Shown here: in pieces, positions 1 through 64,000 of the stretch
Numbering within the stretch: the stretch's first letter is position 1
Layout: each line of letters opens with the position of its first letter
NCBI RefSeq assembly: GCF_000092245.1
Contig: NC_014166.1
Location: forward strand, 1,984,001 to 2,048,000
DNA length: 64,000 nucleotides
From: Arcobacter nitrofigilis DSM 7299
GTDB taxonomy: Bacteria; Campylobacterota; Campylobacteria; Campylobacterales; Arcobacteraceae
Direction of reading: 5' to 3'
Made by a program: the position numbers and the translations under genes
Notes under the pieces: model-generated
Database searches by the model: none
What the model saw: only the letters and a program-made list of their open reading frames with translations
Told to the model about the DNA's origin: nothing

Positions 1-324
1 AGTGGAAATGCTATTTATTATGGATTAGTAGCAATTTTCTTTGCTCAAGTTTATAATATAGATTTAGGCCTTGGTGGATATGTAGCTATTATCTTTACTG
101 CAACAATTGGTGCTATTGGACAAGCAGGAGTTCCTGGTCCTTCATTCTTAGTAGTTGCTGTATTAATTGCAGCTGGTATTCCAATAGAAGGTCTACCTTT
201 ACTTATTGCCTTAGATAGAATGTTTGATATGACAAGAACTGCTTTAAATATTACTGGTGATGCAGCTTGTGCTGTTATTATTGATAACTATAACACTAAA
301 AAAGACAAATTAGAAGCAATATAA
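1..324 (+). CDS. Dicarboxylate/amino acid:cation symporter, C-terminal part (5' cut by window edge)
   Basis: This is the last 107 codons of a DAACS (GltP/DctA-type) secondary transporter, an inner-membrane protein that moves dicarboxylates or acidic amino acids with Na+ or H+. It reads in frame from base 1 and ends with TAA at 322-324. The family's C-terminal signatures are visible: a glycine-rich QAGVPGPSF re-entrant stretch and DMTRTALNITGDAACAVI, whose Asn and Asp belong to the cation and substrate site. The substrate cannot be told from this fragment. The gene converges on an EamA transporter, with a shared hairpin between them. Confidence 0.85.
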   Translation, partial: SGNAIYYGLVAIFFAQVYNIDLGLGGYVAIIFTATIGAIGQAGVPGPSFLVVAVLIAAGIPIEGLPLLIALDRMFDMTRTALNITGDAACAVIIDNYNTKKDKLEAI

Positions 325-352
325 AAAGAAGAGTTTTAAACTCTTCTTTTTT
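324..352. terminator. Bidirectional hairpin terminator
   Basis: AAAAGAAGAG pairs with CTCTTCTTTT around a TTTTAAA loop and is followed by a T-run on both strands. It sits between the convergent symporter and EamA genes and contains the EamA stop codon. Confidence 0.75.
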
Positions 353-1226
353 CTACTCTTAAAACAAATTTATAAATCCTATTTCCCAATACTGAAATAA
401 ATAATCCCGACAATATCAAAATAGCACCAAGAGTTTCTATATGATTTAATTGCTCATTAAGCAAAATATTTGAACCAATAATCCCAACAACAGGTATTGC
501 TAAAGCAAAGGGAGTAACAACAGCAGAGTTATAATTTTTAAGTAACCATCCCCAAATAGCAAAAGCAACCAAAGTGGAAATATACCCAGTATATGCAACT
601 GAAGCCCAAGTTTTAACACTAGAGTTTAACAATAAAGTTAATGGTTCATGTGACTCATAAAAATAAGAGAGTATAAATAAAGGAAGTGGTGGAATCAAAC
701 TTACCCAAACCATAAAATGCAAAAGATTTACATCTTTTATTTGTTTCATAATTATATTTGATACTGACCAAAAAATTGAAGCACATAGTATTAAAACTAT
801 TCCTAGAAGAGTAATATTTGTATCAACTGTAAAAAAGAAAAATCCAAATCCAATAAGGGCTATTAGCATACCTATTGATTGTGCTATTGTAACTTTTTCT
901 TTAAAAATAATCATACTAAGAATTATTGTGAATATAACTTGCGCTTGTAAAAGTAGCGAAGAAATTCCTGCACTTGCATCTGCTTTCATGGCAATAAATA
1001 AAAACGAAAATTTCAAAACACCTAAAAACAGTCCAACTCCCAAAACATTCCAAACAGATGTTTTAGGAAAAGGTACAAAAAATATGGCAGGAATAGCTAC
1101 TATAAAAAATCTTAAAGAGGAAAAAAGTATGGGAGGTAACTCTTCTAATCCAAACTTTATCACTGAGAAATTAACTCCCCAAATAAAAACAACAATTAAT
1201 GCTAATAAAATACTTTTTAAATTCAC
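336..1226 (-). CDS. EamA/DMT-family transporter
   Basis: A 296-residue inner-membrane protein with about ten hydrophobic helices arranged as two EamA repeats (roughly residues 8-130 and 145-285). This is the usual size and layout of drug/metabolite-superfamily exporters. The N-terminal VFIWGVNFSVIKFGLEELPP pattern (W-G-x-N-F near helix 1) is typical. The substrate is unknown. The basic tail KFVLRVEKRRV ends inside the shared terminator hairpin. It is one of three EamA proteins in this window (see 23410 and 36972). Confidence 0.85.
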   Translation of the reverse strand: MNLKSILLALIVVFIWGVNFSVIKFGLEELPPILFSSLRFFIVAIPAIFFVPFPKTSVWNVLGVGLFLGVLKFSFLFIAMKADASAGISSLLLQAQVIFTIILSMIIFKEKVTIAQSIGMLIALIGFGFFFFTVDTNITLLGIVLILCASIFWSVSNIIMKQIKDVNLLHFMVWVSLIPPLPLFILSYFYESHEPLTLLLNSSVKTWASVAYTGYISTLVAFAIWGWLLKNYNSAVVTPFALAIPVVGIIGSNILLNEQLNHIETLGAILILSGLFISVLGNRIYKFVLRVEKRRV

Positions 1227-1286
1227 CTTCTCTCCTTAAAATGAGAATTATAGAAAATGAATTAAATTAAGTATAGTAAAAAATTG

Positions 1287-2246
1287 CTATTTTAATCCAT
1301 TAACAATATTTATTGGTTTTTTTCCATCTAATACTCTTTTTGCGTTTAATGCAGCTTTTTGTCTCATCTCAAAATAAGCTTTATCACTATAAAAAGCAGA
1401 ATGTGGATTTATGATAAATCTACCATCAAGCCAACTCTCTTTTGCTTTCCATGCATCTATCATCAAACCATTTTTTGGTGGTTCACTTGGAAGAACATCA
1501 AGATTTACACAATTTAAATGTCCAGATTTTAAAGGCTCATAAAAGACATCTAAATCTTTTACAATAGGACCACGAGCCGTATTTACTATAGAAGAACCTT
1601 TTTTCATCTTAGAGATAAAATTTTCATCAACTAAAGCATTTGTTTGGGCATTTAAAGGGCAGTTTATAGAGATAATATCACAAGTTTTTAATAACTCATC
1701 CAAAGATTCAACTCTTTTTGCACCTAACATTTTTTCAGTTCCACTTGATAAATATGGATCATAAAAATATGTTTGGAATCTCAAAGCATTTGCTTTTAAA
1801 ATAACACTTCCACCTATTCTTCCAGCACCTATGACTCCAAGTTTATAATCACTAGTTCTTTTAATATTAGTAAAAGTATTTGTTTGCCAAGAGCCATCTT
1901 TATAATCTCTACATTGATAATCATATCTTGTAATTCCTCGAGCAATATTCATAATCATAGCAATTGCAGTATCACTTACCTCTTCTGTTCCATAATCAGG
2001 AGTATTAGAAGCGTAAATACCCTTTTGTTTAATATATTCCAAATCTTGAAACACATCATAACCAACCCCATATCTAACTAGTGCTTTTAGCTTTGGAAAC
2101 TTATCAATAAACTCATTTGTTATTTTTTTATGCCAAACCATAAGAACTTCTACATCTTCATGTAATTCAGGTGACAATTCATCACCTAAGACCTCTTTTT
2201 CTATATAAGGATCAGTTATCTTATCTGTTATAAATACTCTATTCAA
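1287..2246 (-). CDS. D-isomer-specific 2-hydroxyacid dehydrogenase, CtBP-like
   Basis: A 319-residue NAD-dependent dehydrogenase of the D-2-hydroxyacid family, which reduces a 2-keto acid to a D-2-hydroxy acid or the reverse. The Rossmann motif GAGRIG lies at residues 140-145 and is followed by an acidic YDPY turn. NTARGPIV carries the catalytic Arg region, and the active-site His is in NPHSAFYSD. That last motif resembles the PHSAWYSE motif of C-terminal-binding-protein-like dehydrogenases. The natural substrate is not evident. The neighbouring cupin and APC permease lie on the same strand but are separated by about 120 bp. Confidence 0.82.
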   Translation of the reverse strand: MNRVFITDKITDPYIEKEVLGDELSPELHEDVEVLMVWHKKITNEFIDKFPKLKALVRYGVGYDVFQDLEYIKQKGIYASNTPDYGTEEVSDTAIAMIMNIARGITRYDYQCRDYKDGSWQTNTFTNIKRTSDYKLGVIGAGRIGGSVILKANALRFQTYFYDPYLSSGTEKMLGAKRVESLDELLKTCDIISINCPLNAQTNALVDENFISKMKKGSSIVNTARGPIVKDLDVFYEPLKSGHLNCVNLDVLPSEPPKNGLMIDAWKAKESWLDGRFIINPHSAFYSDKAYFEMRQKAALNAKRVLDGKKPINIVNGLK

Positions 2247-2368
2247 TTTTTTTCCTTGTGATAATATTGAATATAGAATACTATTTTATTTATTACAATC
2301 AGATAATATTTTGAAGTATACAAAGAAAAAAAAGTCTTGTCATTAACATAGGTTAATTTTGATATTAA

Positions 2369-2656
2369 TTATTTAAATTCTACTTCAATTAGTATAATGT
2401 CTTTATTGCTTGGATTAACTACATTGTGTTCAACACCTGCATCTCTGTAATAGCATTCTCCTGATTTTAAAGTAATACTTTTAAATCCTTCTCCATTATC
2501 CATAAGAAGTTCACAATCTTGCATTGGAACAATTACATAATCTCTTTCATGTTTATGCCAAAGAGTTTCACATTGTGCAGGAAAAAACAAATGGTTAACA
2601 CAAGTACGTTCATTATTGATTTGTTCAGTTAATTTAAAAAGTGGTCGAGATGTCAT
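2369..2656 (-). CDS. Cupin-domain protein
   Basis: A 95-residue single-domain cupin. The metal-binding pattern is visible as WHKHERDYVIVP (H-x-H...E-like) and, after the barrel turn, GVEHNVVNPS. Such small cupins bind a metal and may act as isomerases, dioxygenases or sensors; nothing here fixes the role. It starts 20 bp downstream of the APC permease stop on the same strand, so the two are probably co-transcribed and may act on the same metabolite. Confidence 0.72.
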   Translation of the reverse strand: MTSRPLFKLTEQINNERTCVNHLFFPAQCETLWHKHERDYVIVPMQDCELLMDNGEGFKSITLKSGECYYRDAGVEHNVVNPSNKDIILIEVEFK

Positions 2657-2676
2657 TTTTTTCCTTTAGTTATAAT

Positions 2677-3975
2677 TTAGTTATAAGGTCTATTAAGCAT
2701 ATGTTTTCTAACCAATCGTCCATAAATTCCTTCAAATATTATTGATATGATAATAAAAGCAAAAAATATGATTATAGATTGTTTATCTGTTAAATAAGTG
2801 TGTATAAGAAGAGTTAATAATGCCACAAAACTAATAAGACAAGAAATAAATAGAATAATTCTATTTGCATTTATTTGATTATATAGTTTAAATGCAGCAA
2901 TATTTACAATAAAAAATATAAGTAAAAAACTAGCACTTCCTATTATGGCAATTTGCGATAAGTCAATACTATTTGCCAAAATTAAACTAAAAAATGCAGT
3001 AACTAAAATACTAACACTAGGAATACTGTTTTTCTCTTTATTAAGTTCTTTTGGAAGTTCTCCCTCCATAGCAAGGATAAATCCCAATCGTCCATTTCCA
3101 TATATGGTTGCATTTATAGCTGAAAAAGTCGCTAATAATGCGGCAATAGATACAATTGTAAAACCTATTTGTCCTAATGCAGGTTTTGCAGCAACTGCCA
3201 AAGCATAATCTTTTGCTTTAAGCAATACACTCTCATCAACAGTTCCCACTGTAATATAAGCAATTAAAACATAAAGAACAATTACTAAAATAACAGAACC
3301 ATAAAAGGCTCTTGGCAAATTTGATTTTGGATTTTTTATATCTTCAGCTGCATTTGCAATAAGTTCAAAACCTTCATAAGCAACAAAAATAACCATTCCT
3401 GCAACTAAGATAGAAAAACTATCTTTCCAATTACTTGGATTGAATCTTTGTGTATCTACAAATGAAGCACTCGAAACAATAATAACTATTAATAATATTA
3501 TTTTAACAATCACTATAATTGTCTCAGATTTACTTACAAATGAAGCACTTATTAGATTTATAATTAAAGGCAAAATAATAGCTAAACTTATAAATAAATG
3601 CTTCATAAAAAATGTAGATTTATCTAAAAATAGAACTTCTGCATAAGAAGAAAAAGCTGATGCATATAAAGAAATAGTCACCAAATAACTTAACCAAAGT
3701 ATAAAGTTAACACTTCCAGATAAAAAATTATGCCCAAAAGCATTATCAATAAAACTTACAGTTCCACCTTTACTTTGGTACTTCACAGATAGTTTTGCAT
3801 ATGAATAAGATGTAAGTATTGCTACAAGACCAGCCAATAAAAAAGCTACAACACTAGCACCATGTGCTAAGGATACAGCTTCCCCTAAAACAGCAAAGAT
3901 ACCTCCACCGACCATGCCACCAACACCTATGGCAATGGCACCAAATAATCCAACACTTCTATTATTATCATTCAA
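2677..3975 (-). CDS. APC-family amino acid permease
   Basis: A 432-residue inner-membrane transporter with about 12 hydrophobic segments. The N-terminal GAIAIGVGGMVGGGIFAVLG is the helix-1 glycine-rich substrate motif of the amino acid-polyamine-organocation superfamily. FVAYEGFELIANAAEDIKNP matches the conserved helix 6-8 region of this group. It likely imports an amino acid or amine, but the substrate is not assignable. It is probably co-transcribed with the downstream cupin. Confidence 0.85.
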   Translation of the reverse strand: MNDNNRSVGLFGAIAIGVGGMVGGGIFAVLGEAVSLAHGASVVAFLLAGLVAILTSYSYAKLSVKYQSKGGTVSFIDNAFGHNFLSGSVNFILWLSYLVTISLYASAFSSYAEVLFLDKSTFFMKHLFISLAIILPLIINLISASFVSKSETIIVIVKIILLIVIIVSSASFVDTQRFNPSNWKDSFSILVAGMVIFVAYEGFELIANAAEDIKNPKSNLPRAFYGSVILVIVLYVLIAYITVGTVDESVLLKAKDYALAVAAKPALGQIGFTIVSIAALLATFSAINATIYGNGRLGFILAMEGELPKELNKEKNSIPSVSILVTAFFSLILANSIDLSQIAIIGSASFLLIFFIVNIAAFKLYNQINANRIILFISCLISFVALLTLLIHTYLTDKQSIIIFFAFIIISIIFEGIYGRLVRKHMLNRPYN

Positions 3976-4076
3976 TTGTAAAACCTTTTACATTTATTAT
4001 TAAATTTTACTAAATTAATTAGTTTTATAACCTTAATCTTTTTTTTGATAAAATCAAAAAAATACAAGGAAATATT

Positions 4077-4469
4077 TTGAATAAACCAATTAATCTTTTT
4101 ACCGTAACTTTTATAGCTATCATATCAGTTTATCTATTTGTATTAGGTGAGAATAAAACATTACAAATAATAAAAGAGGACTATTTGTATATTTTAAGTT
4201 TGATTCCAATTGCTTTTGCCTTTTTTTACTTTAAATTTAAACTAAAAGATTATGAAATAATAAATTTCAATAAAAATAGTGATATCTCTTTAAAATCGAC
4301 AATACTATTTTTTTTAGTATTTCAAGTTTATGATTATTATTCTGAAGGTGGATTTATTGGTATGATTTCACAATGGTTTATTTATTGGATCATGGGAATA
4401 ATTGCTTTACTTTTATTGGAAACTATAAACTACTACAAAAATTATAAACTATTACAAAAAGCTGATTAA
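4077..4469 (+). CDS. Small membrane protein of unknown function
   Basis: A 130-residue protein with hydrophobic segments at roughly residues 5-25, 35-52, 75-92 and 95-118. I do not recognise the family. The start is TTG at 4077, chosen because AAGGAA lies 6-10 bp upstream and no ATG is available nearby. It is divergent from the APC permease and precedes the flavoprotein gene on the same strand with an 84-bp gap. Confidence 0.6.
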   Translation: MNKPINLFTVTFIAIISVYLFVLGENKTLQIIKEDYLYILSLIPIAFAFFYFKFKLKDYEIINFNKNSDISLKSTILFFLVFQVYDYYSEGGFIGMISQWFIYWIMGIIALLLLETINYYKNYKLLQKAD

Positions 4470-4553
4470 TTTACTTTTAGAACTTAATTTCATATACTAA
4501 ACAAAGAATTAATATTTATTGCATACAATATATCAAATATTAAAGGCTAAAAT

Positions 4554-5921
4554 ATGAAAAAGTTCGATTTAATAATAATTGGAGCAGGAAGAGCAAGTAA
4601 TTTGGCTGTAACTGCTGGGAAAGCCGGTAAAAAAGTAGCCCTAATAGAAAAATCAACGTTAGGTGGAACGTGTCCAAATAGAGGTTGTGTTCCTTCAAAA
4701 CTACTTATTGGTTTTGCCCATGTGGCAAATGCAATTAAAGATTCAAATAGACACTTCATAGACTCTACGATAAATAAAATTGACTTAGAAAAAATCTTTC
4801 AAGATACAAATGAATATATCTCAAAAGTTGATGAAAAATATGAGCATAGATTTAATGAAAATGTAGAAGTTTTTAAAGGAACTGGCTCTTTTGTTTCTAA
4901 TAATATAGTACAAGTAAATGAAGAGCAACTAACAGCACCTAAAATAGTAATCGCAACGGGAACAAAACCAAAAAAACCAGAGCATGATAAGGCTTGGACT
5001 AGTGATGATATCTTTCCCCTAAAGGGGAAAATTCCAAAATCACTTACAATAGTTGGTTCTGGTTTTATTGCGTGTGAACTAGCAAGCTTTTTTTCAGCCC
5101 TTGGAGTAGAAACAACACTACTAGCACGAAGCCAACATATCTTGGGAAAAGAAGATTATGAAATACAAGAAGTCTTTAAAAATGAGTTTAGCAAAAAAGT
5201 AAATATAGAGTTTAATACAAGTGCAAAAGATGTGGAATACAAAAATGAACACTTTTCAATGACATTAGAAAATAAAGATGGTACAAATAAAACTCATATA
5301 AGTGAAGCTTTACTCTATGCAATAGGAAGAGAATCAAATACTTCAAGCTTAAAATTGGAAAATACTTCAATACAAACAACCCCAAAAGGCTATATAAAAA
5401 GAGATGAGTTTTTTGAAACAAGTGCAAAAGGTGTTTATGTTGTAGGAGAAGCAGCAGGAGTTTATATGCTTCAACATGCAGCATCTTATGAAGTAAATCA
5501 CTTAGGAAAAATATTACTTGAGGATTGCAAAGAACCTTTACATTTTAAATATATGCCCCACGCAGTTTTTACAGAACCTGAAATTGCAAGTGTAGGTATT
5601 ACAGAACAAGAAGCAAAAGAGAAAAATATAGAGTATCTAGCCACAACTACAAACTGGCTAGCAAGTGCAAAAGCCATGTCAACAAGACTAAAATATCCAA
5701 TAACAAAATTTATAACAAATCCAAAAACCTATGAAATATTAGGATGCCATATGATTGGACCTGAAAGCTCAACTATGATACACCAAGTCTTAGCTGTAAT
5801 GCACATAAACAATGATATAAGACATCTAAAAGAGATGTTATATATCCATCCAGCAATGAGTGAAGCCCTACTTCCAGCAGCTGTTACAGCTGTAAAAGAA
5901 ATAGAAAAATATAATAAATAG
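4554..5921 (+). CDS. FAD-dependent pyridine nucleotide-disulfide oxidoreductase (class I, Lpd-like)
   Basis: A 455-residue flavoprotein with the full class I disulfide-reductase layout: an N-terminal FAD-binding beta-alpha-beta (GAGRAS at 10-15, last Gly replaced by Ser), redox-active GGTCPNRGCVPSK with Cys40 and Cys45, an NAD(P)-binding fold around IVGSGFIACE, and a C-terminal dimer domain ending HPAMSEALLPA with the catalytic His-Glu pair. Relatives reduce lipoamide, glutathione, mycothiol or trypanothione. No 2-oxoacid dehydrogenase genes are adjacent, so a stand-alone disulfide reductase is as likely as Lpd. Confidence 0.85.
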   Translation: MKKFDLIIIGAGRASNLAVTAGKAGKKVALIEKSTLGGTCPNRGCVPSKLLIGFAHVANAIKDSNRHFIDSTINKIDLEKIFQDTNEYISKVDEKYEHRFNENVEVFKGTGSFVSNNIVQVNEEQLTAPKIVIATGTKPKKPEHDKAWTSDDIFPLKGKIPKSLTIVGSGFIACELASFFSALGVETTLLARSQHILGKEDYEIQEVFKNEFSKKVNIEFNTSAKDVEYKNEHFSMTLENKDGTNKTHISEALLYAIGRESNTSSLKLENTSIQTTPKGYIKRDEFFETSAKGVYVVGEAAGVYMLQHAASYEVNHLGKILLEDCKEPLHFKYMPHAVFTEPEIASVGITEQEAKEKNIEYLATTTNWLASAKAMSTRLKYPITKFITNPKTYEILGCHMIGPESSTMIHQVLAVMHINNDIRHLKEMLYIHPAMSEALLPAAVTAVKEIEKYNK

Positions 5922-5940
5922 TTTATATTTTTCTATAAAA

Positions 5941-6558
5941 CTAAGACAAAAATTTAAAGGCAGAATTAATACCTATTATTAACATCTGCACTCCAATAAC
6001 TGCTAAAATTAAGCCCATCAATCTTGTAACTAAACTAAGTCCATGTTCACCGAAAGTAGATACAATTTTAGAACTAAATATAAAACAAATATAAGTAATA
6101 ATACACAAAACGGCAAAAACAACAACAGTAATAATAATCTCAATCCAACCACCACTTGCAGAATAATTCATTGCTGTTGCAATAGTTCCAGGACCTGCTA
6201 ATAATGGCACAGCTAAAGGAGATATAGACACATCTGTATCTTCACTCTCTTTTGCTGTATGCATCTTAGAGTTTGAACCTTGAAGCATATGATAACCCAC
6301 CAAAAATATCAAAATACCCCCAGTTATTTTTAAAGCAGGAAGAGTTATTCCAAATAGATGAAAAATCGATTTACCTAAAATTGCAAACAAAACTATTATC
6401 ACAAAAGTTATAATCAAAGATTTTTTAGCAATCATTTTTTGAGTAGCTTGATTCTCATTACCAGTAAGCGCTGCAAAAACAGTAGTATTTGCAATTGGAT
6501 TCATAATTGCAAAAAAAGCCATAAAAACGGTAAGGGCATGTTCTATTTCTAAATTCAT
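5941..6558 (-). CDS. MarC-family integral membrane protein
   Basis: A 205-residue protein with six hydrophobic helices. The conserved MNPIANTTVF start region and SPLAVPLLAGPGTIATAM motif (NPxG-type half-helix) identify the MarC/UPF0056 family. Its function is unsettled; an early link to multiple antibiotic resistance was not upheld for E. coli MarC. It converges on the flavoprotein gene with a 19-bp gap. Confidence 0.88.
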   Translation of the reverse strand: MNLEIEHALTVFMAFFAIMNPIANTTVFAALTGNENQATQKMIAKKSLIITFVIIVLFAILGKSIFHLFGITLPALKITGGILIFLVGYHMLQGSNSKMHTAKESEDTDVSISPLAVPLLAGPGTIATAMNYSASGGWIEIIITVVVFAVLCIITYICFIFSSKIVSTFGEHGLSLVTRLMGLILAVIGVQMLIIGINSAFKFLS

Positions 6559-6625
6559 TTTCTCTCTTTTTTAATTAAGGTTTTAAGTAAACAAGTAGAT
6601 TTTAAAACTTGAACTACTTTTATCA

Positions 6626-6690
6626 TCACTCATTTTCATTTTTTTCAATACCAAACTCATCCCAATCATTCCATCCAGAAAAAGTTAAGG
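6626..6690 (-). pseudogene. Possible remnant of a gene 3' end
   Basis: Downstream of the ABM gene on the same strand, one frame reads SLTFSGWNDWDEFGIEKNEN before a TGA. The aromatic, charged composition looks like the end of a real protein, not random AT-rich sequence, but there is no start codon and I cannot name a parent family. Treat it as a weak lead. Confidence 0.25.
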
Positions 6691-6702
6691 ATTTTATTTA
6701 TT

Positions 6703-6993
6703 TCAAATATTAAAAAGCTTTAAAACTGTTGTTTTCTCCCGAAATATTGGACTTTTAGAATCTGCTTCAATCATATGAGCAGTTTTATCATGTGCTAAAA
6801 GTGCCTCTTTGGAAGCCCATTTTTCAAGAATAATAAATCTATTTTTATCTCCTTGTACTTCTTTTAGTTCATATTGAATACATCCCTCTTCTTTTAATAC
6901 AAGGGGAGCCAATTCTTTAAAGGCTTCAATTTGTTTATCCCTTAGCCCATCTTTTACTACGATATCAATGATTAATGATATTTCCGAATTCAT
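6703..6993 (-). CDS. Antibiotic biosynthesis monooxygenase (ABM) domain protein
   Basis: A 96-residue single ABM-domain protein, the ferredoxin-like fold of YgiN-type quinol monooxygenases. Family features are GCIQYELKEVQ in strand 2 and FIILEKWASKEALLAHDKT, the conserved W-x-S-x-x-x-L-x-x-H. It lies 22 bp downstream of the AraC-type regulator on the same strand and is probably in its operon. The first cassette of the integron (58643) encodes another, clearly different, ABM protein. Confidence 0.8.
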   Translation of the reverse strand: MNSEISLIIDIVVKDGLRDKQIEAFKELAPLVLKEEGCIQYELKEVQGDKNRFIILEKWASKEALLAHDKTAHMIEADSKSPIFREKTTVLKLFNI

Positions 6994-7015
6994 TTAATTT
7001 TCCTTTTCTATTTTT

Positions 7016-7795
7016 TCAAACTAAAGATTGAATATACTCATAAGCTGTCACTCCATATACTCTTTTAAAGTGCCTATTAAAATGTGATAAATCAGTAAAA
7101 CCATACTCCACAACAGTAGCATATATATCTTTTGTATGCTCTAAATATATTTTAGCATGAATCAATTTACAATTTAAAAAGAATTGATAGGGAGTTATTC
7201 CTGTATTTGCCTTAAACATTCTTATAAATTGAAATTTACTTAAATTTAACTCTTTTGCTATTTCATCTATATTTAAAACATCATCCAACTCATAATAAAT
7301 CATCTCTTTAGCTTTTTTGACAATCAAATTCTCTTTTTTATAATCTAAAATAAAATCATTAGTAGAGAAATTATCTGTAATATTTAACAATAATTCAGAA
7401 CACAAAGATTCGTCTTTTTCAAATAAAATAGCAGATGATAGATTGATAATATCTTGCTTTAGTTTTTCATTATATACAATAGAAGAGGAAAACTTTACGA
7501 TATCTTTTTTACCTAATGCTTCTAAAAAAAGTTCTGGCTTAATATACAACATCACATAATCTAAAGACTCATCATTACATCCTGACTCCCCATCATGTAG
7601 TTGTTCCGGATTGAAAAGCATTACTCCGTTTTTATATGAGGCTTGGGAAACCCCATCTAAATTATATTTTTGAACTCCATTTAAAGTTACGCCCAAAGCA
7701 TACTCTTCATGGGAGTGTTTTTTATATGAAAACTTTTCCATTTTTGCTTTTAGTGCTGTGATATCTACTCTATTTTTATAAGTGAACTTATCCAT
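7016..7795 (-). CDS. AraC-family transcriptional regulator
   Basis: About 259 residues: an N-terminal AraC-type cupin ligand-binding domain (HSHEEYALGVTLNG near the start, typical of the AraC_binding fold) and a C-terminal pair of HTH motifs (LNLSKFQFIRMFKANTGITP and YGFTDLSHFNRHFKRVYGVT). An in-frame ATG also exists at 7837, inside the LysE gene, but the ATG at 7795 with the GATGGG sequence upstream gives MDKFTYKN and removes the overlap. It sits between lysE and the ABM gene, suggesting it controls that small export/detoxification operon. Confidence 0.85.
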   Translation of the reverse strand: MDKFTYKNRVDITALKAKMEKFSYKKHSHEEYALGVTLNGVQKYNLDGVSQASYKNGVMLFNPEQLHDGESGCNDESLDYVMLYIKPELFLEALGKKDIVKFSSSIVYNEKLKQDIINLSSAILFEKDESLCSELLLNITDNFSTNDFILDYKKENLIVKKAKEMIYYELDDVLNIDEIAKELNLSKFQFIRMFKANTGITPYQFFLNCKLIHAKIYLEHTKDIYATVVEYGFTDLSHFNRHFKRVYGVTAYEYIQSLV

Positions 7796-7805
7796 AATAA
7801 CCCAT

Positions 7806-8390
7806 CTAATTAAATATCCCTGAAATTGCAATAGCACATATTATTAAAAATATTGCCATTATGTTATTTACTAGTTTATTATATCTATCCAAAAAAGATT
7901 TTAGTACTTTTCCAAATAAAATCCATGATAAAAAAGCAAGACAAGCAATAATTGTAATCAATAACACAAAAAGTGTCAAATACCCAAAAGAGGTATAATA
8001 AGGCAAAATAAAACTTGGAAAAACAGTCAATGTAAACAATACTGGTTTGGGATTAACAAATTGCATAAGAAAACCTGTTTTAAAAGATGAAAATTGATTT
8101 TCTTTTTTTGAAGTATTGTTTATCTTAAAAATTTGATATGCTAAATACAACATATAAATAGCTCCAATTATTTGTAAGACAACTATAATATTTGGCAAAT
8201 AATTCATTAATATAGAATTAAAAATAACAGATATACTTAATAATACAAAAAAAGCGAATAATGCACCAATAGAAAACTCAAAAGCTTTTTTGACTCCATA
8301 ATTATGCACTGTTGTAAGAATCATAATATTAGTGGGGCCTGGTGTTATTATCATCAAACTACAATATAGTAGAAAAAATACAAAATTCAT
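7806..8390 (-). CDS. LysE-family translocator
   Basis: A 194-residue inner-membrane exporter with about six hydrophobic helices. ITPGPTNIMILTTVHNYGVK is the LysE/RhtB signature (PGP motif) and QFVNPKPVLFTLTVFPSF is its second conserved block. Members export lysine, homoserine, threonine or other metabolites; the substrate is not evident. It is followed closely by the AraC regulator. Confidence 0.87.
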   Translation of the reverse strand: MNFVFFLLYCSLMIITPGPTNIMILTTVHNYGVKKAFEFSIGALFAFFVLLSISVIFNSILMNYLPNIIVVLQIIGAIYMLYLAYQIFKINNTSKKENQFSSFKTGFLMQFVNPKPVLFTLTVFPSFILPYYTSFGYLTLFVLLITIIACLAFLSWILFGKVLKSFLDRYNKLVNNIMAIFLIICAIAISGIFN

Positions 8391-8494
8391 AATTTACCCT
8401 TCTTTTTGGTAAATTATACATTTTAAAAATTTTTAGACATAGTACATTATTGCAATACAAATAAGTTGATATTAAAAAGCTTTAAAGTTATATT

Positions 8495-9079
8495 TTAAAA
8501 AACTTCTTTAATTACTTCTAAATCTGGTAAGTTATTAGCCACATCTTGGTAATCTTTTCCATTCGTTAATGATTTTATTATTATTGGTAAAGGTTCTGAA
8601 TATATTTCAGGAAAATCAACCTCACCCAAAGTAACTATTGGAAAAGCTAGTTTTTCCAAAGGTGGACAAAATTGTGCAGAGACACCTTCTTTATTACCTC
8701 TAGCATCAATCCGATACCAGCCATATTTTTTTAGATAAACTGCATTTAATCCATGAAGACAAAAAGGAGGAGTATCAGTAATAGTTAAACGTTGATAACA
8801 TAAGCCAGTAGGAATTTTATTTGCCCGTAGAAGTGCTGCCAATAAATGACTTTTTGCATAACAATATCCAGTAGCATATTTAAGTACATCTGAAGCTTTA
8901 CATGTCACTGGATTAAGTTTGAAATCTGAACTATGCTTTATCTCATCACGCACAAAAGTAAAACATTTATGGGCAATCTCTTCATCAGAAGATAAGCCCT
9001 TAGCCAATTCTTTTGCTTTAGTTAATACATTTGGAGTTTTCCAATCTATAAATTCTGTTGATTCTAAATATTTTTTCAT
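8495..9079 (-). CDS. Transglutaminase-like cysteine peptidase-fold protein
   Basis: A 194-residue soluble protein with the transglutaminase-core triad visible in order: Cys in ATGYCYAKSHLLAALLRA, His in FCLHGLNAVY and Asp in GWYRIDARGN. Bacterial members are mostly amidases or peptidases. There is no signal peptide, so it is probably cytoplasmic. It lies 12 bp downstream of the small GlsB-type gene on the same strand. Confidence 0.8.
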   Translation of the reverse strand: MKKYLESTEFIDWKTPNVLTKAKELAKGLSSDEEIAHKCFTFVRDEIKHSSDFKLNPVTCKASDVLKYATGYCYAKSHLLAALLRANKIPTGLCYQRLTITDTPPFCLHGLNAVYLKKYGWYRIDARGNKEGVSAQFCPPLEKLAFPIVTLGEVDFPEIYSEPLPIIIKSLTNGKDYQDVANNLPDLEVIKEVF

Positions 9080-9091
9080 TTTTATAATAAA

Positions 9092-9334
9092 TTAAACCTT
9101 TTTGATTATTTTTACAATATATAATAATACCACAGCGCCTATTGTAGACATTATAATTGAGCCAATAAAGCCACCTGCACTTAGTCCAACAAAGGCAAAT
9201 ACAAAACCACCAACAACAGCACCAACAATACCAATAACAATATTACCGATAAGCCCAAAGCCACCACCATTCATTATTTTACCTGCTAACCAACCTGCAA
9301 TTGCACCTATTAATAAAAATACTATTATATTCAT
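9092..9334 (-). CDS. GlsB/YeaQ/YmgE-family stress-associated membrane protein
   Basis: An 80-residue, glycine-rich protein with three hydrophobic helices. IGAIAGWLAGKIMNGGGFGLIGN and the later GLSAGGFIGSIIMSTIGAV pattern are diagnostic of the family (transglycosylase-associated protein). Its function is poorly defined and linked to stress responses in other bacteria. The gene precedes the transglutaminase-like gene. Confidence 0.85.
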   Translation of the reverse strand: MNIIVFLLIGAIAGWLAGKIMNGGGFGLIGNIVIGIVGAVVGGFVFAFVGLSAGGFIGSIIMSTIGAVVLLYIVKIIKKV

Positions 9335-9454
9335 CTATGATCCTTTTCTTTTATGACTTATTTAATATTAACTGAATTATCTTTAAGTTTAGAAAATATA
9401 AAGATATTTATTTTATAGATATAGTAATTGAATTTAGAAAATTTTAGTAGTAGT

Positions 9455-9484
9455 AAAAAAGCAAGGAGAGACCTTGCTTTTTAT
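9455..9484 (-). terminator. Rho-independent terminator of the trxA transcript
   Basis: An 11-bp perfect stem (AAAAAGCAAGG with CCTTGCTTTTT, loop AGAGA) lies directly after the trxA stop. It has T-runs on both sides, so it can act in either direction. Confidence 0.85.
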
Positions 9485-9487
9485 ATA

Positions 9488-9805
9488 TTATAAATATTTA
9501 TTTATTTTTTCTTCAAGAGCACCTTTTGTAGTTGTTCCAATTAATTGGTCAACTATTTCACCATCTTTGAAAAAAAGAATAGTAGGTATTGATCTTATTT
9601 CATATTTTACAGTTAAATCTTGTTCAACTTCTGTATTTACTTTACATATTTTTGCTTTTCCTTCAAACTCTTCAGCCAACTGTTCAATAACAGGAGCAAT
9701 CATTCTACAAGGTCCGCACCATGGTGCCCAAAAGTCAACTAATGACACACCCTCTTTTACTGTATCTTCTATATTAGTTTGATCTAATTCTAAATATTTT
9801 GCCAT
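9488..9805 (-). CDS. trxA: Thioredoxin
   Basis: A 105-residue classical thioredoxin with the active site WCGPC at residues 29-33 and the conserved cis-Pro in SIPTILFF. It reduces protein disulfides in the cytoplasm. The gene lies 9 bp downstream of the 2-Cys peroxiredoxin gene, so it is a likely direct electron donor for that enzyme. A strong hairpin terminator follows. Confidence 0.93.
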   Translation of the reverse strand: MAKYLELDQTNIEDTVKEGVSLVDFWAPWCGPCRMIAPVIEQLAEEFEGKAKICKVNTEVEQDLTVKYEIRSIPTILFFKDGEIVDQLIGTTTKGALEEKINKYL

Positions 9806-9814
9806 TTTTATCTC

Positions 9815-10411
9815 CTATAATTTACTTTCATTTTTTCCTAAGTATTCAGCAACACCTTCCTTATTTGCTTTCATACCTTCATCACCTTTGTTCCATCCTG
9901 CTGGACAAACTTCACCATTTTCATTTGTAAATATCATTGTATCTACCATTCTAACCATTTCATCAATGTTTCTTCCTAGTGGTAAATCATTGATTACTGC
10001 ATGTCTTACTGTTCCATCTTTATCAATTAAAAATGATCCTCTAAGTGCTACAGATTCATTAAATAATACATCATAATCTTTTGCAATTTGTTTTGTAATA
10101 TCTGCAACCATTGGGAATTTAACTCTTCCAATTCCACCCTCTTCTACTTTTGTCTCTCTCCAAGCAAAGTGAGCAAACTCTGAATCAATTGAACAACCTA
10201 TAACTTGTATACCTCTCTCTTCAAAATCATCTACTCTTTTTGAAAAAGCAATAATCTCTGATGGACAAACAAATGTAAAATCTAAAGGCCAGAAAAATAA
10301 TACTGCACCTTTTTCACCAATATTTTCATATAAATTAAAATCCTCTACGATTTGACCATCTGCTGTTACAGCTGTTGCTGTGAAGTCTGGAGCTTTTTTT
10401 GTTACTATCAT
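9815..10411 (-). CDS. 2-Cys peroxiredoxin (AhpC/TSA family)
   Basis: A 198-residue peroxidase that reduces hydrogen peroxide and organic peroxides. The peroxidatic Cys49 is in DFTFVCPSE, the resolving Cys in GEVCPAGW near residue 170, and the family motif WRETKVEEGGIGRVKFP lies between. It is the length of a typical 2-Cys Prx. Co-transcription with trxA suggests a self-contained peroxide-removal unit. The 5' side is AT-rich and may carry the promoter. Confidence 0.92.
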   Translation of the reverse strand: MIVTKKAPDFTATAVTADGQIVEDFNLYENIGEKGAVLFFWPLDFTFVCPSEIIAFSKRVDDFEERGIQVIGCSIDSEFAHFAWRETKVEEGGIGRVKFPMVADITKQIAKDYDVLFNESVALRGSFLIDKDGTVRHAVINDLPLGRNIDEMVRMVDTMIFTNENGEVCPAGWNKGDEGMKANKEGVAEYLGKNESKL

Positions 10412-10525
10412 TTTATTTCCTTTTTTTCTTTTTAATTTTTTGATAGTGAAAGTATATATAAAAAGTTTTAAAATAAAATTAATAAATTTTATTAAAGGAA
10501 AAAAATTATCCTTTAATAAAAAAAC

Positions 10526-11122
10526 CTATTTTATTTTTATTGGAAGAAGAGTTAAAAAACTCAAAGCCTCAGGAAGAGAAAATATAGCATTTTTTATATC
10601 GTTTTGTTTTGGGTCAATTAAATAGTTTTTTGAAGTTTCAAAATTGGCTTTTTGTAGGTTGTTTTTTATAAATACAGATTGTTCTAAATCACAAGTTTTG
10701 AAAAGTGCTTTTTCAAGGTTGCACTCTTCAAAACCACTATCTTTAATAAGTGAATTAACAAATTTAATTTGTCTCAAATCCAAAAGATGAAAAGAGTTTT
10801 GTGAGATATTACAAGAATCAAATTCAACATTAAAAGGCTCTTCACAAGAACTCCAAGATATTCCAAGAAGTTTTGAGTTCTCAAAAGTCACATAATTAAA
10901 TACACAATTTTTCAAGACACTCAAAGATAAATCACAAGATATAAAAGTGCACTCAGTAAACTTACAGCCTTGCATAAGACTTTTAGAAAAATCACATTTT
11001 ATAAAAGTGCAATTATCAAAATAGATAGAATCAAAGTTTTTATCATCATACTCAATAAACTCTTCTTCCCAATAATCATTTGTTTTAAACATAGCTATAT
11101 TCTTTTCATTTGTATTTGTCAT
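10526..11122 (-). CDS. Pentapeptide-repeat protein
   Basis: A 198-residue protein built largely of pentapeptide repeats of the A(D/N)(L/F)xx kind, here mostly with Cys or Ser preceding the central hydrophobic position (CTFIKCDFSKSLMQGC and similar). It should form a right-handed beta-helix. Members include gyrase-protecting Qnr-like proteins, but nothing here shows that activity. No signal peptide is present. Confidence 0.82.
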   Translation of the reverse strand: MTNTNEKNIAMFKTNDYWEEEFIEYDDKNFDSIYFDNCTFIKCDFSKSLMQGCKFTECTFISCDLSLSVLKNCVFNYVTFENSKLLGISWSSCEEPFNVEFDSCNISQNSFHLLDLRQIKFVNSLIKDSGFEECNLEKALFKTCDLEQSVFIKNNLQKANFETSKNYLIDPKQNDIKNAIFSLPEALSFLTLLPIKIK

Positions 11123-11174
11123 AAGGTATAAATTTGCTAAGAATTTTATCTTAAATTTCTATTTCATTCAAGAA

Positions 11175-11206
11175 GAGATTTAGCCAGAGAAGAATGGCTA
11201 AACCTC
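11175..11206 (-). terminator. Hairpin after ttrA
   Basis: TTTAGCCA (179-186) pairs with TGGCTAAA (195-202), extended by GA/CC-TC flanks. On the minus strand it is followed by a T/C-rich tract (CTCTTCTT). This is a probable operon terminator. Confidence 0.6.
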
Positions 11207-11218
11207 AGCAAAGATAAT

Positions 11219-14200
11219 CTAACTTATCTTTGTTATATTTACAGGTATAACTTGTCTTGCAACTGAACCACAAGCAAAATCAGTAGCTACAGCAGATTTT
11301 CTAGTAAAATCTTTTAACCCAAGTTTATTATAATAAACTCCAGTTTTTTTAGAGACTAATCCTTTTGTAACTTTACCATTAATTTCAATATCAATAGCTC
11401 CTTCGGCTCTTCTTCCATCACCTTGTTCAACTCCAAGGGTATCAGGGTGAACTCCATGTCTATATCTAAGATAACCAGTTGTCTCTCCATCACCTGAATT
11501 TACTTTAACATAATCACCATGTCTTAATCCAAGAATATGAGCAGTTTTTGGATTTATATCCACATATGTTGTATATCTTATCTCTTTTAGATTTGCACTT
11601 GATGTATTTGGTGAAGAAAGTACATTTGATTTATATGAAAATGCAATAAGAGGAAACTTCTCTTTTGGAAAATGTTTTTCATATGTTTCTCCTGTAGCAA
11701 ATCTTTGTTTGAAAAATTTTGGTGTACCACTATAAGCTTCCCCAGAAAGAGAATTTTTTGAAGTTCCTAGTTTTTCATTATATATTTGTATAGGTTTATT
11801 ATATTTATGAGATATAAGCTCTCCCTCATAACTATCTTCATAATCTTCATATCTACCACCTCTTGCCATTACATAAGCAGTTTTTCTCCAATTATCACCA
11901 CAAATTCTTTTTAATGAAGGAACAAAAGAGTCTAAGCTAGCTAACTTTATCTCTTCATCACTTGCATCTGGTACAGGTTTTCCATCCATAGCAATATTTT
12001 CAAAGGCTCTTAAATAAAAATCCTCAGCTTTATCAAAATCATGCATTTTGCCATCATTCCCTTTGATAGCATTTTTACCAAAGCCTGGAAGATTTAACTT
12101 TTTACCAAGAGCTATGATAAAACTAGTCATTTCAATAGGATCTCCATTTTTAAAACTCTCTTGTCTTGGTTTAACTACTGGAAATCTTAGTGTATTTATT
12201 TTTGTTTGAAAAGCAGCCCAAGCATGAACTACACCCCAAGTCTCATATAAAACAGAATCAGGAATAATATAATCTGCATATACAGATGATTCATTAATAA
12301 ATGGATCAATTGCTATAAAAAGAGGCACTGCTAATTTTGGATCTTTTATTAACTCTTTTATCTCACCTTCTCCACCTGCTGTACCATATATGAAGTTTGA
12401 ATTAAAAGAGATCAAAGCATCCATTTTATAAGGATATTTTTTATAACTATTAGTAATAAATTCACTCTCTAGGGCATTTGTAAAAGGATACCAAGTATCT
12501 TTTGCTGGATATGGATTTTCACCTTTTTCTACTTTGTTTTTATACTCATTTGTACTTTCGTAGGCTCTTCTTGTTCTATCCATTCTAGCACCATGTACTT
12601 TTACTTTTCCTTTGTATGCAAGTAGATTATATTGAGAACCATTAACATCCTTATATGCTCCTCCTCCACTACTCATACCACCTTTGTAGTTTAGATTTCC
12701 TATCATAGCTCCAAGCATCATTACTGCATATGTTGTATAAAAACCTGTTGTATGCATCGTACCACCATGACAATCTACAGTAGCACATCTTCCAAAAGAA
12801 GTAAACTTTTTAGCAACTTCTTGCATTTTTTCGACACTTACCCCGCACTCTTTTGAATAAGCAACTAAACCTAACTCATTTGTTCGCTCTTTAAGTTCAT
12901 TAAATGCGGTTCTTACTTTATAACTTTTACCAGCAAATTTTACATCTCCGTTAAAATCAAGTACTGCTTGTAAAACTTCTTCTGAAGATTTTAGTTTATT
13001 ATCTGTTGAATCAAGAACTAAAGGAATATTACCATCTTTAAGTATAGTTCCATTGTCCTCTTTATCTTGGATGATAAGATGACTTGCATTTGTCCATGAA
13101 GCATCATTTTGAGCTTTCATAGCTTTTGAAGAAGGAATACAAAGATACTTTTCATTATACATTTTATTATTGATAATTATTTGTAAAAGTCCCATTACAA
13201 AGGCAAGATCAGTTCCTGGAATAATAGGAATCCAACTACTTTTTCCACCAACTGCAATAGTATCACTATTACCTTGCATTGGAGAAACAATTGTATACTC
13301 TATATTACCCTCAGTTCTAGCATTTGCTAAAAGTTTACCTTGTCTTTTAAAAGGATTTCCAGCTTGTCCTGGAGGTGTACCAATACTTAGAAGATATTTT
13401 GTATGTTCAAAGTCTGGTTTTAAATGTGGATACTTTTTAAAATCACCTAAATATGCAGCTTCACCTGCTCTCATAGATAAACCACAAATAGAAGTATGTC
13501 CTGTAAAATTTACAGTACCAAATGACATTAAAAATCTATGGATAAGAGCAGCAGTTCTTCCCTCATGGGTTGTTCCAATTACACAAAGACCATTTGATTT
13601 TGGTCCAAATGATGGTTCATCAGGATTAATAGGAGTTTTTATGTCTCTTGTGTCTTTTAATCCTTTTACAACACCTTCTCCAAATAAGTCTCCACCATTT
13701 ACAATTTCATTAATAAGCTCATCAATATCCATCTCTTTCCACTTATTCTCTCCACGTTTACCAACTCTTTTAAGGGGTTTCAATACTCTATTAGGAGCAT
13801 CGATTTTATCAAAAATAGCATTTCCTCTAGCACAAACATTAGATCTATATGTTTCAAAATCACCATTTTGTGAGAGTGTTTTATAACTATCTTCTATACT
13901 TGTATTATATGGAAGCCATGGATTTGTAGAAAGTAAATTGTATGGATTTCCAAGAACTCTAACTACTTTATCTGTTTTTTTATCTATTTTTACTCTTACA
14001 CCACATTGAGTTGTACAACCTATACAAGTAGTAGGAAGAATTTTATAATCTTCATTTTTAACAAATTTATTATTTAAAAAACTATGCTCTGCTACACTTG
14101 AATTAAAATATATACTATCTTTTGCTTTTTCACCTTTATCCGATAGTGTTGCCACAGCTCCAAGTGTTTCTTTATATCCTGATATAGAAGCGGCAGCTAC

Positions 14201-14245
14201 AACAGCACCTGAACCCAATAAAAATTTTCTTCTACTATTTTGCAT
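11219..14245 (-). CDS. ttrA: Tetrathionate reductase catalytic subunit A (molybdopterin)
   Basis: About 1008 residues; catalyses tetrathionate to thiosulfate reduction in anaerobic respiration, in the periplasm. The N-terminus has a Tat signal (SRRKFLLGSG). An iron-sulfur motif follows, starting CIGCTTQCGV, then molybdopterin domains. Stretches match the TtrA pattern I know from Salmonella: GGDLFGEGVVKGL, GQAGNPFKRQ, PYPAKDTWYPF and GRRAEGAIDI. I chose the ATG at 14245 because AAGGAG lies six bases upstream; an ATG at 14260 would add five residues. It overlaps the end of ttrC, completing a ttrB-ttrC-ttrA operon in the Salmonella order. Confidence 0.9.
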   Translation of the reverse strand: MQNSRRKFLLGSGAVVAAASISGYKETLGAVATLSDKGEKAKDSIYFNSSVAEHSFLNNKFVKNEDYKILPTTCIGCTTQCGVRVKIDKKTDKVVRVLGNPYNLLSTNPWLPYNTSIEDSYKTLSQNGDFETYRSNVCARGNAIFDKIDAPNRVLKPLKRVGKRGENKWKEMDIDELINEIVNGGDLFGEGVVKGLKDTRDIKTPINPDEPSFGPKSNGLCVIGTTHEGRTAALIHRFLMSFGTVNFTGHTSICGLSMRAGEAAYLGDFKKYPHLKPDFEHTKYLLSIGTPPGQAGNPFKRQGKLLANARTEGNIEYTIVSPMQGNSDTIAVGGKSSWIPIIPGTDLAFVMGLLQIIINNKMYNEKYLCIPSSKAMKAQNDASWTNASHLIIQDKEDNGTILKDGNIPLVLDSTDNKLKSSEEVLQAVLDFNGDVKFAGKSYKVRTAFNELKERTNELGLVAYSKECGVSVEKMQEVAKKFTSFGRCATVDCHGGTMHTTGFYTTYAVMMLGAMIGNLNYKGGMSSGGGAYKDVNGSQYNLLAYKGKVKVHGARMDRTRRAYESTNEYKNKVEKGENPYPAKDTWYPFTNALESEFITNSYKKYPYKMDALISFNSNFIYGTAGGEGEIKELIKDPKLAVPLFIAIDPFINESSVYADYIIPDSVLYETWGVVHAWAAFQTKINTLRFPVVKPRQESFKNGDPIEMTSFIIALGKKLNLPGFGKNAIKGNDGKMHDFDKAEDFYLRAFENIAMDGKPVPDASDEEIKLASLDSFVPSLKRICGDNWRKTAYVMARGGRYEDYEDSYEGELISHKYNKPIQIYNEKLGTSKNSLSGEAYSGTPKFFKQRFATGETYEKHFPKEKFPLIAFSYKSNVLSSPNTSSANLKEIRYTTYVDINPKTAHILGLRHGDYVKVNSGDGETTGYLRYRHGVHPDTLGVEQGDGRRAEGAIDIEINGKVTKGLVSKKTGVYYNKLGLKDFTRKSAVATDFACGSVARQVIPVNITKIS

Positions 14246-15419
14246 CTTCTGCTCCTTCATAACAATCTTTCATCTCTTCATCCCAAGGGAATATTAATAA
14301 TACTGCACAAATAAGCGCAAATAAAATACCCCAGTTTGAAAGTACAGTAATTACACTATCTTGTCCAAACATTGGTGGAGTATAATGTAAAAATCCAGGA
14401 GTAGTTCGAGGTATCTCTTGCCCTCCAATAACTGTATTCCATCTAAATATCCAAACACCAATAGCAGTAACTATACCACCGAAATAAACAACCGCTGGAA
14501 TATATCTTAATCTTGTAAAGCCAATAATTAATGGTACAAATAAGCATAAAACATAATCAATCCAAAGTGTATCTTCAAAATGAATACTAAAATAACTATA
14601 AAGTGCGTATTTTTCTCCATTTGCAAAAGTCAAAGAGAAAGTAAGCCATAAAAATCTCATAACAAGATCAGAAATAATAAACCAAGAGAGTAATCTTGCT
14701 AAAGTTGCTACCATATCAGTATCTACTTTTTTACGTTCTGATAAAAATCTTTGAAAAAGTGGAATTAAAATAACAAGTAACCCAGTACCAGAAACCATAG
14801 CTGAAGCTAAGAATATGATAGGCATCAAAGGAGTATGCCACATAACATTTGCATGAACAGCTCCTAAAATATATCCTGTATATCCATGAACACAAAGAGC
14901 CAATGGTATCCCTATAGCTCCTAAAATAAAACCTTTTTTATGATCTTTTTCCAAAGATTCTTCACTTAAACTCATATTCCCAAAAGTGAATAATTTATTA
15001 AAAAATCTACTTAAACCTTTTGACTCATTTGCTTTTTTTACAAAATAGGCTCTATACATCGCCTGTGCCTCAAAAAAGATAAGTATAGGATATGCCATAA
15101 GAAGCAATACACCCCATTTCATTGGTGAAGTTGGAAAGTCTTCCCAACCATATAAAAAGAAGTTTAAAACTCTTCCTGGTTGTCTTAAGTCATCTAACAA
15201 ATTAAGTGGAGCAGCTACAAGTAAAACAAAAGCCATAAGTAGAGATATTCCAGCGATTGGTTTATATTTTTTCCAACCAAAAACATGTGCAAAACTTGAG
15301 ATAATAAATGCCGCAGCTGAACTTCCTGTAAACCAAAAATAATTTGGAATATCAATTCCCCAAGGTTTTTCTATAGTAATAGAAGAAATTAGAGTTAAAA
15401 AATGTTGTGCATTATCCAT
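14235..15419 (-). CDS. ttrC: Tetrathionate reductase membrane subunit C (NrfD/PsrC family)
   Basis: About 394 residues with nine or so hydrophobic helices, an NrfD-type quinol-oxidising membrane anchor that passes electrons to TtrB. The start at 15419 (MDNAQHFLTLI) is preceded by GGAGGC and overlaps the ttrB stop by a few bases, implying translational coupling; an upstream in-frame ATG at 15461 lies inside ttrB and is less likely. It is longer than the roughly 340-residue Salmonella TtrC, mostly through extra loops. Confidence 0.87.
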   Translation of the reverse strand: MDNAQHFLTLISSITIEKPWGIDIPNYFWFTGSSAAAFIISSFAHVFGWKKYKPIAGISLLMAFVLLVAAPLNLLDDLRQPGRVLNFFLYGWEDFPTSPMKWGVLLLMAYPILIFFEAQAMYRAYFVKKANESKGLSRFFNKLFTFGNMSLSEESLEKDHKKGFILGAIGIPLALCVHGYTGYILGAVHANVMWHTPLMPIIFLASAMVSGTGLLVILIPLFQRFLSERKKVDTDMVATLARLLSWFIISDLVMRFLWLTFSLTFANGEKYALYSYFSIHFEDTLWIDYVLCLFVPLIIGFTRLRYIPAVVYFGGIVTAIGVWIFRWNTVIGGQEIPRTTPGFLHYTPPMFGQDSVITVLSNWGILFALICAVLLIFPWDEEMKDCYEGAEDAK

Positions 15420-16218
15420 GATTGTGTGCCTCCATTCTAGCTTTTTGCCATTCTTTTTCAAAGCCCTCTTCTGTTTTCACCATATCATCTAGACTTTGAG
15501 TTGTAGAAAATAATTCTTCTAATTTTGAATCAAGATTGATATAAAAAGTTTGGGGTTTTGTTCCTTCTGACTCTTTTAATACTGTCGTTGAAAAATTACT
15601 CATAAGTTTATATACATCTGAGTTTTTATCGTTGATATCACCAAAAACTCTGGCTCCACCCACACAGGTCTCTACACAAGCAGGGAGTAAACCTTTATCT
15701 ACTCTTTGTGCACAGAAATTACATTTATCAGCTGTTCTTGTTTTTTTATTGAAGTATCTTTTATCGTAAGGACAGGCACTAATACAGTAACCACAACCCC
15801 AACAAATTTCATTATCTACAACTACAATTCCATCTTCTCTTTTAAAAGTGGCACCAGTTGGACAAACAGGAACACAAGCTGGATTTTCACAGTGATTACA
15901 TAGTTGTGGTAAAAAACCCTTTCTTACATCTGGAAATTCACCCATTTCTGTCTCTGTTACAAATGTTCTAAACTGTCCACTTGGTACTTCATTTTCTATT
16001 CTACAAACAGATGTACAGGCTTGACATCCTATACATTTTCTCAAATCTAATACCATAACAAAATGTTTACCTTTTTGACCAATATGTCTAGTATCATTAT
16101 TATCACGACCGGGAATTTTCATTGAAAAAGCGTTTGCACTAGTACTAGCAATCATCGTAAATGCTGTAGTTGTAAGCCCTTTTTGCAAGAAATCCCTTCT
16201 TGAATTTTTTGAAGACAT
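15412..16218 (-). CDS. ttrB: Tetrathionate reductase iron-sulfur subunit B
   Basis: About 268 residues, an electron-transfer subunit with four [4Fe-4S] clusters: CIGCQACTSVC, CNHCENPACVPVC, CWGCGYCISAC, and CNFC...CVETC. It begins with a twin-arginine signal (SRRDFLQKGL), so it is exported folded with TtrA. The start at 16218 (MSSKNSRRDF) has AAAGGAG eight bases upstream; a longer reading from 16260 has no RBS. It follows the sensor kinase gene by 80 bp on the same strand. Confidence 0.9.
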   Translation of the reverse strand: MSSKNSRRDFLQKGLTTTAFTMIASTSANAFSMKIPGRDNNDTRHIGQKGKHFVMVLDLRKCIGCQACTSVCRIENEVPSGQFRTFVTETEMGEFPDVRKGFLPQLCNHCENPACVPVCPTGATFKREDGIVVVDNEICWGCGYCISACPYDKRYFNKKTRTADKCNFCAQRVDKGLLPACVETCVGGARVFGDINDKNSDVYKLMSNFSTTVLKESEGTKPQTFYINLDSKLEELFSTTQSLDDMVKTEEGFEKEWQKARMEAHNHG

Positions 16219-16298
16219 TCTAACTCCTTTAAAATATTTAAAAGAATTGTAACAATACAAAAGGAGGAAATAGGGAGGGAAATTAAAAAAAGAAGTTT

Positions 16299-18029
16299 TT
16301 AGAAAATTATGGTAAAAATAGCCCCTTTTTGTGAGTTTTTTATCTCAATTTTACCACTATTATTTTTTTCTATAATAGTTTTTGTCATATACAAACCTAT
16401 ACCTGTTCCACTTTTGGCTTGCTTTGTACTAAAATATGGTTCAAAAATTTTATCTAGAGGAAATACCTTTATACCACCAGCATTATCTTCTATACTTAAG
16501 ATACTTTTTGTATCTTTTTTATATGCTAAAATCTCAATTTTAGCATCAATTATGCCTCTTTCTATAACAATATCCTTAGCATTACTTATGATGTTTAAAA
16601 GTGCTTGAGATATTTCATTGGGATAACAATAGACTTCAAAATCATCTTTTATATTAAGAATGCACTCTATTGCATTGTTTTCCAAAGAAGCACTCATAAG
16701 TTTACTAGCGCTACTTATAATTGAAGAAATATTAACTGATTCTTTTTGTTTCCCTGAAGAAAAAAAGTTTCTAAAATCATCAATAGTTTTTGACATAAAT
16801 ATGACTTGTTCATTTATCTCATTAACTTTATCATGAAACTTCTCTTTGGTAAGTTTATCTCGTTCGTAATGTAGTTCCATATTTATAAGAATAGATGAGA
16901 CTTCAGTCAATGGTTGTCTCCATTGATGGGCAATATTACCAATCATTTCACCCATACTAGCTAACTTACTTTGATGGGCTATGATTCTCTCTTTTTCATT
17001 TGCTTCTCTTTGTTTAATAAGTTTGAGTTTTATCTCTTTTTCTATTTTTATTTGAAGATTTTTATTTAGCTCTTCTAACTTATTTTGACTTATTTTTAAC
17101 TTCTCATTTGATTCATCTAACTCTTTTAAAATCTTATCAAAACCATAATTTATAACCATGATAGTTATAAGCACTAAAATAACCATAATTATTAAACTTT
17201 GCAAAATCGCCTTTTGCAATATCTTTTTCCAATGAAGTACATCTTGCAAAAAGATTATTTTAAAATCATTTAAACTATTTATTCCTTTTCCCTTAATAGC
17301 ATAGGGTAAAAATAAACCTTCACTTGTTCTAATTTCAGAATCTATTTTAATTTTATTGTTTTTAATAATCTCTGAGGTTTCAGTATCCTTATTTAGCATA
17401 AAACGCATCTCTTTTTCATTAGCTTTTTGGTAACTAATAAAAGCATAAATATTAATAAGTTTTCTAATCTCAGATAAAAAGTACTTTGGGTCTATCACAA
17501 AAACAACATAACCAATGATATTTGAGTTTTTATCTCTAGCTTCTGATACGGTATGATAATCAAAACTTTTATTATTAAACCAAAAACCATCATATGGTTT
17601 TTTTAAACTATTGGCAAAGGATAGTTTACTCTCAGGAGAAGCTCCAAAATAAGTTAATAAATCACCCTCTTTATCATAAAAACAAAAAGATTTAAGATAA
17701 GAGTTTTCTTTTTTAATAATATTCCATCTAGGTTGGCTAAGTTTATCTAAGGCTTCTTTATTAGAGTTCTTAAACGCCTCTTTTATACCATAAGAATTGA
17801 TATTTGCATATCCCCTATTTATATAAAATTTTTTCGTTCGATTAAGTGTTTCAGTATAAACTTGTTGTACTCTTTTGAGTTCTGCATTTTGATTAAGAAG
17901 AGCAAAATCTTTTATATCTAAGTATCGAATAAAGAAAAATATTGCTGAAAGTAATATATAAATAGCCAAAACAAGGATGATAGTTTTTGTTTTGACAGGT
18001 AAAAACTTTAATTTACTATCATATTTCAA
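16299..18029 (-). CDS. Membrane sensor histidine kinase of the ttr locus
   Basis: A 576-residue kinase: TM1 at about 14-34, a roughly 230-residue periplasmic sensor that looks Cache-like, TM2 at about 270-290, a coiled coil, then HisKA with H-box IGNIAHQWRQPLTEVSS, and HATPase_c with N-box LLNIISNAKD, G1 DNAGGIK and G2 GTGIGLYMTK. By position it does the job of TtrS, but it lacks the PhnD-like sensor of enterobacterial TtrS. The gene overlaps the response regulator gene by 11 bp, so the pair are coupled. Confidence 0.88.
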   Translation of the reverse strand: MKYDSKLKFLPVKTKTIILVLAIYILLSAIFFFIRYLDIKDFALLNQNAELKRVQQVYTETLNRTKKFYINRGYANINSYGIKEAFKNSNKEALDKLSQPRWNIIKKENSYLKSFCFYDKEGDLLTYFGASPESKLSFANSLKKPYDGFWFNNKSFDYHTVSEARDKNSNIIGYVVFVIDPKYFLSEIRKLINIYAFISYQKANEKEMRFMLNKDTETSEIIKNNKIKIDSEIRTSEGLFLPYAIKGKGINSLNDFKIIFLQDVLHWKKILQKAILQSLIIMVILVLITIMVINYGFDKILKELDESNEKLKISQNKLEELNKNLQIKIEKEIKLKLIKQREANEKERIIAHQSKLASMGEMIGNIAHQWRQPLTEVSSILINMELHYERDKLTKEKFHDKVNEINEQVIFMSKTIDDFRNFFSSGKQKESVNISSIISSASKLMSASLENNAIECILNIKDDFEVYCYPNEISQALLNIISNAKDIVIERGIIDAKIEILAYKKDTKSILSIEDNAGGIKVFPLDKIFEPYFSTKQAKSGTGIGLYMTKTIIEKNNSGKIEIKNSQKGAIFTIIF

Positions 18030-18714
18030 GCATATATCCTATTCCATAAATATTTTTTATGGATTCTTTCCCTATTTTTTTACGAAGCTCTTTTACAAGA
18101 TATTTGATAGCTTCTTTACTTGGTGTTTCAAATTCCCAAAGATAATCATAAATATCATCAAAACTAATGCTTTCATTTGCTCTTTTTATAAAATATTCTA
18201 ATAACCTACTTTCACTTTTTGATAATTTTACCTCTTTTGAATTATAAAATGCACTTTTAGTACAGGGGTTATAAATAGACTCTAGACCTAATTTTATTTC
18301 CAAATTATTATCTACTAACTCTAAAGCTACTCCTTTAAAAGCATTTATAAGGGTATTTTTATCATAAGGTTTAGTAAGATACTTTGTGATTTTTAATTCA
18401 ACTGCTCTCCAAAGATAACTCTGTTCTGTATGAGCTGAAAGTATAATGATAGGAATTTTTTTATTTTTTAATCTTATTTGTTTTATTGCTTCAAGTCCAT
18501 CCATATGTGGCATACAAATGTCAAAGATGAGCACATCATAGCTATTTAACATCATCTCATCCATAGCACTCATACCATTTTCCACTGCAACAACTTTTTC
18601 AAAAAACAGCTCAAGTATCTCAACTACATTTTTACGTATGCCATCTTCATCTTCGGCATAAAGTACTTTTTTATCTGAGAGTATATCTAGTGTGTTACAG
18701 TTTTCCATCAACAA
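18019..18714 (-). CDS. OmpR-type response regulator of the ttr locus
   Basis: A 231-residue regulator with a receiver domain (phospho-acceptor Asp in VLIFDICMPHMDG, Lys in LTKPYDKNT) and a C-terminal winged helix (SESRLLEYFIKRANESISFDD and IKNIYGIGYMLEI). It is the first gene of a minus-strand run RR - kinase - ttrB - ttrC - ttrA. It probably activates ttrBCA in response to tetrathionate or a related sulfur oxyanion, which is inferred from position. Salmonella TtrR is a different (LuxR/FixJ-type) regulator. Confidence 0.87.
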   Translation of the reverse strand: MLMENCNTLDILSDKKVLYAEDEDGIRKNVVEILELFFEKVVAVENGMSAMDEMMLNSYDVLIFDICMPHMDGLEAIKQIRLKNKKIPIIILSAHTEQSYLWRAVELKITKYLTKPYDKNTLINAFKGVALELVDNNLEIKLGLESIYNPCTKSAFYNSKEVKLSKSESRLLEYFIKRANESISFDDIYDYLWEFETPSKEAIKYLVKELRKKIGKESIKNIYGIGYMLEI

Positions 18715-19005
18715 TCCTAAAACTAAGTGACAGAATTATATCAAAAAATAAATAAACTCCCTTTACATATAAAAAACCTATTTTATGAAAGTTTTTACTA
18801 GAAATCTATCTTTTTATCCTTTAACCCTAGCTTTTTAAAATAATTCAGGTATACTGAATCCAATTGAAAGATGATTTCGAATTTCATCTATGGCATGCTT
18901 TATATTGATAACCTTTCGTTGACAGTAAAATCACTCCACAAGATAGCTTCATAATTAGATTTTATATAGCACAAGTAATATTGTGTATCAACAAAAGGAA
19001 TTACA

Positions 19006-19224
19006 ATGGCAGAATTAGTAAATGGATCAGTTAAATGGTTTAACAGCGAAAAAGGTTTTGGATTTATCGAACAAGAAAATGGTGGAAAAGATGTATTCGT
19101 ACATTATAGAAACATCAATAGTACTGGATATGGTAGAGTTTCATTAGAAGATGGTCAAAAAGTTACTTTCGAGGTTGCTCAAGGTGATAAAGGTCTTCAA
19201 GCAGAAAACGTTACTGCTCAATAA
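19006..19224 (+). CDS. Cold-shock domain protein (CspA family)
   Basis: A 72-residue single cold-shock domain that binds single-stranded RNA/DNA. RNP1 is KGFGFIE and RNP2 is VFVHY, both intact, with the start [19 protein letters not shown] typical of the family. AAGGAATTACA provides the RBS. The roughly 160 bp upstream are not coding and could be a structured cold-shock leader, though I could not fold it. A hairpin follows the gene. Confidence 0.93.
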
Positions 19225-19234
19225 TAACCTTACT

Positions 19235-19259
19235 TTATAAGCGGACTTTCCGCTTATAA
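19235..19259 (+). terminator. Hairpin after the cold-shock gene
   Basis: TTATAAGCGG and CCGCTTATAA form a perfect 10-bp stem with loop ACTTT. The downstream T-tract is weak (CTCTTC), so termination may be partial. Confidence 0.65.
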
Positions 19260-19309
19260 CTCTTCAAATATACTTTAAAAATATCAATCTATCTTTTTAC
19301 AAATACATT

Positions 19310-20395
19310 TTATTTATCAACTTTTTGTGATAAAACCCATAATTCAACTTTTTCGTTCTCTCTTGAATCAGTACGTTGTGTTTTTTTCGATGAAGCTCTT
19401 ACCTCTCTTCGTAAATGCAACTCTTTTCTAAATCGATTATTATTTCGTAACTCTTCTATTATAGGATGAGAACTTTCTGTATCAACTACTTGAGCTAAAT
19501 TTGAAAATATCAAAACTATTTTTCCATCAGCCTTAAGATGCTTTTGTGCTTGTTCAAAAAATCTAGGAAATAATTCTTCTTCATAATATATAGCTTTATC
19601 AAGACCCTCTTCTAGTTTATGTTTTGCTAGTAACCAAGGAGGATTAAATACAATCAGATCAGCTATCACATCACAATTATCAAATAAATCACCATGATTA
19701 AGTGTAATTTTGTCTTCATAACCTAATCTTTTACTCTCTTGTTCTACTCCAATAATTGCATTTTTATTTGTATCTGTTGCAAAAATATTTTCAAAGCCAT
19801 TTTGAATTAATTGAAAGGATAAAACACCACTTCCTATTCCTATTTCGATTACTTTTTCTTTTGAAGCTTCATATTTTTTTAACCACTTATCAAATAATTT
19901 CAAATGATCAAATCTGGTTGGAAAGTATGTACCATAAAAGGGATGAAGATTTATATCTAAAGTTTTAACTTCAATTCCTTTCTCATACCATTGCCAAGAA
20001 CTATTCATTCCTTGAACTTCAGGGAAAGATATATAAAATTCTGAAATTTCGGGGTACAATAATTCTAACCACCCAATATGAGGAGCTTTTTTAACAAGAA
20101 GTTTATTGTCTTTTACTTTTAATAATACTCTATGTGAAGCTTCTCTAAAAGCGCTACGATAGTCTCTTTTTCCTTGAAAACTTTTATCTTTATATTTATG
20201 TAAAAGATTCTTTTTCAGTTCAGATAAAACTTCTAAACCGTTGCTGTAATACTCTTCAACAAGAATATACTTTCCTGCAACTAGTTCGGCAACTGTTGCC
20301 TTTGTATCCATCTTACGATAGAAACTTATAGCTTCAATTTCTGAAGTTATAATATTTGGTCTATCGGGGTTGATAAATGATAAATCTTTATTCAT
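19310..20395 (-). CDS. Class I SAM-dependent methyltransferase (HemK/PrmA-like)
   Basis: A 361-residue protein with a methyltransferase core at about 185-310. Motif I is VIEIGIGSGVLSF and motif IV is FNPPW, the NPP(Y/W) type used by enzymes that methylate an amide or ring nitrogen. The first 180 residues form an extra domain I do not recognise (aromatic, HxxWYEKG-like stretches). The target is unknown. The gene is monocistronic, and its promoter probably lies in the 150-bp gap before the SDR terminator. Confidence 0.75.
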   Translation of the reverse strand: MNKDLSFINPDRPNIITSEIEAISFYRKMDTKATVAELVAGKYILVEEYYSNGLEVLSELKKNLLHKYKDKSFQGKRDYRSAFREASHRVLLKVKDNKLLVKKAPHIGWLELLYPEISEFYISFPEVQGMNSSWQWYEKGIEVKTLDINLHPFYGTYFPTRFDHLKLFDKWLKKYEASKEKVIEIGIGSGVLSFQLIQNGFENIFATDTNKNAIIGVEQESKRLGYEDKITLNHGDLFDNCDVIADLIVFNPPWLLAKHKLEEGLDKAIYYEEELFPRFFEQAQKHLKADGKIVLIFSNLAQVVDTESSHPIIEELRNNNRFRKELHLRREVRASSKKTQRTDSRENEKVELWVLSQKVDK

Positions 20396-20480
20396 ATGAT
20401 TATGCCCTTTATATTGTGTTGCAGTTTATTATATAAAGGCTTTGTTATAGTTTGGTTTTTAAAGTAGTAATAATTTATAA

Positions 20481-20531
20481 AAAGAAGGAAATTTGAAAAT
20501 TATAGTTTATTTTTCAAAAGATTCCTTCTAT
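20481..20531 (-). terminator. Long hairpin terminator of the SDR gene
   Basis: AGAAGGAA (483-490) pairs with TTCCTTCT (522-529), and an inner TTTGAAAAT pairs with ATTTTTCAAA. It lies just after the minus-strand SDR stop codon. Confidence 0.65.
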
Positions 20532-20551
20532 TATCTAGTTTTAGTTATATT

Positions 20552-21250
20552 TTACCACTTAACAGGTTTAGCAAAACGATCTAAATATTGAAGCCCTATT
20601 TTTCCTTCTTGATTAACAATAGTATCAACAATATCACCGATTACTTCTTCAATAGAAAACTTCGCATCTTCTCCTCCCATATCTGTTTTAATCCATCCTG
20701 GAGCTAAAAGTAAAAGTGCATGTTCTTTACCCTTTCGTGCAGCAAAGCTTCTCATAATCATATTTAATCCTGCTTTACTTGCTCGATAAACGTCATTACC
20801 ACCATTTTCATTATCTGAAATACTTCCTTGTCCTGAGGACATAACACCAAAAACTCCACCTTTGTGAACCTTTTCTATAAGTTGTTCAACTACTCTCATA
20901 GGAGAAAGAGTATTTGTTACCATAACTTTGACAAATTCTTCAGTTGAAACTTCACCAATTGTTTCTTTCATGCCCTTTTCATTTACAGCACCTGCGTTAA
21001 CAAAAACAAGATCTAATTCTTCTTCTCTAAAATTAGATTTAATAGCTTCTATTTGAGCAGGTATTGTTATATCAAGATATTGTATTTGAAGTTTATCTTT
21101 CCATTTTTCAGCCAAATCATGAAGTTTTGTTCGTTTACCTTCTCGTACAGTTCCAATTACATTCCAGTTTCGTTTTAATAACTCTTCAACAATAGCAAAG
21201 CCAATTCCTCTTGAAGAACCAATTATAAGTGCAGTTTTACTTTTCATCAT
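20552..21250 (-). CDS. Short-chain dehydrogenase/reductase
   Basis: A 232-residue NAD(P)-dependent oxidoreductase of the classical SDR family. The cofactor motif GSSRGIG lies near residue 12, NAG at about 87, Ser in MSSGQGS and the catalytic Y-R-A-S-K in VYRASKAGLNM. The substrate is not evident. The gene stands alone on the minus strand, divergent from the lysine-rich HTH gene. Confidence 0.85.
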   Translation of the reverse strand: MMKSKTALIIGSSRGIGFAIVEELLKRNWNVIGTVREGKRTKLHDLAEKWKDKLQIQYLDITIPAQIEAIKSNFREEELDLVFVNAGAVNEKGMKETIGEVSTEEFVKVMVTNTLSPMRVVEQLIEKVHKGGVFGVMSSGQGSISDNENGGNDVYRASKAGLNMIMRSFAARKGKEHALLLLAPGWIKTDMGGEDAKFSIEEVIGDIVDTIVNQEGKIGLQYLDRFAKPVKW

Positions 21251-21410
21251 CTCTTTTCTCTTTTTATAAAATATCTTATCTTTCTATTTGTATATTGTAC
21301 ATCTAATACCCTAAAAAAATTTAATTAAATTCTAAATTTTATAGATAATATATATAAATTATATATTTTATGCTATTATTTTATTATAAAAATTATTTGG
21401 AGAAAATATA

Positions 21411-21914
21411 ATGTCAAATCTACTTAATCAAAATGATAAAGTTGTATGTGAAAATATTGTTAAAACTAGTGATTCTATTGATGCAAAAAGAGCAAAAGCT
21501 TTATTGTTAATTGATGAAGGAAATACACAAGCTAAAGCAGCTGAAAGTTCAACTCTTAGTATAGGACAAGTTAAGTATATCCTTGCAAAATATAAATCAA
21601 TAGGCTTAGCATCTTTTCCTGCTGAACTTACAGTATTAAAAGAAGAAACTCTGCTTGTTGAAACTAAAGAAGATACAGATATATCTAACTTAAAAGATAA
21701 AATTGAAGATGTAAAAGAAATAATTGCTGAAAAAAAACCTCAAGTTGAGAAAAAGTTAAAAACAGATAAAAAAATTAAGAAAGAAAAAACAGATAAAAAA
21801 CAGATAAAAGAAAACTCTAAAAAAGTTAAAAAAGCTCCAATGAAAAAAGATAAAAAAGATAAAAAAATTAAGAAAATTTCAAAAAAGAAAGATAAAAAAA
21901 ACAAGAAAAAATAA
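21411..21914 (+). CDS. HTH-domain protein with long lysine-rich tail
   Basis: A 167-residue protein of two parts. Residues about 15-70 look like a homeodomain-like HTH (KRAKALLLIDEGNTQAKAAE and IGQVKYILAKYKSIGLASFP), the kind seen at the start of IS630-type transposases and small regulators. After an acidic linker, residues about 105-167 are dominated by lysine (KK, KKDKK and KKIKK runs), resembling eukaryotic linker-histone tails. It is probably a DNA-binding, possibly nucleoid-associated, protein. AT-rich promoter sequence and a GGAG RBS precede it. No partner gene is evident. Confidence 0.7.
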   Translation: MSNLLNQNDKVVCENIVKTSDSIDAKRAKALLLIDEGNTQAKAAESSTLSIGQVKYILAKYKSIGLASFPAELTVLKEETLLVETKEDTDISNLKDKIEDVKEIIAEKKPQVEKKLKTDKKIKKEKTDKKQIKENSKKVKKAPMKKDKKDKKIKKISKKKDKKNKKK

Positions 21915-21917
21915 TCT

Positions 21918-21953
21918 AAAAAAGGGGGAGAGAATAAGTTTACTCCCTTTTTA
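21918..21953 (+). terminator. Rho-independent terminator
   Basis: AAAAAGGGGGAG pairs with CTCCCTTTTT around an AGAATAAGTTTA loop right after the lysine-rich HTH gene, and a T-run closes the stem. Confidence 0.75.
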
Positions 21954-21980
21954 TCTCAATTAACTTATAAAAAAAGCAGC

Positions 21981-22130
21981 TTAGTTGTTTTCATCAGTAG
22001 GTGTAGAGTTATCTTCTAGAGTCCCATCAGTATTGTTTTGTGCCTCTTTTTTCTTACGTTTTTCTTCTTTCTTTTTTTGCTTTTCTAATTCTCTAGCTCG
22101 TTTTTCATAATTGTAATTTATTTTAGCCAT
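21981..22130 (-). CDS. Small lysine/glutamate-rich protein, 49 aa
   Basis: A 49-codon gene opening MAKINYNYEKRARELEKQKK, with a charged helical middle and an acidic, Thr/Asn-rich end. AAGGAT lies just upstream of the ATG. Short proteins with the start MAK(F/I)NYNYEKR and a K/E-rich helix are, as far as I recall, conserved in many Proteobacteria, with no known function. It is probably cytoplasmic and helical. Confidence 0.7.
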   Translation of the reverse strand: MAKINYNYEKRARELEKQKKKEEKRKKKEAQNNTDGTLEDNSTPTDENN

Positions 22131-22346
22131 TTAACATCCTTCATTTATTGATTGTAGACCTATCTTATCATATTATTTTATCTATAGCATTAAATATGCT
22201 TAAGCACTATTTTTTCTATAGATTTATTCCTCTTATTTTTAATTCTAAAATAGCAAAAGATAGCTAGACATATACCTAAATAACTAACTTAGTTATAAAT
22301 TTTTTGTTTTTTATTTTTTATGTTAGAATTATAACAAAGGGATAAA

Positions 22347-22949
22347 ATGAGAGTATTTGATATAGAAGAAAAAATGATTTGTGAATGTTCAAAAGCACTT
22401 TTATTAGCTTTAAGACAAAAAGATGAACATACACAAATGCACTCACAAAGAGTTGTTGATATTTCTGAAGAATTAGGTCTTAGTATAGGATTTGATAAAA
22501 CTCAAATAAAAATTTTACGCATTAGTGCTGCATTTCATGATATAGGTAAAATTGGTATTCCAGATAAAATATTATTAAAAACTACTCCTTTTGATGATGA
22601 AGAGTGGAAAACTATGCAAAGTCATACCTTAAAAAGTGAAGAGATAATAAAAAGTATGCATTTAGAAGACAATGGAATAGTAGCCAATGCAGTTAGACAT
22701 CACCATGAATACTATGATGGGAAAGGCTATCCAGATAAGCTCAAAGGAGAAGAGATATCTATATATTCACGTATACTTTCACTTGCAGATAGTTATGATG
22801 CAATGGCATCACCTAGACCTTACCATGATAAACGAAGTCATGATGAAATCATGTCGATTCTAGAATCAGAAAATGGAATAAAACATGATCCTAAATTATT
22901 TAAAAAATTTAAAGTACTTATTGAAAAAAGTAAATTTAAAGTAGATTAA
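22347..22949 (+). CDS. Stand-alone HD-GYP domain protein (putative c-di-GMP phosphodiesterase)
   Basis: A 200-residue protein consisting of an HD-GYP domain only. The HD pair is in HDIGKIGIPD, followed by metal-ligand His (MQSHTLKSEEI) and HHEYYDGKGYPDKLKGEEI, which holds the GYP signature. The family hydrolyses cyclic di-GMP to GMP. There is no receiver or sensor domain, so regulation must come from a partner or expression level. Its stop overlaps the stop of the convergent HAD gene by 4 bp. Confidence 0.88.
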   Translation: MRVFDIEEKMICECSKALLLALRQKDEHTQMHSQRVVDISEELGLSIGFDKTQIKILRISAAFHDIGKIGIPDKILLKTTPFDDEEWKTMQSHTLKSEEIIKSMHLEDNGIVANAVRHHHEYYDGKGYPDKLKGEEISIYSRILSLADSYDAMASPRPYHDKRSHDEIMSILESENGIKHDPKLFKKFKVLIEKSKFKVD

Positions 22950-23413
22950 TTTCTTAGCGTAGCAATTAATCTATTTGAATCATTTAAAAAAGAAAATACA
23001 TCAAAAATCGATTTTACTAAAATATCAGAATTCAACAAGGTATCAGTGCTCAAACCTTCATCTTGTAAAATAGCAATACCCAAAATAGATTCTTTTAACA
23101 TCAACTTATCATTTCGTCCATTTCCCACACTTAAAGTAGTAGAAGAACCTAAACTTTTAATAAAATCTAATTTACTAATATCTTGTGAAGACTTTGCTAT
23201 TTTAATAACTTCACAATTTGTACCATTTAGTTCTTTTTCCACACTACCATAAGTATCAGCAGTGATTACATAAAAATTAAAAGAGTCCGAAAGCTCATTT
23301 ATATTTTTTTTAATACCATCAAGAAGTTTACCATCAATTGCAATTGTACCATTATAATCAAATACAATATTTTGAATCTCTACTTCTTCTCTTCCTGGAA
23401 TATTTACTTTCAT
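22946..23413 (-). CDS. HAD-family phosphatase-like protein (soluble P-type ATPase-like)
   Basis: A 155-residue haloacid-dehalogenase fold without a cap. Motif I is FDYNGTIAIDG: the nucleophile Asp is present, but the usual second Asp (D-x-D) is Asn, as in the soluble group related to P-type ATPases. The later GNGRNDKLML carries the metal-binding Asp. The substrate is unknown. Its ATG overlaps the stop of the upstream EamA gene by 4 bp, making it the last gene of the pnuC operon. Confidence 0.75.
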   Translation of the reverse strand: MKVNIPGREEVEIQNIVFDYNGTIAIDGKLLDGIKKNINELSDSFNFYVITADTYGSVEKELNGTNCEVIKIAKSSQDISKLDFIKSLGSSTTLSVGNGRNDKLMLKESILGIAILQDEGLSTDTLLNSDILVKSIFDVFSFLNDSNRLIATLRN

Positions 23414-24297
23414 TTTTTATCCTTTTTACTAACTAAAATACCACCAATTATAATAAGAATAATACCTAAAAAAGTATACATATCTGGTAGTAAATCTCCT
23501 AACAAATACCCAAAACCAAGAGCAAAAGGGATATTAGTATAACTTACAACTCCAATAATGCTTGCTCTACTAAGACTATAAGCACGGGTGAGAAACCATT
23601 GTGAAGCAGTAGAAATAATTGCCATCAAAATTAAAAGAGCCCAAATATATAGTTCTAAATGCACTTTAAAGTGAACATAAGGAGTGAATAAAAAAAGCCC
23701 AATTGGGATAATAATACCAACTCCCATAAATGAAAGCATAATAACTCTTGCATCATAAATATCTTTTATTTTTTTAATAGTTGCATATGCAGCTGCTGCA
23801 AAAAAGCCACCTAAGACTCCTAAAATATGCTCATATGATATCTCCATACCAAAAGGCTTCATAATAAATATAATTCCAATAAATCCGATAATAAGAGCAA
23901 AAAAAGTATTAAGATTTATTTTTTCTTTCATCAAATAATAAGCCAGTATTGTCACAAAAAAAGGTGAGGTTTTATTTAAAACAACAGCTTCTCCCAAAGG
24001 GATAGTAGCAATTGTATAAAAAAACAATAACATTGCTAAGCTTCCAAATAATCCCCTTAAAAAAAGTAAATGTAATTTTGACATATCAACTGACACATGA
24101 AATTTTTTTATACTAAATAATATAATTATAACTCCTATTAAATTTCTGTAAAATACTATCTCAATAGGATCCATACTTTCTGATAACAACTTTGCCAAGG
24201 CTCCATTAACAGCTCCTAAAAGTGCACTTAAAAGCATAAATAAAACACCCTTGTCTATTAATTTTAGTTTTGATAAAGTTGTTTGTCTATTTGGCAT
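23410..24297 (-). CDS. EamA/DMT-family transporter
   Basis: A 295-residue inner-membrane protein with ten hydrophobic helices in two EamA repeats. PIEIVFYRNLIGVIIIL and the matching second-repeat GVVSYTNIPFALGFGYLLG fit the RhaT/YdcZ-like branch. The substrate is unknown. It overlaps the kinase gene upstream by 11 bp and the HAD gene downstream by 4 bp, so it is translated within one operon with pnuC. Confidence 0.85.
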   Translation of the reverse strand: MPNRQTTLSKLKLIDKGVLFMLLSALLGAVNGALAKLLSESMDPIEIVFYRNLIGVIIILFSIKKFHVSVDMSKLHLLFLRGLFGSLAMLLFFYTIATIPLGEAVVLNKTSPFFVTILAYYLMKEKINLNTFFALIIGFIGIIFIMKPFGMEISYEHILGVLGGFFAAAAYATIKKIKDIYDARVIMLSFMGVGIIIPIGLFLFTPYVHFKVHLELYIWALLILMAIISTASQWFLTRAYSLSRASIIGVVSYTNIPFALGFGYLLGDLLPDMYTFLGIILIIIGGILVSKKDKK

Positions 24298-25051
24298 TTT
24301 CTAAATCCATAAACCACAACTTACAGATGTTTTTGTATATCTTAATATAAGAATGAAGTTTTTGTATGTCCATTTTATTTGTTCTTTTTTGATAACTTTT
24401 CAATAGAATTTTTTCCTCTTTTTTATTTAATGTAAATTCAAAACATAAAGTTGCCAAATCAAAAAAACTATCATTGACCCCTGCATATTCCCAATCAATA
24501 AATTTGATACAATTTTTATGAAAAAGTATATTTCTAGGATTTAGATCATGATGAGTAGTTACCAATGTTTTTTTATACTTTTTCAATATTTTTAATTCTT
24601 GTTTACAAATACTTATGCTTTTTCGTGCTTCTTTAGTGTTAAGATTTTTTTTGTAATAATTCAATGGTTTTTTAAAATCATATGGATTTACATTACTTTT
24701 TATACTATGTAATTTTTTAACCATTTTCGCTAAATGTTTTATCTCTTGAGCATTGAGACTTTCTTTATGTTTACCTTTTAGAAATTCACACACCATAAAG
24801 TTTTTATCTTTATCCAAAAACAATGGTTTTCCTGCAATATCTTTTTTGTATGCCTTTTTTTGAACTGTAAATTCAAACTTCCTATTAATATTGACAGTTT
24901 CATCACTTATAAACTTTCTTATAAGATAGATTTTTTTAGATGTTTTTAGCTTATAGTTTATATTACAATAACCCTGATTTTTAAGTAGTTTAAGACTTAA
25001 GAGTATCTCATTTTTAAATATTTTATACTGCTTTAGCTTCTGTATAGTCAT
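24287..25051 (-). CDS. APH/choline-kinase-family small-molecule kinase
   Basis: A 254-residue kinase of the aminoglycoside phosphotransferase/choline kinase fold. The Brenner-type catalytic loop is THHDLNPRNILF (Asp and Asn present) and the metal-binding loop is KFIDWEYAGVNDSFFDLA. The bacterial relatives closest in style are thiamine or choline kinases. Overlap with pnuC upstream suggests it phosphorylates what the transporter brings in, trapping it in the cell. Thiamine or a nicotinamide nucleoside are the main candidates, which is inference. Confidence 0.75.
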   Translation of the reverse strand: MTIQKLKQYKIFKNEILLSLKLLKNQGYCNINYKLKTSKKIYLIRKFISDETVNINRKFEFTVQKKAYKKDIAGKPLFLDKDKNFMVCEFLKGKHKESLNAQEIKHLAKMVKKLHSIKSNVNPYDFKKPLNYYKKNLNTKEARKSISICKQELKILKKYKKTLVTTHHDLNPRNILFHKNCIKFIDWEYAGVNDSFFDLATLCFEFTLNKKEEKILLKSYQKRTNKMDIQKLHSYIKIYKNICKLWFMDLENAK

Positions 25052-25643
25052 ACTCTTCTTTCCATTTTTTATAAGCTATAAAAGCTAATATAGTATAAAT
25101 CACAAATAATATTGCTGTTAGATTAAGACCTTTTTGAATATATATATAAATAGAAATAGCATCAATAACAATCCAATAAAGCCAATTCTCTAATACTTTT
25201 TTAGCAAGCATATAGGTTGCAAAAAGTGCAAATACAGTAGTAAAAGAATCCGTATAAGCAAAACTTGCAGTAGTATAATTTGCCATAATATAACCAACAC
25301 CTAGTGAAATTAAAATAAGAAGGCAAATAATTTTAATATTATTATTTAATCCATAAGTTGTAACTTCCAATTCCTTTTCTTCAACTTTTCCACCATACTT
25401 CCAAGAGTACCAACCATAAATAGCCATGATAAGATAATATGCATTTAAAAAAGAGTCCATAAGTAAAGAAACATTAAAAAATAAAATAGTATAAATCAAT
25501 GTAGATATAAATGCAGCAGGCCAACACCAAAGACTTTGTCTAATAGCAAGGAGAATGTAAGCGATTGCTAAAAGCATCGCTATAGCTTCATAAGTTGTAA
25601 GTACATTAAGGGATTCAATAGTATTTTGTAAAAAATCTGAAAT
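25023..25643 (-). CDS. pnuC: PnuC-family vitamin transporter
   Basis: An inner-membrane carrier with about seven hydrophobic helices. RQSLWCWPAAFISTLIY and YGWYSWKYGG (the W-x-x-W family signature region) identify PnuC-like facilitators of nicotinamide riboside, thiamine or riboflavin. The first ATG (25577) would start inside helix 1, cutting off the usual N-terminus. Reading upstream, there is no ATG, GTG or TTG, but an ATT at 25643-25641 lies six bases after AAGGA and gives (M)SDFLQNTIESLNVLTTYEAIA. I take this as the likely start, giving about 206 residues; the alternative is 184 residues. It is the first gene of a four-gene operon. Confidence 0.75.
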   Translation of the reverse strand: MSDFLQNTIESLNVLTTYEAIAMLLAIAYILLAIRQSLWCWPAAFISTLIYTILFFNVSLLMDSFLNAYYLIMAIYGWYSWKYGGKVEEKELEVTTYGLNNNIKIICLLILISLGVGYIMANYTTASFAYTDSFTTVFALFATYMLAKKVLENWLYWIVIDAISIYIYIQKGLNLTAILFVIYTILAFIAYKKWKEEYDYTEAKAV

Positions 25644-25829
25644 AAAGTATCCTTTTAAAAATAAAATAGTATTTATTCGCGAATTATAGCTTTATCTGTT
25701 TTAAATTTTATAAATTTTATGTATTACTATGTTGTTGTAAATTTCATGAAAAGTATAAAAAAGCACTTAATAAATAATATTAATATTATTTGTTATAATC
25801 ATGTTATACTTTTATAGGTGAAATACAAC

Positions 25830-26654
25830 ATGAAACTAATAATATTAATACTATCAATTTTTCTTTTTTCAAATTTTTGTGTTGCTCAAGAAAACTCAAT
25901 CAAAATTGGTATTGCACCTCACTCATCCACTAGAATAATTTTACAATCACATCAGGATTTAAGAATTTTTTTACAAAACTATTTTAAAAGACCAGTACAA
26001 ATTTTAACAGCAAAAAATTTCAGTGAATTTACTAAGCGTTCAAATATGGGAATTTATTATGATTTGATTTTAACTTCACCAAATCTAGCAATTCTTGCCC
26101 AAAGATTAGGTGGATATACACCAATAATGACTTATACAAAAGGCCTATCAACTATTATTCTAGCCACAAATAAAGATATTTTAAAAAGTAAAAAACTACC
26201 TCTTAAAGTTATAGGATTGGATCCTGTCTCTTTTCCAACATTAGATGCCCAAGAGTGGTTAGATAAAAAAGGCTTTATAGATGGTGATAAAGTAAAATAT
26301 TCATACACTAGTGCATCAGATAGTTCAATATCTATACTTCTAAACAATAACGCAGACATGATAATATTGTCTCTACCTAATTACAACAAACTTATCACCA
26401 AAAAGAATAAAGATTTAGTACATGTAATATATCAAAGTAAACCAAAACTAAGTAGAATCTATCTAGCAAAAGATGCAGATGGTATTACTTTACAAGAGTG
26501 GGAAAAAGCACTAGATGCTTTTTCTAAATCACCTGAAGGCAAAAGACATTTAGAAATTACTAAGCTTGAAGGATTTAAGAAAATAAAACCAGAAGATTTA
26601 GATAACTTAGATTCAATAGTAGCTAAAACTATAGAAAGGTTATACAATAAATGA
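25830..26654 (+). CDS. PhnD-like periplasmic substrate-binding protein (sensor partner)
   Basis: About 274 residues with a signal peptide (hydrophobic IILILSIFLFSNFCVA, cleavage near AQE). The mature part opens IKIGIAPHSSTRIILQSHQDLR and holds the DLILTSPNLAILAQRLGGYTP block of the phosphate/phosphonate-binding PhnD fold. The ATG at 25830 is preferred over a GTG at 25818 because it gives a clean signal peptide. It overlaps the next kinase gene by 4 bp (ATGA), with no ABC transporter genes nearby, so it most likely feeds a ligand signal to the kinase, as in TtrS-type sensors. Confidence 0.8.
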   Translation: MKLIILILSIFLFSNFCVAQENSIKIGIAPHSSTRIILQSHQDLRIFLQNYFKRPVQILTAKNFSEFTKRSNMGIYYDLILTSPNLAILAQRLGGYTPIMTYTKGLSTIILATNKDILKSKKLPLKVIGLDPVSFPTLDAQEWLDKKGFIDGDKVKYSYTSASDSSISILLNNNADMIILSLPNYNKLITKKNKDLVHVIYQSKPKLSRIYLAKDADGITLQEWEKALDAFSKSPEGKRHLEITKLEGFKKIKPEDLDNLDSIVAKTIERLYNK

Positions 26655-28147
26655 GAGTATCTTTAGCCTGGAAATGGGTAATTGCAAGTTTGATAATTGA
26701 AAGTTTAATGCTTACATTAATGGTATTAAAAAATGTAAATCAATTAGAAACAAACTTATCAACTCAAACAAATATAAGACTAGATGAACAAAAAATATTA
26801 TTAAAAAGTGCCCTAATTGCACCTATCGTTCAGATGGATTATGCCACAATCAATGCAATATTAAATGAGACAAAAAAAATTCCAACAGTAGATTATTTAG
26901 CAGTTTTAGATAATCAAAATAATTGTATAAGCAGTGTTGGTTGGGATAGTTGTAAAAATTTACCAAAAAAAGAAGATAATCCCTTTAGTAAAAAATCATT
27001 GAAGGATGAAAGATTTGATACAAATATTCCTATATCTTTATTTTCAGAACCATTAGGTAAAGTCTATTTAGGTCTCTCTACAAAATTTTATATCCAAGCA
27101 AAAAAAGAGATGATTACTCGAAGTATTATTATTGCATTAATGGAATTAATATTATCAGCAATTTTACTTATAGCAATTAGTAAATGGATTACAAAAAACC
27201 TAGTTAAATTAACCCATAGTGCAAATGCTATTGCCCATGGAGACTATTCACAAAGAATAAATCTAGGCGATAGTATAGAGACACTTGAGCTTCAAGAATC
27301 TTTTAACCTTATGGCTAAAAATATAGAAAAAAGTATATTAGACTTGAAGCATTTGAATAAAAAAGAAAAAAAATTATTTCAAGAATTAAAATCTCAAGTA
27401 GAAAAAAATCATGAGCAGGATATTCTTCTTAAACATCAGTCAAGAATGGCAATTATCGGCGAAATGCTTAATAATATTGCACATCAATGGAGACAACCTT
27501 TAAATGCGATTACTGTTCAAATGAGTGGCTTAAAGTTAAGAAAAGAGTTGAATCTTATAGAAGAAAATGAAATAGAAAATACCTCAGATAGTGTAATGAA
27601 ATATGCAAGTTACTTAAGCAATACAATTGATGATTTTAGAGATTATATAAAAGATTATAGTAGTAAAAAAAAGTATTTCAATATTGAGACTTCTTTAAAT
27701 AAAGCTATTGATATAGTATCTGCTTCCTTAAAAAACAATTATATTAACCTTCAGATTGTGCACTCTAAAGATGAGTTATTGGTAAATGGGGTCATAAATG
27801 AATTAACTCAAGTATTTATAAATATTCTAAATAATTCAAAAGATATATTAAATGAAAATGATGTAAAAGAAAAGGTAATAGTGATAAATTTTTCCAAAGA
27901 AGATAATAAAATAACTATCACAATCCAAGATAATGCAGGTGGAGTTCAAGACAATATCATCGATAAAATATTTGACCCATATTTTACTACAAAATACAAA
28001 AGTCAGGGTACAGGAATTGGATTATATATGAGTGCAAAAATTATTCATGAACATTTCTCAGGTGAAATACTTGTTAAAAATGAAAATATAGATTTTAATG
28101 ATAAAACTTATATAGGTGCAAAATTCTTTATAATTTTACCAATATAA
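26651..28147 (+). CDS. Membrane sensor histidine kinase (partner of PhnD-like protein)
   Basis: A 498-residue kinase: TM1 at about 8-28, a periplasmic domain to about 155, TM2 at about 157-180, HAMP (KLTHSANAIAHGDYSQRI), a coiled coil, HisKA with IGEMLNNIAHQWRQPLNAI, and HATPase_c with N-box ILNNSKDIL, DNAGGVQD and GTGIGLYMSAKII. It is translationally coupled to the PhnD-like gene. No response regulator is adjacent, so its partner is elsewhere. Its last 33 bp recur at 30095-30127. Confidence 0.88.
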   Translation: MRVSLAWKWVIASLIIESLMLTLMVLKNVNQLETNLSTQTNIRLDEQKILLKSALIAPIVQMDYATINAILNETKKIPTVDYLAVLDNQNNCISSVGWDSCKNLPKKEDNPFSKKSLKDERFDTNIPISLFSEPLGKVYLGLSTKFYIQAKKEMITRSIIIALMELILSAILLIAISKWITKNLVKLTHSANAIAHGDYSQRINLGDSIETLELQESFNLMAKNIEKSILDLKHLNKKEKKLFQELKSQVEKNHEQDILLKHQSRMAIIGEMLNNIAHQWRQPLNAITVQMSGLKLRKELNLIEENEIENTSDSVMKYASYLSNTIDDFRDYIKDYSSKKKYFNIETSLNKAIDIVSASLKNNYINLQIVHSKDELLVNGVINELTQVFINILNNSKDILNENDVKEKVIVINFSKEDNKITITIQDNAGGVQDNIIDKIFDPYFTTKYKSQGTGIGLYMSAKIIHEHFSGEILVKNENIDFNDKTYIGAKFFIILPI

Positions 28148-28148
28148 T
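28116..28148 (+). repeat. 33-bp direct repeat, copy A (3' end of kinase gene)
   Basis: The sequence GTGCAAAATTCTTT-A-TAATTTTACCAATATAAT covers the last codons (AKFFIILPI and stop) of the kinase gene. A copy with one mismatch lies at 30095-30127 in the same orientation. The two copies bracket the mocR-type gene and the degenerate rhodanese gene. Confidence 0.85.
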
Positions 28149-28158
28149 ATATTTTATT

Positions 28159-29532
28159 TTATTCCATTGCCTTATACCAAATAGTTGAAAACTGCTCAAC
28201 TGCAACTTTCATTTCATCTTCATTAAATATAACAAATCCCATACGTATGGTATCCCAATCTCCTCCGCATGTATCTTTGGTGAAGTAAAGTTTTATTTTT
28301 TCTTTTTTAGCTAATTTTTTTAGTTTTTCTATATTTATATTTACAGTTGGATTAATAAGAATAGATAAGCCTGCTCCTTCAGCCTCTATTTTCATACTAC
28401 TACCTAGGTTTTTTATTAGCAAAGATTTCATTAGTTTATGTTTTTTTCTATTCATTGTTCTAATTCTTCGGAAATGACGTTCCCAATGCCCTTCCTTCAT
28501 AAACTTTTCCAAAATTATTTGTACCATTAAAGGTACTGTTGAAAATGATTTTGCATAATGATTATGATATAAGTCAAGTAAATGTTCAGGTAAAACCATA
28601 TAACTAATTCGTAAAGATGCAGATAATGATTTTGAAAAAGTTCCTATATATACGACTCTACCAGATTTATCTAAGCCTTGTAAAGAAGGTATTGGCCTAT
28701 TTACATAATTAAGTTCACTATCACAATCATCTTCTATGATTAATCCATCATTTTTTTCTGCCCATTCTAATAATTTATATCTATTTGATATGGGCATAGT
28801 TACACCAGTAGGATACTGATGAGATGGGGTTACATAAACTAATCTTGAATCTTGTTTTTCTAATTCATCTATTTTTATACCTTGTTTATCTATTGAAACT
28901 TTTTTTATTTCATATTTATGGGATTTAAAAGTATTTGCAGCCATAATATAACCTGGATTTTCTATAGACAAAGTATCATACTTTTCATCTAATAACTTTG
29001 CCAATAATTCCATAGAATTTGTAAATCCACAACCTATAATTATTTGGTGAGCATTACAGTTTACACCTCTTGCTTTATTAATATATTTTGCAATCTCTAT
29101 TCGTAAATTTTCTTCTCCTTGTCCATTAGGATAAGCTCCCAAATCAGTTTTTTCATCAATATATTTATTAAATAACCGTTTCCAAACTTTTATAGGAAAT
29201 GTATTTTTAGAAAGTCCAATAGGATTAAAATCATATATCCAAGTTTCTTTTTTTTCTTTTTTATTATCTAAATTTATTTTGGGCTTAAAAGTAGAAACAT
29301 TTATATCTTCTACTAAATAGCCTTTTCTAGGATAACTTTCAATATACCCCTCAACTACAAGTTGGGAATATGCATTTTCCACAGTAGTTCTGCTTAAGTT
29401 ATATATGGAACCTAATTTTCGTATAGATGGTAATTTATCACCTACTTTGTAGTTTTCAATAATATCTTTTTTTAGTTCTTCATATAATTGTATATGTAAA
29501 GGAGTTTTCATTGTTTGATTTATTATATACAA
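28159..29532 (-). CDS. MocR/PdxR-type GntR regulator with aminotransferase domain
   Basis: A 457-residue protein with an N-terminal GntR winged helix (residues about 8-75, SIRKLGSIYNLSRTTVENAY) fused to a fold-type I aminotransferase domain (about 115-450). The PLP lysine is in IGTFSKSLSASLR, and IIEDDCDSEL carries the conserved Asp. MocR proteins sense PLP or amino acids; PdxR controls vitamin B6 genes, but no pdxS/pdxT is near. It is divergent from the rhodanese-like gene at 29641, which may be its target (inference). Confidence 0.88.
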   Translation of the reverse strand: MYIINQTMKTPLHIQLYEELKKDIIENYKVGDKLPSIRKLGSIYNLSRTTVENAYSQLVVEGYIESYPRKGYLVEDINVSTFKPKINLDNKKEKKETWIYDFNPIGLSKNTFPIKVWKRLFNKYIDEKTDLGAYPNGQGEENLRIEIAKYINKARGVNCNAHQIIIGCGFTNSMELLAKLLDEKYDTLSIENPGYIMAANTFKSHKYEIKKVSIDKQGIKIDELEKQDSRLVYVTPSHQYPTGVTMPISNRYKLLEWAEKNDGLIIEDDCDSELNYVNRPIPSLQGLDKSGRVVYIGTFSKSLSASLRISYMVLPEHLLDLYHNHYAKSFSTVPLMVQIILEKFMKEGHWERHFRRIRTMNRKKHKLMKSLLIKNLGSSMKIEAEGAGLSILINPTVNINIEKLKKLAKKEKIKLYFTKDTCGGDWDTIRMGFVIFNEDEMKVAVEQFSTIWYKAME

Positions 29533-29640
29533 AATCTGTCCTTGAAATTATAAATAAATTGGCTATTGATAGAAGTCCAGTTTGAAGTTAGAATAGCACA
29601 ACTTAAATTAATTTAATAATAAACTACAAAAGGATATAAA

Positions 29641-30063
29641 ATGAAAATCAAATTACTACAAGTGATATTGATGTTTTTGGCATATAATTATATGGAGGCA
29701 GATAACACATTTGCAATAAATACAAAACAAATAGAAGAGATGAGAAAAACAAATATTTTATACGTAATCGGTGTTGATGAAAAAAGCAAATGGAATGATA
29801 AAAAAGTAAAAGTAAAAAACTTTCAATCAATAGAAAAAGGATTGCTTAAATTTAAAGTTTCAGAACTAGATTTTACTACTTACAAAAAAGATACAAACTT
29901 TGTAATTTTTTCTAAAAATGATTCAACTTCAATAGAGTTTGTTCAGAAACTAAGAATTTTAGGCTTTGAAAATGTAAATTATTTAAAAAATGGAGATAAA
30001 GGTTGGAATGAAATATTAATAAATTTTAGAGGAATAAAACTTTTTTCTATGTTTCATAGTTAA
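29641..30063 (+). CDS. Exported rhodanese-like protein lacking the catalytic Cys
   Basis: A 140-residue protein with a signal-peptide-like start (KIKLLQVILMFLAYNYMEA). The mature part follows the rhodanese order, and VIFSKNDSTSIEFVQKLRIL with NYLKNGDKGWNE corresponds to the active loop and last strand. The position that should be Cys in the active loop is Ser/Lys (FSKNDST), so sulfur transfer is unlikely and it may be a binding domain. AAAGGAT lies ten bases before the ATG. A hairpin follows. Confidence 0.6.
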   Translation: MKIKLLQVILMFLAYNYMEADNTFAINTKQIEEMRKTNILYVIGVDEKSKWNDKKVKVKNFQSIEKGLLKFKVSELDFTTYKKDTNFVIFSKNDSTSIEFVQKLRILGFENVNYLKNGDKGWNEILINFRGIKLFSMFHS

Positions 30064-30069
30064 ATATGT

Positions 30070-30092
30070 ATTCCCAACTTAAAGTTGGGAAT
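30070..30092 (+). terminator. Hairpin after the rhodanese-like gene
   Basis: ATTCCCAACTT pairs with AAGTTGGGAAT, an 11-bp perfect inverted repeat with a minimal loop just after the stop codon. There is no T-run, so it may be a processing hairpin or a boundary of the duplicated segment. Confidence 0.5.
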
Positions 30093-30127
30093 GAGTGCAA
30101 AATTCTTTGTAATTTTACCAATATAAT
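30091..30127 (+). pseudogene. Remnant of a histidine kinase 3' end (33-bp repeat copy B)
   Basis: ATG AGT GCA AAA TTC TTT GTA ATT TTA CCA ATA TAA reads MSAKFFVILPI-stop, matching the last residues (GAKFFIILPI) of the kinase at 26651-28147. At DNA level 32 of 33 bases of 30095-30127 match 28116-28148. No more of the kinase is present upstream, so this is a leftover of a duplication, or of an insertion that split or copied the gene end. Confidence 0.65.
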
Positions 30128-30142
30128 TTTTAGTATCAGTAT

Positions 30143-30427
30143 TTAACTTTTATAAATCTTTTGTTCTTCCTTGTATATTCGTGATACATGAATCAAACTA
30201 GCAAGTTTGATTAAAGGTTTTATCAAAAACTGTGCACTTCCAACTATAAAAAACCAAGTACCACTGTACATAAGTGACTCATATAAAAAGAAACAACTTC
30301 CAACTAAAAACCAAATTGCAATAAATAAATCATTTATAGCACCGAATACCTCATAACGACGCTGAAGTTCAATATGACGACTTCCTATATCTAAATCTAA
30401 TTCATTATTTTTTTCATAAAAAATCAT
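30143..30427 (-). CDS. YrhK-domain membrane protein
   Basis: A 94-residue protein with two hydrophobic helices (about 30-48 and 54-72). RRYEVFGAINDLFIAIWFLV followed by GTWFFIVGSAQFLIKPLIKL is the YrhK domain pattern. The function is unknown. It stands alone, with RBS GGAG close to the ATG. Confidence 0.75.
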   Translation of the reverse strand: MIFYEKNNELDLDIGSRHIELQRRYEVFGAINDLFIAIWFLVGSCFFLYESLMYSGTWFFIVGSAQFLIKPLIKLASLIHVSRIYKEEQKIYKS

Positions 30428-30500
30428 AAAGCTCCTTCAAATAATACCTACATAATATACATTATATGAAAAAACTCTAATAAAGAGGTAAGAGAAAAAT

Positions 30501-31064
30501 TTAAACTAATGTTTTCTCTTCTTCCAAAGAAAGATAACGCCACTTACCAATTTCTAGATCAAGTTTAAAATTTCCTATACTGATTCGGTTCAAGGTTAAG
30601 ACTTTCAAGGGTGTTCCAAATTTCGGATCTTTTAGTGCTCCAAAAAGCCTACGGATATGCCGATTCTTTCCTTCTTCAAGCTCAACTAAGAGTTTTGTTT
30701 TAGCTCCACCAATACCTACTTTTACAACTTTTGCCTTTAATAGACCATAAATACTCTCCACTCCCTTACTAGCTTGAATAATATGTTCATCAGTAACAAA
30801 ACCCCTAACCCAAACTTCATATACCTTAATACAATTGCCAGGTTTGGTTAAAATATCACCAATTTTACCATTAGTTGTAAATAACAAAAGCCCCTTAGAC
30901 TCCAAATCAAGACGCCCTATTGGCATCCAGCCTTCATGAAAAGCCCAATCAGGTAATAAATCATAAACCGTCTTTCTGCCTAGGTCATCAGTTCGAGTAA
31001 CCAAATATCCCTTGGGCTTATTAAGTACTAATAATATTTTAGAATTATTTGCTGTAATATTCAT
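30501..31064 (-). CDS. rRNA pseudouridine synthase, RsuA/RluE-type
   Basis: A 187-residue enzyme that converts a uridine in rRNA to pseudouridine. The catalytic motif GRLDLESKGLLLFT (Asp52) is intact, as are LNKPKGYLVT at the start and EGKNRHIRRLFGAL near the end, the family's motif III. There is no S4 domain, and the length fits RluE-like enzymes that act on 23S rRNA. The exact site is not certain from sequence alone. Confidence 0.85.
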   Translation of the reverse strand: MNITANNSKILLVLNKPKGYLVTRTDDLGRKTVYDLLPDWAFHEGWMPIGRLDLESKGLLLFTTNGKIGDILTKPGNCIKVYEVWVRGFVTDEHIIQASKGVESIYGLLKAKVVKVGIGGAKTKLLVELEEGKNRHIRRLFGALKDPKFGTPLKVLTLNRISIGNFKLDLEIGKWRYLSLEEEKTLV

Positions 31065-31204
31065 CAGGTATATCCTTTAGGTATTTTGATAAGCCCTAAA
31101 TTAAGATTTTGCAAATAAACTTTAATTGTGAGATTCTCTATTTTAAAATATTTGTTGACATTATAGCCATTAAAGTAGCAATGACAGGAAAATAAAATCT
31201 TCTT

Positions 31205-31774
31205 TTATAATTGATTAGTATTTTGCCCTTGAAGTTTTAAAAGTAAATAATTTAATTGTTCCAGATAAGCTACTTTATTATAATTAGTTGAGTCAGAATT
31301 CATAAAACCATGGAGATAGTCTACTTTTGAAGTTTTTACATTTTCTTTTTTACATAAGTCAGATTGCAATTGTAAGACATCAAAATGAGTCTCCATTTTA
31401 GGAAAGATTAACTCCACTTCAAATAAAGGATTTACCTCTTTAAAATTTCTAATTTGAGAACCATAATAACAGATTCCACAGCTAATATTTTTAACTAATG
31501 GATTTGCAGATAATTTCCAAATAACAGAAGCCCCAACACTAAAGCCAATCAAAGTAGTATCTAAAGAGATAGATGTAGATATTTCCAATAATTTAGACAA
31601 ATACTTATCAAGTCCTACCTTATCCATAAAATAAGAATAGGCTTCTGCTTCATTTTTAAAGTCCATATTTTTGCTATCATATGGATCTACAATAACAGTA
31701 GTATTTAACTCTTCACCTAATTTCTCTAAAGCAGGTGTTTTGCCAAATACATCTGAAACTAAAATTATATTCAT
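31205..31774 (-). CDS. Dienelactone hydrolase-like alpha/beta hydrolase
   Basis: A 189-residue alpha/beta hydrolase. The nucleophile elbow is IGFSVGASV (G-x-S-x-G), and a His in DYLHGFMN near residue 160 completes a likely triad, as in DLH-family proteins. Ser, not Cys, is the nucleophile. The substrate is unknown. It lies 15 bp downstream of a small membrane protein gene on the same strand. Confidence 0.68.
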   Translation of the reverse strand: MNIILVSDVFGKTPALEKLGEELNTTVIVDPYDSKNMDFKNEAEAYSYFMDKVGLDKYLSKLLEISTSISLDTTLIGFSVGASVIWKLSANPLVKNISCGICYYGSQIRNFKEVNPLFEVELIFPKMETHFDVLQLQSDLCKKENVKTSKVDYLHGFMNSDSTNYNKVAYLEQLNYLLLKLQGQNTNQL

Positions 31775-31789
31775 AAAGCTCTACTTTAT

Positions 31790-32284
31790 TTATTTTAATA
31801 TATATTTTGACTTTATTGTTACAATACTTCGAGATACAAATATTCCACATAAAATTCCATATAATAAACTAATAATAGCAATAAATTCTATTTCACTAGC
31901 AATAGGTAATTTTCTTGCAATAACAACTGCAACAAAATATTTAATAAAAAAAATGATTAATATAAGAATCATTGGTATCCAACTACCAGGAATATTAAAG
32001 CTATCGTCAGATTTATTATATTTGACATTTTTTGGAAAAGAGAGTTTTAATCCTATAACTAAAGATATAACTCCACCAATAAAATATAATATTAATGCAT
32101 ACTTTATTGTTCCAAAAGCAGAATAAATGCCAGATATTGATAATAAAATTATAACAATAGGCAAAATTAAAATTCTATTTAATTTTTTTCTTCTATCTTT
32201 TGTTTGAGAATAACCTAAAACAACTAATCCTATAAATAATATAAAAACCCAGTTTGGTGTATGTTTAATTATTTCAACTATCAC
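31790..32284 (-). CDS. Four-to-five-helix membrane protein
   Basis: A 164-residue protein with five hydrophobic segments and a short basic loop (QTKDRRKKLNR). The start NWVFILFIGLVVLGYSQ followed by LPIVIILLSISGIYSAFG resembles a family of small uncharacterised inner-membrane proteins (I recall the label DUF6622, not certain). It is packed 10 bp behind the TSUP transporter. Confidence 0.6.
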   Translation of the reverse strand: MIVEIIKHTPNWVFILFIGLVVLGYSQTKDRRKKLNRILILPIVIILLSISGIYSAFGTIKYALILYFIGGVISLVIGLKLSFPKNVKYNKSDDSFNIPGSWIPMILILIIFFIKYFVAVVIARKLPIASEIEFIAIISLLYGILCGIFVSRSIVTIKSKYILK

Positions 32285-32294
32285 ATTTTTCCTT

Positions 32295-33095
32295 TTATAA
32301 TACAGATATTATCATCTTAATACTCAAGATTACGGCTAAAACTCCAAAAACTTTTTTAAGCTTTTGGGTGGGAAGTATAGATGCATATTTTACACCTAAA
32401 GGAACAGTAAAAATACTACTAATTGCCACTATTATTACAGCTGGCATATAAATATAACCGATGATATAATTTTGTAAATCACTATTACCAAAACCATTGA
32501 TTGCATAGCCAATAGTACCAGATATGGCAATAGGAAAACCAACAGCTGCTGAAGTACCAATAGCCCGTTTCATGTCAAAATTTTGGTGTACCAAATAAGG
32601 AACAGTTAACGACCCTCCTCCAATTGAAACTAAAGCTGAAATCGCTCCAATTAAAGTTCCAGTAAATATATTTCCTACTTTTCCATGTGGAGTTGGGTTT
32701 GATTCATAATGGGGCTTACTAAACATCTTAAAAGCGACATAACTCATAAATACTCCAAAAAACAGTGCCAAATAAACACCTTTAAGATAAGAGGCTAAAA
32801 AAGTTGCACTAAATGTTCCTACCAAAACTCCTCCAGCTATTTTAAGAGCCATAGATGTTTCGATATTATCTTTTTTATAATGGGCACGCATACTTGAAAA
32901 TGAGGTAAAAATAATTGTTGCCATTGAAGTTCCCAATGCCAAATGCATGATTTTTTCATGTTCAAACCCTTGCATGGCAAATAAAATAGTAAATATAGGT
33001 ACCATAATACCTCCACCACCAACACCTAATAATCCAGCTAAAAATCCAACTAATAGTCCTAAGGCAACATAATCAATTAAAAATATTACACTCAT
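32295..33095 (-). CDS. TSUP-family permease (TauE/SafE)
   Basis: A 266-residue inner-membrane transporter with about eight helices. GFLAGLLGVGGGGIMVP and the second-half repeat GALSALVSIGGGSLTVPYLV-type motif (here ISALVSIGGGSLTVPYLV) are the duplicated glycine-rich signatures of the sulfite exporter family. It probably exports a small sulfur or organic anion. It is the first gene of a three-gene minus-strand run. Confidence 0.87.
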   Translation of the reverse strand: MSVIFLIDYVALGLLVGFLAGLLGVGGGGIMVPIFTILFAMQGFEHEKIMHLALGTSMATIIFTSFSSMRAHYKKDNIETSMALKIAGGVLVGTFSATFLASYLKGVYLALFFGVFMSYVAFKMFSKPHYESNPTPHGKVGNIFTGTLIGAISALVSIGGGSLTVPYLVHQNFDMKRAIGTSAAVGFPIAISGTIGYAINGFGNSDLQNYIIGYIYMPAVIIVAISSIFTVPLGVKYASILPTQKLKKVFGVLAVILSIKMIISVL

Positions 33096-33220
33096 ATTTT
33101 TCCTTATTTTTTATCATAATTTTATAATATATATACAAATTAATGTACAAGAAAAGTTACATTAGATATTGGAATTCTTGGGACACTAAAGTATAAGTCT
33201 ACTTGGATTAAAAATTCCAC

Positions 33221-34219
33221 TTATAAATCTCCTCCATTACGAATACATCGAACATAATTATAAGCATTTTTTAAATCACTATATCCATCTCCATTATCAA
33301 AGTATATACTCCAAGCACGTTCACCGTTATTATTATTTGAAGTGATGCTCCAATACCAATTAGAACTGACATTTTTCAATTTATTTTTTTGAGTAGAAAG
33401 ATATTTTAATTCGTCTTTTGTAGGTAATCTCCAATCTTTAAAATTAGCAAGAGTTAAATTTTTACAATAAGTTATAGCTGTATCACCAATTGTATTGAGA
33501 TAGTTTTTAGCATCATAGTTTACTTTTGTTAACCATGGTTTTTTAGTTTCTAATACTGCATTATTATCTTGCCACATTAATTTTTGTTTTTTATCTATAT
33601 AAATACTCTCTTTCCTCTGTCTTTCTATTCTTTCTCTTTGAAGCTTCTCTCTTTTTATTCTTTCTTTTTCCAATTTTTCTTTGGCTATTTTATCTTTTTG
33701 AGCCTCAATATCAAAATCTAAAATAATCTCTTCTTTTACATCTTTATATATTTCAATTTTTATACTTTTATCTAAAAAGTTATCAGCACTTATATCAACT
33801 TTATAAGTTCCACTGGGAACTCTAGTATTAGATTCATATTCTTTACCATTTAAGAGTATTTTTGCCTTAGGTACATTAACAATTAATGTTATGAAATATG
33901 TTGGTTCTGTTTCTATCTCATCTAGATTAACCCACACATCACTTTTTAGATTATTATTCTTTGTTTTAGCAAGTCGAGCATAATTCTCTTTAATATCAAC
34001 AATATCATACTCTTCTGCTCTTTTTAGGACTTGTAAAACTTTTTTATCTTTTCCATAATCATCATAAGCATTTACATCGTCTTTTATATAGATTTTTTTA
34101 GTAATATTATATTTATTTAACATAACTTGTAACTCTTTTTGATGAGGCAAACAAGCACTCATAATAAACATCATAAAAATAGATAAAAAGAGTTGCACAA
34201 TATTTTTTCTTTCTTTCAC
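33221..34219 (-). CDS. Lipoprotein with SH3-like, PEGA and DUF1566 domains
   Basis: About 332 residues. A lipoprotein signal ends in MSACLPH. An SH3-like part follows (VNAYDDYGKDKKVLQVL...VWVNLDE), then a PEGA repeat (VPKAKILLNGKEYESNTRVPSG-type, about 140-200), a K/E/R-rich coiled stalk (about 205-240) and a C-terminal Lcl/DUF1566 domain (KLMWQDNN, DWRLPTKDEL, YVRCIRNG). It is anchored in a membrane with a surface- or envelope-binding role that is inferred. I prefer the GTG start at 34219 (GGAG eight bases upstream) over a GTG at 34237. Confidence 0.75.
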   Translation of the reverse strand: MKERKNIVQLFLSIFMMFIMSACLPHQKELQVMLNKYNITKKIYIKDDVNAYDDYGKDKKVLQVLKRAEEYDIVDIKENYARLAKTKNNNLKSDVWVNLDEIETEPTYFITLIVNVPKAKILLNGKEYESNTRVPSGTYKVDISADNFLDKSIKIEIYKDVKEEIILDFDIEAQKDKIAKEKLEKERIKREKLQRERIERQRKESIYIDKKQKLMWQDNNAVLETKKPWLTKVNYDAKNYLNTIGDTAITYCKNLTLANFKDWRLPTKDELKYLSTQKNKLKNVSSNWYWSITSNNNNGERAWSIYFDNGDGYSDLKNAYNYVRCIRNGGDL

Positions 34220-34401
34220 AATAAAATCTCCATTCACATTTTCAACATTATAAATTTTTAAAAGATTAAGTTCGAAATTATAGCAGATATAAATTAATCA
34301 GCTATTATTGCATATCAGATTCATAAGCTAATAAGTAGCAATATTTTTATACAATTCTTATCTTATAAAAGCTATCAATTATCATAATACAAAGGATAAA
34401 T

Positions 34402-36927
34402 TTGAGATATATTATATTTAGTATTATCATTGCAGTCTTATTTCAAATATTTTTTTGGATTTCGCATAATACTTTAGTCTCACTAATTGAATCACCATCA
34501 AAAAAAGTTGAATCACTCTCGTACACCCCATACTATGGATATGAAAAAAAAGTTTTATCACCTAAACAAATAGAAAATGATTTAAATATATTAGCCCCCA
34601 TTACAAAAAAAATCCGAACTTACTCTTCAATAGATGCAGAGATTATTTTAGAAGCCACAGCGCAAACAATAATACCTATTGATTTAGGTATTTGGTTAAG
34701 TGGTGATTTTAAACAAAATGACATAGAAATTCAAAAAGCTTTAAAGTTACTCAAAAAATACCCAGATAGAATTGAAAATATTATAGTAGGAAATGAAGTT
34801 CTACTAAGAAAAGACTTAAATAAAAATGAACTCTTTGCCTATATTGACTACATAAGAGAGTTTACTGATAAACCAATCACTAGTGCTGAGACTTGGGATA
34901 TTTGGGAAAAAACTCAAGATTTATCTAATCATGTTGATTTTATAACAATACATATCTTGCCATATTGGGAAGAAGTACCTATAAAGAAATTTACAAGTTT
35001 TGTTATGGACAGATACAATAAAATTCAAAATCTTTTTCCAAATAAAAAAATATATATTGGAGAGATAGGTTGGCCAAGTAATGGTTATAATAATGTTAAT
35101 GCTGTACCTAATTTAAAAAATCAAGCGACAGCAATAAGAGAATTTATAAATCTTGCTAAAAACAATGCTTGGTCTTATAATATTATTGAAGCCTTTGATC
35201 AGCCTTGGAAAGGTTATGCAGAGGGAAATATAGGACAATATTGGGGGATATTTGATGCAGATAGAAATTTAAAATTTAAATTAGTCGGGGATATAGAATT
35301 AAATCAATTTTGGTTTTATCAAATGATTGCTGCAATTATAATAGGGTCTTTATTAACAATTTTAGGACTAAGAAATAAAAAGTTAAATATGTATCATGCT
35401 TTAGCTTATGCTATTGTAGCTCAAGGCATGGCAGTGGGTATTGTGATGGCATTTATGTATCCTTTCATCAATTATATGAATTTTGGGATGTGGGGAATGT
35501 GGGGAATAGGAACATTTTTAATGATACCTCTTGTCATTATGACCCTTACAAAAGCAAATGAACTATTTAAATCTTCAATTGGAACAGCTCCTACAAGACT
35601 ACTTCCCCTTAATTTAACATCTGATAATATCCCTTTTGTTTCTATTCATGTACCAGCATATAAAGAGCAACCTCATGCCTTAGCTGAAACTTTAAAAGCT
35701 CTATCTAAGCTACAATATCCAAACTATGAAGTTCTCGTAATAATTAATAATACACCAGAAGAGTTCTATTGGAAACCAATTGAAAAACTATGTAAAGAGT
35801 TAGGTGATAAATTTATATTTATGAACATAACTTGTACAGGCTTTAAAGCTGGGGCATTAAATAAAGCCTTAGAACAAACAAACAAAGAGGCTGAAATCAT
35901 AGCAGTAATCGATGCAGATTATGTGGTTGAACCTGCTTGGCTAGTTGATTTAGTTCCTTTATTTGATGATCCTAAGGTTGCAATTGTACAAGCCCCACAA
36001 GATCATAGAGATGGGGATGAATCCATAATAAAAACCGCAATGAATGAAGAATATGCAGGTTTCTTTGATATTGGAATGATTGATAGAAATGAAGAAAATG
36101 CTATAGTTGTACATGGAACAATGGTTATGGTTAGATTAAGTGCAATGTTGGAAGTTGGAGGTTGGGGAACAGATACCATAGTAGAAGATAGTGAGTTAGG
36201 TCTTAGACTATTTGAAGCAGGTTATATCGCACACTATACAAATAAAAGATATGGTTATGGTCTTCTTCCTGATACTTTTGAAGCATTTAAAACTCAAAGA
36301 CATCGATGGGCTTATGGAGCTATACAAATTCTAAAAAAACATTGGAGAGAGTTTAAACCTTCATCTAATAAATTAACTTCCAGTCAAAAGAAAAAGTTTA
36401 TTACCGGATGGATTTTTTGGCTAAGTGATGCCATGGGACCAATAATGGCTGTTATGAATCTTATTTGGGTTCCTGTTATTGTTTTTGTTGGAGTTACAAT
36501 TCCTACAATTCCACTAACAGTACCAATTATTACAGCATTTTTAGTGAATGTTTTACATACTTTTATTTTATATAGGATGAAAGTAAAAGCTAGTTTTAAA
36601 GAGACTTTTTTAAGTTCAATTGCCTCTATGAGTCTGCAGCTTATTATTTTTAAAGCAGTCTGGGATGGATTTGTAAAAGATGGATTACCTTTTACAAGAA
36701 CCCAAAAAGGTGGTAAATCTAAAAAAAGTAAAAACCCAATAAAGTATGAAACTATTTTATGTTTATTATTATTAATCTCTTTTTTTACCTTAATTTTCAT
36801 AAATAAAACAAAAATTATTGAAATTTATGTATTCGCTATAACTATATTTATTCAAAGTATTCCCTATATCTCAGCAATTATTATGAGATATTTAGAACTA
36901 TACTCTATCAAAAATCAAAAGATTTAG
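34402..36927 (+). CDS. GH17-like / GT2 fusion, putative beta-glucan synthase
   Basis: An 841-residue membrane protein. TM1 (about 4-22) is followed by a periplasmic glycoside hydrolase 17-like domain (about 35-290) with likely acid/base Glu132 in GNEVLLRKD and nucleophile Glu221 in GEIGWPSNG. Four helices lead to a processive GT2 domain (about 410-650) with VPAYKEQ, DADYVVEP, EDSELGLRLFEAGY and QRHRWAYG (QxxRW), then more helices. The arrangement resembles rhizobial NdvB/NdvC beta-1,3/1,6-glucan enzymes. The start is TTG with AAAGGA upstream. Confidence 0.82.
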   Translation: MRYIIFSIIIAVLFQIFFWISHNTLVSLIESPSKKVESLSYTPYYGYEKKVLSPKQIENDLNILAPITKKIRTYSSIDAEIILEATAQTIIPIDLGIWLSGDFKQNDIEIQKALKLLKKYPDRIENIIVGNEVLLRKDLNKNELFAYIDYIREFTDKPITSAETWDIWEKTQDLSNHVDFITIHILPYWEEVPIKKFTSFVMDRYNKIQNLFPNKKIYIGEIGWPSNGYNNVNAVPNLKNQATAIREFINLAKNNAWSYNIIEAFDQPWKGYAEGNIGQYWGIFDADRNLKFKLVGDIELNQFWFYQMIAAIIIGSLLTILGLRNKKLNMYHALAYAIVAQGMAVGIVMAFMYPFINYMNFGMWGMWGIGTFLMIPLVIMTLTKANELFKSSIGTAPTRLLPLNLTSDNIPFVSIHVPAYKEQPHALAETLKALSKLQYPNYEVLVIINNTPEEFYWKPIEKLCKELGDKFIFMNITCTGFKAGALNKALEQTNKEAEIIAVIDADYVVEPAWLVDLVPLFDDPKVAIVQAPQDHRDGDESIIKTAMNEEYAGFFDIGMIDRNEENAIVVHGTMVMVRLSAMLEVGGWGTDTIVEDSELGLRLFEAGYIAHYTNKRYGYGLLPDTFEAFKTQRHRWAYGAIQILKKHWREFKPSSNKLTSSQKKKFITGWIFWLSDAMGPIMAVMNLIWVPVIVFVGVTIPTIPLTVPIITAFLVNVLHTFILYRMKVKASFKETFLSSIASMSLQLIIFKAVWDGFVKDGLPFTRTQKGGKSKKSKNPIKYETILCLLLLISFFTLIFINKTKIIEIYVFAITIFIQSIPYISAIIMRYLELYSIKNQKI

Positions 36928-36943
36928 AAATATAAAATAAAAG

Positions 36944-36963
36944 TTGTTATTATATAATAACAA
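36944..36963. terminator. Palindromic terminator between convergent genes
   Basis: TTGTTATTATATAATAACAA is a perfect 20-bp palindrome with flanking AAAA and TTTCTACTTT, lying between the glucan synthase and the convergent EamA gene. Confidence 0.6.
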
Positions 36964-36971
36964 TTTCTACT

Positions 36972-37817
36972 TTATTTACTAATTCTCAATAATCCAGCAC
37001 CAATAAGTGTTGTTATTGAAGCAAATAATTTCATTAAATCTAATCTCTCTTTTAATACAAAAACACCTAGTAAAAGTGCAAAAACAATACTTGTCTCTCT
37101 TAAAGCAGTAACTACAGGAATTGGTGCCATAGTAAATGACCAAATAACTAAAGAATAGCCTGTAAATGATGCTAATCCACCAGTTAATGCTAGTTTATAA
37201 TTATTTACAATAACAATTTTTACAGTATTTGGTTTTTTAAATAAAATCACAATAATAAAAATAATTGCATTTAAAATAGAAAGACAAGCATAAAAACCAA
37301 TAGCACTATCAGAAACACGAGCACCCAAACCATCTACAAGAGAATATGATGCGATGAAAATACCAGTAACCACAGCCAAAATAGCTGCACGATAATTTCT
37401 CAATCCATCACTCTTTCTAACTAATACAAGACTCATAATACCCGTACAAATTACAATAATAGCAGTTATTTCTATCTGTGAGAGATGATTTCCTAAAAAA
37501 AGTACAGATACAGTTGCTACAATCAAAGGTGATATTCCACGAGCCAATGGATAAACTTGACTTAAATCACCAATACGATAAGAATTAAGTAAAAATAACT
37601 GATAACCAGTATGTAGTAAGGCTCCAGCAATTATGTAATTAAGAGATTCAATATTAGGCAAGGGCACAAAAAATAGTGCAAGAAAAGCAAAAGGTACATG
37701 ACCTAATACCACAGCAGACATACTTATAAGTTTGTCGCTATTTTGTTTAACTAAAAAATTCCAACTAGCATGTAATAATGCAGCAAAAAGAACAACAAAC
37801 ATAACAGTAAGAGACAT
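36972..37817 (-). CDS. EamA/DMT-family transporter
   Basis: A 281-residue inner-membrane protein with ten helices and two EamA halves. LFAALLHASWNFLVKQNSDK is the typical start of this sub-branch (S-W-N in helix 1), and APIPVVTALRETSIVFALLLG is the corresponding helix 8-9 block. The substrate is unknown. It has a single-gene transcript. Confidence 0.85.
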   Translation of the reverse strand: MSLTVMFVVLFAALLHASWNFLVKQNSDKLISMSAVVLGHVPFAFLALFFVPLPNIESLNYIIAGALLHTGYQLFLLNSYRIGDLSQVYPLARGISPLIVATVSVLFLGNHLSQIEITAIIVICTGIMSLVLVRKSDGLRNYRAAILAVVTGIFIASYSLVDGLGARVSDSAIGFYACLSILNAIIFIIVILFKKPNTVKIVIVNNYKLALTGGLASFTGYSLVIWSFTMAPIPVVTALRETSIVFALLLGVFVLKERLDLMKLFASITTLIGAGLLRISK

Positions 37818-37891
37818 GATTCAACCTTTTATTAATATATAAAATTGTATAGAAATATTACTAAATAGTTAGTATTTAAAATTTGTTTTCT

Positions 37892-38239
37892 TTACTCTCC
37901 ATTCAAAACAGACATAACTGTTGATCTAGAAGTATTTAATTCTGTTGTTATTTTTGATATATTTATATCACCATTTTCAGTATAATACTCTTCATCATCT
38001 AGCATTTTTAATATAGTATCTTTTTTATCAAGTATCTCTTGAGAGGTTTGTCTAGTTTGAAAAGTGAAATCTTCTTCACTCATAGTTTTAAGTGCTTCTA
38101 AATCTCTTTTTATAGTAGGAACTGTGACATTCAACTCTTTTGCCAAATCCTTTGGTTCTTCAATACCTCGTAAAATCAAATCACGTAGTGCAATTCTTCT
38201 AGTTTTTATTTTACGTCTACGATGATAAGATATTTTCAT
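37892..38239 (-). CDS. Small protein with two HTH-like segments
   Basis: About 115 residues. Segments GIEEPKDLAKELNVTVPTIK and INISKITTELNTSRSTVMSV each look like a helix-turn-helix, joined by a charged helix; the N-terminus is very basic (YHRRRKIKTRRIALR). It is probably a DNA-binding regulator, with no recognised family. The ATG at 38239 (MKISYHRRR) is preferred over an ATG at 38266 inside the rhodanese gene. It lies directly downstream of the rhodanese gene. Confidence 0.6.
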   Translation of the reverse strand: MKISYHRRRKIKTRRIALRDLILRGIEEPKDLAKELNVTVPTIKRDLEALKTMSEEDFTFQTRQTSQEILDKKDTILKMLDDEEYYTENGDINISKITTELNTSRSTVMSVLNGE

Positions 38240-38241
38240 TA

Positions 38242-38589
38242 TTAAAACTTTAAAAGAGAACTCCACTTACCTGCATTGTGAACATTTTCATATCCATTTG
38301 CCACTAAAGTACGCTTTGCTAGTGCACTTCTACTACCACTAGCACAACAAAGTATTATAGGCTTAGTATTATCTAACTCTTTTATTCTATTTTTAAGTGA
38401 ATCCAATGGAATATTTATACTTCCATCTTTATGAGATGAGACAAATTCTTCTACACTTCTAACATCAACAATTTGACCACCTTGAGAAAGTAAAGATGGA
38501 ACAAGTTTCAATACCTTATATTGACTATACTTTTTATAAGCTATAAAAGCTAGCAATGCAATAAACGCATAAATTATATTTTCGTTCAA
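38242..38589 (-). CDS. Membrane-anchored rhodanese-domain protein
   Basis: A 115-residue protein with an N-terminal hydrophobic anchor (IIYAFIALLAFIAYKK) and a rhodanese domain. VDVRSVEEFVSSHKDGSINI and the active loop CCASGSRS with catalytic Cys followed by A-S-G-S-R are intact. It probably carries or transfers sulfane sulfur at the membrane. Co-transcribed with the HTH gene. Confidence 0.85.
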   Translation of the reverse strand: MNENIIYAFIALLAFIAYKKYSQYKVLKLVPSLLSQGGQIVDVRSVEEFVSSHKDGSINIPLDSLKNRIKELDNTKPIILCCASGSRSALAKRTLVANGYENVHNAGKWSSLLKF

Positions 38590-38661
38590 AATTATCCTTT
38601 AAATATTCTTCGTATTCTAATGAAATTTGACTTATATTCTTTAGAAAGTAAGAGAAAAAGC

Positions 38662-39291
38662 TCATTTCTTATAAATATTAGGATTTTTATATTCATCTTT
38701 ACTTATACTATAATACAAAGAAGTAACCTTTTTATTATCTAATAAACTTAATATTTCTGCCTTCTTAAATTTATAATAAAACCCACACTTTTCAGTTACC
38801 CTCTTTGAGTTTTTGTTTTCCTCAAAATGACTACACCAAATTAAATCAAGATTCATTTTTTCAAATCCAATTTCTAATAGGCTATTTACAGCCTCAGGGA
38901 TATATCCATTTCCCCAATAACTAGAATTTAGAGCATATCCTATTTCTCTTTCATTTAATTTTTTACAATTTTTATTTAAAACTATTTTATGTAGTCCTAT
39001 TCCACCAATAACTTTATTTTCTGATTTTAATACAATAGCTAAGCTATCATCATTTTTTATAAATGTTTTTATAACCTCTTTACTATCATCTTCTGATTTA
39101 TGAATAGCCCAACCAGCACTAGGTCCAACTAAATCATTTTTTCCATATTCATATAAATCTTTATAGTCGCTACTTTTCCAATTTCTAAGAAATAACCTAT
39201 TCGTCTCTATTTCAATCATATTCTCTTTGCTTTTTATTTTATTAAACTTTCTTAAAACTCCAAACAGTCCAAAGGTTTCATTCAAATTCAT
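38662..39291 (-). CDS. GNAT-family N-acetyltransferase (RimJ/RimL type)
   Basis: A 209-residue protein whose acetyltransferase core starts at about residue 25 (IEIETNRLFLRNWKSSDYKD, the RimJ/RimL start) and has REIGYALNSSYWGNGYIPEA as the acetyl-CoA-binding region. The ATG at 39291 overlaps the OsmC stop (ATGA) and suggests coupling. A shorter start at about residue 25 is also possible, since the first 24 residues are not conserved in the family. Confidence 0.8.
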   Translation of the reverse strand: MNLNETFGLFGVLRKFNKIKSKENMIEIETNRLFLRNWKSSDYKDLYEYGKNDLVGPSAGWAIHKSEDDSKEVIKTFIKNDDSLAIVLKSENKVIGGIGLHKIVLNKNCKKLNEREIGYALNSSYWGNGYIPEAVNSLLEIGFEKMNLDLIWCSHFEENKNSKRVTEKCGFYYKFKKAEILSLLDNKKVTSLYYSISKDEYKNPNIYKK

Positions 39292-39659
39292 TTTTTAGTA
39301 AAAACCATTCGTCTTGATAAAGTCTTTTTAACTGAACTATCCAATAGTGCTTTATCAAAGGTAGTTCTTAAACTCTCATAATTTTTATCTGCGATTATTT
39401 TATATGAGTATTCAAAATTAGCTTCTTCTGGGTTTTCTCTGTTTAGTACTACTTCTGTTTCAAATTTTATATCCATAAGTTCTAATTTTTCAGCTTCTTT
39501 TTGAAGCATAATATTCATGCAACTTGCCAATGCTGCCTCTAAAATATCATGTGGACGAGGATATTTTCCTGTGCCACCTTTTTCTTCTGTTGTATCAATA
39601 CATAAATCAAGTTCTTCCAATTGATTTACATACTTTTTATCTTTACTAATTGATTTCAT
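39288..39659 (-). CDS. OsmC-family peroxide-resistance-like protein
   Basis: A 123-residue OsmC/Ohr fold protein. One reactive Cys is visible in ALASCMNIMLQKEAEKL, the expected place in helix 2; the second is missing (SVKKTLSRRMVFTK at the end has none), which fits the YhfA-like subgroup without peroxidase activity. Coupled to the downstream GNAT gene. Confidence 0.8.
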   Translation of the reverse strand: MKSISKDKKYVNQLEELDLCIDTTEEKGGTGKYPRPHDILEAALASCMNIMLQKEAEKLELMDIKFETEVVLNRENPEEANFEYSYKIIADKNYESLRTTFDKALLDSSVKKTLSRRMVFTKK

Positions 39660-39695
39660 ATCTATTTCCTCTAAATTTAATAAATTTAATTTTAA

Positions 39696-40508
39696 TTACC
39701 ACCAAGTAACAAAAAAACTTTGGCTTATATTTTTCTTGTTTTTTAACCAAACCAAAGGGGATTTTTGTTGATTTAACAATATATCTATTGAAGTTATTAC
39801 GTCATCAAAACTTATCCATATTTCATTTGTATTACAATCACAAACCCAATCATTCCTTGTAGGCAAATGGTATTTATACTCTTTAAAGTGCTTTTGTTTT
39901 ATAAATTCTTCACGCTTAATATAAAAACCTCTTACACAAGAGTTATTTAATATAGGTATATCTTTACCTGAAAAATGCATTGGAACATAGATATTTCCTT
40001 TTAAACAAATCTTTTGTTTAAAAGAGTTTACATCTATACCCTCTAAGTACTCTTGTGTTTCATTTTTATATAATAAAGGAAGTTGTTTGTTTTTTAATTT
40101 TTCTAGTTTTTTTACAAAAGTATCGTTTCTATTTGGACCGATATACCTATCAAGTTCATTTTCAATAGAATCATCATATAAATAAAACTTGTATACATGT
40201 TCAATATGTAAATACTCTTCTGCTTTTTTATCATAAAGAAGAAAATCTATTTCACCATGGGTTTGTTTATTATTTATAATTTGAATATTCTTTTTTATCA
40301 ACTCATAGTTTTTTGACTGTTTTATATAAAACTCAAAAAAACGCTCTATCCTACTTCCTAAAGTAAGTTTAGAAGTGATATTTAACTCAGTAAAATCAAA
40401 CTCTTTTACTTCATTTATATCTAGTTCTATTTGACTTAGACCATCTAGTTCTTTAAATAAAGGAGGTGTATTCATAAAGCCTAAAAATTGAGTTTTTAAA
40501 TTATTCAT
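39696..40508 (-). CDS. DUF1853-family protein
   Basis: A 270-residue protein of the DUF1853 family. Conserved blocks are LGSRIERFFEFYIKQS, HGEIDFLLYDKKAEEYLHIE and a nuclease-like GEIDFL...HIEHVYKFYL layout, then YIGPNRNDTFVKKLEKLKNK. The GE-D...E-x-K spacing resembles PD-(D/E)xK enzymes, but no activity is established. No operon partner. Confidence 0.75.
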   Translation of the reverse strand: MNNLKTQFLGFMNTPPLFKELDGLSQIELDINEVKEFDFTELNITSKLTLGSRIERFFEFYIKQSKNYELIKKNIQIINNKQTHGEIDFLLYDKKAEEYLHIEHVYKFYLYDDSIENELDRYIGPNRNDTFVKKLEKLKNKQLPLLYKNETQEYLEGIDVNSFKQKICLKGNIYVPMHFSGKDIPILNNSCVRGFYIKREEFIKQKHFKEYKYHLPTRNDWVCDCNTNEIWISFDDVITSIDILLNQQKSPLVWLKNKKNISQSFFVTWW

Positions 40509-40765
40509 TTAATATGATACTCAAAATAATATAAATCTTCTTCTGACTTTTTATCGAAGTTCTTTACAAACATACTTCTTTTAATCTGATATCTTCAACT
40601 CTCAAAGTAGATAACAATCTAAAACATAACTTTATCTTGGACACATTCAGACCATATTCAAAATGTATAATTCTTATTGTCAAAAGGAAATGAACTTTCA
40701 GAGGGATAAGTGAATGAAGGTTGTCATTATTCTATTGGCAAAATATTATATATAAGGAGAAAAAA

Positions 40766-40930
40766 ATGACACTAGATTTATTATTTCGTTTGTCAATAGC
40801 AATAGCAGGAATTACAGGAGCTTTGATGTTTTTTGGTTCAAAAGCACCATGGCTTCGAAAATGCCATTTGATTATGGGAGCAAGTGCATTTATTTTATGT
40901 GCCGTAACATTTTTTGTGCAATATACTTAA
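40766..40930 (+). CDS. Small two-helix membrane protein, 54 aa
   Basis: A 54-residue protein, MTLDLLFRLSIAIAGITGAL and on, with two hydrophobic helices around a short basic loop (SKAPWLRKCH). The ATG at 40766 has AAGGAG seven bases before it, so the longer reading from 40721 is not used. The function is unknown. It is followed 16 bp later by the PAS-like gene. Confidence 0.65.
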   Translation: MTLDLLFRLSIAIAGITGALMFFGSKAPWLRKCHLIMGASAFILCAVTFFVQYT

Positions 40931-40946
40931 GAAAGGATAAATAATT

Positions 40947-41315
40947 ATGGTTGATTCAAAAATAATTGAGGCTTTTCATCTCATGTGGGGTAATTTTCCT
41001 GAGCCTGCAACACTTGTACATAAAAGCAAAGAAGTCATTGCTACAAATGCTGCGTGTAAGGTGGTTGGATTAGAAAAGGGAATGAATTGTGCTACCCATG
41101 GTGCACCAGAAGCACACAAAGGCTGTTTGGCTAATAAAGCGTTACGTTCACAAGAAGCGACATTCAAAAAAGCGAAATACGCGGAAAAAGAAATTATTTC
41201 TTATTGGCTTCCAGTTGACGGGTATCCTGAACTCTTTATTCATTTTGGAGTGGGTGCAACTATAAACTATAATACCATACCAGACAAAGGTTCAATGTAT
41301 AAAGTAGCATTGTAA
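40947..41315 (+). CDS. Small PAS-like, cysteine-containing protein
   Basis: A 122-residue protein with a PAS-like start (FHLMWGNFPEPATLVHKSKE, then VIATNAACKVVGLEKGMNC). Three cysteines (AACKV, MNCATHG, KGCLANKA) and two histidines could bind a metal or haem. Proteins of this type occur in anaerobes, often near sensors; I cannot name the family. Codon use is less AT-biased than in flanking genes. It precedes the two-component pair by 117 bp. Confidence 0.6.
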   Translation: MVDSKIIEAFHLMWGNFPEPATLVHKSKEVIATNAACKVVGLEKGMNCATHGAPEAHKGCLANKALRSQEATFKKAKYAEKEIISYWLPVDGYPELFIHFGVGATINYNTIPDKGSMYKVAL

Positions 41316-41432
41316 ATAAATTCCTTTTTCTTGGAGACTTATTAGATAAAAAACCTTCAAAGATATAGTTTGTCTTAAGAGAAGGAACTGTAATATAATT
41401 TTCCAAAAGGAATATCCTAGATATGAGGTAAA

Positions 41433-42125
41433 ATGATGTTTTCTATATTAGTTGCTGAAGATGATGAGACATTAAATAAGATGATATGTACGAAATTAAA
41501 ACAAGAAAACTTCAAGACTATTTCGGCATTTGATGGTGAAGAGGCCTTAGAAATTTTGGATACTACATATGTTGACTTAGTCATCTCAGATATTATGATG
41601 CCAAAAATAAATGGTTATGAACTTATACAAGAGATTAGAAAGACAGCACCTTCCTTCCCTATTCTGATGATTACGGCAAAAAATCAAATGGAAGATATTG
41701 AAAAGGGATTTAGACTTGGAACAGACGATTATATGATTAAACCTATTCAATTAAAAGAGATGGTTCTTAGAGTAAATGCACTTCTACGGAGAGCAAAGAT
41801 AGCTAATGAAAATAAATTAGTTATAGGAAAGAGTTTTCTAGATTACAAGGCATTAAAAATAAATATTGATTCTAAAGAATACGACCTTCCCCCTAAAGAG
41901 TTTTATCTACTATTTCTTTTACTCAGCTATCCCGATAAGATTTTTACTAGATATGAAATTATGAATGAAATTTGGGGTCTAGAATCAGAGGCAGATGAAC
42001 GGACTGTTGATTCTCATATCAAGAAACTCCGTCGTAGGTTTGAGGCATGTCAGGATTTTGAGATTGTGACTATAAGAGGGCTTGGGTACAAGGCAAAATA
42101 TCATTTAACAAATAATACCAAATGA
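41433..42125 (+). CDS. OmpR-type response regulator
   Basis: A 230-residue regulator. The receiver carries EDDE, Asp in LVISDIMMPKING and Lys in YMIKPIQ; the C-terminal winged helix includes LPPKEFYLLFLLLSYPDKIF and VTIRGLGYKAK. It overlaps the downstream kinase by 4 bp (ATGA). Its style is closer to VanR/SaeR regulators of Firmicutes than to the ttr regulator in this window. Confidence 0.88.
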   Translation: MMFSILVAEDDETLNKMICTKLKQENFKTISAFDGEEALEILDTTYVDLVISDIMMPKINGYELIQEIRKTAPSFPILMITAKNQMEDIEKGFRLGTDDYMIKPIQLKEMVLRVNALLRRAKIANENKLVIGKSFLDYKALKINIDSKEYDLPPKEFYLLFLLLSYPDKIFTRYEIMNEIWGLESEADERTVDSHIKKLRRRFEACQDFEIVTIRGLGYKAKYHLTNNTK

Positions 42126-43228
42126 AAAATGATGCAATAAAATTTAAAAAGGAAACCATGAAAAAGAAATATATAATACACCTTCGCTCTTTTATCTCTT
42201 TTGTTTCTATTGCCACTTTATTCGTTGCTTGTCTTATTGCATGTGCTATAGTTATTACTGGGACTTGGTTGTTTTATCACGGACCAATTACCTTTTTCTC
42301 AGGGATTCTTATGAGTCTACTTGTATGTGCTTTAACGATGATTATTGGTGCTATTGCCTTATACATTGGGTCAGGACATTTATTGAAACCTGTTGAAGCA
42401 TTGAATTTAACTGTGAATAAAATTGCCCAAGGGGATTTTACTGCAAGAGTTTACCGTAAGAGAAGAAACATGAAAAATTATCTTTATGCCCATGAACTTG
42501 ATGAACTCTCTTCAAATGTGAATAAAATGGTAGAAGAACTCTCTGGTATGGATTATATGCGTAAAGACTTTATGAGTAATGTATCCCATGAAATAAAAAC
42601 ACCGGTTACGGCAATCACAGGTTTTGCTGAATTGTTATTAGATTCGCCACTTGAAATACAAAAGCAAAAAGAGTATTTGGAACTCATACATCAAGAATCT
42701 AGACGCTTGTCATTACTTTGTGAAGATATGTTACAAATGTCGCGTTTAGATAATCAACAAATTATCTCAAAAAAAGACATGATTAGAGTAGATGAACAAA
42801 TAAGGCGTGCAGTGATTGTACTGTCACAAAAGTGGAGTGATCGTGATCAAAAATTTGATTTAAACCTCTGTGATGTAGTTATAGAATCGGATAAATCACT
42901 TTTGATGCATGTTTGGATGAATCTCATCGATAACGCCATGAAATACTCTTCTCTCAATAGCACAATTTATATTGATGAGTACGTAAATGGAAATGAACTT
43001 ATTGTTAAAATTAAAGATGAAGGTATTGGGATTAAGAGTGAAAAAATTGAAAAGATTTTTGATAAGTTTTACCAAGGTGATGAATCCCATAAAAAACAAG
43101 GAAGTGGTCTGGGGCTTTCCATCGTAAAAAGAATTTTAGAACTTTTGGGAGCAACAATTCACTATGAAAGCCAAGAAAATATTGGAACAACTGTGGTTGT
43201 AAAAATTTTAATAAAGGCTCTGAAATAA
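42122..43228 (+). CDS. Sensor histidine kinase
   Basis: A 368-residue kinase: two helices (about 25-48 and 55-80) with almost no periplasmic loop, HAMP (LLKPVEALNLTVNKIAQGDF), HisKA with MSNVSHEIKTPVTAITGFAE, and HATPase_c with NLIDNAMKYS, DEGIGIKSE and GSGLGLSIVKRIL. Without a periplasmic sensor it probably reads a membrane-internal or partner-protein signal, perhaps the upstream small membrane or PAS-like protein (inference). The H-box is of the classic type, unlike the other two kinases here. Confidence 0.88.
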   Translation: MKNDAIKFKKETMKKKYIIHLRSFISFVSIATLFVACLIACAIVITGTWLFYHGPITFFSGILMSLLVCALTMIIGAIALYIGSGHLLKPVEALNLTVNKIAQGDFTARVYRKRRNMKNYLYAHELDELSSNVNKMVEELSGMDYMRKDFMSNVSHEIKTPVTAITGFAELLLDSPLEIQKQKEYLELIHQESRRLSLLCEDMLQMSRLDNQQIISKKDMIRVDEQIRRAVIVLSQKWSDRDQKFDLNLCDVVIESDKSLLMHVWMNLIDNAMKYSSLNSTIYIDEYVNGNELIVKIKDEGIGIKSEKIEKIFDKFYQGDESHKKQGSGLGLSIVKRILELLGATIHYESQENIGTTVVVKILIKALK

Positions 43229-43267
43229 TAAAGTTGCTAAAAAATCTATAAACTATATAATTGATAG

Positions 43268-43328
43268 TAAAATCTGAGGACAGTAGATATAATTTTAGCT
43301 AAATTAGTATCCTGCCCCCGAAATTTTA
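43268..43328. repeat. Imperfect palindrome resembling a REP/RAYT-type element end
   Basis: TAAAATCTGAGGACAG (268-283) and, inverted, CTGCCCCCGAAATTTTA (312-328) form a stem with inner GATATAATT and AATTAGTATC. The GGACAG/CTG-CCC-CGAAATT ends resemble sequences that flank Y1-type (TnpA-REP) transposase genes. No transposase gene is present, so this would be a remnant or a non-autonomous copy. Confidence 0.45.
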
Positions 43329-43371
43329 AATTAAAGAATCCTTCAATTTCTCATCAGGTATAGATTTATTA

Positions 43372-45636
43372 TTAAATATCATCTTTCCCAATAAACTCTT
43401 TTTCATCTACATTTTTTACAATCACTTTAGCTATGTCATCTGTTTCATCTGCAATATTTTTTGTTTCATTTGAAATATTAGCATTTTCTTGAGTTTTACC
43501 ATCTAATGAATTGACAGCATCATTAATTTGTTCAATTCCTGATTGTTGTTCTTTTGTTGCAACTTCTACTTCTGAAATAAGATCAATAGTTTTTAAAATA
43601 TTATCATTTAAACCTTGATAACCATCTATCATTCTTGTAGCAATCTCTTTTCCATTGTTCGCTTTATTTATTGCAGATTCAACTAAAGATTTAATTTCAT
43701 TTGCAGAGTCAGCACTTCTTGAAGCTAAATTTCTTACTTCTTGTGCAACAACTGCAAATCCTTTTCCAGCTTCTCCTGCTGTTGCTGCTTCAACTGCTGC
43801 ATTTAAAGATAATATATTTGTTTGAAATGCAATTTGATCAATAATAGAAATAGCCTCACTAATAGCAGAAACTTGGTTGTCAATTTCATTCATTGAAGTA
43901 ACTGTTTCTTCGGCTAAACTTTTACCTTCATTTGCAGATGTAGTTAATTCTTTAGCATAATCTGCCATTTTTATAACATTTCTAGTATTTTGCGTAATAT
44001 TAGAAGTAATCTCTTCCAAAGAAGCTGCCGTTTCTTCCAAGGAAGCGGCAGAAATATTTGAATTTGTATTTAAAAGATTTACATTTTCAAGTAGCACTTT
44101 ACTACTTTTAGCAAGAACTAAACCTGTTTTTTTATTTTCGACAAGCATTTCATTTATTATATTTGCAAAATTATTTAAGCCTTTCTCTACTTTTCCTGTA
44201 TCATTTTGAATTCTATGTCTAAAATCTAAATTTTGATATGAGTTAAGTGCATCTAATATTTTATTTAAATCATCACTAATATTTACAGACAAAATTTCAA
44301 GCATTTCATTAATAATAACTTTAAGCTCATTTAAACTTTCATCTTTTGAGTTTTTAGTAATAGTTTGTTTAATTCTACCCTCTTTTACATGCTCAACAAC
44401 ATCTTTAACTTCATCAATTAAAGCAATATCTTCATCTAATTTAATTTTAATAGCTGATATATTCTCATTAATCTGCTTCGACATGACACCAAATTCATCA
44501 TTAGAATTGATTTTAATTTGTTCAGTTGATGACGTTTCTTTATTTAAATAGCTAAAAAATGAAGTTAATCCATTTGTGATATTTTTTAAATTTCTATCTA
44601 AAAGTCTTGTATTAAAGGCAATAACAATACCAATTAAAATAAAACTAATAATACCTGAAATGATTGAGAACCATTTAATATAAATAGTGTTTTCTAGATA
44701 TTCTTCTATAGGAACAGATAATATTAAACCCCAATAAACACCAGTTTTTTCAATTTGAAAAGGAATTACAACAAACTCAGACATAAGACCATTTCGTTCA
44801 TCTATTCCTTTGTAAACTAGCTTTTTATTTTCATGTAGTTTTTTAGGTAAATCAAGAAAAAATTTATTTTTTGAAATCTCATTTATATTTTTACTTAAAA
44901 ATTTCAAATCTGGATATCCAACAATTGTACCCGCTTGAGTAATTAAACTTGCATACCCATTTTTAAATATTTTAAGGTCTCTTACTCTCTCAGACATTTT
45001 CTTTAAAGCTATATCAACCCCAACAGTACCAATAAATTCACCGTTATAATATACTGGATGTGCCGCAGCTGTTATCAATGTTTGAACACCATTTATTGGA
45101 TAAAAATATGGTTTGGTAATAAACTCTTTTCCAGATTCTCTTGGTCCATCTACCCATGGTCTATCTGGATAGTTTTCATCTGCACCAGGTAGTACATCTA
45201 TCTTGCCATCTACATTCACAATAAAAGGTGCAAATCTTCCATCTTTATCATGTCCATTTTTATTTGCTAAGTTTGGATCTGTCTTAAATAATATTCCACC
45301 ATTTATTTCTACCCATAGTCCAAATACTTCAGGATTTTTCAAAAGCATGTTTTTCATTAATTCTCTAATATCTTCTTTTTTAAGATCTTGCTTATCTTTT
45401 AATGCAACTTCAAAATATGAAGCAAATCCACGAGAAATAACAACAGCTTTACTTAATAAAGCTTTTGATTTTTGAACATTAATATCTGCAATACTATCCA
45501 TATATAGCTCAGCAGTATTTTTACTATTTTTAAACGACTTATCTTGTATTAAATATGTAGAAATCGCTGATGAAACTAAAACTACTCCCATAATACTCAA
45601 AAATAAACGTTTTGAAAAACTTAATCCTTTCTTCAT
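43372..45636 (-). CDS. Methyl-accepting chemotaxis protein with double-Cache sensor
   Basis: A 754-residue inner-membrane chemoreceptor: TM1 at about 8-28, a dCache periplasmic domain (about 35-310, with [10 protein letters not shown] and [20 protein letters not shown]), TM2 at about 315-340, HAMP-like coiled region and the signalling hairpin [18 protein letters not shown] near residue 640. It lacks a C-terminal CheR/CheB pentapeptide. The ligand is likely an organic acid or amino acid, as for most dCache receptors. Confidence 0.92.
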
Positions 45637-46036
45637 TTTTATCCCCTTATTTATAAAAAATCATATTTTATTTACTATATTGTAAATTTTAAATATTATA
45701 AAATACAACTTAGTAAAAATATTAATATTATCAAACTATATCTATAGTTTACTTAATAATTATAAATTTATACTATATTATAAACTTAAGCCTATTTTAA
45801 AGGATAATCCAACAAAAATAAAATTATTTTATTATAATAAATCTTCTTTTTTGAAATATTTAACAAATTTTTTTCTCTTTTAAATAAAGAAATAAGTACT
45901 TTTTTTATCCATATGAAAAATGGGAAAGTGGAAATTCAACCTTTTGGGTGTAGTTTTTAATAGGATTCTTCATAGTATTTCGGAGTTGGGAAAAGAAAAT
46001 AGATAGGATTAAATAAGCATTGTGTCCCTAGAATCT
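45637..46036. other. Gene-free 400-bp stretch
   Basis: Very AT-rich sequence upstream of the chemoreceptor, which should contain its promoter. I see no ORF of substance. Near the right end, 46008-46033 reads ATTAAATAAGCATTGTGTCC followed by CTAGAATC, which resembles a transposase-flanking motif (see findings). Nothing else is recognisable. Confidence 0.5.
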
Positions 46037-46783
46037 TCAAATTTTTTTCCAGATAGTTTTACCTGTGGCACAAACTTTATTTGTACTTTTAATTTGAATA
46101 GTATGTACAAAAGAGTTTTCAGAACTATCCTTTTTTGTTGAAGATAAAAGCACATCACCATATTGAGCCTCTGATATAAAACGCCCATCTATAAAGTACA
46201 AATAATAGTTATTTAGTATCTCATTAGGTATTGATTCTATTAGCCATTGTAGATATCTAAGATTATTAACATGTTTGTTAGTATCAGTATCATACATATT
46301 AACTTTAAACTCTTTTCTATATTCAAAAGAATCAAGAGCTTCAATTTTATTACTTATATCGTGTTCAAGAGATACTGATTTGTCTGATGACCATCTTTTT
46401 AAAAAGTCTGGATGTATTCGTGTAGGTCTTCTTTTTTTTATATCATAAAAAAGCCATAAACCTCTAGCTCTTCCTATAATATTATAGTTTTCATCATAAA
46501 TGATATTTTCTCTTAATCCTCTAATAGTCTGATATTTTGATATCCAAGTTCTAATAATTATTTTTTCTTTATATAAAGGATAACGTTGCATTTGCATCAT
46601 ACCAGATAGCAATACCCATCCAAGATTTTCTGACATCAAAGATAAAAGATTATGCCCAGCATAATGACAATGCTCAGCAGCAGTTTCTTGAAGCAAAGTC
46701 AATATAGCAATAGGAGAAGCTTCCCCTAATCTATTCATCTCAAAAAATCTCAATTCAAACTCTTTATCAAAATAGTTTTCCAC
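46037..46783 (-). CDS. Acyl-ACP thioesterase-family protein
   Basis: A 248-residue double hot-dog protein of the acyl-ACP thioesterase family, which releases fatty acids from acyl carrier protein. First hot-dog: FELRFFEMNRLGEASPIAIL and AAEHCHYAGH. Second: FKVNMYDTDTNKHVNNLRYL, which carries the conserved Asn-His region (NKHVNNLRYLQW). The length matches bacterial members. Monocistronic. Confidence 0.85.
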   Translation of the reverse strand: MENYFDKEFELRFFEMNRLGEASPIAILTLLQETAAEHCHYAGHNLLSLMSENLGWVLLSGMMQMQRYPLYKEKIIIRTWISKYQTIRGLRENIIYDENYNIIGRARGLWLFYDIKKRRPTRIHPDFLKRWSSDKSVSLEHDISNKIEALDSFEYRKEFKVNMYDTDTNKHVNNLRYLQWLIESIPNEILNNYYLYFIDGRFISEAQYGDVLLSSTKKDSSENSFVHTIQIKSTNKVCATGKTIWKKI

Positions 46784-46944
46784 AAAAACTCCTTTAGCAA
46801 ATAGAATAATAACCCCATAGTTTAGGAGGTTAGTACCTTTTCGTTTTATAATTCATTCCAGTAATTTATTCATCTAAATAATACCTTAAATACTTATTAT
46901 CTTTTGTAGCATATATAATAATTCTACTTTCCGTTTTTTAACCT

Positions 46945-47949
46945 CTATTTTCTATTTTCAATCTTTGGTAAATATTTCCTTATCTCTAATGGTAACAAAT
47001 TCACTATATGCCATCGTGCAATATGCCAAAATGCAGATAACAATAATAAAACAGCCCCCATAAAGACACCAGTTAATGCAAAGCTATACCCTACATCACC
47101 ATAACTTTTAAGAATGACAGTAAGAGCATATAGCACATATGCAAGAGAAGAAACCATAAATGCCCGGCGATCAATAGCAACAGAGATGAATGACATTATT
47201 ATATATAAAATAATAACTCCTCCCATATTAAGAATACTCTTGGTTCCTTCAAATATACCTAAAAAAGAAAATAGTGGATGGATAATTAATGGAGCAGAAA
47301 CTATATGTAACCAAAAAGCTACATCTGATTTTCGCGTTGTTCTAGTCGTATCTGAAGAATCCCAATACATAGCTAAAAAGAAAGACCCAATACCGCAAAC
47401 AGTTATAAGTAAAAGTATCCAATTTTTGGCATTTGGAAATAAACTTAAAAAAACTGATATAAATAAACCGATGAAAGCAACAGTTCCAGCGGCTATTGTA
47501 ATAGGAACTTTAAAACGTAACCAATGAACATAAGCCGCCACTGTTGCTGAGGCTGTTGCAAATATTAATGTTATTTCAGATGTTTTAGCAAATAATGAGG
47601 TACATAAGAAAAACACTCCTCCCACAAAGGCAATTAATAATACAATAGCAGGTAGTGACATTTTTCTCTTTAAGACAAAGAACTCCGCCAATGCCCATGA
47701 AATAGTAACAAAACTTAATATCGCTAAACTTTCGTTAATAGGTCTTAATACAAAAATAGAAGAAAATAAAAGTAAACAACAAGCTATAACAACAAAAACA
47801 TCATTAAAACCTCCAATAAGTTTAAAATTTTCTTCATCTACTGAAGAAGAGTTTTTTTCTTCAGAGATTGTTTTTCTAAATTCATTTACTGCTTCTTTTG
47901 TAAATATTTTTTTTTGTATTGCAAGATTTAAATCTTCCTCAGAATACAT
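46945..47949 (-). CDS. Multi-helix membrane protein (DUF2157-like)
   Basis: A 334-residue protein: a short soluble start (about 1-45) and then some ten hydrophobic helices, ending in a basic tail. The layout of a helical N-terminal region plus many helices is like DUF2157 proteins, but I am not sure of the family. It is the last chromosomal gene before the distal end of the cassette array. Confidence 0.65.
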   Translation of the reverse strand: MYSEEDLNLAIQKKIFTKEAVNEFRKTISEEKNSSSVDEENFKLIGGFNDVFVVIACCLLLFSSIFVLRPINESLAILSFVTISWALAEFFVLKRKMSLPAIVLLIAFVGGVFFLCTSLFAKTSEITLIFATASATVAAYVHWLRFKVPITIAAGTVAFIGLFISVFLSLFPNAKNWILLLITVCGIGSFFLAMYWDSSDTTRTTRKSDVAFWLHIVSAPLIIHPLFSFLGIFEGTKSILNMGGVIILYIIMSFISVAIDRRAFMVSSLAYVLYALTVILKSYGDVGYSFALTGVFMGAVLLLLSAFWHIARWHIVNLLPLEIRKYLPKIENRK

Positions 47950-48005
47950 TAAAACTCCTTTAAGTTTAACTAATTATTAAACAGGATTATATACATAATA
48001 TCCTG

Positions 48006-48028
48006 AAAATCTGGGACAGGTTACTTTA
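48006..48028. repeat. Single arm of the REP-like motif at the array border
   Basis: AAAATCTGGGACAGGTTACT resembles the arms of the palindrome at 43268-43328 (AAAATCTGAGGACAG). It lies about 50 bp outside the last attC, at the junction of array and chromosome. Confidence 0.35.
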
Positions 48029-48074
48029 AATAATATAATATATAAATTAATTAAATCTCGAATTTTGCCTTTAA

Positions 48075-48142
48075 TATAACGTTTAAAATGAGCCGATGAA
48101 TTGCCCGCAGGGTAATTTATTGGCTCCACTAGTTTGTTATAC
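48075..48142 (-). other. attC: attC site of cassette 16 (array end)
   Basis: Plus strand: TATAACG...GTTATAC with inner GAGCC-GATGAATTGCCC / GGTAATTTATTGGCTC arms. This is the main attC type. It contains the stop codon of the cyclotransferase-like gene. Confidence 0.9.
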
Positions 48143-48550
48143 CATAGTTGGTAGAGGCAAATTATAACTTTCCATACATAGTTTTAATTTTTTAAAGTAT
48201 TCAGGATTACTTTCGTTACTTGATGGTTCATTTAATAAAATACAACATAAAGTGGCAATTTTTGAACCATCATCTAATTCTACTAATATTGATTCTGAAA
48301 TATAATCAGTTAGTCCTGATTTTTTATATAAAGTATCGATTTCATCATGGGTTAATGAATATACTAATCCATAAGCTTGTGAATCTTTTTTTCTCAGAAG
48401 TGTTGCCATATTCCCAATTCTGAGTTGATAATCATTTGCAAAAGCAACTCTTTTATTTCTAGGTTCAACATTTTTATTTTTTAGTATTTCTTCATCCATA
48501 TATAATCCATAAAAAAATACATCATTTAATCTTTGGTTTGAATTATCCAT
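48137..48550 (-). CDS. Cassette 16: gamma-glutamylcyclotransferase/AIG2-like protein
   Basis: A 137-residue protein with the AIG2/GGCT start FFYGLYMDEEIL, then YQLRIGNMATLLRKKDSQAY and GLVYSLTHDEIDTLY, the fold's expected order. GGCT-type enzymes release 5-oxoproline from gamma-glutamyl groups; the catalytic Glu is not clearly identifiable here. It is 135/137 identical to the cassette 6 product at 55110-55523. TAA is formed by the attC GTTA core. Confidence 0.75.
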   Translation of the reverse strand: MDNSNQRLNDVFFYGLYMDEEILKNKNVEPRNKRVAFANDYQLRIGNMATLLRKKDSQAYGLVYSLTHDEIDTLYKKSGLTDYISESILVELDDGSKIATLCCILLNEPSSNESNPEYFKKLKLCMESYNLPLPTMV

Positions 48551-48566
48551 TTAAATCCTTTATTTG

Positions 48567-48633
48567 TATAACGGTTGACTTGAGAAATATTTGAGCCGCA
48601 GGGTCAATTATTCTCTCCAAGGTTTTGTTAGAC
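48567..48633 (-). other. attC: attC site of cassette 15
   Basis: TATAACG...GTTAGAC ends with inner GAGAAATATTTGAGCC-GCAG-GGTCAATTATTCTCTCC. This is a second attC subtype shared with the site at 53076. Confidence 0.88.
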
Positions 48634-48635
48634 TA

Positions 48636-49439
48636 CTAAAATAGTGTTTTTGTAAATTTTTCTACACCATCAACAAGTTCTTCAACTTCTTCTTTAGTTG
48701 GTTCCCTATCTTTATTATGGTCACAAAGATTACGGATGTCACCAAGCCTTTGTATTTGTCTCCAAGGTGGAACATCTAAAACACCTTCATTCTTTAGTAA
48801 TTCATTGAAATCATTAATAGTAGGACTTTTTTTACGAGTTTTAACATTATGATTAACTGCAACTTGTGCAAGATGTTTTTCAAGAACAACACCAGAAATA
48901 GCACCAGCACCACGTAAGAAACCATGTTTAATTAATTCTCGTGCTGTATCAAGTTCTGAGTCAAAAAGATCAGCTTGGACTAATTGTTTAATATCAAATA
49001 GGGTACTTTCAAAGCGTACTGAAACGGCATTTAAAATTGCTTGTTGTTGTCTAAAATGAGGTATAGCAGCATCGATATTTACAATTGTTCGACTGCCTCT
49101 TGTAACATTTAGACCTTGAAGATAATCTTCAATTCTATAGTTTTCATAATCAATATCTTTTCGTGGTTTTGGCTTTTCATAATGGCGTGTAAAATCATCT
49201 AATCTATCAGGAAGTAATTGCTTAATTAATACTTTTGCTTCCGAATACCAAGCTTGGTATTCGTTATTAAACTTTGGAAGTGATTTAATCGTTTTTGCTA
49301 ATTTTTCATCTGTTTTTGCAGCTTCATCACTTTCATCAGGATAACACTCATATTGCATGGCCATATGAAGCTTTTTCCCTTGAGCAATGAGTTTTTCTAA
49401 ATCTTTTTTGTATTTTTCAAGATTATTATTCATTTTCAA
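48636..49439 (-). CDS. Cassette 15: HEPN-like protein with R-x4-H motif
   Basis: A 267-residue, mostly helical soluble protein. The C-terminal part (about 160-265) has the HEPN-type pattern, with RGAGAISGVVLEKHLAQVA as the helix before, and DIRNLCDHNKDREPTKEEVE holding R236-x4-H241, the putative ribonuclease site. HEPN proteins often act as toxins or antiphage effectors. There is no partner gene in the cassette. Integron context supports an accessory, possibly defensive, role (inference). Confidence 0.65.
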   Translation of the reverse strand: MKMNNNLEKYKKDLEKLIAQGKKLHMAMQYECYPDESDEAAKTDEKLAKTIKSLPKFNNEYQAWYSEAKVLIKQLLPDRLDDFTRHYEKPKPRKDIDYENYRIEDYLQGLNVTRGSRTIVNIDAAIPHFRQQQAILNAVSVRFESTLFDIKQLVQADLFDSELDTARELIKHGFLRGAGAISGVVLEKHLAQVAVNHNVKTRKKSPTINDFNELLKNEGVLDVPPWRQIQRLGDIRNLCDHNKDREPTKEEVEELVDGVEKFTKTLF

Positions 49440-49459
49440 TTAACCTTTTATGTATGTTG

Positions 49460-49529
49460 TCTAACGTTTAAAATGAGCAATCAAAAAACCGCTCGCGGTT
49501 TTTGATTGGTCTCCTTTGATTTGTTGGTT
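49460..49529 (-). other. attC: attC site of cassette 14
   Basis: TCTAACG...GTTGGTT ends. The inner arms GAGCAATCAAAAAACCG / CGGTTTTTGATTGGTCTC give the longest perfect stem of the array's short sites. The arm sequence differs from the main type while the outer parts are the same. Confidence 0.87.
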
Positions 49530-50073
49530 AATCACAACAGTCATAATCTTTAAGACTGCTTGATAATTTTTCTAATTCGTTTTTATGAAAGTCATTTTGA
49601 TCTAAGCCGTTACACCTATTTTGAATGTCAGCTAATGTCCAAAAACCATCACTAGGTATGCCTTTGTTTGTAACAAGTATAGCTGTTATTACTGCATTAG
49701 TAATAGGTCTAAAATCACTGGAAATTTCTTCTACTAAATATCGTGTATCATTATCAGAAAAATAATCCAGTCCAAATGTATTTAGAAAACTATTAAATTC
49801 TTGATAATGCTTTGTTAATTTTTGCTTTGCAGCTTTACATAAATAGTTCGCTATAGTCCTCTTATATTTTAACCTTTTCAAAACTTGTTCTTCATCGAAT
49901 TTTTTTGGATTATATAATGCACAATTCCAACTTTCTTTATCTACGATAATCTTTGAATTTTTACCATCATATTTTTCAATAGCAGTAGATGGAAGAGTAA
50001 GTATTTTGATACAGTCGGATTCTAAAATATAACCTCTTTTATTAAGATGATTTGTAATTTCTTTTGATGTCAT
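49528..50073 (-). CDS. Cassette 14: unknown soluble protein
   Basis: A 181-residue protein I do not recognise. It opens TSKEITNHLNKRGYILESDC, which could be a winged-helix-like segment, has a basic middle (KRLKYKRTIANYLCKAAKQK) and ends with two Cys (KDYDCCD). No signal peptide or membrane segment. The stop codon lies in the attC core. Confidence 0.6.
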   Translation of the reverse strand: MTSKEITNHLNKRGYILESDCIKILTLPSTAIEKYDGKNSKIIVDKESWNCALYNPKKFDEEQVLKRLKYKRTIANYLCKAAKQKLTKHYQEFNSFLNTFGLDYFSDNDTRYLVEEISSDFRPITNAVITAILVTNKGIPSDGFWTLADIQNRCNGLDQNDFHKNELEKLSSSLKDYDCCD

Positions 50074-50092
50074 TAATTTCCTTTCTTATTTA

Positions 50093-50224
50093 ACTAACGT
50101 TTGAGTTGAGAAACAAGGGTATGCTATCATTTGATTATTTCAACTTTTATTTTTACTTCTTTGTTCTAAAAAGTTTGAATTAACCAATGTGTACCCTTGT
50201 CTTTCTTCCAAAGTTTTGTTAGTC
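50093..50224 (-). other. attC: Long attC site (132 bp) of cassette 13
   Basis: ACTAACG...GTTAGTC ends. The inner arms AACAAGGGTAT and TGTACCCTTGTC flank about 60 bp of AT-rich loop, so the hairpin carries a long variable terminal structure, as VCR-like sites do. Its partner is the decayed copy at 55540. Confidence 0.8.
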
Positions 50225-50626
50225 TTTTCTCATAAAAACTAGATTTTTTAGGTTATGATTGAATCCCCATTTCTCATAAAATGATTTCATCTCTTCCAAA
50301 CAATATAGTTCAAAATTTTTGACACTATTTAAATCAGGATGATTTAGGATAGTATCCATTAATAATTTTCCAAGTTTTTCTTTTCTATATTTTTTATGAA
50401 TGATTACATCAAAAATAAAAGCTTTGTAAACATAGTCCGTTAACACTCTGCTAAATCCAATTAATTGTTTATTTTTATTTTCAATACCAATAATAACTTG
50501 GGAGTTATTTAGCATAACTTCAATCTCTTTTTTATTTCGCGTGTTTGTCCACCATTCGTTTTTGTATAACTCAAAAAGTTCATCAATTTGATTTTTGGAT
50601 AATTCATGGATAATTTTATAGTTCAA
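50219..50626 (-). CDS. Cassette 13: GNAT-family acetyltransferase
   Basis: A 135-residue GNAT fold. The acetyl-CoA-binding motif A is FDVIIHKKYRKEKLGKLLMD (x-x-R/K-x-x-G-x-G/K), and ELYCLEEMKSFYEKWGFNHN is the usual C-terminal Y-x-x-x-G-F block. The substrate is unknown; GNAT enzymes are common in cassettes. It is 133/135 identical to cassette 5 at 55668-56075. Confidence 0.82.
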   Translation of the reverse strand: MNYKIIHELSKNQIDELFELYKNEWWTNTRNKKEIEVMLNNSQVIIGIENKNKQLIGFSRVLTDYVYKAFIFDVIIHKKYRKEKLGKLLMDTILNHPDLNSVKNFELYCLEEMKSFYEKWGFNHNLKNLVFMRKD

Positions 50627-50647
50627 ATTATAAATTCCTTTCTTGTG

Positions 50648-50715
50648 TATAACGTTTAGAATGAACCGATAAATTTCCCACAGGGCAATTTATTGGCTCC
50701 ACTGATTTGTTAGTC
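50648..50715 (-). other. attC: attC site of cassette 12
   Basis: TATAACG...GTTAGTC ends with inner GAACCGATAAATTTCCC-ACAG-GGCAATTTATTGGCTC, the main type with a few substitutions. The gene's stop codon overlaps the right end. Confidence 0.88.
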
Positions 50716-51801
50716 TTTCGTCGATTTATCTAACATATCTAATACTAGATAAAATGGCTTTAAGCATTTTTTACCATATGTTTCCTGCCGTGTAAGGTCA
50801 CCACATACTTTTCTTGTTTTTTTATTTATATAATAAATGGATTTCGCAATAGTTTTATTATTATCTAACTTAAAGATTTCTACGGAGCTACCATGAATTG
50901 AATCTTTATTATAAATTTGTTTTTCAATATATCCATATTCACTTTTTATGCTTTTACTTTCGACGCCATTTCTATAATTTTTTTCGCTCTTATTATCATA
51001 ATATTTATATTTGAAATCATTGTTTGTTTTTTTATTAGAGTTTAAAGTTTCAAATGTAATATTAGAGTCAATTACAATTCTTGGATAAGGAAGAATTCCA
51101 CCACCACTAGAATTATAAGTATTATAATTATCAATTTTACAATATCTACTTTGCCAACTAGAATATAAAAAAATACTATCTAAATCAACTTCTTCATATA
51201 TAGTTGTCTTAGCATTTTTACACAGTTCTTGAAATGTATTATTCCCTTTATAGTTTTTTAATATATTGCCATATGGATTTAGTAAAACAATTAAAGTAGT
51301 TACAATAGAACCAACACCAATATATTTAAATAAACTAATTTCTTTGTTACTTAAAGGTATATTATCATATGTTGTTTTTCTTAACTTTATTAATTTATAG
51401 ATAATCATTCCAATTGCAATAAACAACAACAAAATAATAACAGGTAAAATATAACTACCAAAGATTACTTTAACAGCAAAGGTGGCTCCTCCACCTCTAA
51501 TAGTACTAGAGAATAATAGAATAGCAATATAAAATACAAACAGTGTAAGTACAATACCAAAAATAATCTTTACTACTTTCATATTTTGTAGTTTCTGGTC
51601 AAAATTAAATTTTCGTAATATAAAATATATACCCAGTGTAGGTATGATTATAAATAAAGGAATCACTAAAAGTGATAGTTCAATTGATGATAAATCTCTA
51701 AATATAGATAAGTCAATAAGTGTATTTAAAAACTTTAAACTACTTCTAGCAAGAAAGCTATTCAATATAATGGTCAAAATTAATGATAAAACAATTAACA
51801 T
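50710..51801 (-). CDS. Cassette 12: multi-helix membrane protein with soluble C-terminal part
   Basis: A 363-residue protein with five hydrophobic helices in the first 185 residues and a hydrophilic C-terminal half with several Tyr/Asn-rich stretches and Cys residues. I do not recognise the family. An N-terminal helix (IVLSLILTIILNSFLA) may be a signal anchor. Cassette-encoded membrane proteins of unknown role are frequent in sedentary integrons. Confidence 0.6.
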   Translation of the reverse strand: MLIVLSLILTIILNSFLARSSLKFLNTLIDLSIFRDLSSIELSLLVIPLFIIIPTLGIYFILRKFNFDQKLQNMKVVKIIFGIVLTLFVFYIAILLFSSTIRGGGATFAVKVIFGSYILPVIILLLFIAIGMIIYKLIKLRKTTYDNIPLSNKEISLFKYIGVGSIVTTLIVLLNPYGNILKNYKGNNTFQELCKNAKTTIYEEVDLDSIFLYSSWQSRYCKIDNYNTYNSSGGGILPYPRIVIDSNITFETLNSNKKTNNDFKYKYYDNKSEKNYRNGVESKSIKSEYGYIEKQIYNKDSIHGSSVEIFKLDNNKTIAKSIYYINKKTRKVCGDLTRQETYGKKCLKPFYLVLDMLDKSTKD

Positions 51802-51827
51802 ATTACTCCAATGTGTATTTTTTGTAG

Positions 51828-51896
51828 ACTAACGTTTGTCGTGAGCAATAGTTTTCCCACTAGGGTAAACTATTGGTCTCCTCGTATTTGTTAGGT
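51828..51896 (-). other. attC: attC site of cassette 11
   Basis: ACTAACG...GTTAGGT ends with inner GAGCAATAGTTTTCCC-ACTA-GGGTAAACTATTGGTCTC. This is a variant arm sequence on the common outer frame. The ORF of cassette 11 runs about half-way into it before stopping. Confidence 0.87.
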
Positions 51897-52384
51897 TTTC
51901 TATGTAATTTGAATTTCTTTTCTATAATACTATGTAATTCATTAAAATCAATATCTAATCCAGTAGATGAAATATGTATTGGACTTTGATAAAAAACATT
52001 ATTTAAGTTTGCAAAGAGTTTTTCAAACATATTTAATTTTTTCATATATTTATTTGGATTTTTGATATGTACAGTTATAAACTTTTGTCTAGATGCATGA
52101 GTTATGGAAATGTTATTTATATCAGTCCATAAAATCATTCCAATTGAATATTCAAAAATTCCAATTTCATTAATAATAAGTCTTGGTGATTTACTAAGTA
52201 GCTCTAAACTGATTTTTATGACTCCATAGCCAAAAAACATTATACTTATCATCCCAAAAATGTTTATTAAAAAACTATCTTTCATTAACATAAGGAAACC
52301 TAAGTATACAAAAAGAACTGCCCCAAGACATAAGAAAAATATTTTAAATTTATTAACAAAGATTTTAATTTCGCTATTTTTCAT
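51860..52384 (-). CDS. Cassette 11: STM3941-like membrane protein, ending inside attC
   Basis: A 174-residue protein with two hydrophobic helices (about 15-35 and 40-60) and a PH-like soluble domain: PRLIINEIGIFEYSIGMILW, TDINNISITHASRQKFITVH and SPIHISSTGLDIDFNELHSI match the pattern of STM3941-type proteins as I recall it. The last dozen residues (RKPNKYEETNSLP) are translated from the attC, so the gene has lost its own stop or was formed without one. Confidence 0.65.
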   Translation of the reverse strand: MKNSEIKIFVNKFKIFFLCLGAVLFVYLGFLMLMKDSFLINIFGMISIMFFGYGVIKISLELLSKSPRLIINEIGIFEYSIGMILWTDINNISITHASRQKFITVHIKNPNKYMKKLNMFEKLFANLNNVFYQSPIHISSTGLDIDFNELHSIIEKKFKLHRKPNKYEETNSLP

Positions 52385-52394
52385 ATTAAATTAA

Positions 52395-52461
52395 CCTAAC
52401 GTTTGAATAGAGCTAATAAGTGACCACTAGGTAACTTATTAGCTCCTATGTTTTGTTATAC
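52395..52461 (-). other. attC: attC site of cassette 10
   Basis: CCTAACG...GTTATAC ends with inner GAGCTAATAAGTGACC-ACTA-GGTAACTTATTAGCTC, nearly perfect arms. Confidence 0.87.
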
Positions 52462-52467
52462 ATTTTT

Positions 52468-53055
52468 TTATAAACATCCTGCACGTTTTTGATGTATTGC
52501 AACATATTCTTTATATGTTGAAAAGCCTTTTGGCAATGATATTTTTGCCTGCGGATTTATTTCAAGGTTCTTTTTATTATATTCAAGACTAAGTCTATAT
52601 GGTTCACATTCAGATTTATGTTCACCCAAAAAATAATATGCAAAACCAAGGTTAAGATATGCATTTGTTAAGGCATCGTAACTTTTGATTTTTAAAAACT
52701 CTGGAATTGCTTTTTCAAAATACTCTTTAGATTTAATAAATCTATTGTCATAAGTAATGTCACTATTACGAAAACCATATTTTTTATAGTTAATATGATT
52801 TTTTTCTATTGAAGGTGAACGTAAAAAGAAGCCATAGCTTAGGTATGCTTTTCCTAAGCATTCAGAATTATTGTTTTCTTGACAAATTACAATAGCTTCA
52901 TTGATTAACTTTTCTGCTGGAAAAGGTCTTCCGCGACTATATAGTTCATCTGCCCATTTAAGTTTTTCAATAGGGTCACTTGTACTTGGTACACCTACAG
53001 CAGCACAACCACCTAAAATAATTATTGCCAATATTAAAAGTATATTTTTTTTCAT
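52468..53055 (-). CDS. Cassette 10: TPR-like lipoprotein
   Basis: A 195-residue lipoprotein: signal ILLILAIIILGG with lipobox Cys17 (GGCAAVG). The mature part is helical with TPR-like pairs (KLKWADELYSRGRPFPAEKL, GKAYLSYGFFL, NAYLNLGFAYYFLGEHKSE), so it likely binds a partner at the membrane. Two Cys (SECEPY, RAGCL-end) remain in the mature part. The role is unknown. Confidence 0.72.
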   Translation of the reverse strand: MKKNILLILAIIILGGCAAVGVPSTSDPIEKLKWADELYSRGRPFPAEKLINEAIVICQENNNSECLGKAYLSYGFFLRSPSIEKNHINYKKYGFRNSDITYDNRFIKSKEYFEKAIPEFLKIKSYDALTNAYLNLGFAYYFLGEHKSECEPYRLSLEYNKKNLEINPQAKISLPKGFSTYKEYVAIHQKRAGCL

Positions 53056-53075
53056 TTACATTTTTCCTTTTAGTG

Positions 53076-53143
53076 TATAACGTTTAAGTTGAGAAATATT
53101 TGAGCCGCAGGGTCAAATATTTCTCTCCAATGATTTGTTATAT
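53076..53143 (-). other. attC: attC site of cassette 9
   Basis: TATAACG...GTTATAT ends with inner GAGAAATATTTGAGCC-GCAG-GGTCAAATATTTCTC, the second attC subtype (compare 48567). Confidence 0.9.
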
Positions 53144-53144
53144 G

Positions 53145-53597
53145 CTAAGTTAATTCTTTCATTGAAGTAACTTTATTTTGTTGATACTCTTCTGTTAAAT
53201 TATATATTCTACCTAATTTTTGAGAAGAAGAAATAAAACTAATAAATGTACAAAGTTCTGATATCTCTTTATCTGTAAATTCTTCTTTTAATAGTTCAAA
53301 ATGTTTATTACTTATATCTTTATGATTTATTGAAAATATTTGTGCAAATGCTATTGCAAGATTTATTTTTTCATCAGTTTGATAAGGATCTACTTTACCT
53401 CCCTTAACCATACAATATTCACATTCATTTTCAAAAGCTATAGTTCTTCTAACTTGTTCTAATAATTCAGTTGATAATGAAGATGATGTAAATAATGTTA
53501 CTTCTAATTCATTCCATTTATCTAAAATATTTTTATTATGCCCAATAAGTTTTTCAAATGCTGAGTTACCATAGTTAGAAAGTTTTATTCTTGTCAT
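53145..53597 (-). CDS. Cassette 9: AhpD/carboxymuconolactone decarboxylase-like protein
   Basis: A 150-residue helical protein of the AhpD-like group. The redox motif ENECEYCMVKGGK (Cys59-x-x-Cys62) matches the E-x-x-C-x-x-C-x-x-x-H site, with the final His replaced by Gly/Lys. TEELLEQVRRTIAF-type helix (here STELLEQVRRTIAF) precedes it. It may reduce peroxides or be a redox-inactive relative. Confidence 0.72.
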   Translation of the reverse strand: MTRIKLSNYGNSAFEKLIGHNKNILDKWNELEVTLFTSSSLSTELLEQVRRTIAFENECEYCMVKGGKVDPYQTDEKINLAIAFAQIFSINHKDISNKHFELLKEEFTDKEISELCTFISFISSSQKLGRIYNLTEEYQQNKVTSMKELT

Positions 53598-53629
53598 TTA
53601 TCTTTCCTTATATTTTTATTTCTAGTGCA

Positions 53630-53697
53630 TATAACGTTTAAAATGAGCTAATAAATTGCCCGCAGGGTAATTTATTGGCTCCACTGATTTGTTAAGA
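53630..53697 (-). other. attC: attC site of cassette 8
   Basis: TATAACG...GTTAAGA ends with inner GAGCTAATAAATTGCCC-GCAG-GGTAATTTATTGGCTC, the main type. Confidence 0.9.
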
Positions 53698-53700
53698 GTA

Positions 53701-54021
53701 TTACTCTGGCTTAGGTAATATAACATCCTCCGCACCAAATGGAAGTGGAGAATAACCAGCAAAACCTGGATAACCGGGGTATCCAGGATATCCCGGGTAA
53801 CCCGGATACCCAGGGTATCCTCTATATGGTTTACTTGAAAAATAGTACAAACGATTTTCATTTGTAATAGTTCCAAGATATTCTCCATCAGTTGTTACTA
53901 CATCATTATCATCCCAAGGTAACCATCCAATCCAGTCGGCATCAGAATTATAAATATTTTTCCCAATTCTAAAAGCAATCCATTCACCACTTGAATCAAA
54001 TAAGTTGTGTACTATTGTCAT
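53701..54021 (-). CDS. Cassette 8: WIGWLPWDD-type beta protein with GYP repeats
   Basis: A 106-residue protein. The N-terminal half (EWIAFRIGKNIYNSDADWIG, WLPWDDNDVVTTDGEYLGTI) has the repeated beta-strand pattern of a small group I recall as 4-fold beta flower proteins. It is followed by six Gly-Tyr-Pro repeats (DNA 53760-53820) and a GFAGYSPLPFG tail. The repeat codons vary (GGA/GGT/GGG, TAC/TAT, CCT/CCG/CCC/CCA), so the peptide repeat is older than simple slippage. The function is unknown. Confidence 0.72.
   Translation of the reverse strand: MTIVHNLFDSSGEWIAFRIGKNIYNSDADWIGWLPWDDNDVVTTDGEYLGTITNENRLYYFSSKPYRGYPGYPGYPGYPGYPGYPGFAGYSPLPFGAEDVILPKPE
53761..53823 (-). repeat. 9-bp coding repeat (Gly-Tyr-Pro x6)
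   Basis: GGNTAYCCN repeated six times in the cassette 8 gene, visible on the plus strand as GGGTAACCCGGATACCC and similar. It is a local GC-rich island in AT-rich DNA. Confidence 0.85.
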
Positions 54022-54037
54022 TGAAACTCCTTATACT

Positions 54038-54104
54038 CTTAACGCTTGACTCTAGCCAATAAATGACCGCTAGGTTATTTATTGGCTACGAGGTTTTGTT
54101 AGAT
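54038..54104 (-). other. attC: attC site of cassette 7
   Basis: CTTAACG...GTTAGAT ends with inner TAGCCAATAAATGACC-GCTA-GGTTATTTATTGGCTA. The stop codon of cassette 7 lies in its core. Confidence 0.87.
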
Positions 54105-55031
54105 GCCTTGTTTAATTTCATCAACTTGAGCTAAATATTTAAAAAACAATTCTTTATGTGTATCACACGTCTCTTGTTTAAAAGCAATATTTTCTTTTTG
54201 AAAGTACATTTGTAATATATAACTACCTAAGTAATAAACATAAAATTCATTTTCAATCTCATCAAAGTTTAACTTATTAAGAATTGTTAATAATCTTTGA
54301 TCAATATCAGGATGTTTTTTTTGTTTTAAATTAGATTTATTGCTTAACATCAATGCAGAGCAAAAAATTATTATAATACTTAGACCTTTTTCAATTTTAT
54401 TTTTTTCATTATCTTGAATAAGCATTGAAAATGCGTATTCATCAGCTTCTTTTTCTAATTCTTGTATTTCTTCATAGTTTTCATTATTAAAACCAAAATA
54501 ATAAGAACTATGGTTATTTACTAAATGAGCAATTTCATGATAAAGTAAGAATGCAACAGATGATTGAAATAAATTATTTATCTTTTCTATATAAAATGTT
54601 TCATCATTTTTGATAGAGTAATCAATATCAGGATTTGGAAGATTTCGATTCCAATCTGAATAGTTATCTTTTAAACTTATAGACCAGCTTAATAGTTGAT
54701 TAGCTCTATTTAGTAATGGGGGACTTAAATCTATACTTCCGTCAAATGTATTATCTAAAAGTTTTTTTTGTATTCCTTCTTCATAAATAACAAAAACTGC
54801 ATATGTAAAGCTCCATAAATGAGATAAGTGTGTTTCTTGAATTGTAATTTCTTTTGTGTCTAAATTGACAAAAGGAAATTTGATAGCTTGGTCACTATTA
54901 TCAAATAAAATATTTTGAGACACTTGTCCATTCTCAACATGTTTTTTATGTATTTCACTGCTATGCTCAGTGGTGTTTTCAAAAAAATTAATAATATTAT
55001 TATGTAATACTTGAATTAGTTTTTTTTTCAT
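54099..55031 (-). CDS. Cassette 7: Lit-like HExxH metalloprotease (peptidase U49-like)
   Basis: A 310-residue soluble protein. The zinc motif HEIAH is at 165-169 in FLLYHEIAHLVNNH, with the third ligand probably in ELEKEADEYAFSML (about 191-204). The preceding NNLFQSSVAFLLYHE and NPDIDYS context and the motif position near 165 recall the E. coli phage-exclusion protease Lit (about 297 aa, HExxH near 160), which cleaves EF-Tu during T4 infection. Lit-like activity here is inference; the fold assignment is more secure. Confidence 0.68.
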   Translation of the reverse strand: MKKKLIQVLHNNIINFFENTTEHSSEIHKKHVENGQVSQNILFDNSDQAIKFPFVNLDTKEITIQETHLSHLWSFTYAVFVIYEEGIQKKLLDNTFDGSIDLSPPLLNRANQLLSWSISLKDNYSDWNRNLPNPDIDYSIKNDETFYIEKINNLFQSSVAFLLYHEIAHLVNNHSSYYFGFNNENYEEIQELEKEADEYAFSMLIQDNEKNKIEKGLSIIIIFCSALMLSNKSNLKQKKHPDIDQRLLTILNKLNFDEIENEFYVYYLGSYILQMYFQKENIAFKQETCDTHKELFFKYLAQVDEIKQGI

Positions 55032-55047
55032 TATATTCCTTTTGTCA

Positions 55048-55115
55048 TCTAACGTTTAAATTGAGCCGATGAATTGCCCGCAGGGTAATTTATTGGCTCC
55101 ACTAGTTTGTTATAC
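55048..55115 (-). other. attC: attC site of cassette 6
   Basis: TCTAACG...GTTATAC ends, inner arms as in 48075 (GAGCCGATGAATTGCCC / GGTAATTTATTGGCTC). It is 65 of 68 bases like the attC of the duplicate cassette 16. Confidence 0.9.
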
Positions 55116-55523
55116 CGTAGTTGGTAGAGGCAAATTATAACTTTCCATACATAGTTTTAATTTTTTAAAGTATTCAGGATTACTTTCGCTACTTGATGGT
55201 TCATTTAATAAAATACAACATAAAGTGGCAATTTTTGAACCATCATCTAATTCTACTAATATTGATTCTGAAATATAATCAGTTAATCCTGATTTTTTAT
55301 ATAAAGTATCAATTTCATCATGGGTTAATGAATATACTAATCCATAAGCTTGTGAATCTTTTTTTCTCAGAAGTGTTGCCATATTCCCAATTCTGAGTTG
55401 ATAATCATTTGCAAAAGCAACTCTTTTATTTCTAGGTTCAACATTTTTATTTTTTAGTATTTCTTCATCCATATATAATCCATAAAAAAATACATCATTT
55501 AATCTTTGGTTCGAATTATCCAT
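55110..55523 (-). CDS. Cassette 6: gamma-glutamylcyclotransferase/AIG2-like protein (duplicate)
   Basis: A 137-residue AIG2/GGCT-like protein with the same YGLYMD start as cassette 16. Only two residues differ (Asn/Ser in the EPSSxES loop and Met/Thr near the C-terminus), with a handful of silent changes. Both copies keep their own main-type attC, so it was duplicated as a whole cassette. Confidence 0.75.
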   Translation of the reverse strand: MDNSNQRLNDVFFYGLYMDEEILKNKNVEPRNKRVAFANDYQLRIGNMATLLRKKDSQAYGLVYSLTHDEIDTLYKKSGLTDYISESILVELDDGSKIATLCCILLNEPSSSESNPEYFKKLKLCMESYNLPLPTTV

Positions 55524-55539
55524 TTAAATCCTTTATTTG

Positions 55540-55673
55540 TATAATATTGGACTTGAAAAACAAAGGTGTTTTACACTTGATAGCTCAATCTGCCATTTTT
55601 TGTTAGTTTACAAGATAAAACTTTAAATTATCGCAAGTATATCCTTATTTTTCTTTCCAAGATTTTGTTAGTC
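55540..55673 (-). other. attC: Long attC site (about 134 bp) of cassette 5, decayed R' box
   Basis: GTTAGTC is intact at the gene side (55667-55673), but the far end reads TATAATATTGGA where TATAACG is expected, losing the AAC/GTT core. Inner arms AACAAAGGTGT and AGTATATCCTTA are only partly complementary. Compare the intact long site at 50093. Confidence 0.65.
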
Positions 55674-56075
55674 TTTTCTCATAAAAACTAGATTTTTTAG
55701 GTTATGATTGAATCCCCATTTCTCATAAAATGATTTCATCTCTTCTAAACAATATAGTTCAAAATTTTTGACACTATTTAAATCAGGATGATTTAGGATA
55801 GTATCCATTAATAATTTTCCAAGTTTTTCTTTTCTATATTTTTTATGAATGACTACATCAAAAATAAAAGCTTTGTAAACATAATCCGTTAACACTCTGC
55901 TAAATCCAATTAATTGTTTATTTTTATTTTCAATACCAATAATAACTTGGGAGTTATTTAACATAATTTCAATTTCTTTTTTATTTCGTGTGTTTGTCCA
56001 CCATTCATTTTTGTATAATTCAAAAAGTTCATCAATTTGATTTTTGGATAATTCATGGATAATTTTATAGTTCAA
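55668..56075 (-). CDS. Cassette 5: GNAT-family acetyltransferase (duplicate)
   Basis: A 135-residue GNAT protein that differs from cassette 13 at two positions (Val/Ile in the EIEVML helix and Ile/Val in motif A). Motif A HKKYRKEKLGKLLMD and the C-terminal YEKWGFNHN are intact. Its attC has decayed while that of cassette 13 has not, so this copy may be locked in place. Confidence 0.82.
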   Translation of the reverse strand: MNYKIIHELSKNQIDELFELYKNEWWTNTRNKKEIEIMLNNSQVIIGIENKNKQLIGFSRVLTDYVYKAFIFDVVIHKKYRKEKLGKLLMDTILNHPDLNSVKNFELYCLEEMKSFYEKWGFNHNLKNLVFMRKD

Positions 56076-56094
56076 ATTATAAATTCCTTTGTAG

Positions 56095-56162
56095 ACTAAC
56101 GTTTAAAATGAGCCAATGAATTGCCCGCAGGGTAATTTATTGGCTCCTCTGATTTGTTATAT
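56095..56162 (-). other. attC: attC site of cassette 4
   Basis: ACTAACG...GTTATAT ends with inner GAGCCAATGAATTGCCC-GCAG-GGTAATTTATTGGCTC, the main type. It is separated from the gene stop by 54 bp. Confidence 0.9.
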
Positions 56163-56216
56163 TTTTTGTTTTCACACTCTAAAAGTGGAGATTCACTCAC
56201 AGAAGTGTAACTTTCA

Positions 56217-56771
56217 CTATAACGGAAATGATTGATTGTAAACCTCGGAATCCTCAATTTTTATAATGCATTGCCTGCTCGCTTCTGTCGGATATACAGT
56301 TCCAAGCAATGGAGCTACTGCTTTGTAAAAAACTTTATCGCAGTTTTCATCTTTCATAAAGCTACTAGATTGACCATTAGCTAATTCCTTTATTTTACAA
56401 GCTTTAACTAATTCATCAGGTAATTTTGAAAATGCTATAGTTTTATTCCCTGAGGTTGATAACTTTACAGTTGCATTGCAGCCACCTGAAACACTAGAAT
56501 TCTCATATTTTGAATCAAATACTACTTTTGTATAATCATTGCCTGAGAATATAATCTTATCGCCTATTTTAGCTAGGTAATGACTGGGCTTAAATAGTAT
56601 CTTCTTTATGCACACGGTTGACTGAATAGATTTTCCTTTAAAATTTGCTGTTTGCGATTTACACCCTGGTTTAGCTGTTGAAAACTCTCGGGGAATATCA
56701 CCTTTTTTAGCACATCCCACAAATATCATTATAGTTAATAGTGATATTATCCCAAATATTTTTTTCTTCAT
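56217..56771 (-). CDS. Cassette 4: lipoprotein of unknown function
   Basis: A 184-residue lipoprotein: signal IFGIISLLTIMIFVG with lipobox Cys20 (FVGCAKKG). The mature part has eight or so Cys (KPGCKSQT, STVCIKKIL, SGGCNATV, KACKIKE, DENCDKV, RQCIIKI), suggesting disulfides, and mainly beta character. I do not recognise the family. Gene GC is slightly above its neighbours. Confidence 0.68.
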   Translation of the reverse strand: MKKKIFGIISLLTIMIFVGCAKKGDIPREFSTAKPGCKSQTANFKGKSIQSTVCIKKILFKPSHYLAKIGDKIIFSGNDYTKVVFDSKYENSSVSGGCNATVKLSTSGNKTIAFSKLPDELVKACKIKELANGQSSSFMKDENCDKVFYKAVAPLLGTVYPTEASRQCIIKIEDSEVYNQSFPL

Positions 56772-56812
56772 TTCAAACTCCTAAATTCGAATTATAGTTA
56801 CATTTTTTTATA

Positions 56813-56880
56813 TATAACGTTTAAAATGAGCCAATAAATTGCCCGCAGGGTAATTTATTGGCTCCACTAATTTGTTAAAT
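56813..56880 (-). other. attC: attC site of cassette 3
   Basis: TATAACG...GTTAAAT ends with inner GAGCCAATAAATTGCCC-GCAG-GGTAATTTATTGGCTC, the most regular main-type copy, with perfect arms. Confidence 0.92.
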
Positions 56881-56883
56881 ACT

Positions 56884-57675
56884 TTAGCATGGTGCAACAC
56901 TGAATGCACTTCCAATGGCATTAGCCAAAACATTAATTATTTCTGTTGTGATTCTAGCTTTATTGAAAATAATATCACAAAGAATTGCAAAGATTGCCAA
57001 CAGATAAGCTAAGTAGCCAAAGCCTGTGTAATCGTTATATAGAATTGTGTAAAACCAGTTTTGTTCGAAGAGGTAAAAGTACGAATTTATAGCAGTTGAT
57101 AAGAATAGTAATATTCCGGGAAGAAATAAATGTTCAGTAGCTTTTGGCTTCAAAAAAGAGGTTACTAATAAAAAGATAAACACAATAGAGTTTATCCCTA
57201 AAAATATTCTGACATCCATTGTCAAATTTTCTACAATTTCCATATATTTAGCTTGAGTAAAATTTATCAATTTCTCTTTTGCCTTTTCCAGTGAAGCAAT
57301 TTCGAATTTAATTGAAGCTTTCAAACGTTCTTCCCATTTTTTTCTACATTCGCAACTAAGATTGCCCATTTTAGCAATTTGAGCAGCTATAATAGCTGGC
57401 ATATCATCTTTGAGATGTTGTTTTAACTCTGCTAGTTTGTCATCCGTTTTTTGATGCAAAACTTTGGCTTTATCGCCAAGTAATCTTTTAAGTGCTTTTG
57501 ATTGAGGCAATATAATGGAGTCAATTTTCTCATTCATTTCATTTTTGAGTTTCCATTCAATAAACCCTTTCGCTGATTTTTCCACAGTGTGCGGGTCTGA
57601 AAATGTCAATACAAGCAGAGGAACAAATAGTATAATACCAACCAAGCCAAAAGTACGAAGCAGATGTTTTTTCAA
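56884..57675 (-). CDS. Cassette 3: membrane protein with coiled-coil domain
   Basis: A 263-residue protein: signal anchor at about 8-26, a helical, Lys/Glu-rich soluble region (about 35-145, with LSCECRKKWEERL), then four hydrophobic helices (about 155-250). I do not recognise the family. The order 1 TM - coiled coil - 4 TM suggests a membrane-bound complex subunit. GC content is a little above the array mean. Confidence 0.6.
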   Translation of the reverse strand: MKKHLLRTFGLVGIILFVPLLVLTFSDPHTVEKSAKGFIEWKLKNEMNEKIDSIILPQSKALKRLLGDKAKVLHQKTDDKLAELKQHLKDDMPAIIAAQIAKMGNLSCECRKKWEERLKASIKFEIASLEKAKEKLINFTQAKYMEIVENLTMDVRIFLGINSIVFIFLLVTSFLKPKATEHLFLPGILLFLSTAINSYFYLFEQNWFYTILYNDYTGFGYLAYLLAIFAILCDIIFNKARITTEIINVLANAIGSAFSVAPC

Positions 57676-57692
57676 AAAAATTCCTTTATGTG

Positions 57693-57760
57693 TTTAACGT
57701 TTAAAATGAGCCGATGAATTACCCGCAGGGTAATTTATTGGCTCCTCTGATTTGTTAGCA
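57693..57760 (-). other. attC: attC site of cassette 2
   Basis: TTTAACG...GTTAGCA ends with inner GAGCCGATGAATTACCC-GCAG-GGTAATTTATTGGCTC, the main type. The stop codon of cassette 2 lies in the GTTAG core. Confidence 0.9.
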
Positions 57761-58558
57761 TTTTTGAGTCATATCTAGTTTTCTATGTACAAAAGATATC
57801 GTAGATAATATATCTAAAGCATCTTGTTCAGATAATGACCAATAACTTTTTGGAACATGAGCTATAGGATTTCTGATTGCACTAAATAGTCCCACTAGCA
57901 TATTACTAAAACCTTTTTGTTCACTTTTATCTGTTTCTGATTCTAATGCATTTATACCTAAAATGGGACTTTTTACTGAAAATGCAGTGTTAACAAGTTC
58001 TGCTCCATCTAAAGAAAGCCCTGACATATTTCTTATTCTTTGTGCTAAACCTTTTATCGCTTCCAAAACGGCGTGAAAATAGTTTTCATCTAATAATTCA
58101 GCTTTACAATAATTATAAATTTCTATATGTGCTTTTCTATCCTCTAATTTGGATTTAAGTGCACCAGCTCTTTCTCTTGCCCCTCTTAGTGTTGTTTCTT
58201 TTGTACTTTTAATAACTTTTCCATCTTCTCTAACTTCAAAACCTGAAAAAGACAATACAATATTCAATTCTGTTCTACGCCATTCAAATATTTCTTTATC
58301 TCTTGAGTAATTTACTGGATTCATTGCTCTATTAATAAACATTATTAAAAAATTTCCAATCTGACGCTCATTCTGTTTATGTACCATTGCATTAAATAGA
58401 CGCTTCCATTTAGTTGCAGATGGATCTGTATCTTGTACTTTACAATCCTGTAAAATATATCCAATTTGTGTCCCTGTTAAACCATTGTTGGTATCAGCTA
58501 AAACTTTACAAATTGCTTCTAAGTTCTGTGCATCAAACGGTTTGATATGTTCTGCCAA
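57755..58558 (-). CDS. Cassette 2: TIGR02391/Ymh-type HEPN-like protein
   Basis: A 267-residue protein. The C-terminal domain (about 155-265) has ENYFHAVLEAIKGLAQRIRN, GFSNMLVGLFSAIRNPIAHV and SEQDALDILSTISFVHRKLD, the pattern of TIGR02391 (Hypoth_Ymh) proteins; R229-x4-H234 in RNPIAH fits a HEPN nuclease site. The N-terminal half is helical (IGYILQDCKV...) and may be a regulatory part. Start is TTG with AGGAG seven bases upstream. An antiphage or toxin role is likely but unproven. Confidence 0.75.
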   Translation of the reverse strand: MAEHIKPFDAQNLEAICKVLADTNNGLTGTQIGYILQDCKVQDTDPSATKWKRLFNAMVHKQNERQIGNFLIMFINRAMNPVNYSRDKEIFEWRRTELNIVLSFSGFEVREDGKVIKSTKETTLRGARERAGALKSKLEDRKAHIEIYNYCKAELLDENYFHAVLEAIKGLAQRIRNMSGLSLDGAELVNTAFSVKSPILGINALESETDKSEQKGFSNMLVGLFSAIRNPIAHVPKSYWSLSEQDALDILSTISFVHRKLDMTQKC

Positions 58559-58577
58559 GAGTTCTCCTATATTTTAT

Positions 58578-58648
58578 GCTAACGCCCTGGCTTTGTGGCG
58601 CACCGAAGCGCCAGCGTAGGTGCGTCCGCCAACAGCCACTTGTTATAG
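58578..58648 (-). other. attC: GC-rich, foreign-type attC site of cassette 1
   Basis: GCTAACG...GTTATAG ends with inner CCCTGGCT-TTGTGGCGC and GCGCCAGCG, CGTCCGCCAACAGCCAC. It shares only the end boxes with the other 15 sites and is far richer in GC. Confidence 0.85.
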
Positions 58649-58936
58649 CTTTTTCATTAATGTTACTTCAGTTGGTGCTGCCAGCCAGTGTTCGAATTTC
58701 TGTGCGACCAGCTGTGTATGCTTCTCTTGATGATGGTTATCTAAGGCAGCCTTCGTCTGCCATTCTTCAAAAAGGTGAATGTGACGTCCACAATCAGACA
58801 CGAACAGATCAAACTGAACGCAGCCATCTTCATTTCTTGTCGCCTCTAGAATCCCTAGCAACTCATTCTTTGCCTGCTCAAAGTGCTCATTCTTAGGTGT
58901 GATTTTTGCGAAAACAAACGTGTTACTTTCTGACAT
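58643..58936 (-). CDS. Cassette 1: antibiotic biosynthesis monooxygenase (ABM) domain protein
   Basis: A 97-residue ABM/YgiN-type protein: ATRNEDGCVQFDLFVSD and HIHLFEEWQTKAALDNHHQE match the family's strand-2 and W-x-x-x-x-x-L-x-x-H motifs. The gene is plainly GC-richer than the rest of the window (near half G+C by eye) and uses codons such as CTG, GCC and CGC. With its own GC-rich attC this marks a recent gain from an unrelated host. AAGGAG lies before the ATG. It is closest to attI, so the best expressed if Pc works. Confidence 0.85.
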   Translation of the reverse strand: MSESNTFVFAKITPKNEHFEQAKNELLGILEATRNEDGCVQFDLFVSDCGRHIHLFEEWQTKAALDNHHQEKHTQLVAQKFEHWLAAPTEVTLMKKL

Positions 58937-58953
58937 AAAACTATCTCCTTTAC

Positions 58954-59000
58954 GACTAACTTTAGCTATAACTATTTATTGAATATACATTATATAAATA
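58954..59000 (-). other. attI: Candidate attI site
   Basis: On the minus strand GTTATAGCTAAAGTTAGTC ends exactly where cassette 1 begins. GTTAGTC is the same core as several attC R boxes, and the AAAGTTAG stretch is like the simple site of attI1. A second core, GTTATAG, lies 11 bp upstream. Boundaries are approximate. Confidence 0.6.
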
Positions 59001-59015
59001 AATTACTTAAATCAA
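58989..59015 (-). promoter_or_regulatory. Candidate cassette promoter Pc
   Basis: On the minus strand TTGATT (59015-59010) and TATAAT (58994-58989) are separated by 15 bp, pointing into cassette 1. The -10 is perfect; the spacer is short. Confidence 0.4.
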
Positions 59016-59125
59016 CTTGTTTATTATATATTCATATAAATAGTTAATTTTAAGCATTTTATAAAATAAATATTATAAACTGCAATATTTTTATTATTTG
59101 TTATAATTTTTATGTTTATTTTATG

Positions 59126-59154
59126 TTGATATCTAGAACTTTAATATATATAAT
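59126..59154 (+). promoter_or_regulatory. Consensus sigma70 promoter of the dead integrase gene
   Basis: TTGATA (59126-59131), a 17-bp spacer and TATAAT (59149-59154), followed 60 bp later by AGGAG and the ATG of the integrase remnant. Confidence 0.7.
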
Positions 59155-59213
59155 GTATGTTAAAAGTGAAAAATTTAACTTTAAACAACATTTTTTATAA
59201 TACAGGAGTTACT

Positions 59214-59279
59214 ATGGCTAAAAAACTGCTTGATATAATGAGGGATTAGATTAGATTTTATAAAAAGAACTATATATAA
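59214..59279 (+). pseudogene. intI: Integron integrase gene, 5' remnant
   Basis: AGGAG then ATG and MAKKLLDIMRD-stop-IRFYKKNYI-stop. Integron integrases commonly open with (K)(L)LD-x-(V/M)RD-x-IR followed by a basic, aromatic stretch, and the frame keeps IR after the TAG. GAT-TAG-ATT-AGA becomes GAT-AAG-ATT-AGA (D-K-I-R) by one base, so a nonsense change is the simplest origin. The other 300 or so codons are absent. It faces away from the array next to attI, as intI does. Confidence 0.65.
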
Positions 59280-59298
59280 ATCTACGCGAAAAGTTTGC

Positions 59299-59322
59299 CT
59301 TGTGCTTTTTAGCACAAGTTTT
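59299..59322 (+). terminator. Hairpin with T-run after the integrase remnant
   Basis: CTTGTGCT and AGCACAAG form a perfect 8-bp stem with a TTTT loop, followed by TTTTCC. It could be a terminator or the edge of an inserted repeat. Confidence 0.6.
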
Positions 59323-59548
59323 CCTATTTCTTCTGTGCCCTTTCAGGGTCACGCTTTGTTACTTTTTATCAAAGAATTTCGTCACTTTGTTCCAGCATCC
59401 AACGATAAAATAAGTAACCATGATAATTCTGCTTGCAGATAAAAAATCTGTTTTCAATTGCTATCGCTAATGTTAGCTTTCATTTGTATTGTTATTTTAT
59501 TATGAGATTAAGTGAACTTTTTCTATTTAGAGGTTTAAAACAGAAAAC

Positions 59549-60067
59549 TTAATTAACACGTGAATACCTCTTTTGTAATTCTAAATTTCTATATACAATT
59601 ATGCTTAATATTAAAATAATCATAATAGAATTAAATATCATATACTTATAAGCATTTTTTTCATCTTGTAATCTATTCAAATAAAATTTATTGTAATTCT
59701 CTATTAATAACCAATCACCCATTTTAATTTGAATTATATATTTATCTTTACCCAGTAGAAAATTTTCATATTCTTGAAACCAAATTTGAATATTCTTATT
59801 TAAAATTTTATGTTCTATACCATATGGTAAAGTAACTCTAAAATCTTCATTTTTTATACCTAAGGAAGATATCCGTCCAATTGAAACATATTCAACAATA
59901 CCACTATTTGTTTTCATGTCTTTTAATTTTTGAATAGGGTTTTTTATGTAAAAGTCCCATTCTATGTAGATGATTAAAAGTATTATAAAAATGATACTAC
60001 ATAATATTAAAGATAAATTATCAGATTTTAAATTTCTAATAAATGTTTTATAACTTATTCCTTGCAT
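59549..60067 (-). CDS. Membrane protein of unknown function, two helices
   Basis: A 172-residue protein with helices at about 17-34 and 143-160 flanking a roughly 100-residue extracytoplasmic domain of beta character (SGIVEYVSIGRISSLGIKNE, DKYIIQIKMGDWLLIENYNK). No family recognised. It is not followed by an attC and so is not part of the array. AT-rich and host-like. Confidence 0.6.
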   Translation of the reverse strand: MQGISYKTFIRNLKSDNLSLILCSIIFIILLIIYIEWDFYIKNPIQKLKDMKTNSGIVEYVSIGRISSLGIKNEDFRVTLPYGIEHKILNKNIQIWFQEYENFLLGKDKYIIQIKMGDWLLIENYNKFYLNRLQDEKNAYKYMIFNSIMIILILSIIVYRNLELQKRYSRVN

Positions 60068-60130
60068 ATCACCTCAAATAATTTAACATTTTAAAATAAA
60101 TTTTACAATTATAAAAATTAAAATATAGAT

Positions 60131-60236
60131 TTTTGTCGGAAGTTTGGTGTAGATTTTTGCGAAGATGAACGAAGGTGTACTACTCGTACATCGAAGTTCA
60201 TATTCGCGGAAAGATGTGCCAAAATTACGGCAAAAA
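60131..60236. repeat. Large imperfect hairpin downstream of guaA
   Basis: About 50-base arms: TTTTTGTCGGAAGTTTGG...GCGAAGATGAAC and GTTCATATTCGC...CCAAAATTACGGCAAAAA, with a GGTGTAC-TACTC-GTACATC tip. Many mismatches would be G-U pairs in RNA. It lies between the guaA stop and the next gene and may be both a terminator and a repeat family member. Confidence 0.6.
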
Positions 60237-60238
60237 AA

Positions 60239-61774
60239 TTATTCCCATTCGATAGTTGCTGGCGGTTTTGAACTAATATCATAAACCACTCTATTTATCC
60301 CATCAACCTCATTGATAATTCTTCTACTAATCGTCTCTAAAATATCATGTGGAATATGTGCAAATGTTGCTGTCATACCATCTGTTGCTTCTACTATTCT
60401 TACACAAACAGTGTTGTCATAAGTTCTGTTATCACCCATAACTCCTACTGATTTTACATTTAATAGTACAGTAAATGCTTGCCATGTTTTATCATAATAT
60501 CCAGTTGCTCTTAGAACATCTAACATGATAACATCTGCTTTTCTTAAAAGCTCTAGGTCTGGTTTATTTACATCTCCCATGATTCTAATAGCAAGTCCAG
60601 GTCCAGGGAAAGGGTGTCTTCCTATCATATCTTTTGGAATTCCAAGTTCAAGTCCTAGAAGTCTTACTTCATCTTTGAAGATTTCTCTTAATGGCTCGAT
60701 TAAATCAAATGTCATCCAATCTGGAAGTCCACCTACATTGTGGTGAGATTTGATAGTTTTTGAAGGACCTTTTACTGATACTGATTCGATAACATCTGTA
60801 TATAAAGTTCCTTGTGCTAAAAATTCTATACCATCATGTTTTTTTGCCTCTTCATCAAATACTTTGATAAATGTTTCACCGATGATTTTTCTTTTTGTTT
60901 CTGGGTCTGTTACACCTGCTAGTTTACTTAAGAATTGCTCAGTTGCATCAACTGTGATTAAAGGAACACCTCTTGCTTTAAACATAGCTTCTACTTGTTC
61001 TCTTTCATTTGCTCTTAAAAGTCCATTATCAACAAATACTGGGATCAATTGATCACCAATTGCTTCTGCTAAAAGAGTCGCAACTACAGAAGAATCAACT
61101 CCTCCTGATACACCACAAAGAACTTTTTTATCTCCAACTTGATCTTGGATTTTTTTGATTTGTTCTTTTGCAAAAGAACCCATGTTCCATGTGCTTTCAC
61201 AACCACAAATATATTTTGCAAAATTTTTAAGTAGTTTTGCACCCTCAACTGAGTGGTAAACTTCTGGGTGAAATTGAAAAGCATAAACTAATCTATCCAA
61301 ATCAGCAATAGCTGCATAAGGAGAATTTTCACTTGTTGCGATTTTTTCAAATCCTTCAGGAATAGTTTCTACTCTATCACCATGGCTCATCCATACAGTT
61401 TGCCCATCTGTAGTATCTCTAAAAATATCACTTTGTTTTTCAAAGTTTAATTTTGCTTTTCCATATTCATGATGATCAGCTGCTATTACACTTCCACCAA
61501 AATATTGAGAAATAAGTTGCATACCGTAACAAATACCCAAAATAGGCAATCCAAGCTCAAATATCTCTTTATCTGGGTGATATGAATCTTTAGCATAAAC
61601 AGATGCTGGTCCACCACTTAAAATTATACCTTTTGGCGTTCTAGCCTTTATATCTTCTATACTTTCACTATATGGAACAATTTCAGAATAAACTCCTGCT
61701 TCTCTTAGTTTTCTTGCTATGATTTGAGTATATTGACTACCAAAATCTAATACAACGATTGGTACATGTTTCAT
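60239..61774 (-). CDS. guaA: GMP synthase (glutamine-hydrolysing)
   Basis: A 511-residue enzyme converting XMP to GMP with glutamine and ATP. The N-terminal class I amidotransferase has nucleophile Cys in GICYGMQLI and His/Glu in [10 protein letters not shown]. The ATP pyrophosphatase domain has the P-loop [10 protein letters not shown], and the C-terminal dimer domain includes [13 protein letters not shown] and ends PPATIEWE. Full family length. Monocistronic, with a large hairpin at its 3' side. Confidence 0.97.
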
Positions 61775-61865
61775 TTATTATTTTCCTTCATATTTTACAC
61801 TTCTTGGTGTTTGGATATTACAATTTTTAATGAGGGATTTTATCTAAATAGTTGTAAAAAATTGG

Positions 61866-62060
61866 TTAAGCAGGTTTTTCATTTTTATCTTGAAGATTTG
61901 TTTTTCCACATTTGGGACAAGGATTTCCAATGTTGCTATAACAAGAGTAACAAAACATAGCATCACAACCTTCACAAGTGTGTTTACAATGTTTGCAGAC
62001 ATAAGTTCTTGCTCTTTTAAATTTTTCTTTCTTAGAAGTTCTAAAAATCCAAGAAAACAT
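61866..62060 (-). CDS. Small zinc-ribbon protein, 64 aa
   Basis: A 64-residue protein with four CxxC pairs: YVCKHCKHTC, EGCDAMFCYSCYS and NPCPKCGKTN. It should bind one or two zinc ions. The N-terminus is basic (RTSKKEKFKRAR). Probably a nucleic-acid or protein-binding accessory; no named family. It lies between guaA and nhaD on the same strand. Confidence 0.68.
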   Translation of the reverse strand: MFSWIFRTSKKEKFKRARTYVCKHCKHTCEGCDAMFCYSCYSNIGNPCPKCGKTNLQDKNEKPA

Positions 62061-62077
62061 TAAAACCCCTTTTTGAT

Positions 62078-62118
62078 AAAAAAAGGCTACTAAGAAAAAA
62101 CTTAGTAACCTTTTATTT
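62078..62118 (-). terminator. Terminator of the nadB-nhaD operon
   Basis: AAAAGGCTACTAAG pairs with CTTAGTAACCTTTT around an AAAAAA loop; on the minus strand it ends in a T-run after the nhaD stop. Confidence 0.8.
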
Positions 62119-62141
62119 TGTTTATTGATAAACTATATAGT

Positions 62142-63533
62142 TTATCCCGCGTGATAAAATCCAATAATTTCGTATTGTAAATACCAAATTGCTACAGAAG
62201 CAAAGTATCCAACTAAGATAGTCCAAGCATATTTCATATGTGACCCAAAAGTATAAATACCATGTAATTTACCCATAACACCAACACCAGCAGCAGAACC
62301 AAATGAGATTAAAGAACCACCAACACCAGCTGTCAACGTTACAAGCATCCATTGGTCAAGTCCCATTTCTGGTCCTGCTTTTAAAACAGCACTCATAACA
62401 GGTACATTATCAACTATAGCTGAAAGAAAACCAACACAAATATTTGCAATCGTTGGTCCTAAAACAGAAGGTTGATAAACATGAACTGCTAATCCTAGCC
62501 ATCCGATAAAATACAAGGCACCAACTGCTGCTAAAATACCAAAGAAAAATAATAATGTATTATTTTCAATTTTAGCCATTGAATGGAAGATATTAAAATG
62601 GTCTTTCCCATATTTTTTCTTCAAACCATAAGAATAAACTTTAAGTAAAGCTAAACCAAACATCATACCCCACATAGCAGGTAAATGTAATACTTGGTGT
62701 CCAACAACTGCAGAAAAAATTGTAAATATACCAAGTCCCATAACTACTTTTGCACCCTCAGCCATAACTGGAACTTTTTCAGTAGAAACATCAAATGCTG
62801 GAACCTCTTTTGGAACAAATTTTGACAAAATAATAGCTGTAACTAAATATCCACCAATAGCAGCTGGGAATAAGAATAAGAAGTCAGTGAAGTCACCTTT
62901 TCCTGCTGTCCATGCCATAAGAGTAGTAATATCACCAAAAGGAGACCATGCACCACCTGCATTTGCAGCAACAACAATATTTATAGCCCCTGGAACTAAG
63001 AAGTCTTTTCTACTCTTTTCAATAGTAATAAGAACTGTTGATAAAATCAAAGCAGTTGTTAAGTTATCAGCAATTGGTGAGATAAAAAAAGCTAAAAGAC
63101 CAGTTACCCAAAAAAGTTTTCTATATGTATAACCTTTTGATACAAGATTATATTTTAATTTATCAAATACACTCATATGAATCAAAGATTCAATATATGT
63201 CATTGCAACAAATAAGAAAAAGAAAATACCTGCGATTTCTAAGATAAGATGAGATGCTTCATTGTGTACAGCATCCATATCTAAGCCATTCATTGAATAA
63301 TAAACAGCAACCAACATAAACATTAATGTACCAATTAGTAAAGCAGGTTTTGCTTTATCAATTTCATATTTCTCTTCTGCAGCTACAAAATAGTAACCTA
63401 TAACAAAAATAAACAAACATGAAATACCAACCCAAGTCATAGTAAGATCAGGGTTTACTTGTGCTTCTCCTCCACCACTAGATGCAAAAGATGCAACAGT
63501 AAGTAAAAGTAATGACACCAAAACTTTTAACAT
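62142..63533 (-). CDS. nhaD: Na+/H+ antiporter NhaD
   Basis: A 463-residue membrane protein with some twelve helices, of the ArsB/NhaD ion-transporter superfamily. AFFISPIADNLTTALILS and NAGGAWSPFGDITTLMAWTAG are the conserved NhaD motifs, and SAIVDNVPVMSAVLKAG is the second-half counterpart. It exports Na+ (or Li+) for protons, fitting a marine host. A signal-peptide-like start precedes the first core helix. The start codon overlaps the nadB stop by one base (TAATG). Confidence 0.92.
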   Translation of the reverse strand: MLKVLVSLLLLTVASFASSGGGEAQVNPDLTMTWVGISCLFIFVIGYYFVAAEEKYEIDKAKPALLIGTLMFMLVAVYYSMNGLDMDAVHNEASHLILEIAGIFFFLFVAMTYIESLIHMSVFDKLKYNLVSKGYTYRKLFWVTGLLAFFISPIADNLTTALILSTVLITIEKSRKDFLVPGAINIVVAANAGGAWSPFGDITTLMAWTAGKGDFTDFLFLFPAAIGGYLVTAIILSKFVPKEVPAFDVSTEKVPVMAEGAKVVMGLGIFTIFSAVVGHQVLHLPAMWGMMFGLALLKVYSYGLKKKYGKDHFNIFHSMAKIENNTLLFFFGILAAVGALYFIGWLGLAVHVYQPSVLGPTIANICVGFLSAIVDNVPVMSAVLKAGPEMGLDQWMLVTLTAGVGGSLISFGSAAGVGVMGKLHGIYTFGSHMKYAWTILVGYFASVAIWYLQYEIIGFYHAG

Positions 63534-64000
63534 TAATTCTCCTTAATAAAATGTGCACCCAACGATTCTTTTCGTCCAAGAGCACTAGTTAATATAGATT
63601 TTGCCGTAAGCAATCTTAAAAACAACAGCCTACCAACATCTTCTTTTAGAAATATTTCTATTTGATTTAAAGCACTGCGTAAATCTGACTCATTTCGTAC
63701 TATTGAGGCACTTTCCCACATAAGTTTTCTTAATAAATCTTTTATATCTTTGTCAATACTTTTATTTCTTATATGAGTATTTATTTTTTTGTCATATGCT
63801 TTTGAATCTATTTCAAAGTGATTTTTCAAACTATGCTCAACTGCAATCTTTGAGAAAACAATTCCCTCTAATAAAGAGTTTGAAGCCAATCTATTTGCTC
63901 CATGAACACCAGTACAAGCACACTCACCTATTGCATATAAATTTTTCATGCCTACTACTTGTGCATCTAAATTTGTAGGAATTCCTCCCATCGTATAATG
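63533..64000 (-). CDS. nadB: L-aspartate oxidase, C-terminal part (5' cut by window edge)
   Basis: The last 155 codons of NadB, the FAD enzyme that oxidises L-aspartate to iminoaspartate, the first step of NAD synthesis. [10 protein letters not shown] and [19 protein letters not shown] are the FAD-binding and active-site blocks of the aspartate oxidase/succinate dehydrogenase family, and the helical C-terminal domain ([14 protein letters not shown]) is the NadB type. The gene reads out of the window at 64000. Translationally coupled to nhaD. Confidence 0.92.

Follow-up and report, generated by a model that had tools for sequence, protein, structure and literature searches.

An integron array headed by an integrase stump

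The stretch of DNA analysed here, hereafter the window, is 64,000 nucleotides long and corresponds to bases 1984001-2048000 of the complete, single-contig genome of Arcobacter nitrofigilis DSM 7299 (G000; 3.19 Mb). It holds a cassette array, an attI site and the first codons of an integron integrase gene (intI), close to guaA (Table 1). Fifteen attC sites, supported by direct repeats, attC alignment, hairpin folding and a covariance model, lie between 48077 and 58645 in a single orientation on the minus strand; they combine RYYYAAC/GTTRRRY-like ends with a hairpin, and the strand that should recombine forms the stronger one (z -5.3 versus -3.6). The attC of cassette 1 was the weakest aligned attC in the covariance model search, and its GC-rich composition suggests late capture from a foreign source. 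The cassette genes include a HEPN-like PD-Lambda-3 component (57755-58558; defence model PD-Lambda-3_B, E 1e-126), a Lit-like protease (54099-55031; defence model Lit, E 3e-29), a GNAT acetyltransferase and gamma-glutamyl cyclotransferase-like proteins. Cassette 15 and its copy inside cassette 5 agree at exact cassette boundaries and differ at 6 of 492 positions (1.2%). Cassette 5 as a whole (55053-56099) looks like a copy of cassette 15 joined to a copy of cassette 12, with a degenerate attC between them.

Table 1. Features of the integron locus, in window coordinates
Feature	Position	Strand	Evidence or remark
Cassette array, 15 attC and 15 cassettes	48077..58971	-	genes read away from attI
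Cassette 15	48080..48571	-	boundary-to-boundary duplicate at 55053-55544 (98.8%)
attC of cassette 1	58580..58645	-	GC-rich, unlike the other 14
First cassette gene, antibiotic-biosynthesis-monooxygenase (ABM) domain protein	58643..58936	-	PF03992, E 1e-11
attI core, TAACTATTTATTGAATATACATTATATAA	58969..58997		near-invariant in all attI sites aligned
Putative -10 box TATAAT of cassette promoter Pc	58989..58994	-	inferred
intI promoter-like site, TTGATA-17-TATAAT	59126..59154	+	position conserved among relatives
AGGAG ribosome-binding site of former intI	59204..59208	+	kept as (T)AGGAG in relatives
intI stump, codons 1-15, MAKKLLDIMRD-TAG-IRF	59214..59258	+	aligned with relatives' intI, both intact and decayed
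Terminator-like hairpin directly after stump	59299..59318	+	
Intergenic repeat	59326..59540		also beside guaA in sister species
guaA	60239..61774	-	conserved neighbour of integron in several genera

The recombination point falls between 58971 and 58972 (G^TTA on the minus strand), and the first cassette starts exactly there. From 58967 to about 59258 runs a block made up of attI, the intI promoter, the ribosome-binding site and the first 15 codons of intI, which matches loci with an intI or an intI remnant in other Arcobacteraceae at E values of 1e-84 to 1e-109 and is, in the best cases, 82-87% identical to the relatives' intI upstream regions and first codons. Positions 58967-59255 are likewise 80-86% identical to the attI regions of integrons whose intI is open, for example those of G055 and G062. 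The stump itself aligns with intact intI over 45 nt, together with about 245 nt of upstream attI and promoter: its ATG lies at 59214, a TAG stands at codon 12 (59247-59249), the residues I, R and F follow up to 59258, and integrase homology ends there, at about codon 15. Intact intI genes of the Arcobacteraceae start MAKKLLDIMRDKIRFKHYS, and the intact proteins of relatives start M(A/G)KKLLDIMRDKIRFKHYS. The resemblance is no accident: by these alignments, the segment 59214-59258 represents the start of an integron integrase gene, facing the fifteen-attC array on the minus strand. A first-pass annotation, made from the window alone, had read the promoter, AGGAG, ATG and MAKKLLDIMRD-TAG-IR as a fossil intI in the proper place and orientation, had given LLD-x-(V/M)RD-x-IR as a common start of such integrases, and had supposed the remainder of the gene lost. 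Every one of these elements lies where it was placed, and the relatives' loci bear out the identification, the protein start and the loss of the rest.

The promoter-like site (TTGATA at 59126-59131, TATAAT at 59149-59154, spacer 17 nt) matches the consensus at 11 of 12 positions. Promoter-like matches in this AT-rich stretch are no commoner than in shuffled sequence, so that it is the position and conservation of the site, and not its consensus score, that support the call. Only this genome has the perfect TATAAT; most aligned relatives that have the block carry CATAAT. A 78-bp palindrome at 58967-59045 was considered as an attC-like folded form of attI and rejected, because other genera have not conserved its second arm.

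Truncation of intI and the later history of the array

No intact integron integrase was found in the complete genome, where nothing exceeds the curated TIGR02249 cut-off of 265 bits, a threshold that intact proteins of relatives pass (401 bits, for example). The best match to the integron integrase model in the genome is a XerC/D-like recombinase, and both tyrosine recombinases scanned as candidates for an IntI acting in trans proved to be XerC/D-like. The search for intI in the rest of the genome that the first-pass annotation had called for yielded only a second fossil, beside guaB (C1:1402091-1402470; L002, L171), in which an attI of a second type stands directly before the C-terminal part of intI, namely its last ~60 codons; no attC was found on its cassette side. 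Whole-genome searches detected an integron integrase over the TIGR02249 cut-off in 16 of 104 members of the Arcobacteraceae, the named relatives being Arcobacter and Poseidonibacter records. One further intI, in G072 (L182), has a broken frame and was not counted as intact, and the viral contigs searched held no related intI. The sister species G032 carries a nearly whole intI away from guaA (C24), with its last residues altered; this gene was rejected as the occupant of the guaB site of our second fossil, only the 3' part of intI matching.

Of the parts of a complete integron, the window thus retains an attI next to intI and an array of attC in one orientation leading from it; in place of a functional intI in cis it has only codons 1-15 with a stop. 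The remnant is recognisable and cannot encode the protein, as in an intI pseudogene (pseudo-integron). With two or more attC and no integron integrase nearby, the locus is now a CALIN by the standard definition, albeit one with attI kept, because attI and 15 cassettes remain without an integrase. We believe, with a probability of roughly 0.88, that the locus is a chromosomal integron of the sedentary kind, in a long-standing family position beside guaA, with an intI truncated after about codon 15, and that it persists as an attI-keeping CALIN dependent on integrase in trans.

The guaA location recurs across the family. An attI, an intI or both adjoin guaA in G032, G053, G059, G060, G062, G063, G067, G068, G077 and G078, and the intI there is open in G059 and G062 and decayed in G060, G063, G067, G068, G077 and G078; in G033, of the same genus, no attI or attC was found at the guaA locus. 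It could be argued that no intI ever stood here and that attI arrived with the 5' end of intI as a ready-truncated unit, given that other genera have truncated attI units with a common junction at various places. The presence of a whole intI on the guaA side in two genomes, and of decayed forms there in other genera, makes this unlikely; the guaA locus of G033, empty of an integron, speaks neither for nor against it.

The first-pass annotation had named a change of AAG to TAG at codon 12 as the lesion and had proposed that a sister strain with a continuous intI and AAG at 59247 would confirm it. The sister G032 (same genus; guaA 96% identical) instead has a truncated gene at the same guaA site, MGKKLLDIMRDKIRFKNKN followed by a stop, with AAA at codon 12, and AAA is also the codon of the nearest relatives, AAG being confined to more distant copies. 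Both G032 and this genome seem to lack the same ~8 bases after IRF, although the evidence for a truncation in common comes from a handful of aligned bases beyond codon 15, and there could have been two separate deletions. Because the stump recurs in G032 with AAA, and no stop, at that codon, the truncation is probably older than the TAG: it probably preceded the split from the sister species, and the TAG probably arose later, in DNA that was already non-coding. That the TAG inactivated intI first, with deletion of the remainder next and the array frozen from then on, would accord with a real TAG and a genome devoid of intact intI, but we consider it improbable in view of the AAA in the sister's stump, the wholly different cassette content of that sister and the young, cassette-exact duplication in the present array.

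Nor does the stump behave like a conserved element. Short N-terminal stumps recur, with 11, 13, 13 and 19 codons in G000, G056, G067 and G032, as might be expected if the 11-codon reading frame were retained for a function, as a leader peptide or regulatory element, and were no fossil. Yet the lengths and stops of these stumps all differ, and several sites without intI lack even a start codon. Furthermore, the stump differs from that of G032 at 4 of 44 bases (9%), against 8% at guaA third positions, and two of the four differences fall in codon 12. With differences that look neutral, two of them within one codon, the stump behaves as expected for unconstrained pseudogene DNA. Selection on the N-terminal codons was accordingly dismissed, and a leader peptide is very improbable. 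The intergenic repeat that follows the stump, and abuts it in G032, neighbours guaA in each of the three species of the genus; it recurs elsewhere in this genome, at C1:2884662-2884810.

The array seems to have changed after the local integrase died, because the sister shares none of its cassettes and the duplicate of cassette 15 is young. At the DNA level G032 holds 0 of the 15 cassettes, only attC-sized matches being found; G032 is a draft genome, so that some cassettes may be missing through assembly, but loss of all 15 in this way is unlikely. By its divergence, the duplication of cassette 15 would be younger than the species split. As the species probably split only after the local integrase had died, and the duplicate is younger than the split, we infer that some integrase acted in trans in the past. 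The first-pass annotation had described the array as frozen unless helped in trans; the freezing is not supported, in view of the sister's cassettes and the young duplicate, and help in trans is the likelier history. Homologous recombination, and not IntI, could however have produced the duplicate.

Taken together as a model of truncation with service in trans, intI would have been cut after about codon 15 in an ancestral integron on the guaA side, before the sister species separated, and the TAG would have appeared afterwards in non-coding DNA. The attI core may supply a -10 box for Pc on the minus strand, by which the head of the array would still be transcribed, and any capture or loss of cassettes would now need IntI provided in trans.

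attI sites across the Arcobacteraceae

A cassette promoter within attI is suggested by comparison of 61 attI sites. The minus-strand TATAAT lies in place, 20 bp before the cut, at 56 of them, and an open reading frame of at least 60 aa starts no more than 400 nt from the cut at 60 of the 61 (median 24 nt); of random positions, used as a control, 15% have an open reading frame starting within 35 nt. A strict sigma-70 scan at Pc returned no promoter and no -35 box. We propose that the attI core is cassette promoter and recombination site in one, an arrangement that would account for the retention of attI after the loss of intI.

The same sites, which were picked by similarity to the window's attI and some of which lie near contig ends, so that the proportions are not unbiased, have an open intI in 6 cases, a degraded one in 11 and none within 1.6 kb in 44. 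There are attC on the cassette side at 47 of the 61, and attC on the other side only at loci with several attI sites. Among the 61 attI sites examined, integrase loss, in itself a common form of decay, is, as far as these sequences indicate, what most such platforms of the Arcobacteraceae have undergone.

Several copies of the second-type attI, in three genera, share one truncation junction, at which intI is cut after ~5 codons and a dispersed repeat follows. These integrase-less units (L186, L192, L195, L199, L200, L203, L204 and L208) extend ~430 bp from the attI core and are 88-95% identical, while guaA third positions differ by 29-37%. As the dispersed repeat also occurs without attI, repeated joining at one place may have taken place. 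In at least three genomes, G016, G012 and G067, an attI of this sort lies within a cassette array, right after an attC (L204, 5977-6475; L195, 7610-8107; L173, 3982-4226), and this attI with its promoter looks as if it travelled like a cassette. A tentative and rather doubtful extension is that the attI-Pc head persists, and perhaps spreads, in the Arcobacteraceae without an integrase, as a non-autonomous integron platform comparable to short transposon derivatives that depend on a full copy.

Comparison with known integrons

The closest parallel is the Xanthomonas integron at ilvD, which like the present one at guaA occupies an ancestral fixed location and in which intI has been inactivated repeatedly and independently by stops, frameshifts and large deletions while the arrays persist (PMC12444791). 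Repeated decay of intI beside persisting arrays is thus common to Xanthomonas and the Arcobacteraceae. In contrast to the Xanthomonas arrays, which are described as stable after inactivation (PMC12444791), the array studied here is wholly unlike that of the sister with which it shares its stump, and, as another difference, a single genome of the Arcobacteraceae can carry several attI-headed arrays.

In having 15 attC and no integrase gene in reach, the locus resembles the CALINs of Cury et al. (IntegronFinder 2.0, PMC9024848); it differs from them in that attI survives, along with the region of the intI promoter and 15 codons of the gene. Since integron finders do not model attI outside class 1, where IntegronFinder leaves attI undetected (PMC9024848), an attI-keeping CALIN is normally invisible. 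About one third of intI genes have been reported to be pseudogenes (Nemergut et al. 2008, PMC2426708). The pseudo-integrons of that study likewise combine integrase decay with cassettes left behind, but here the remnant is a 45-nt stump, below detection by protein searches. Arrays without an integrase, and mobilisation in trans, are established (PMC12444791, PMC9024848, PMC8618304), and the locus is therefore of an already known kind, a pseudo-integron or CALIN that kept attI. No description of Arcobacter integron arrays was found in the literature searched. What is newer is the number of attI-headed arrays without an integrase, some with one truncation junction across genera.

The locus indicates that an array can outlive its own integrase while retaining attI. 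As integrase-less, attI-headed arrays form the majority of the attI sites examined in the Arcobacteraceae, the movement of cassettes may in many cases rely on an integrase encoded at another place in the cell or the lineage, and a testable question is raised: are CALINs dead remnants, or are they satellites that an integrase serves in trans? Given the likely phage-defence genes in this array, the Lit-like protease and the PD-Lambda-3 component, what becomes of the array once the integrase is lost may be of consequence for the host.
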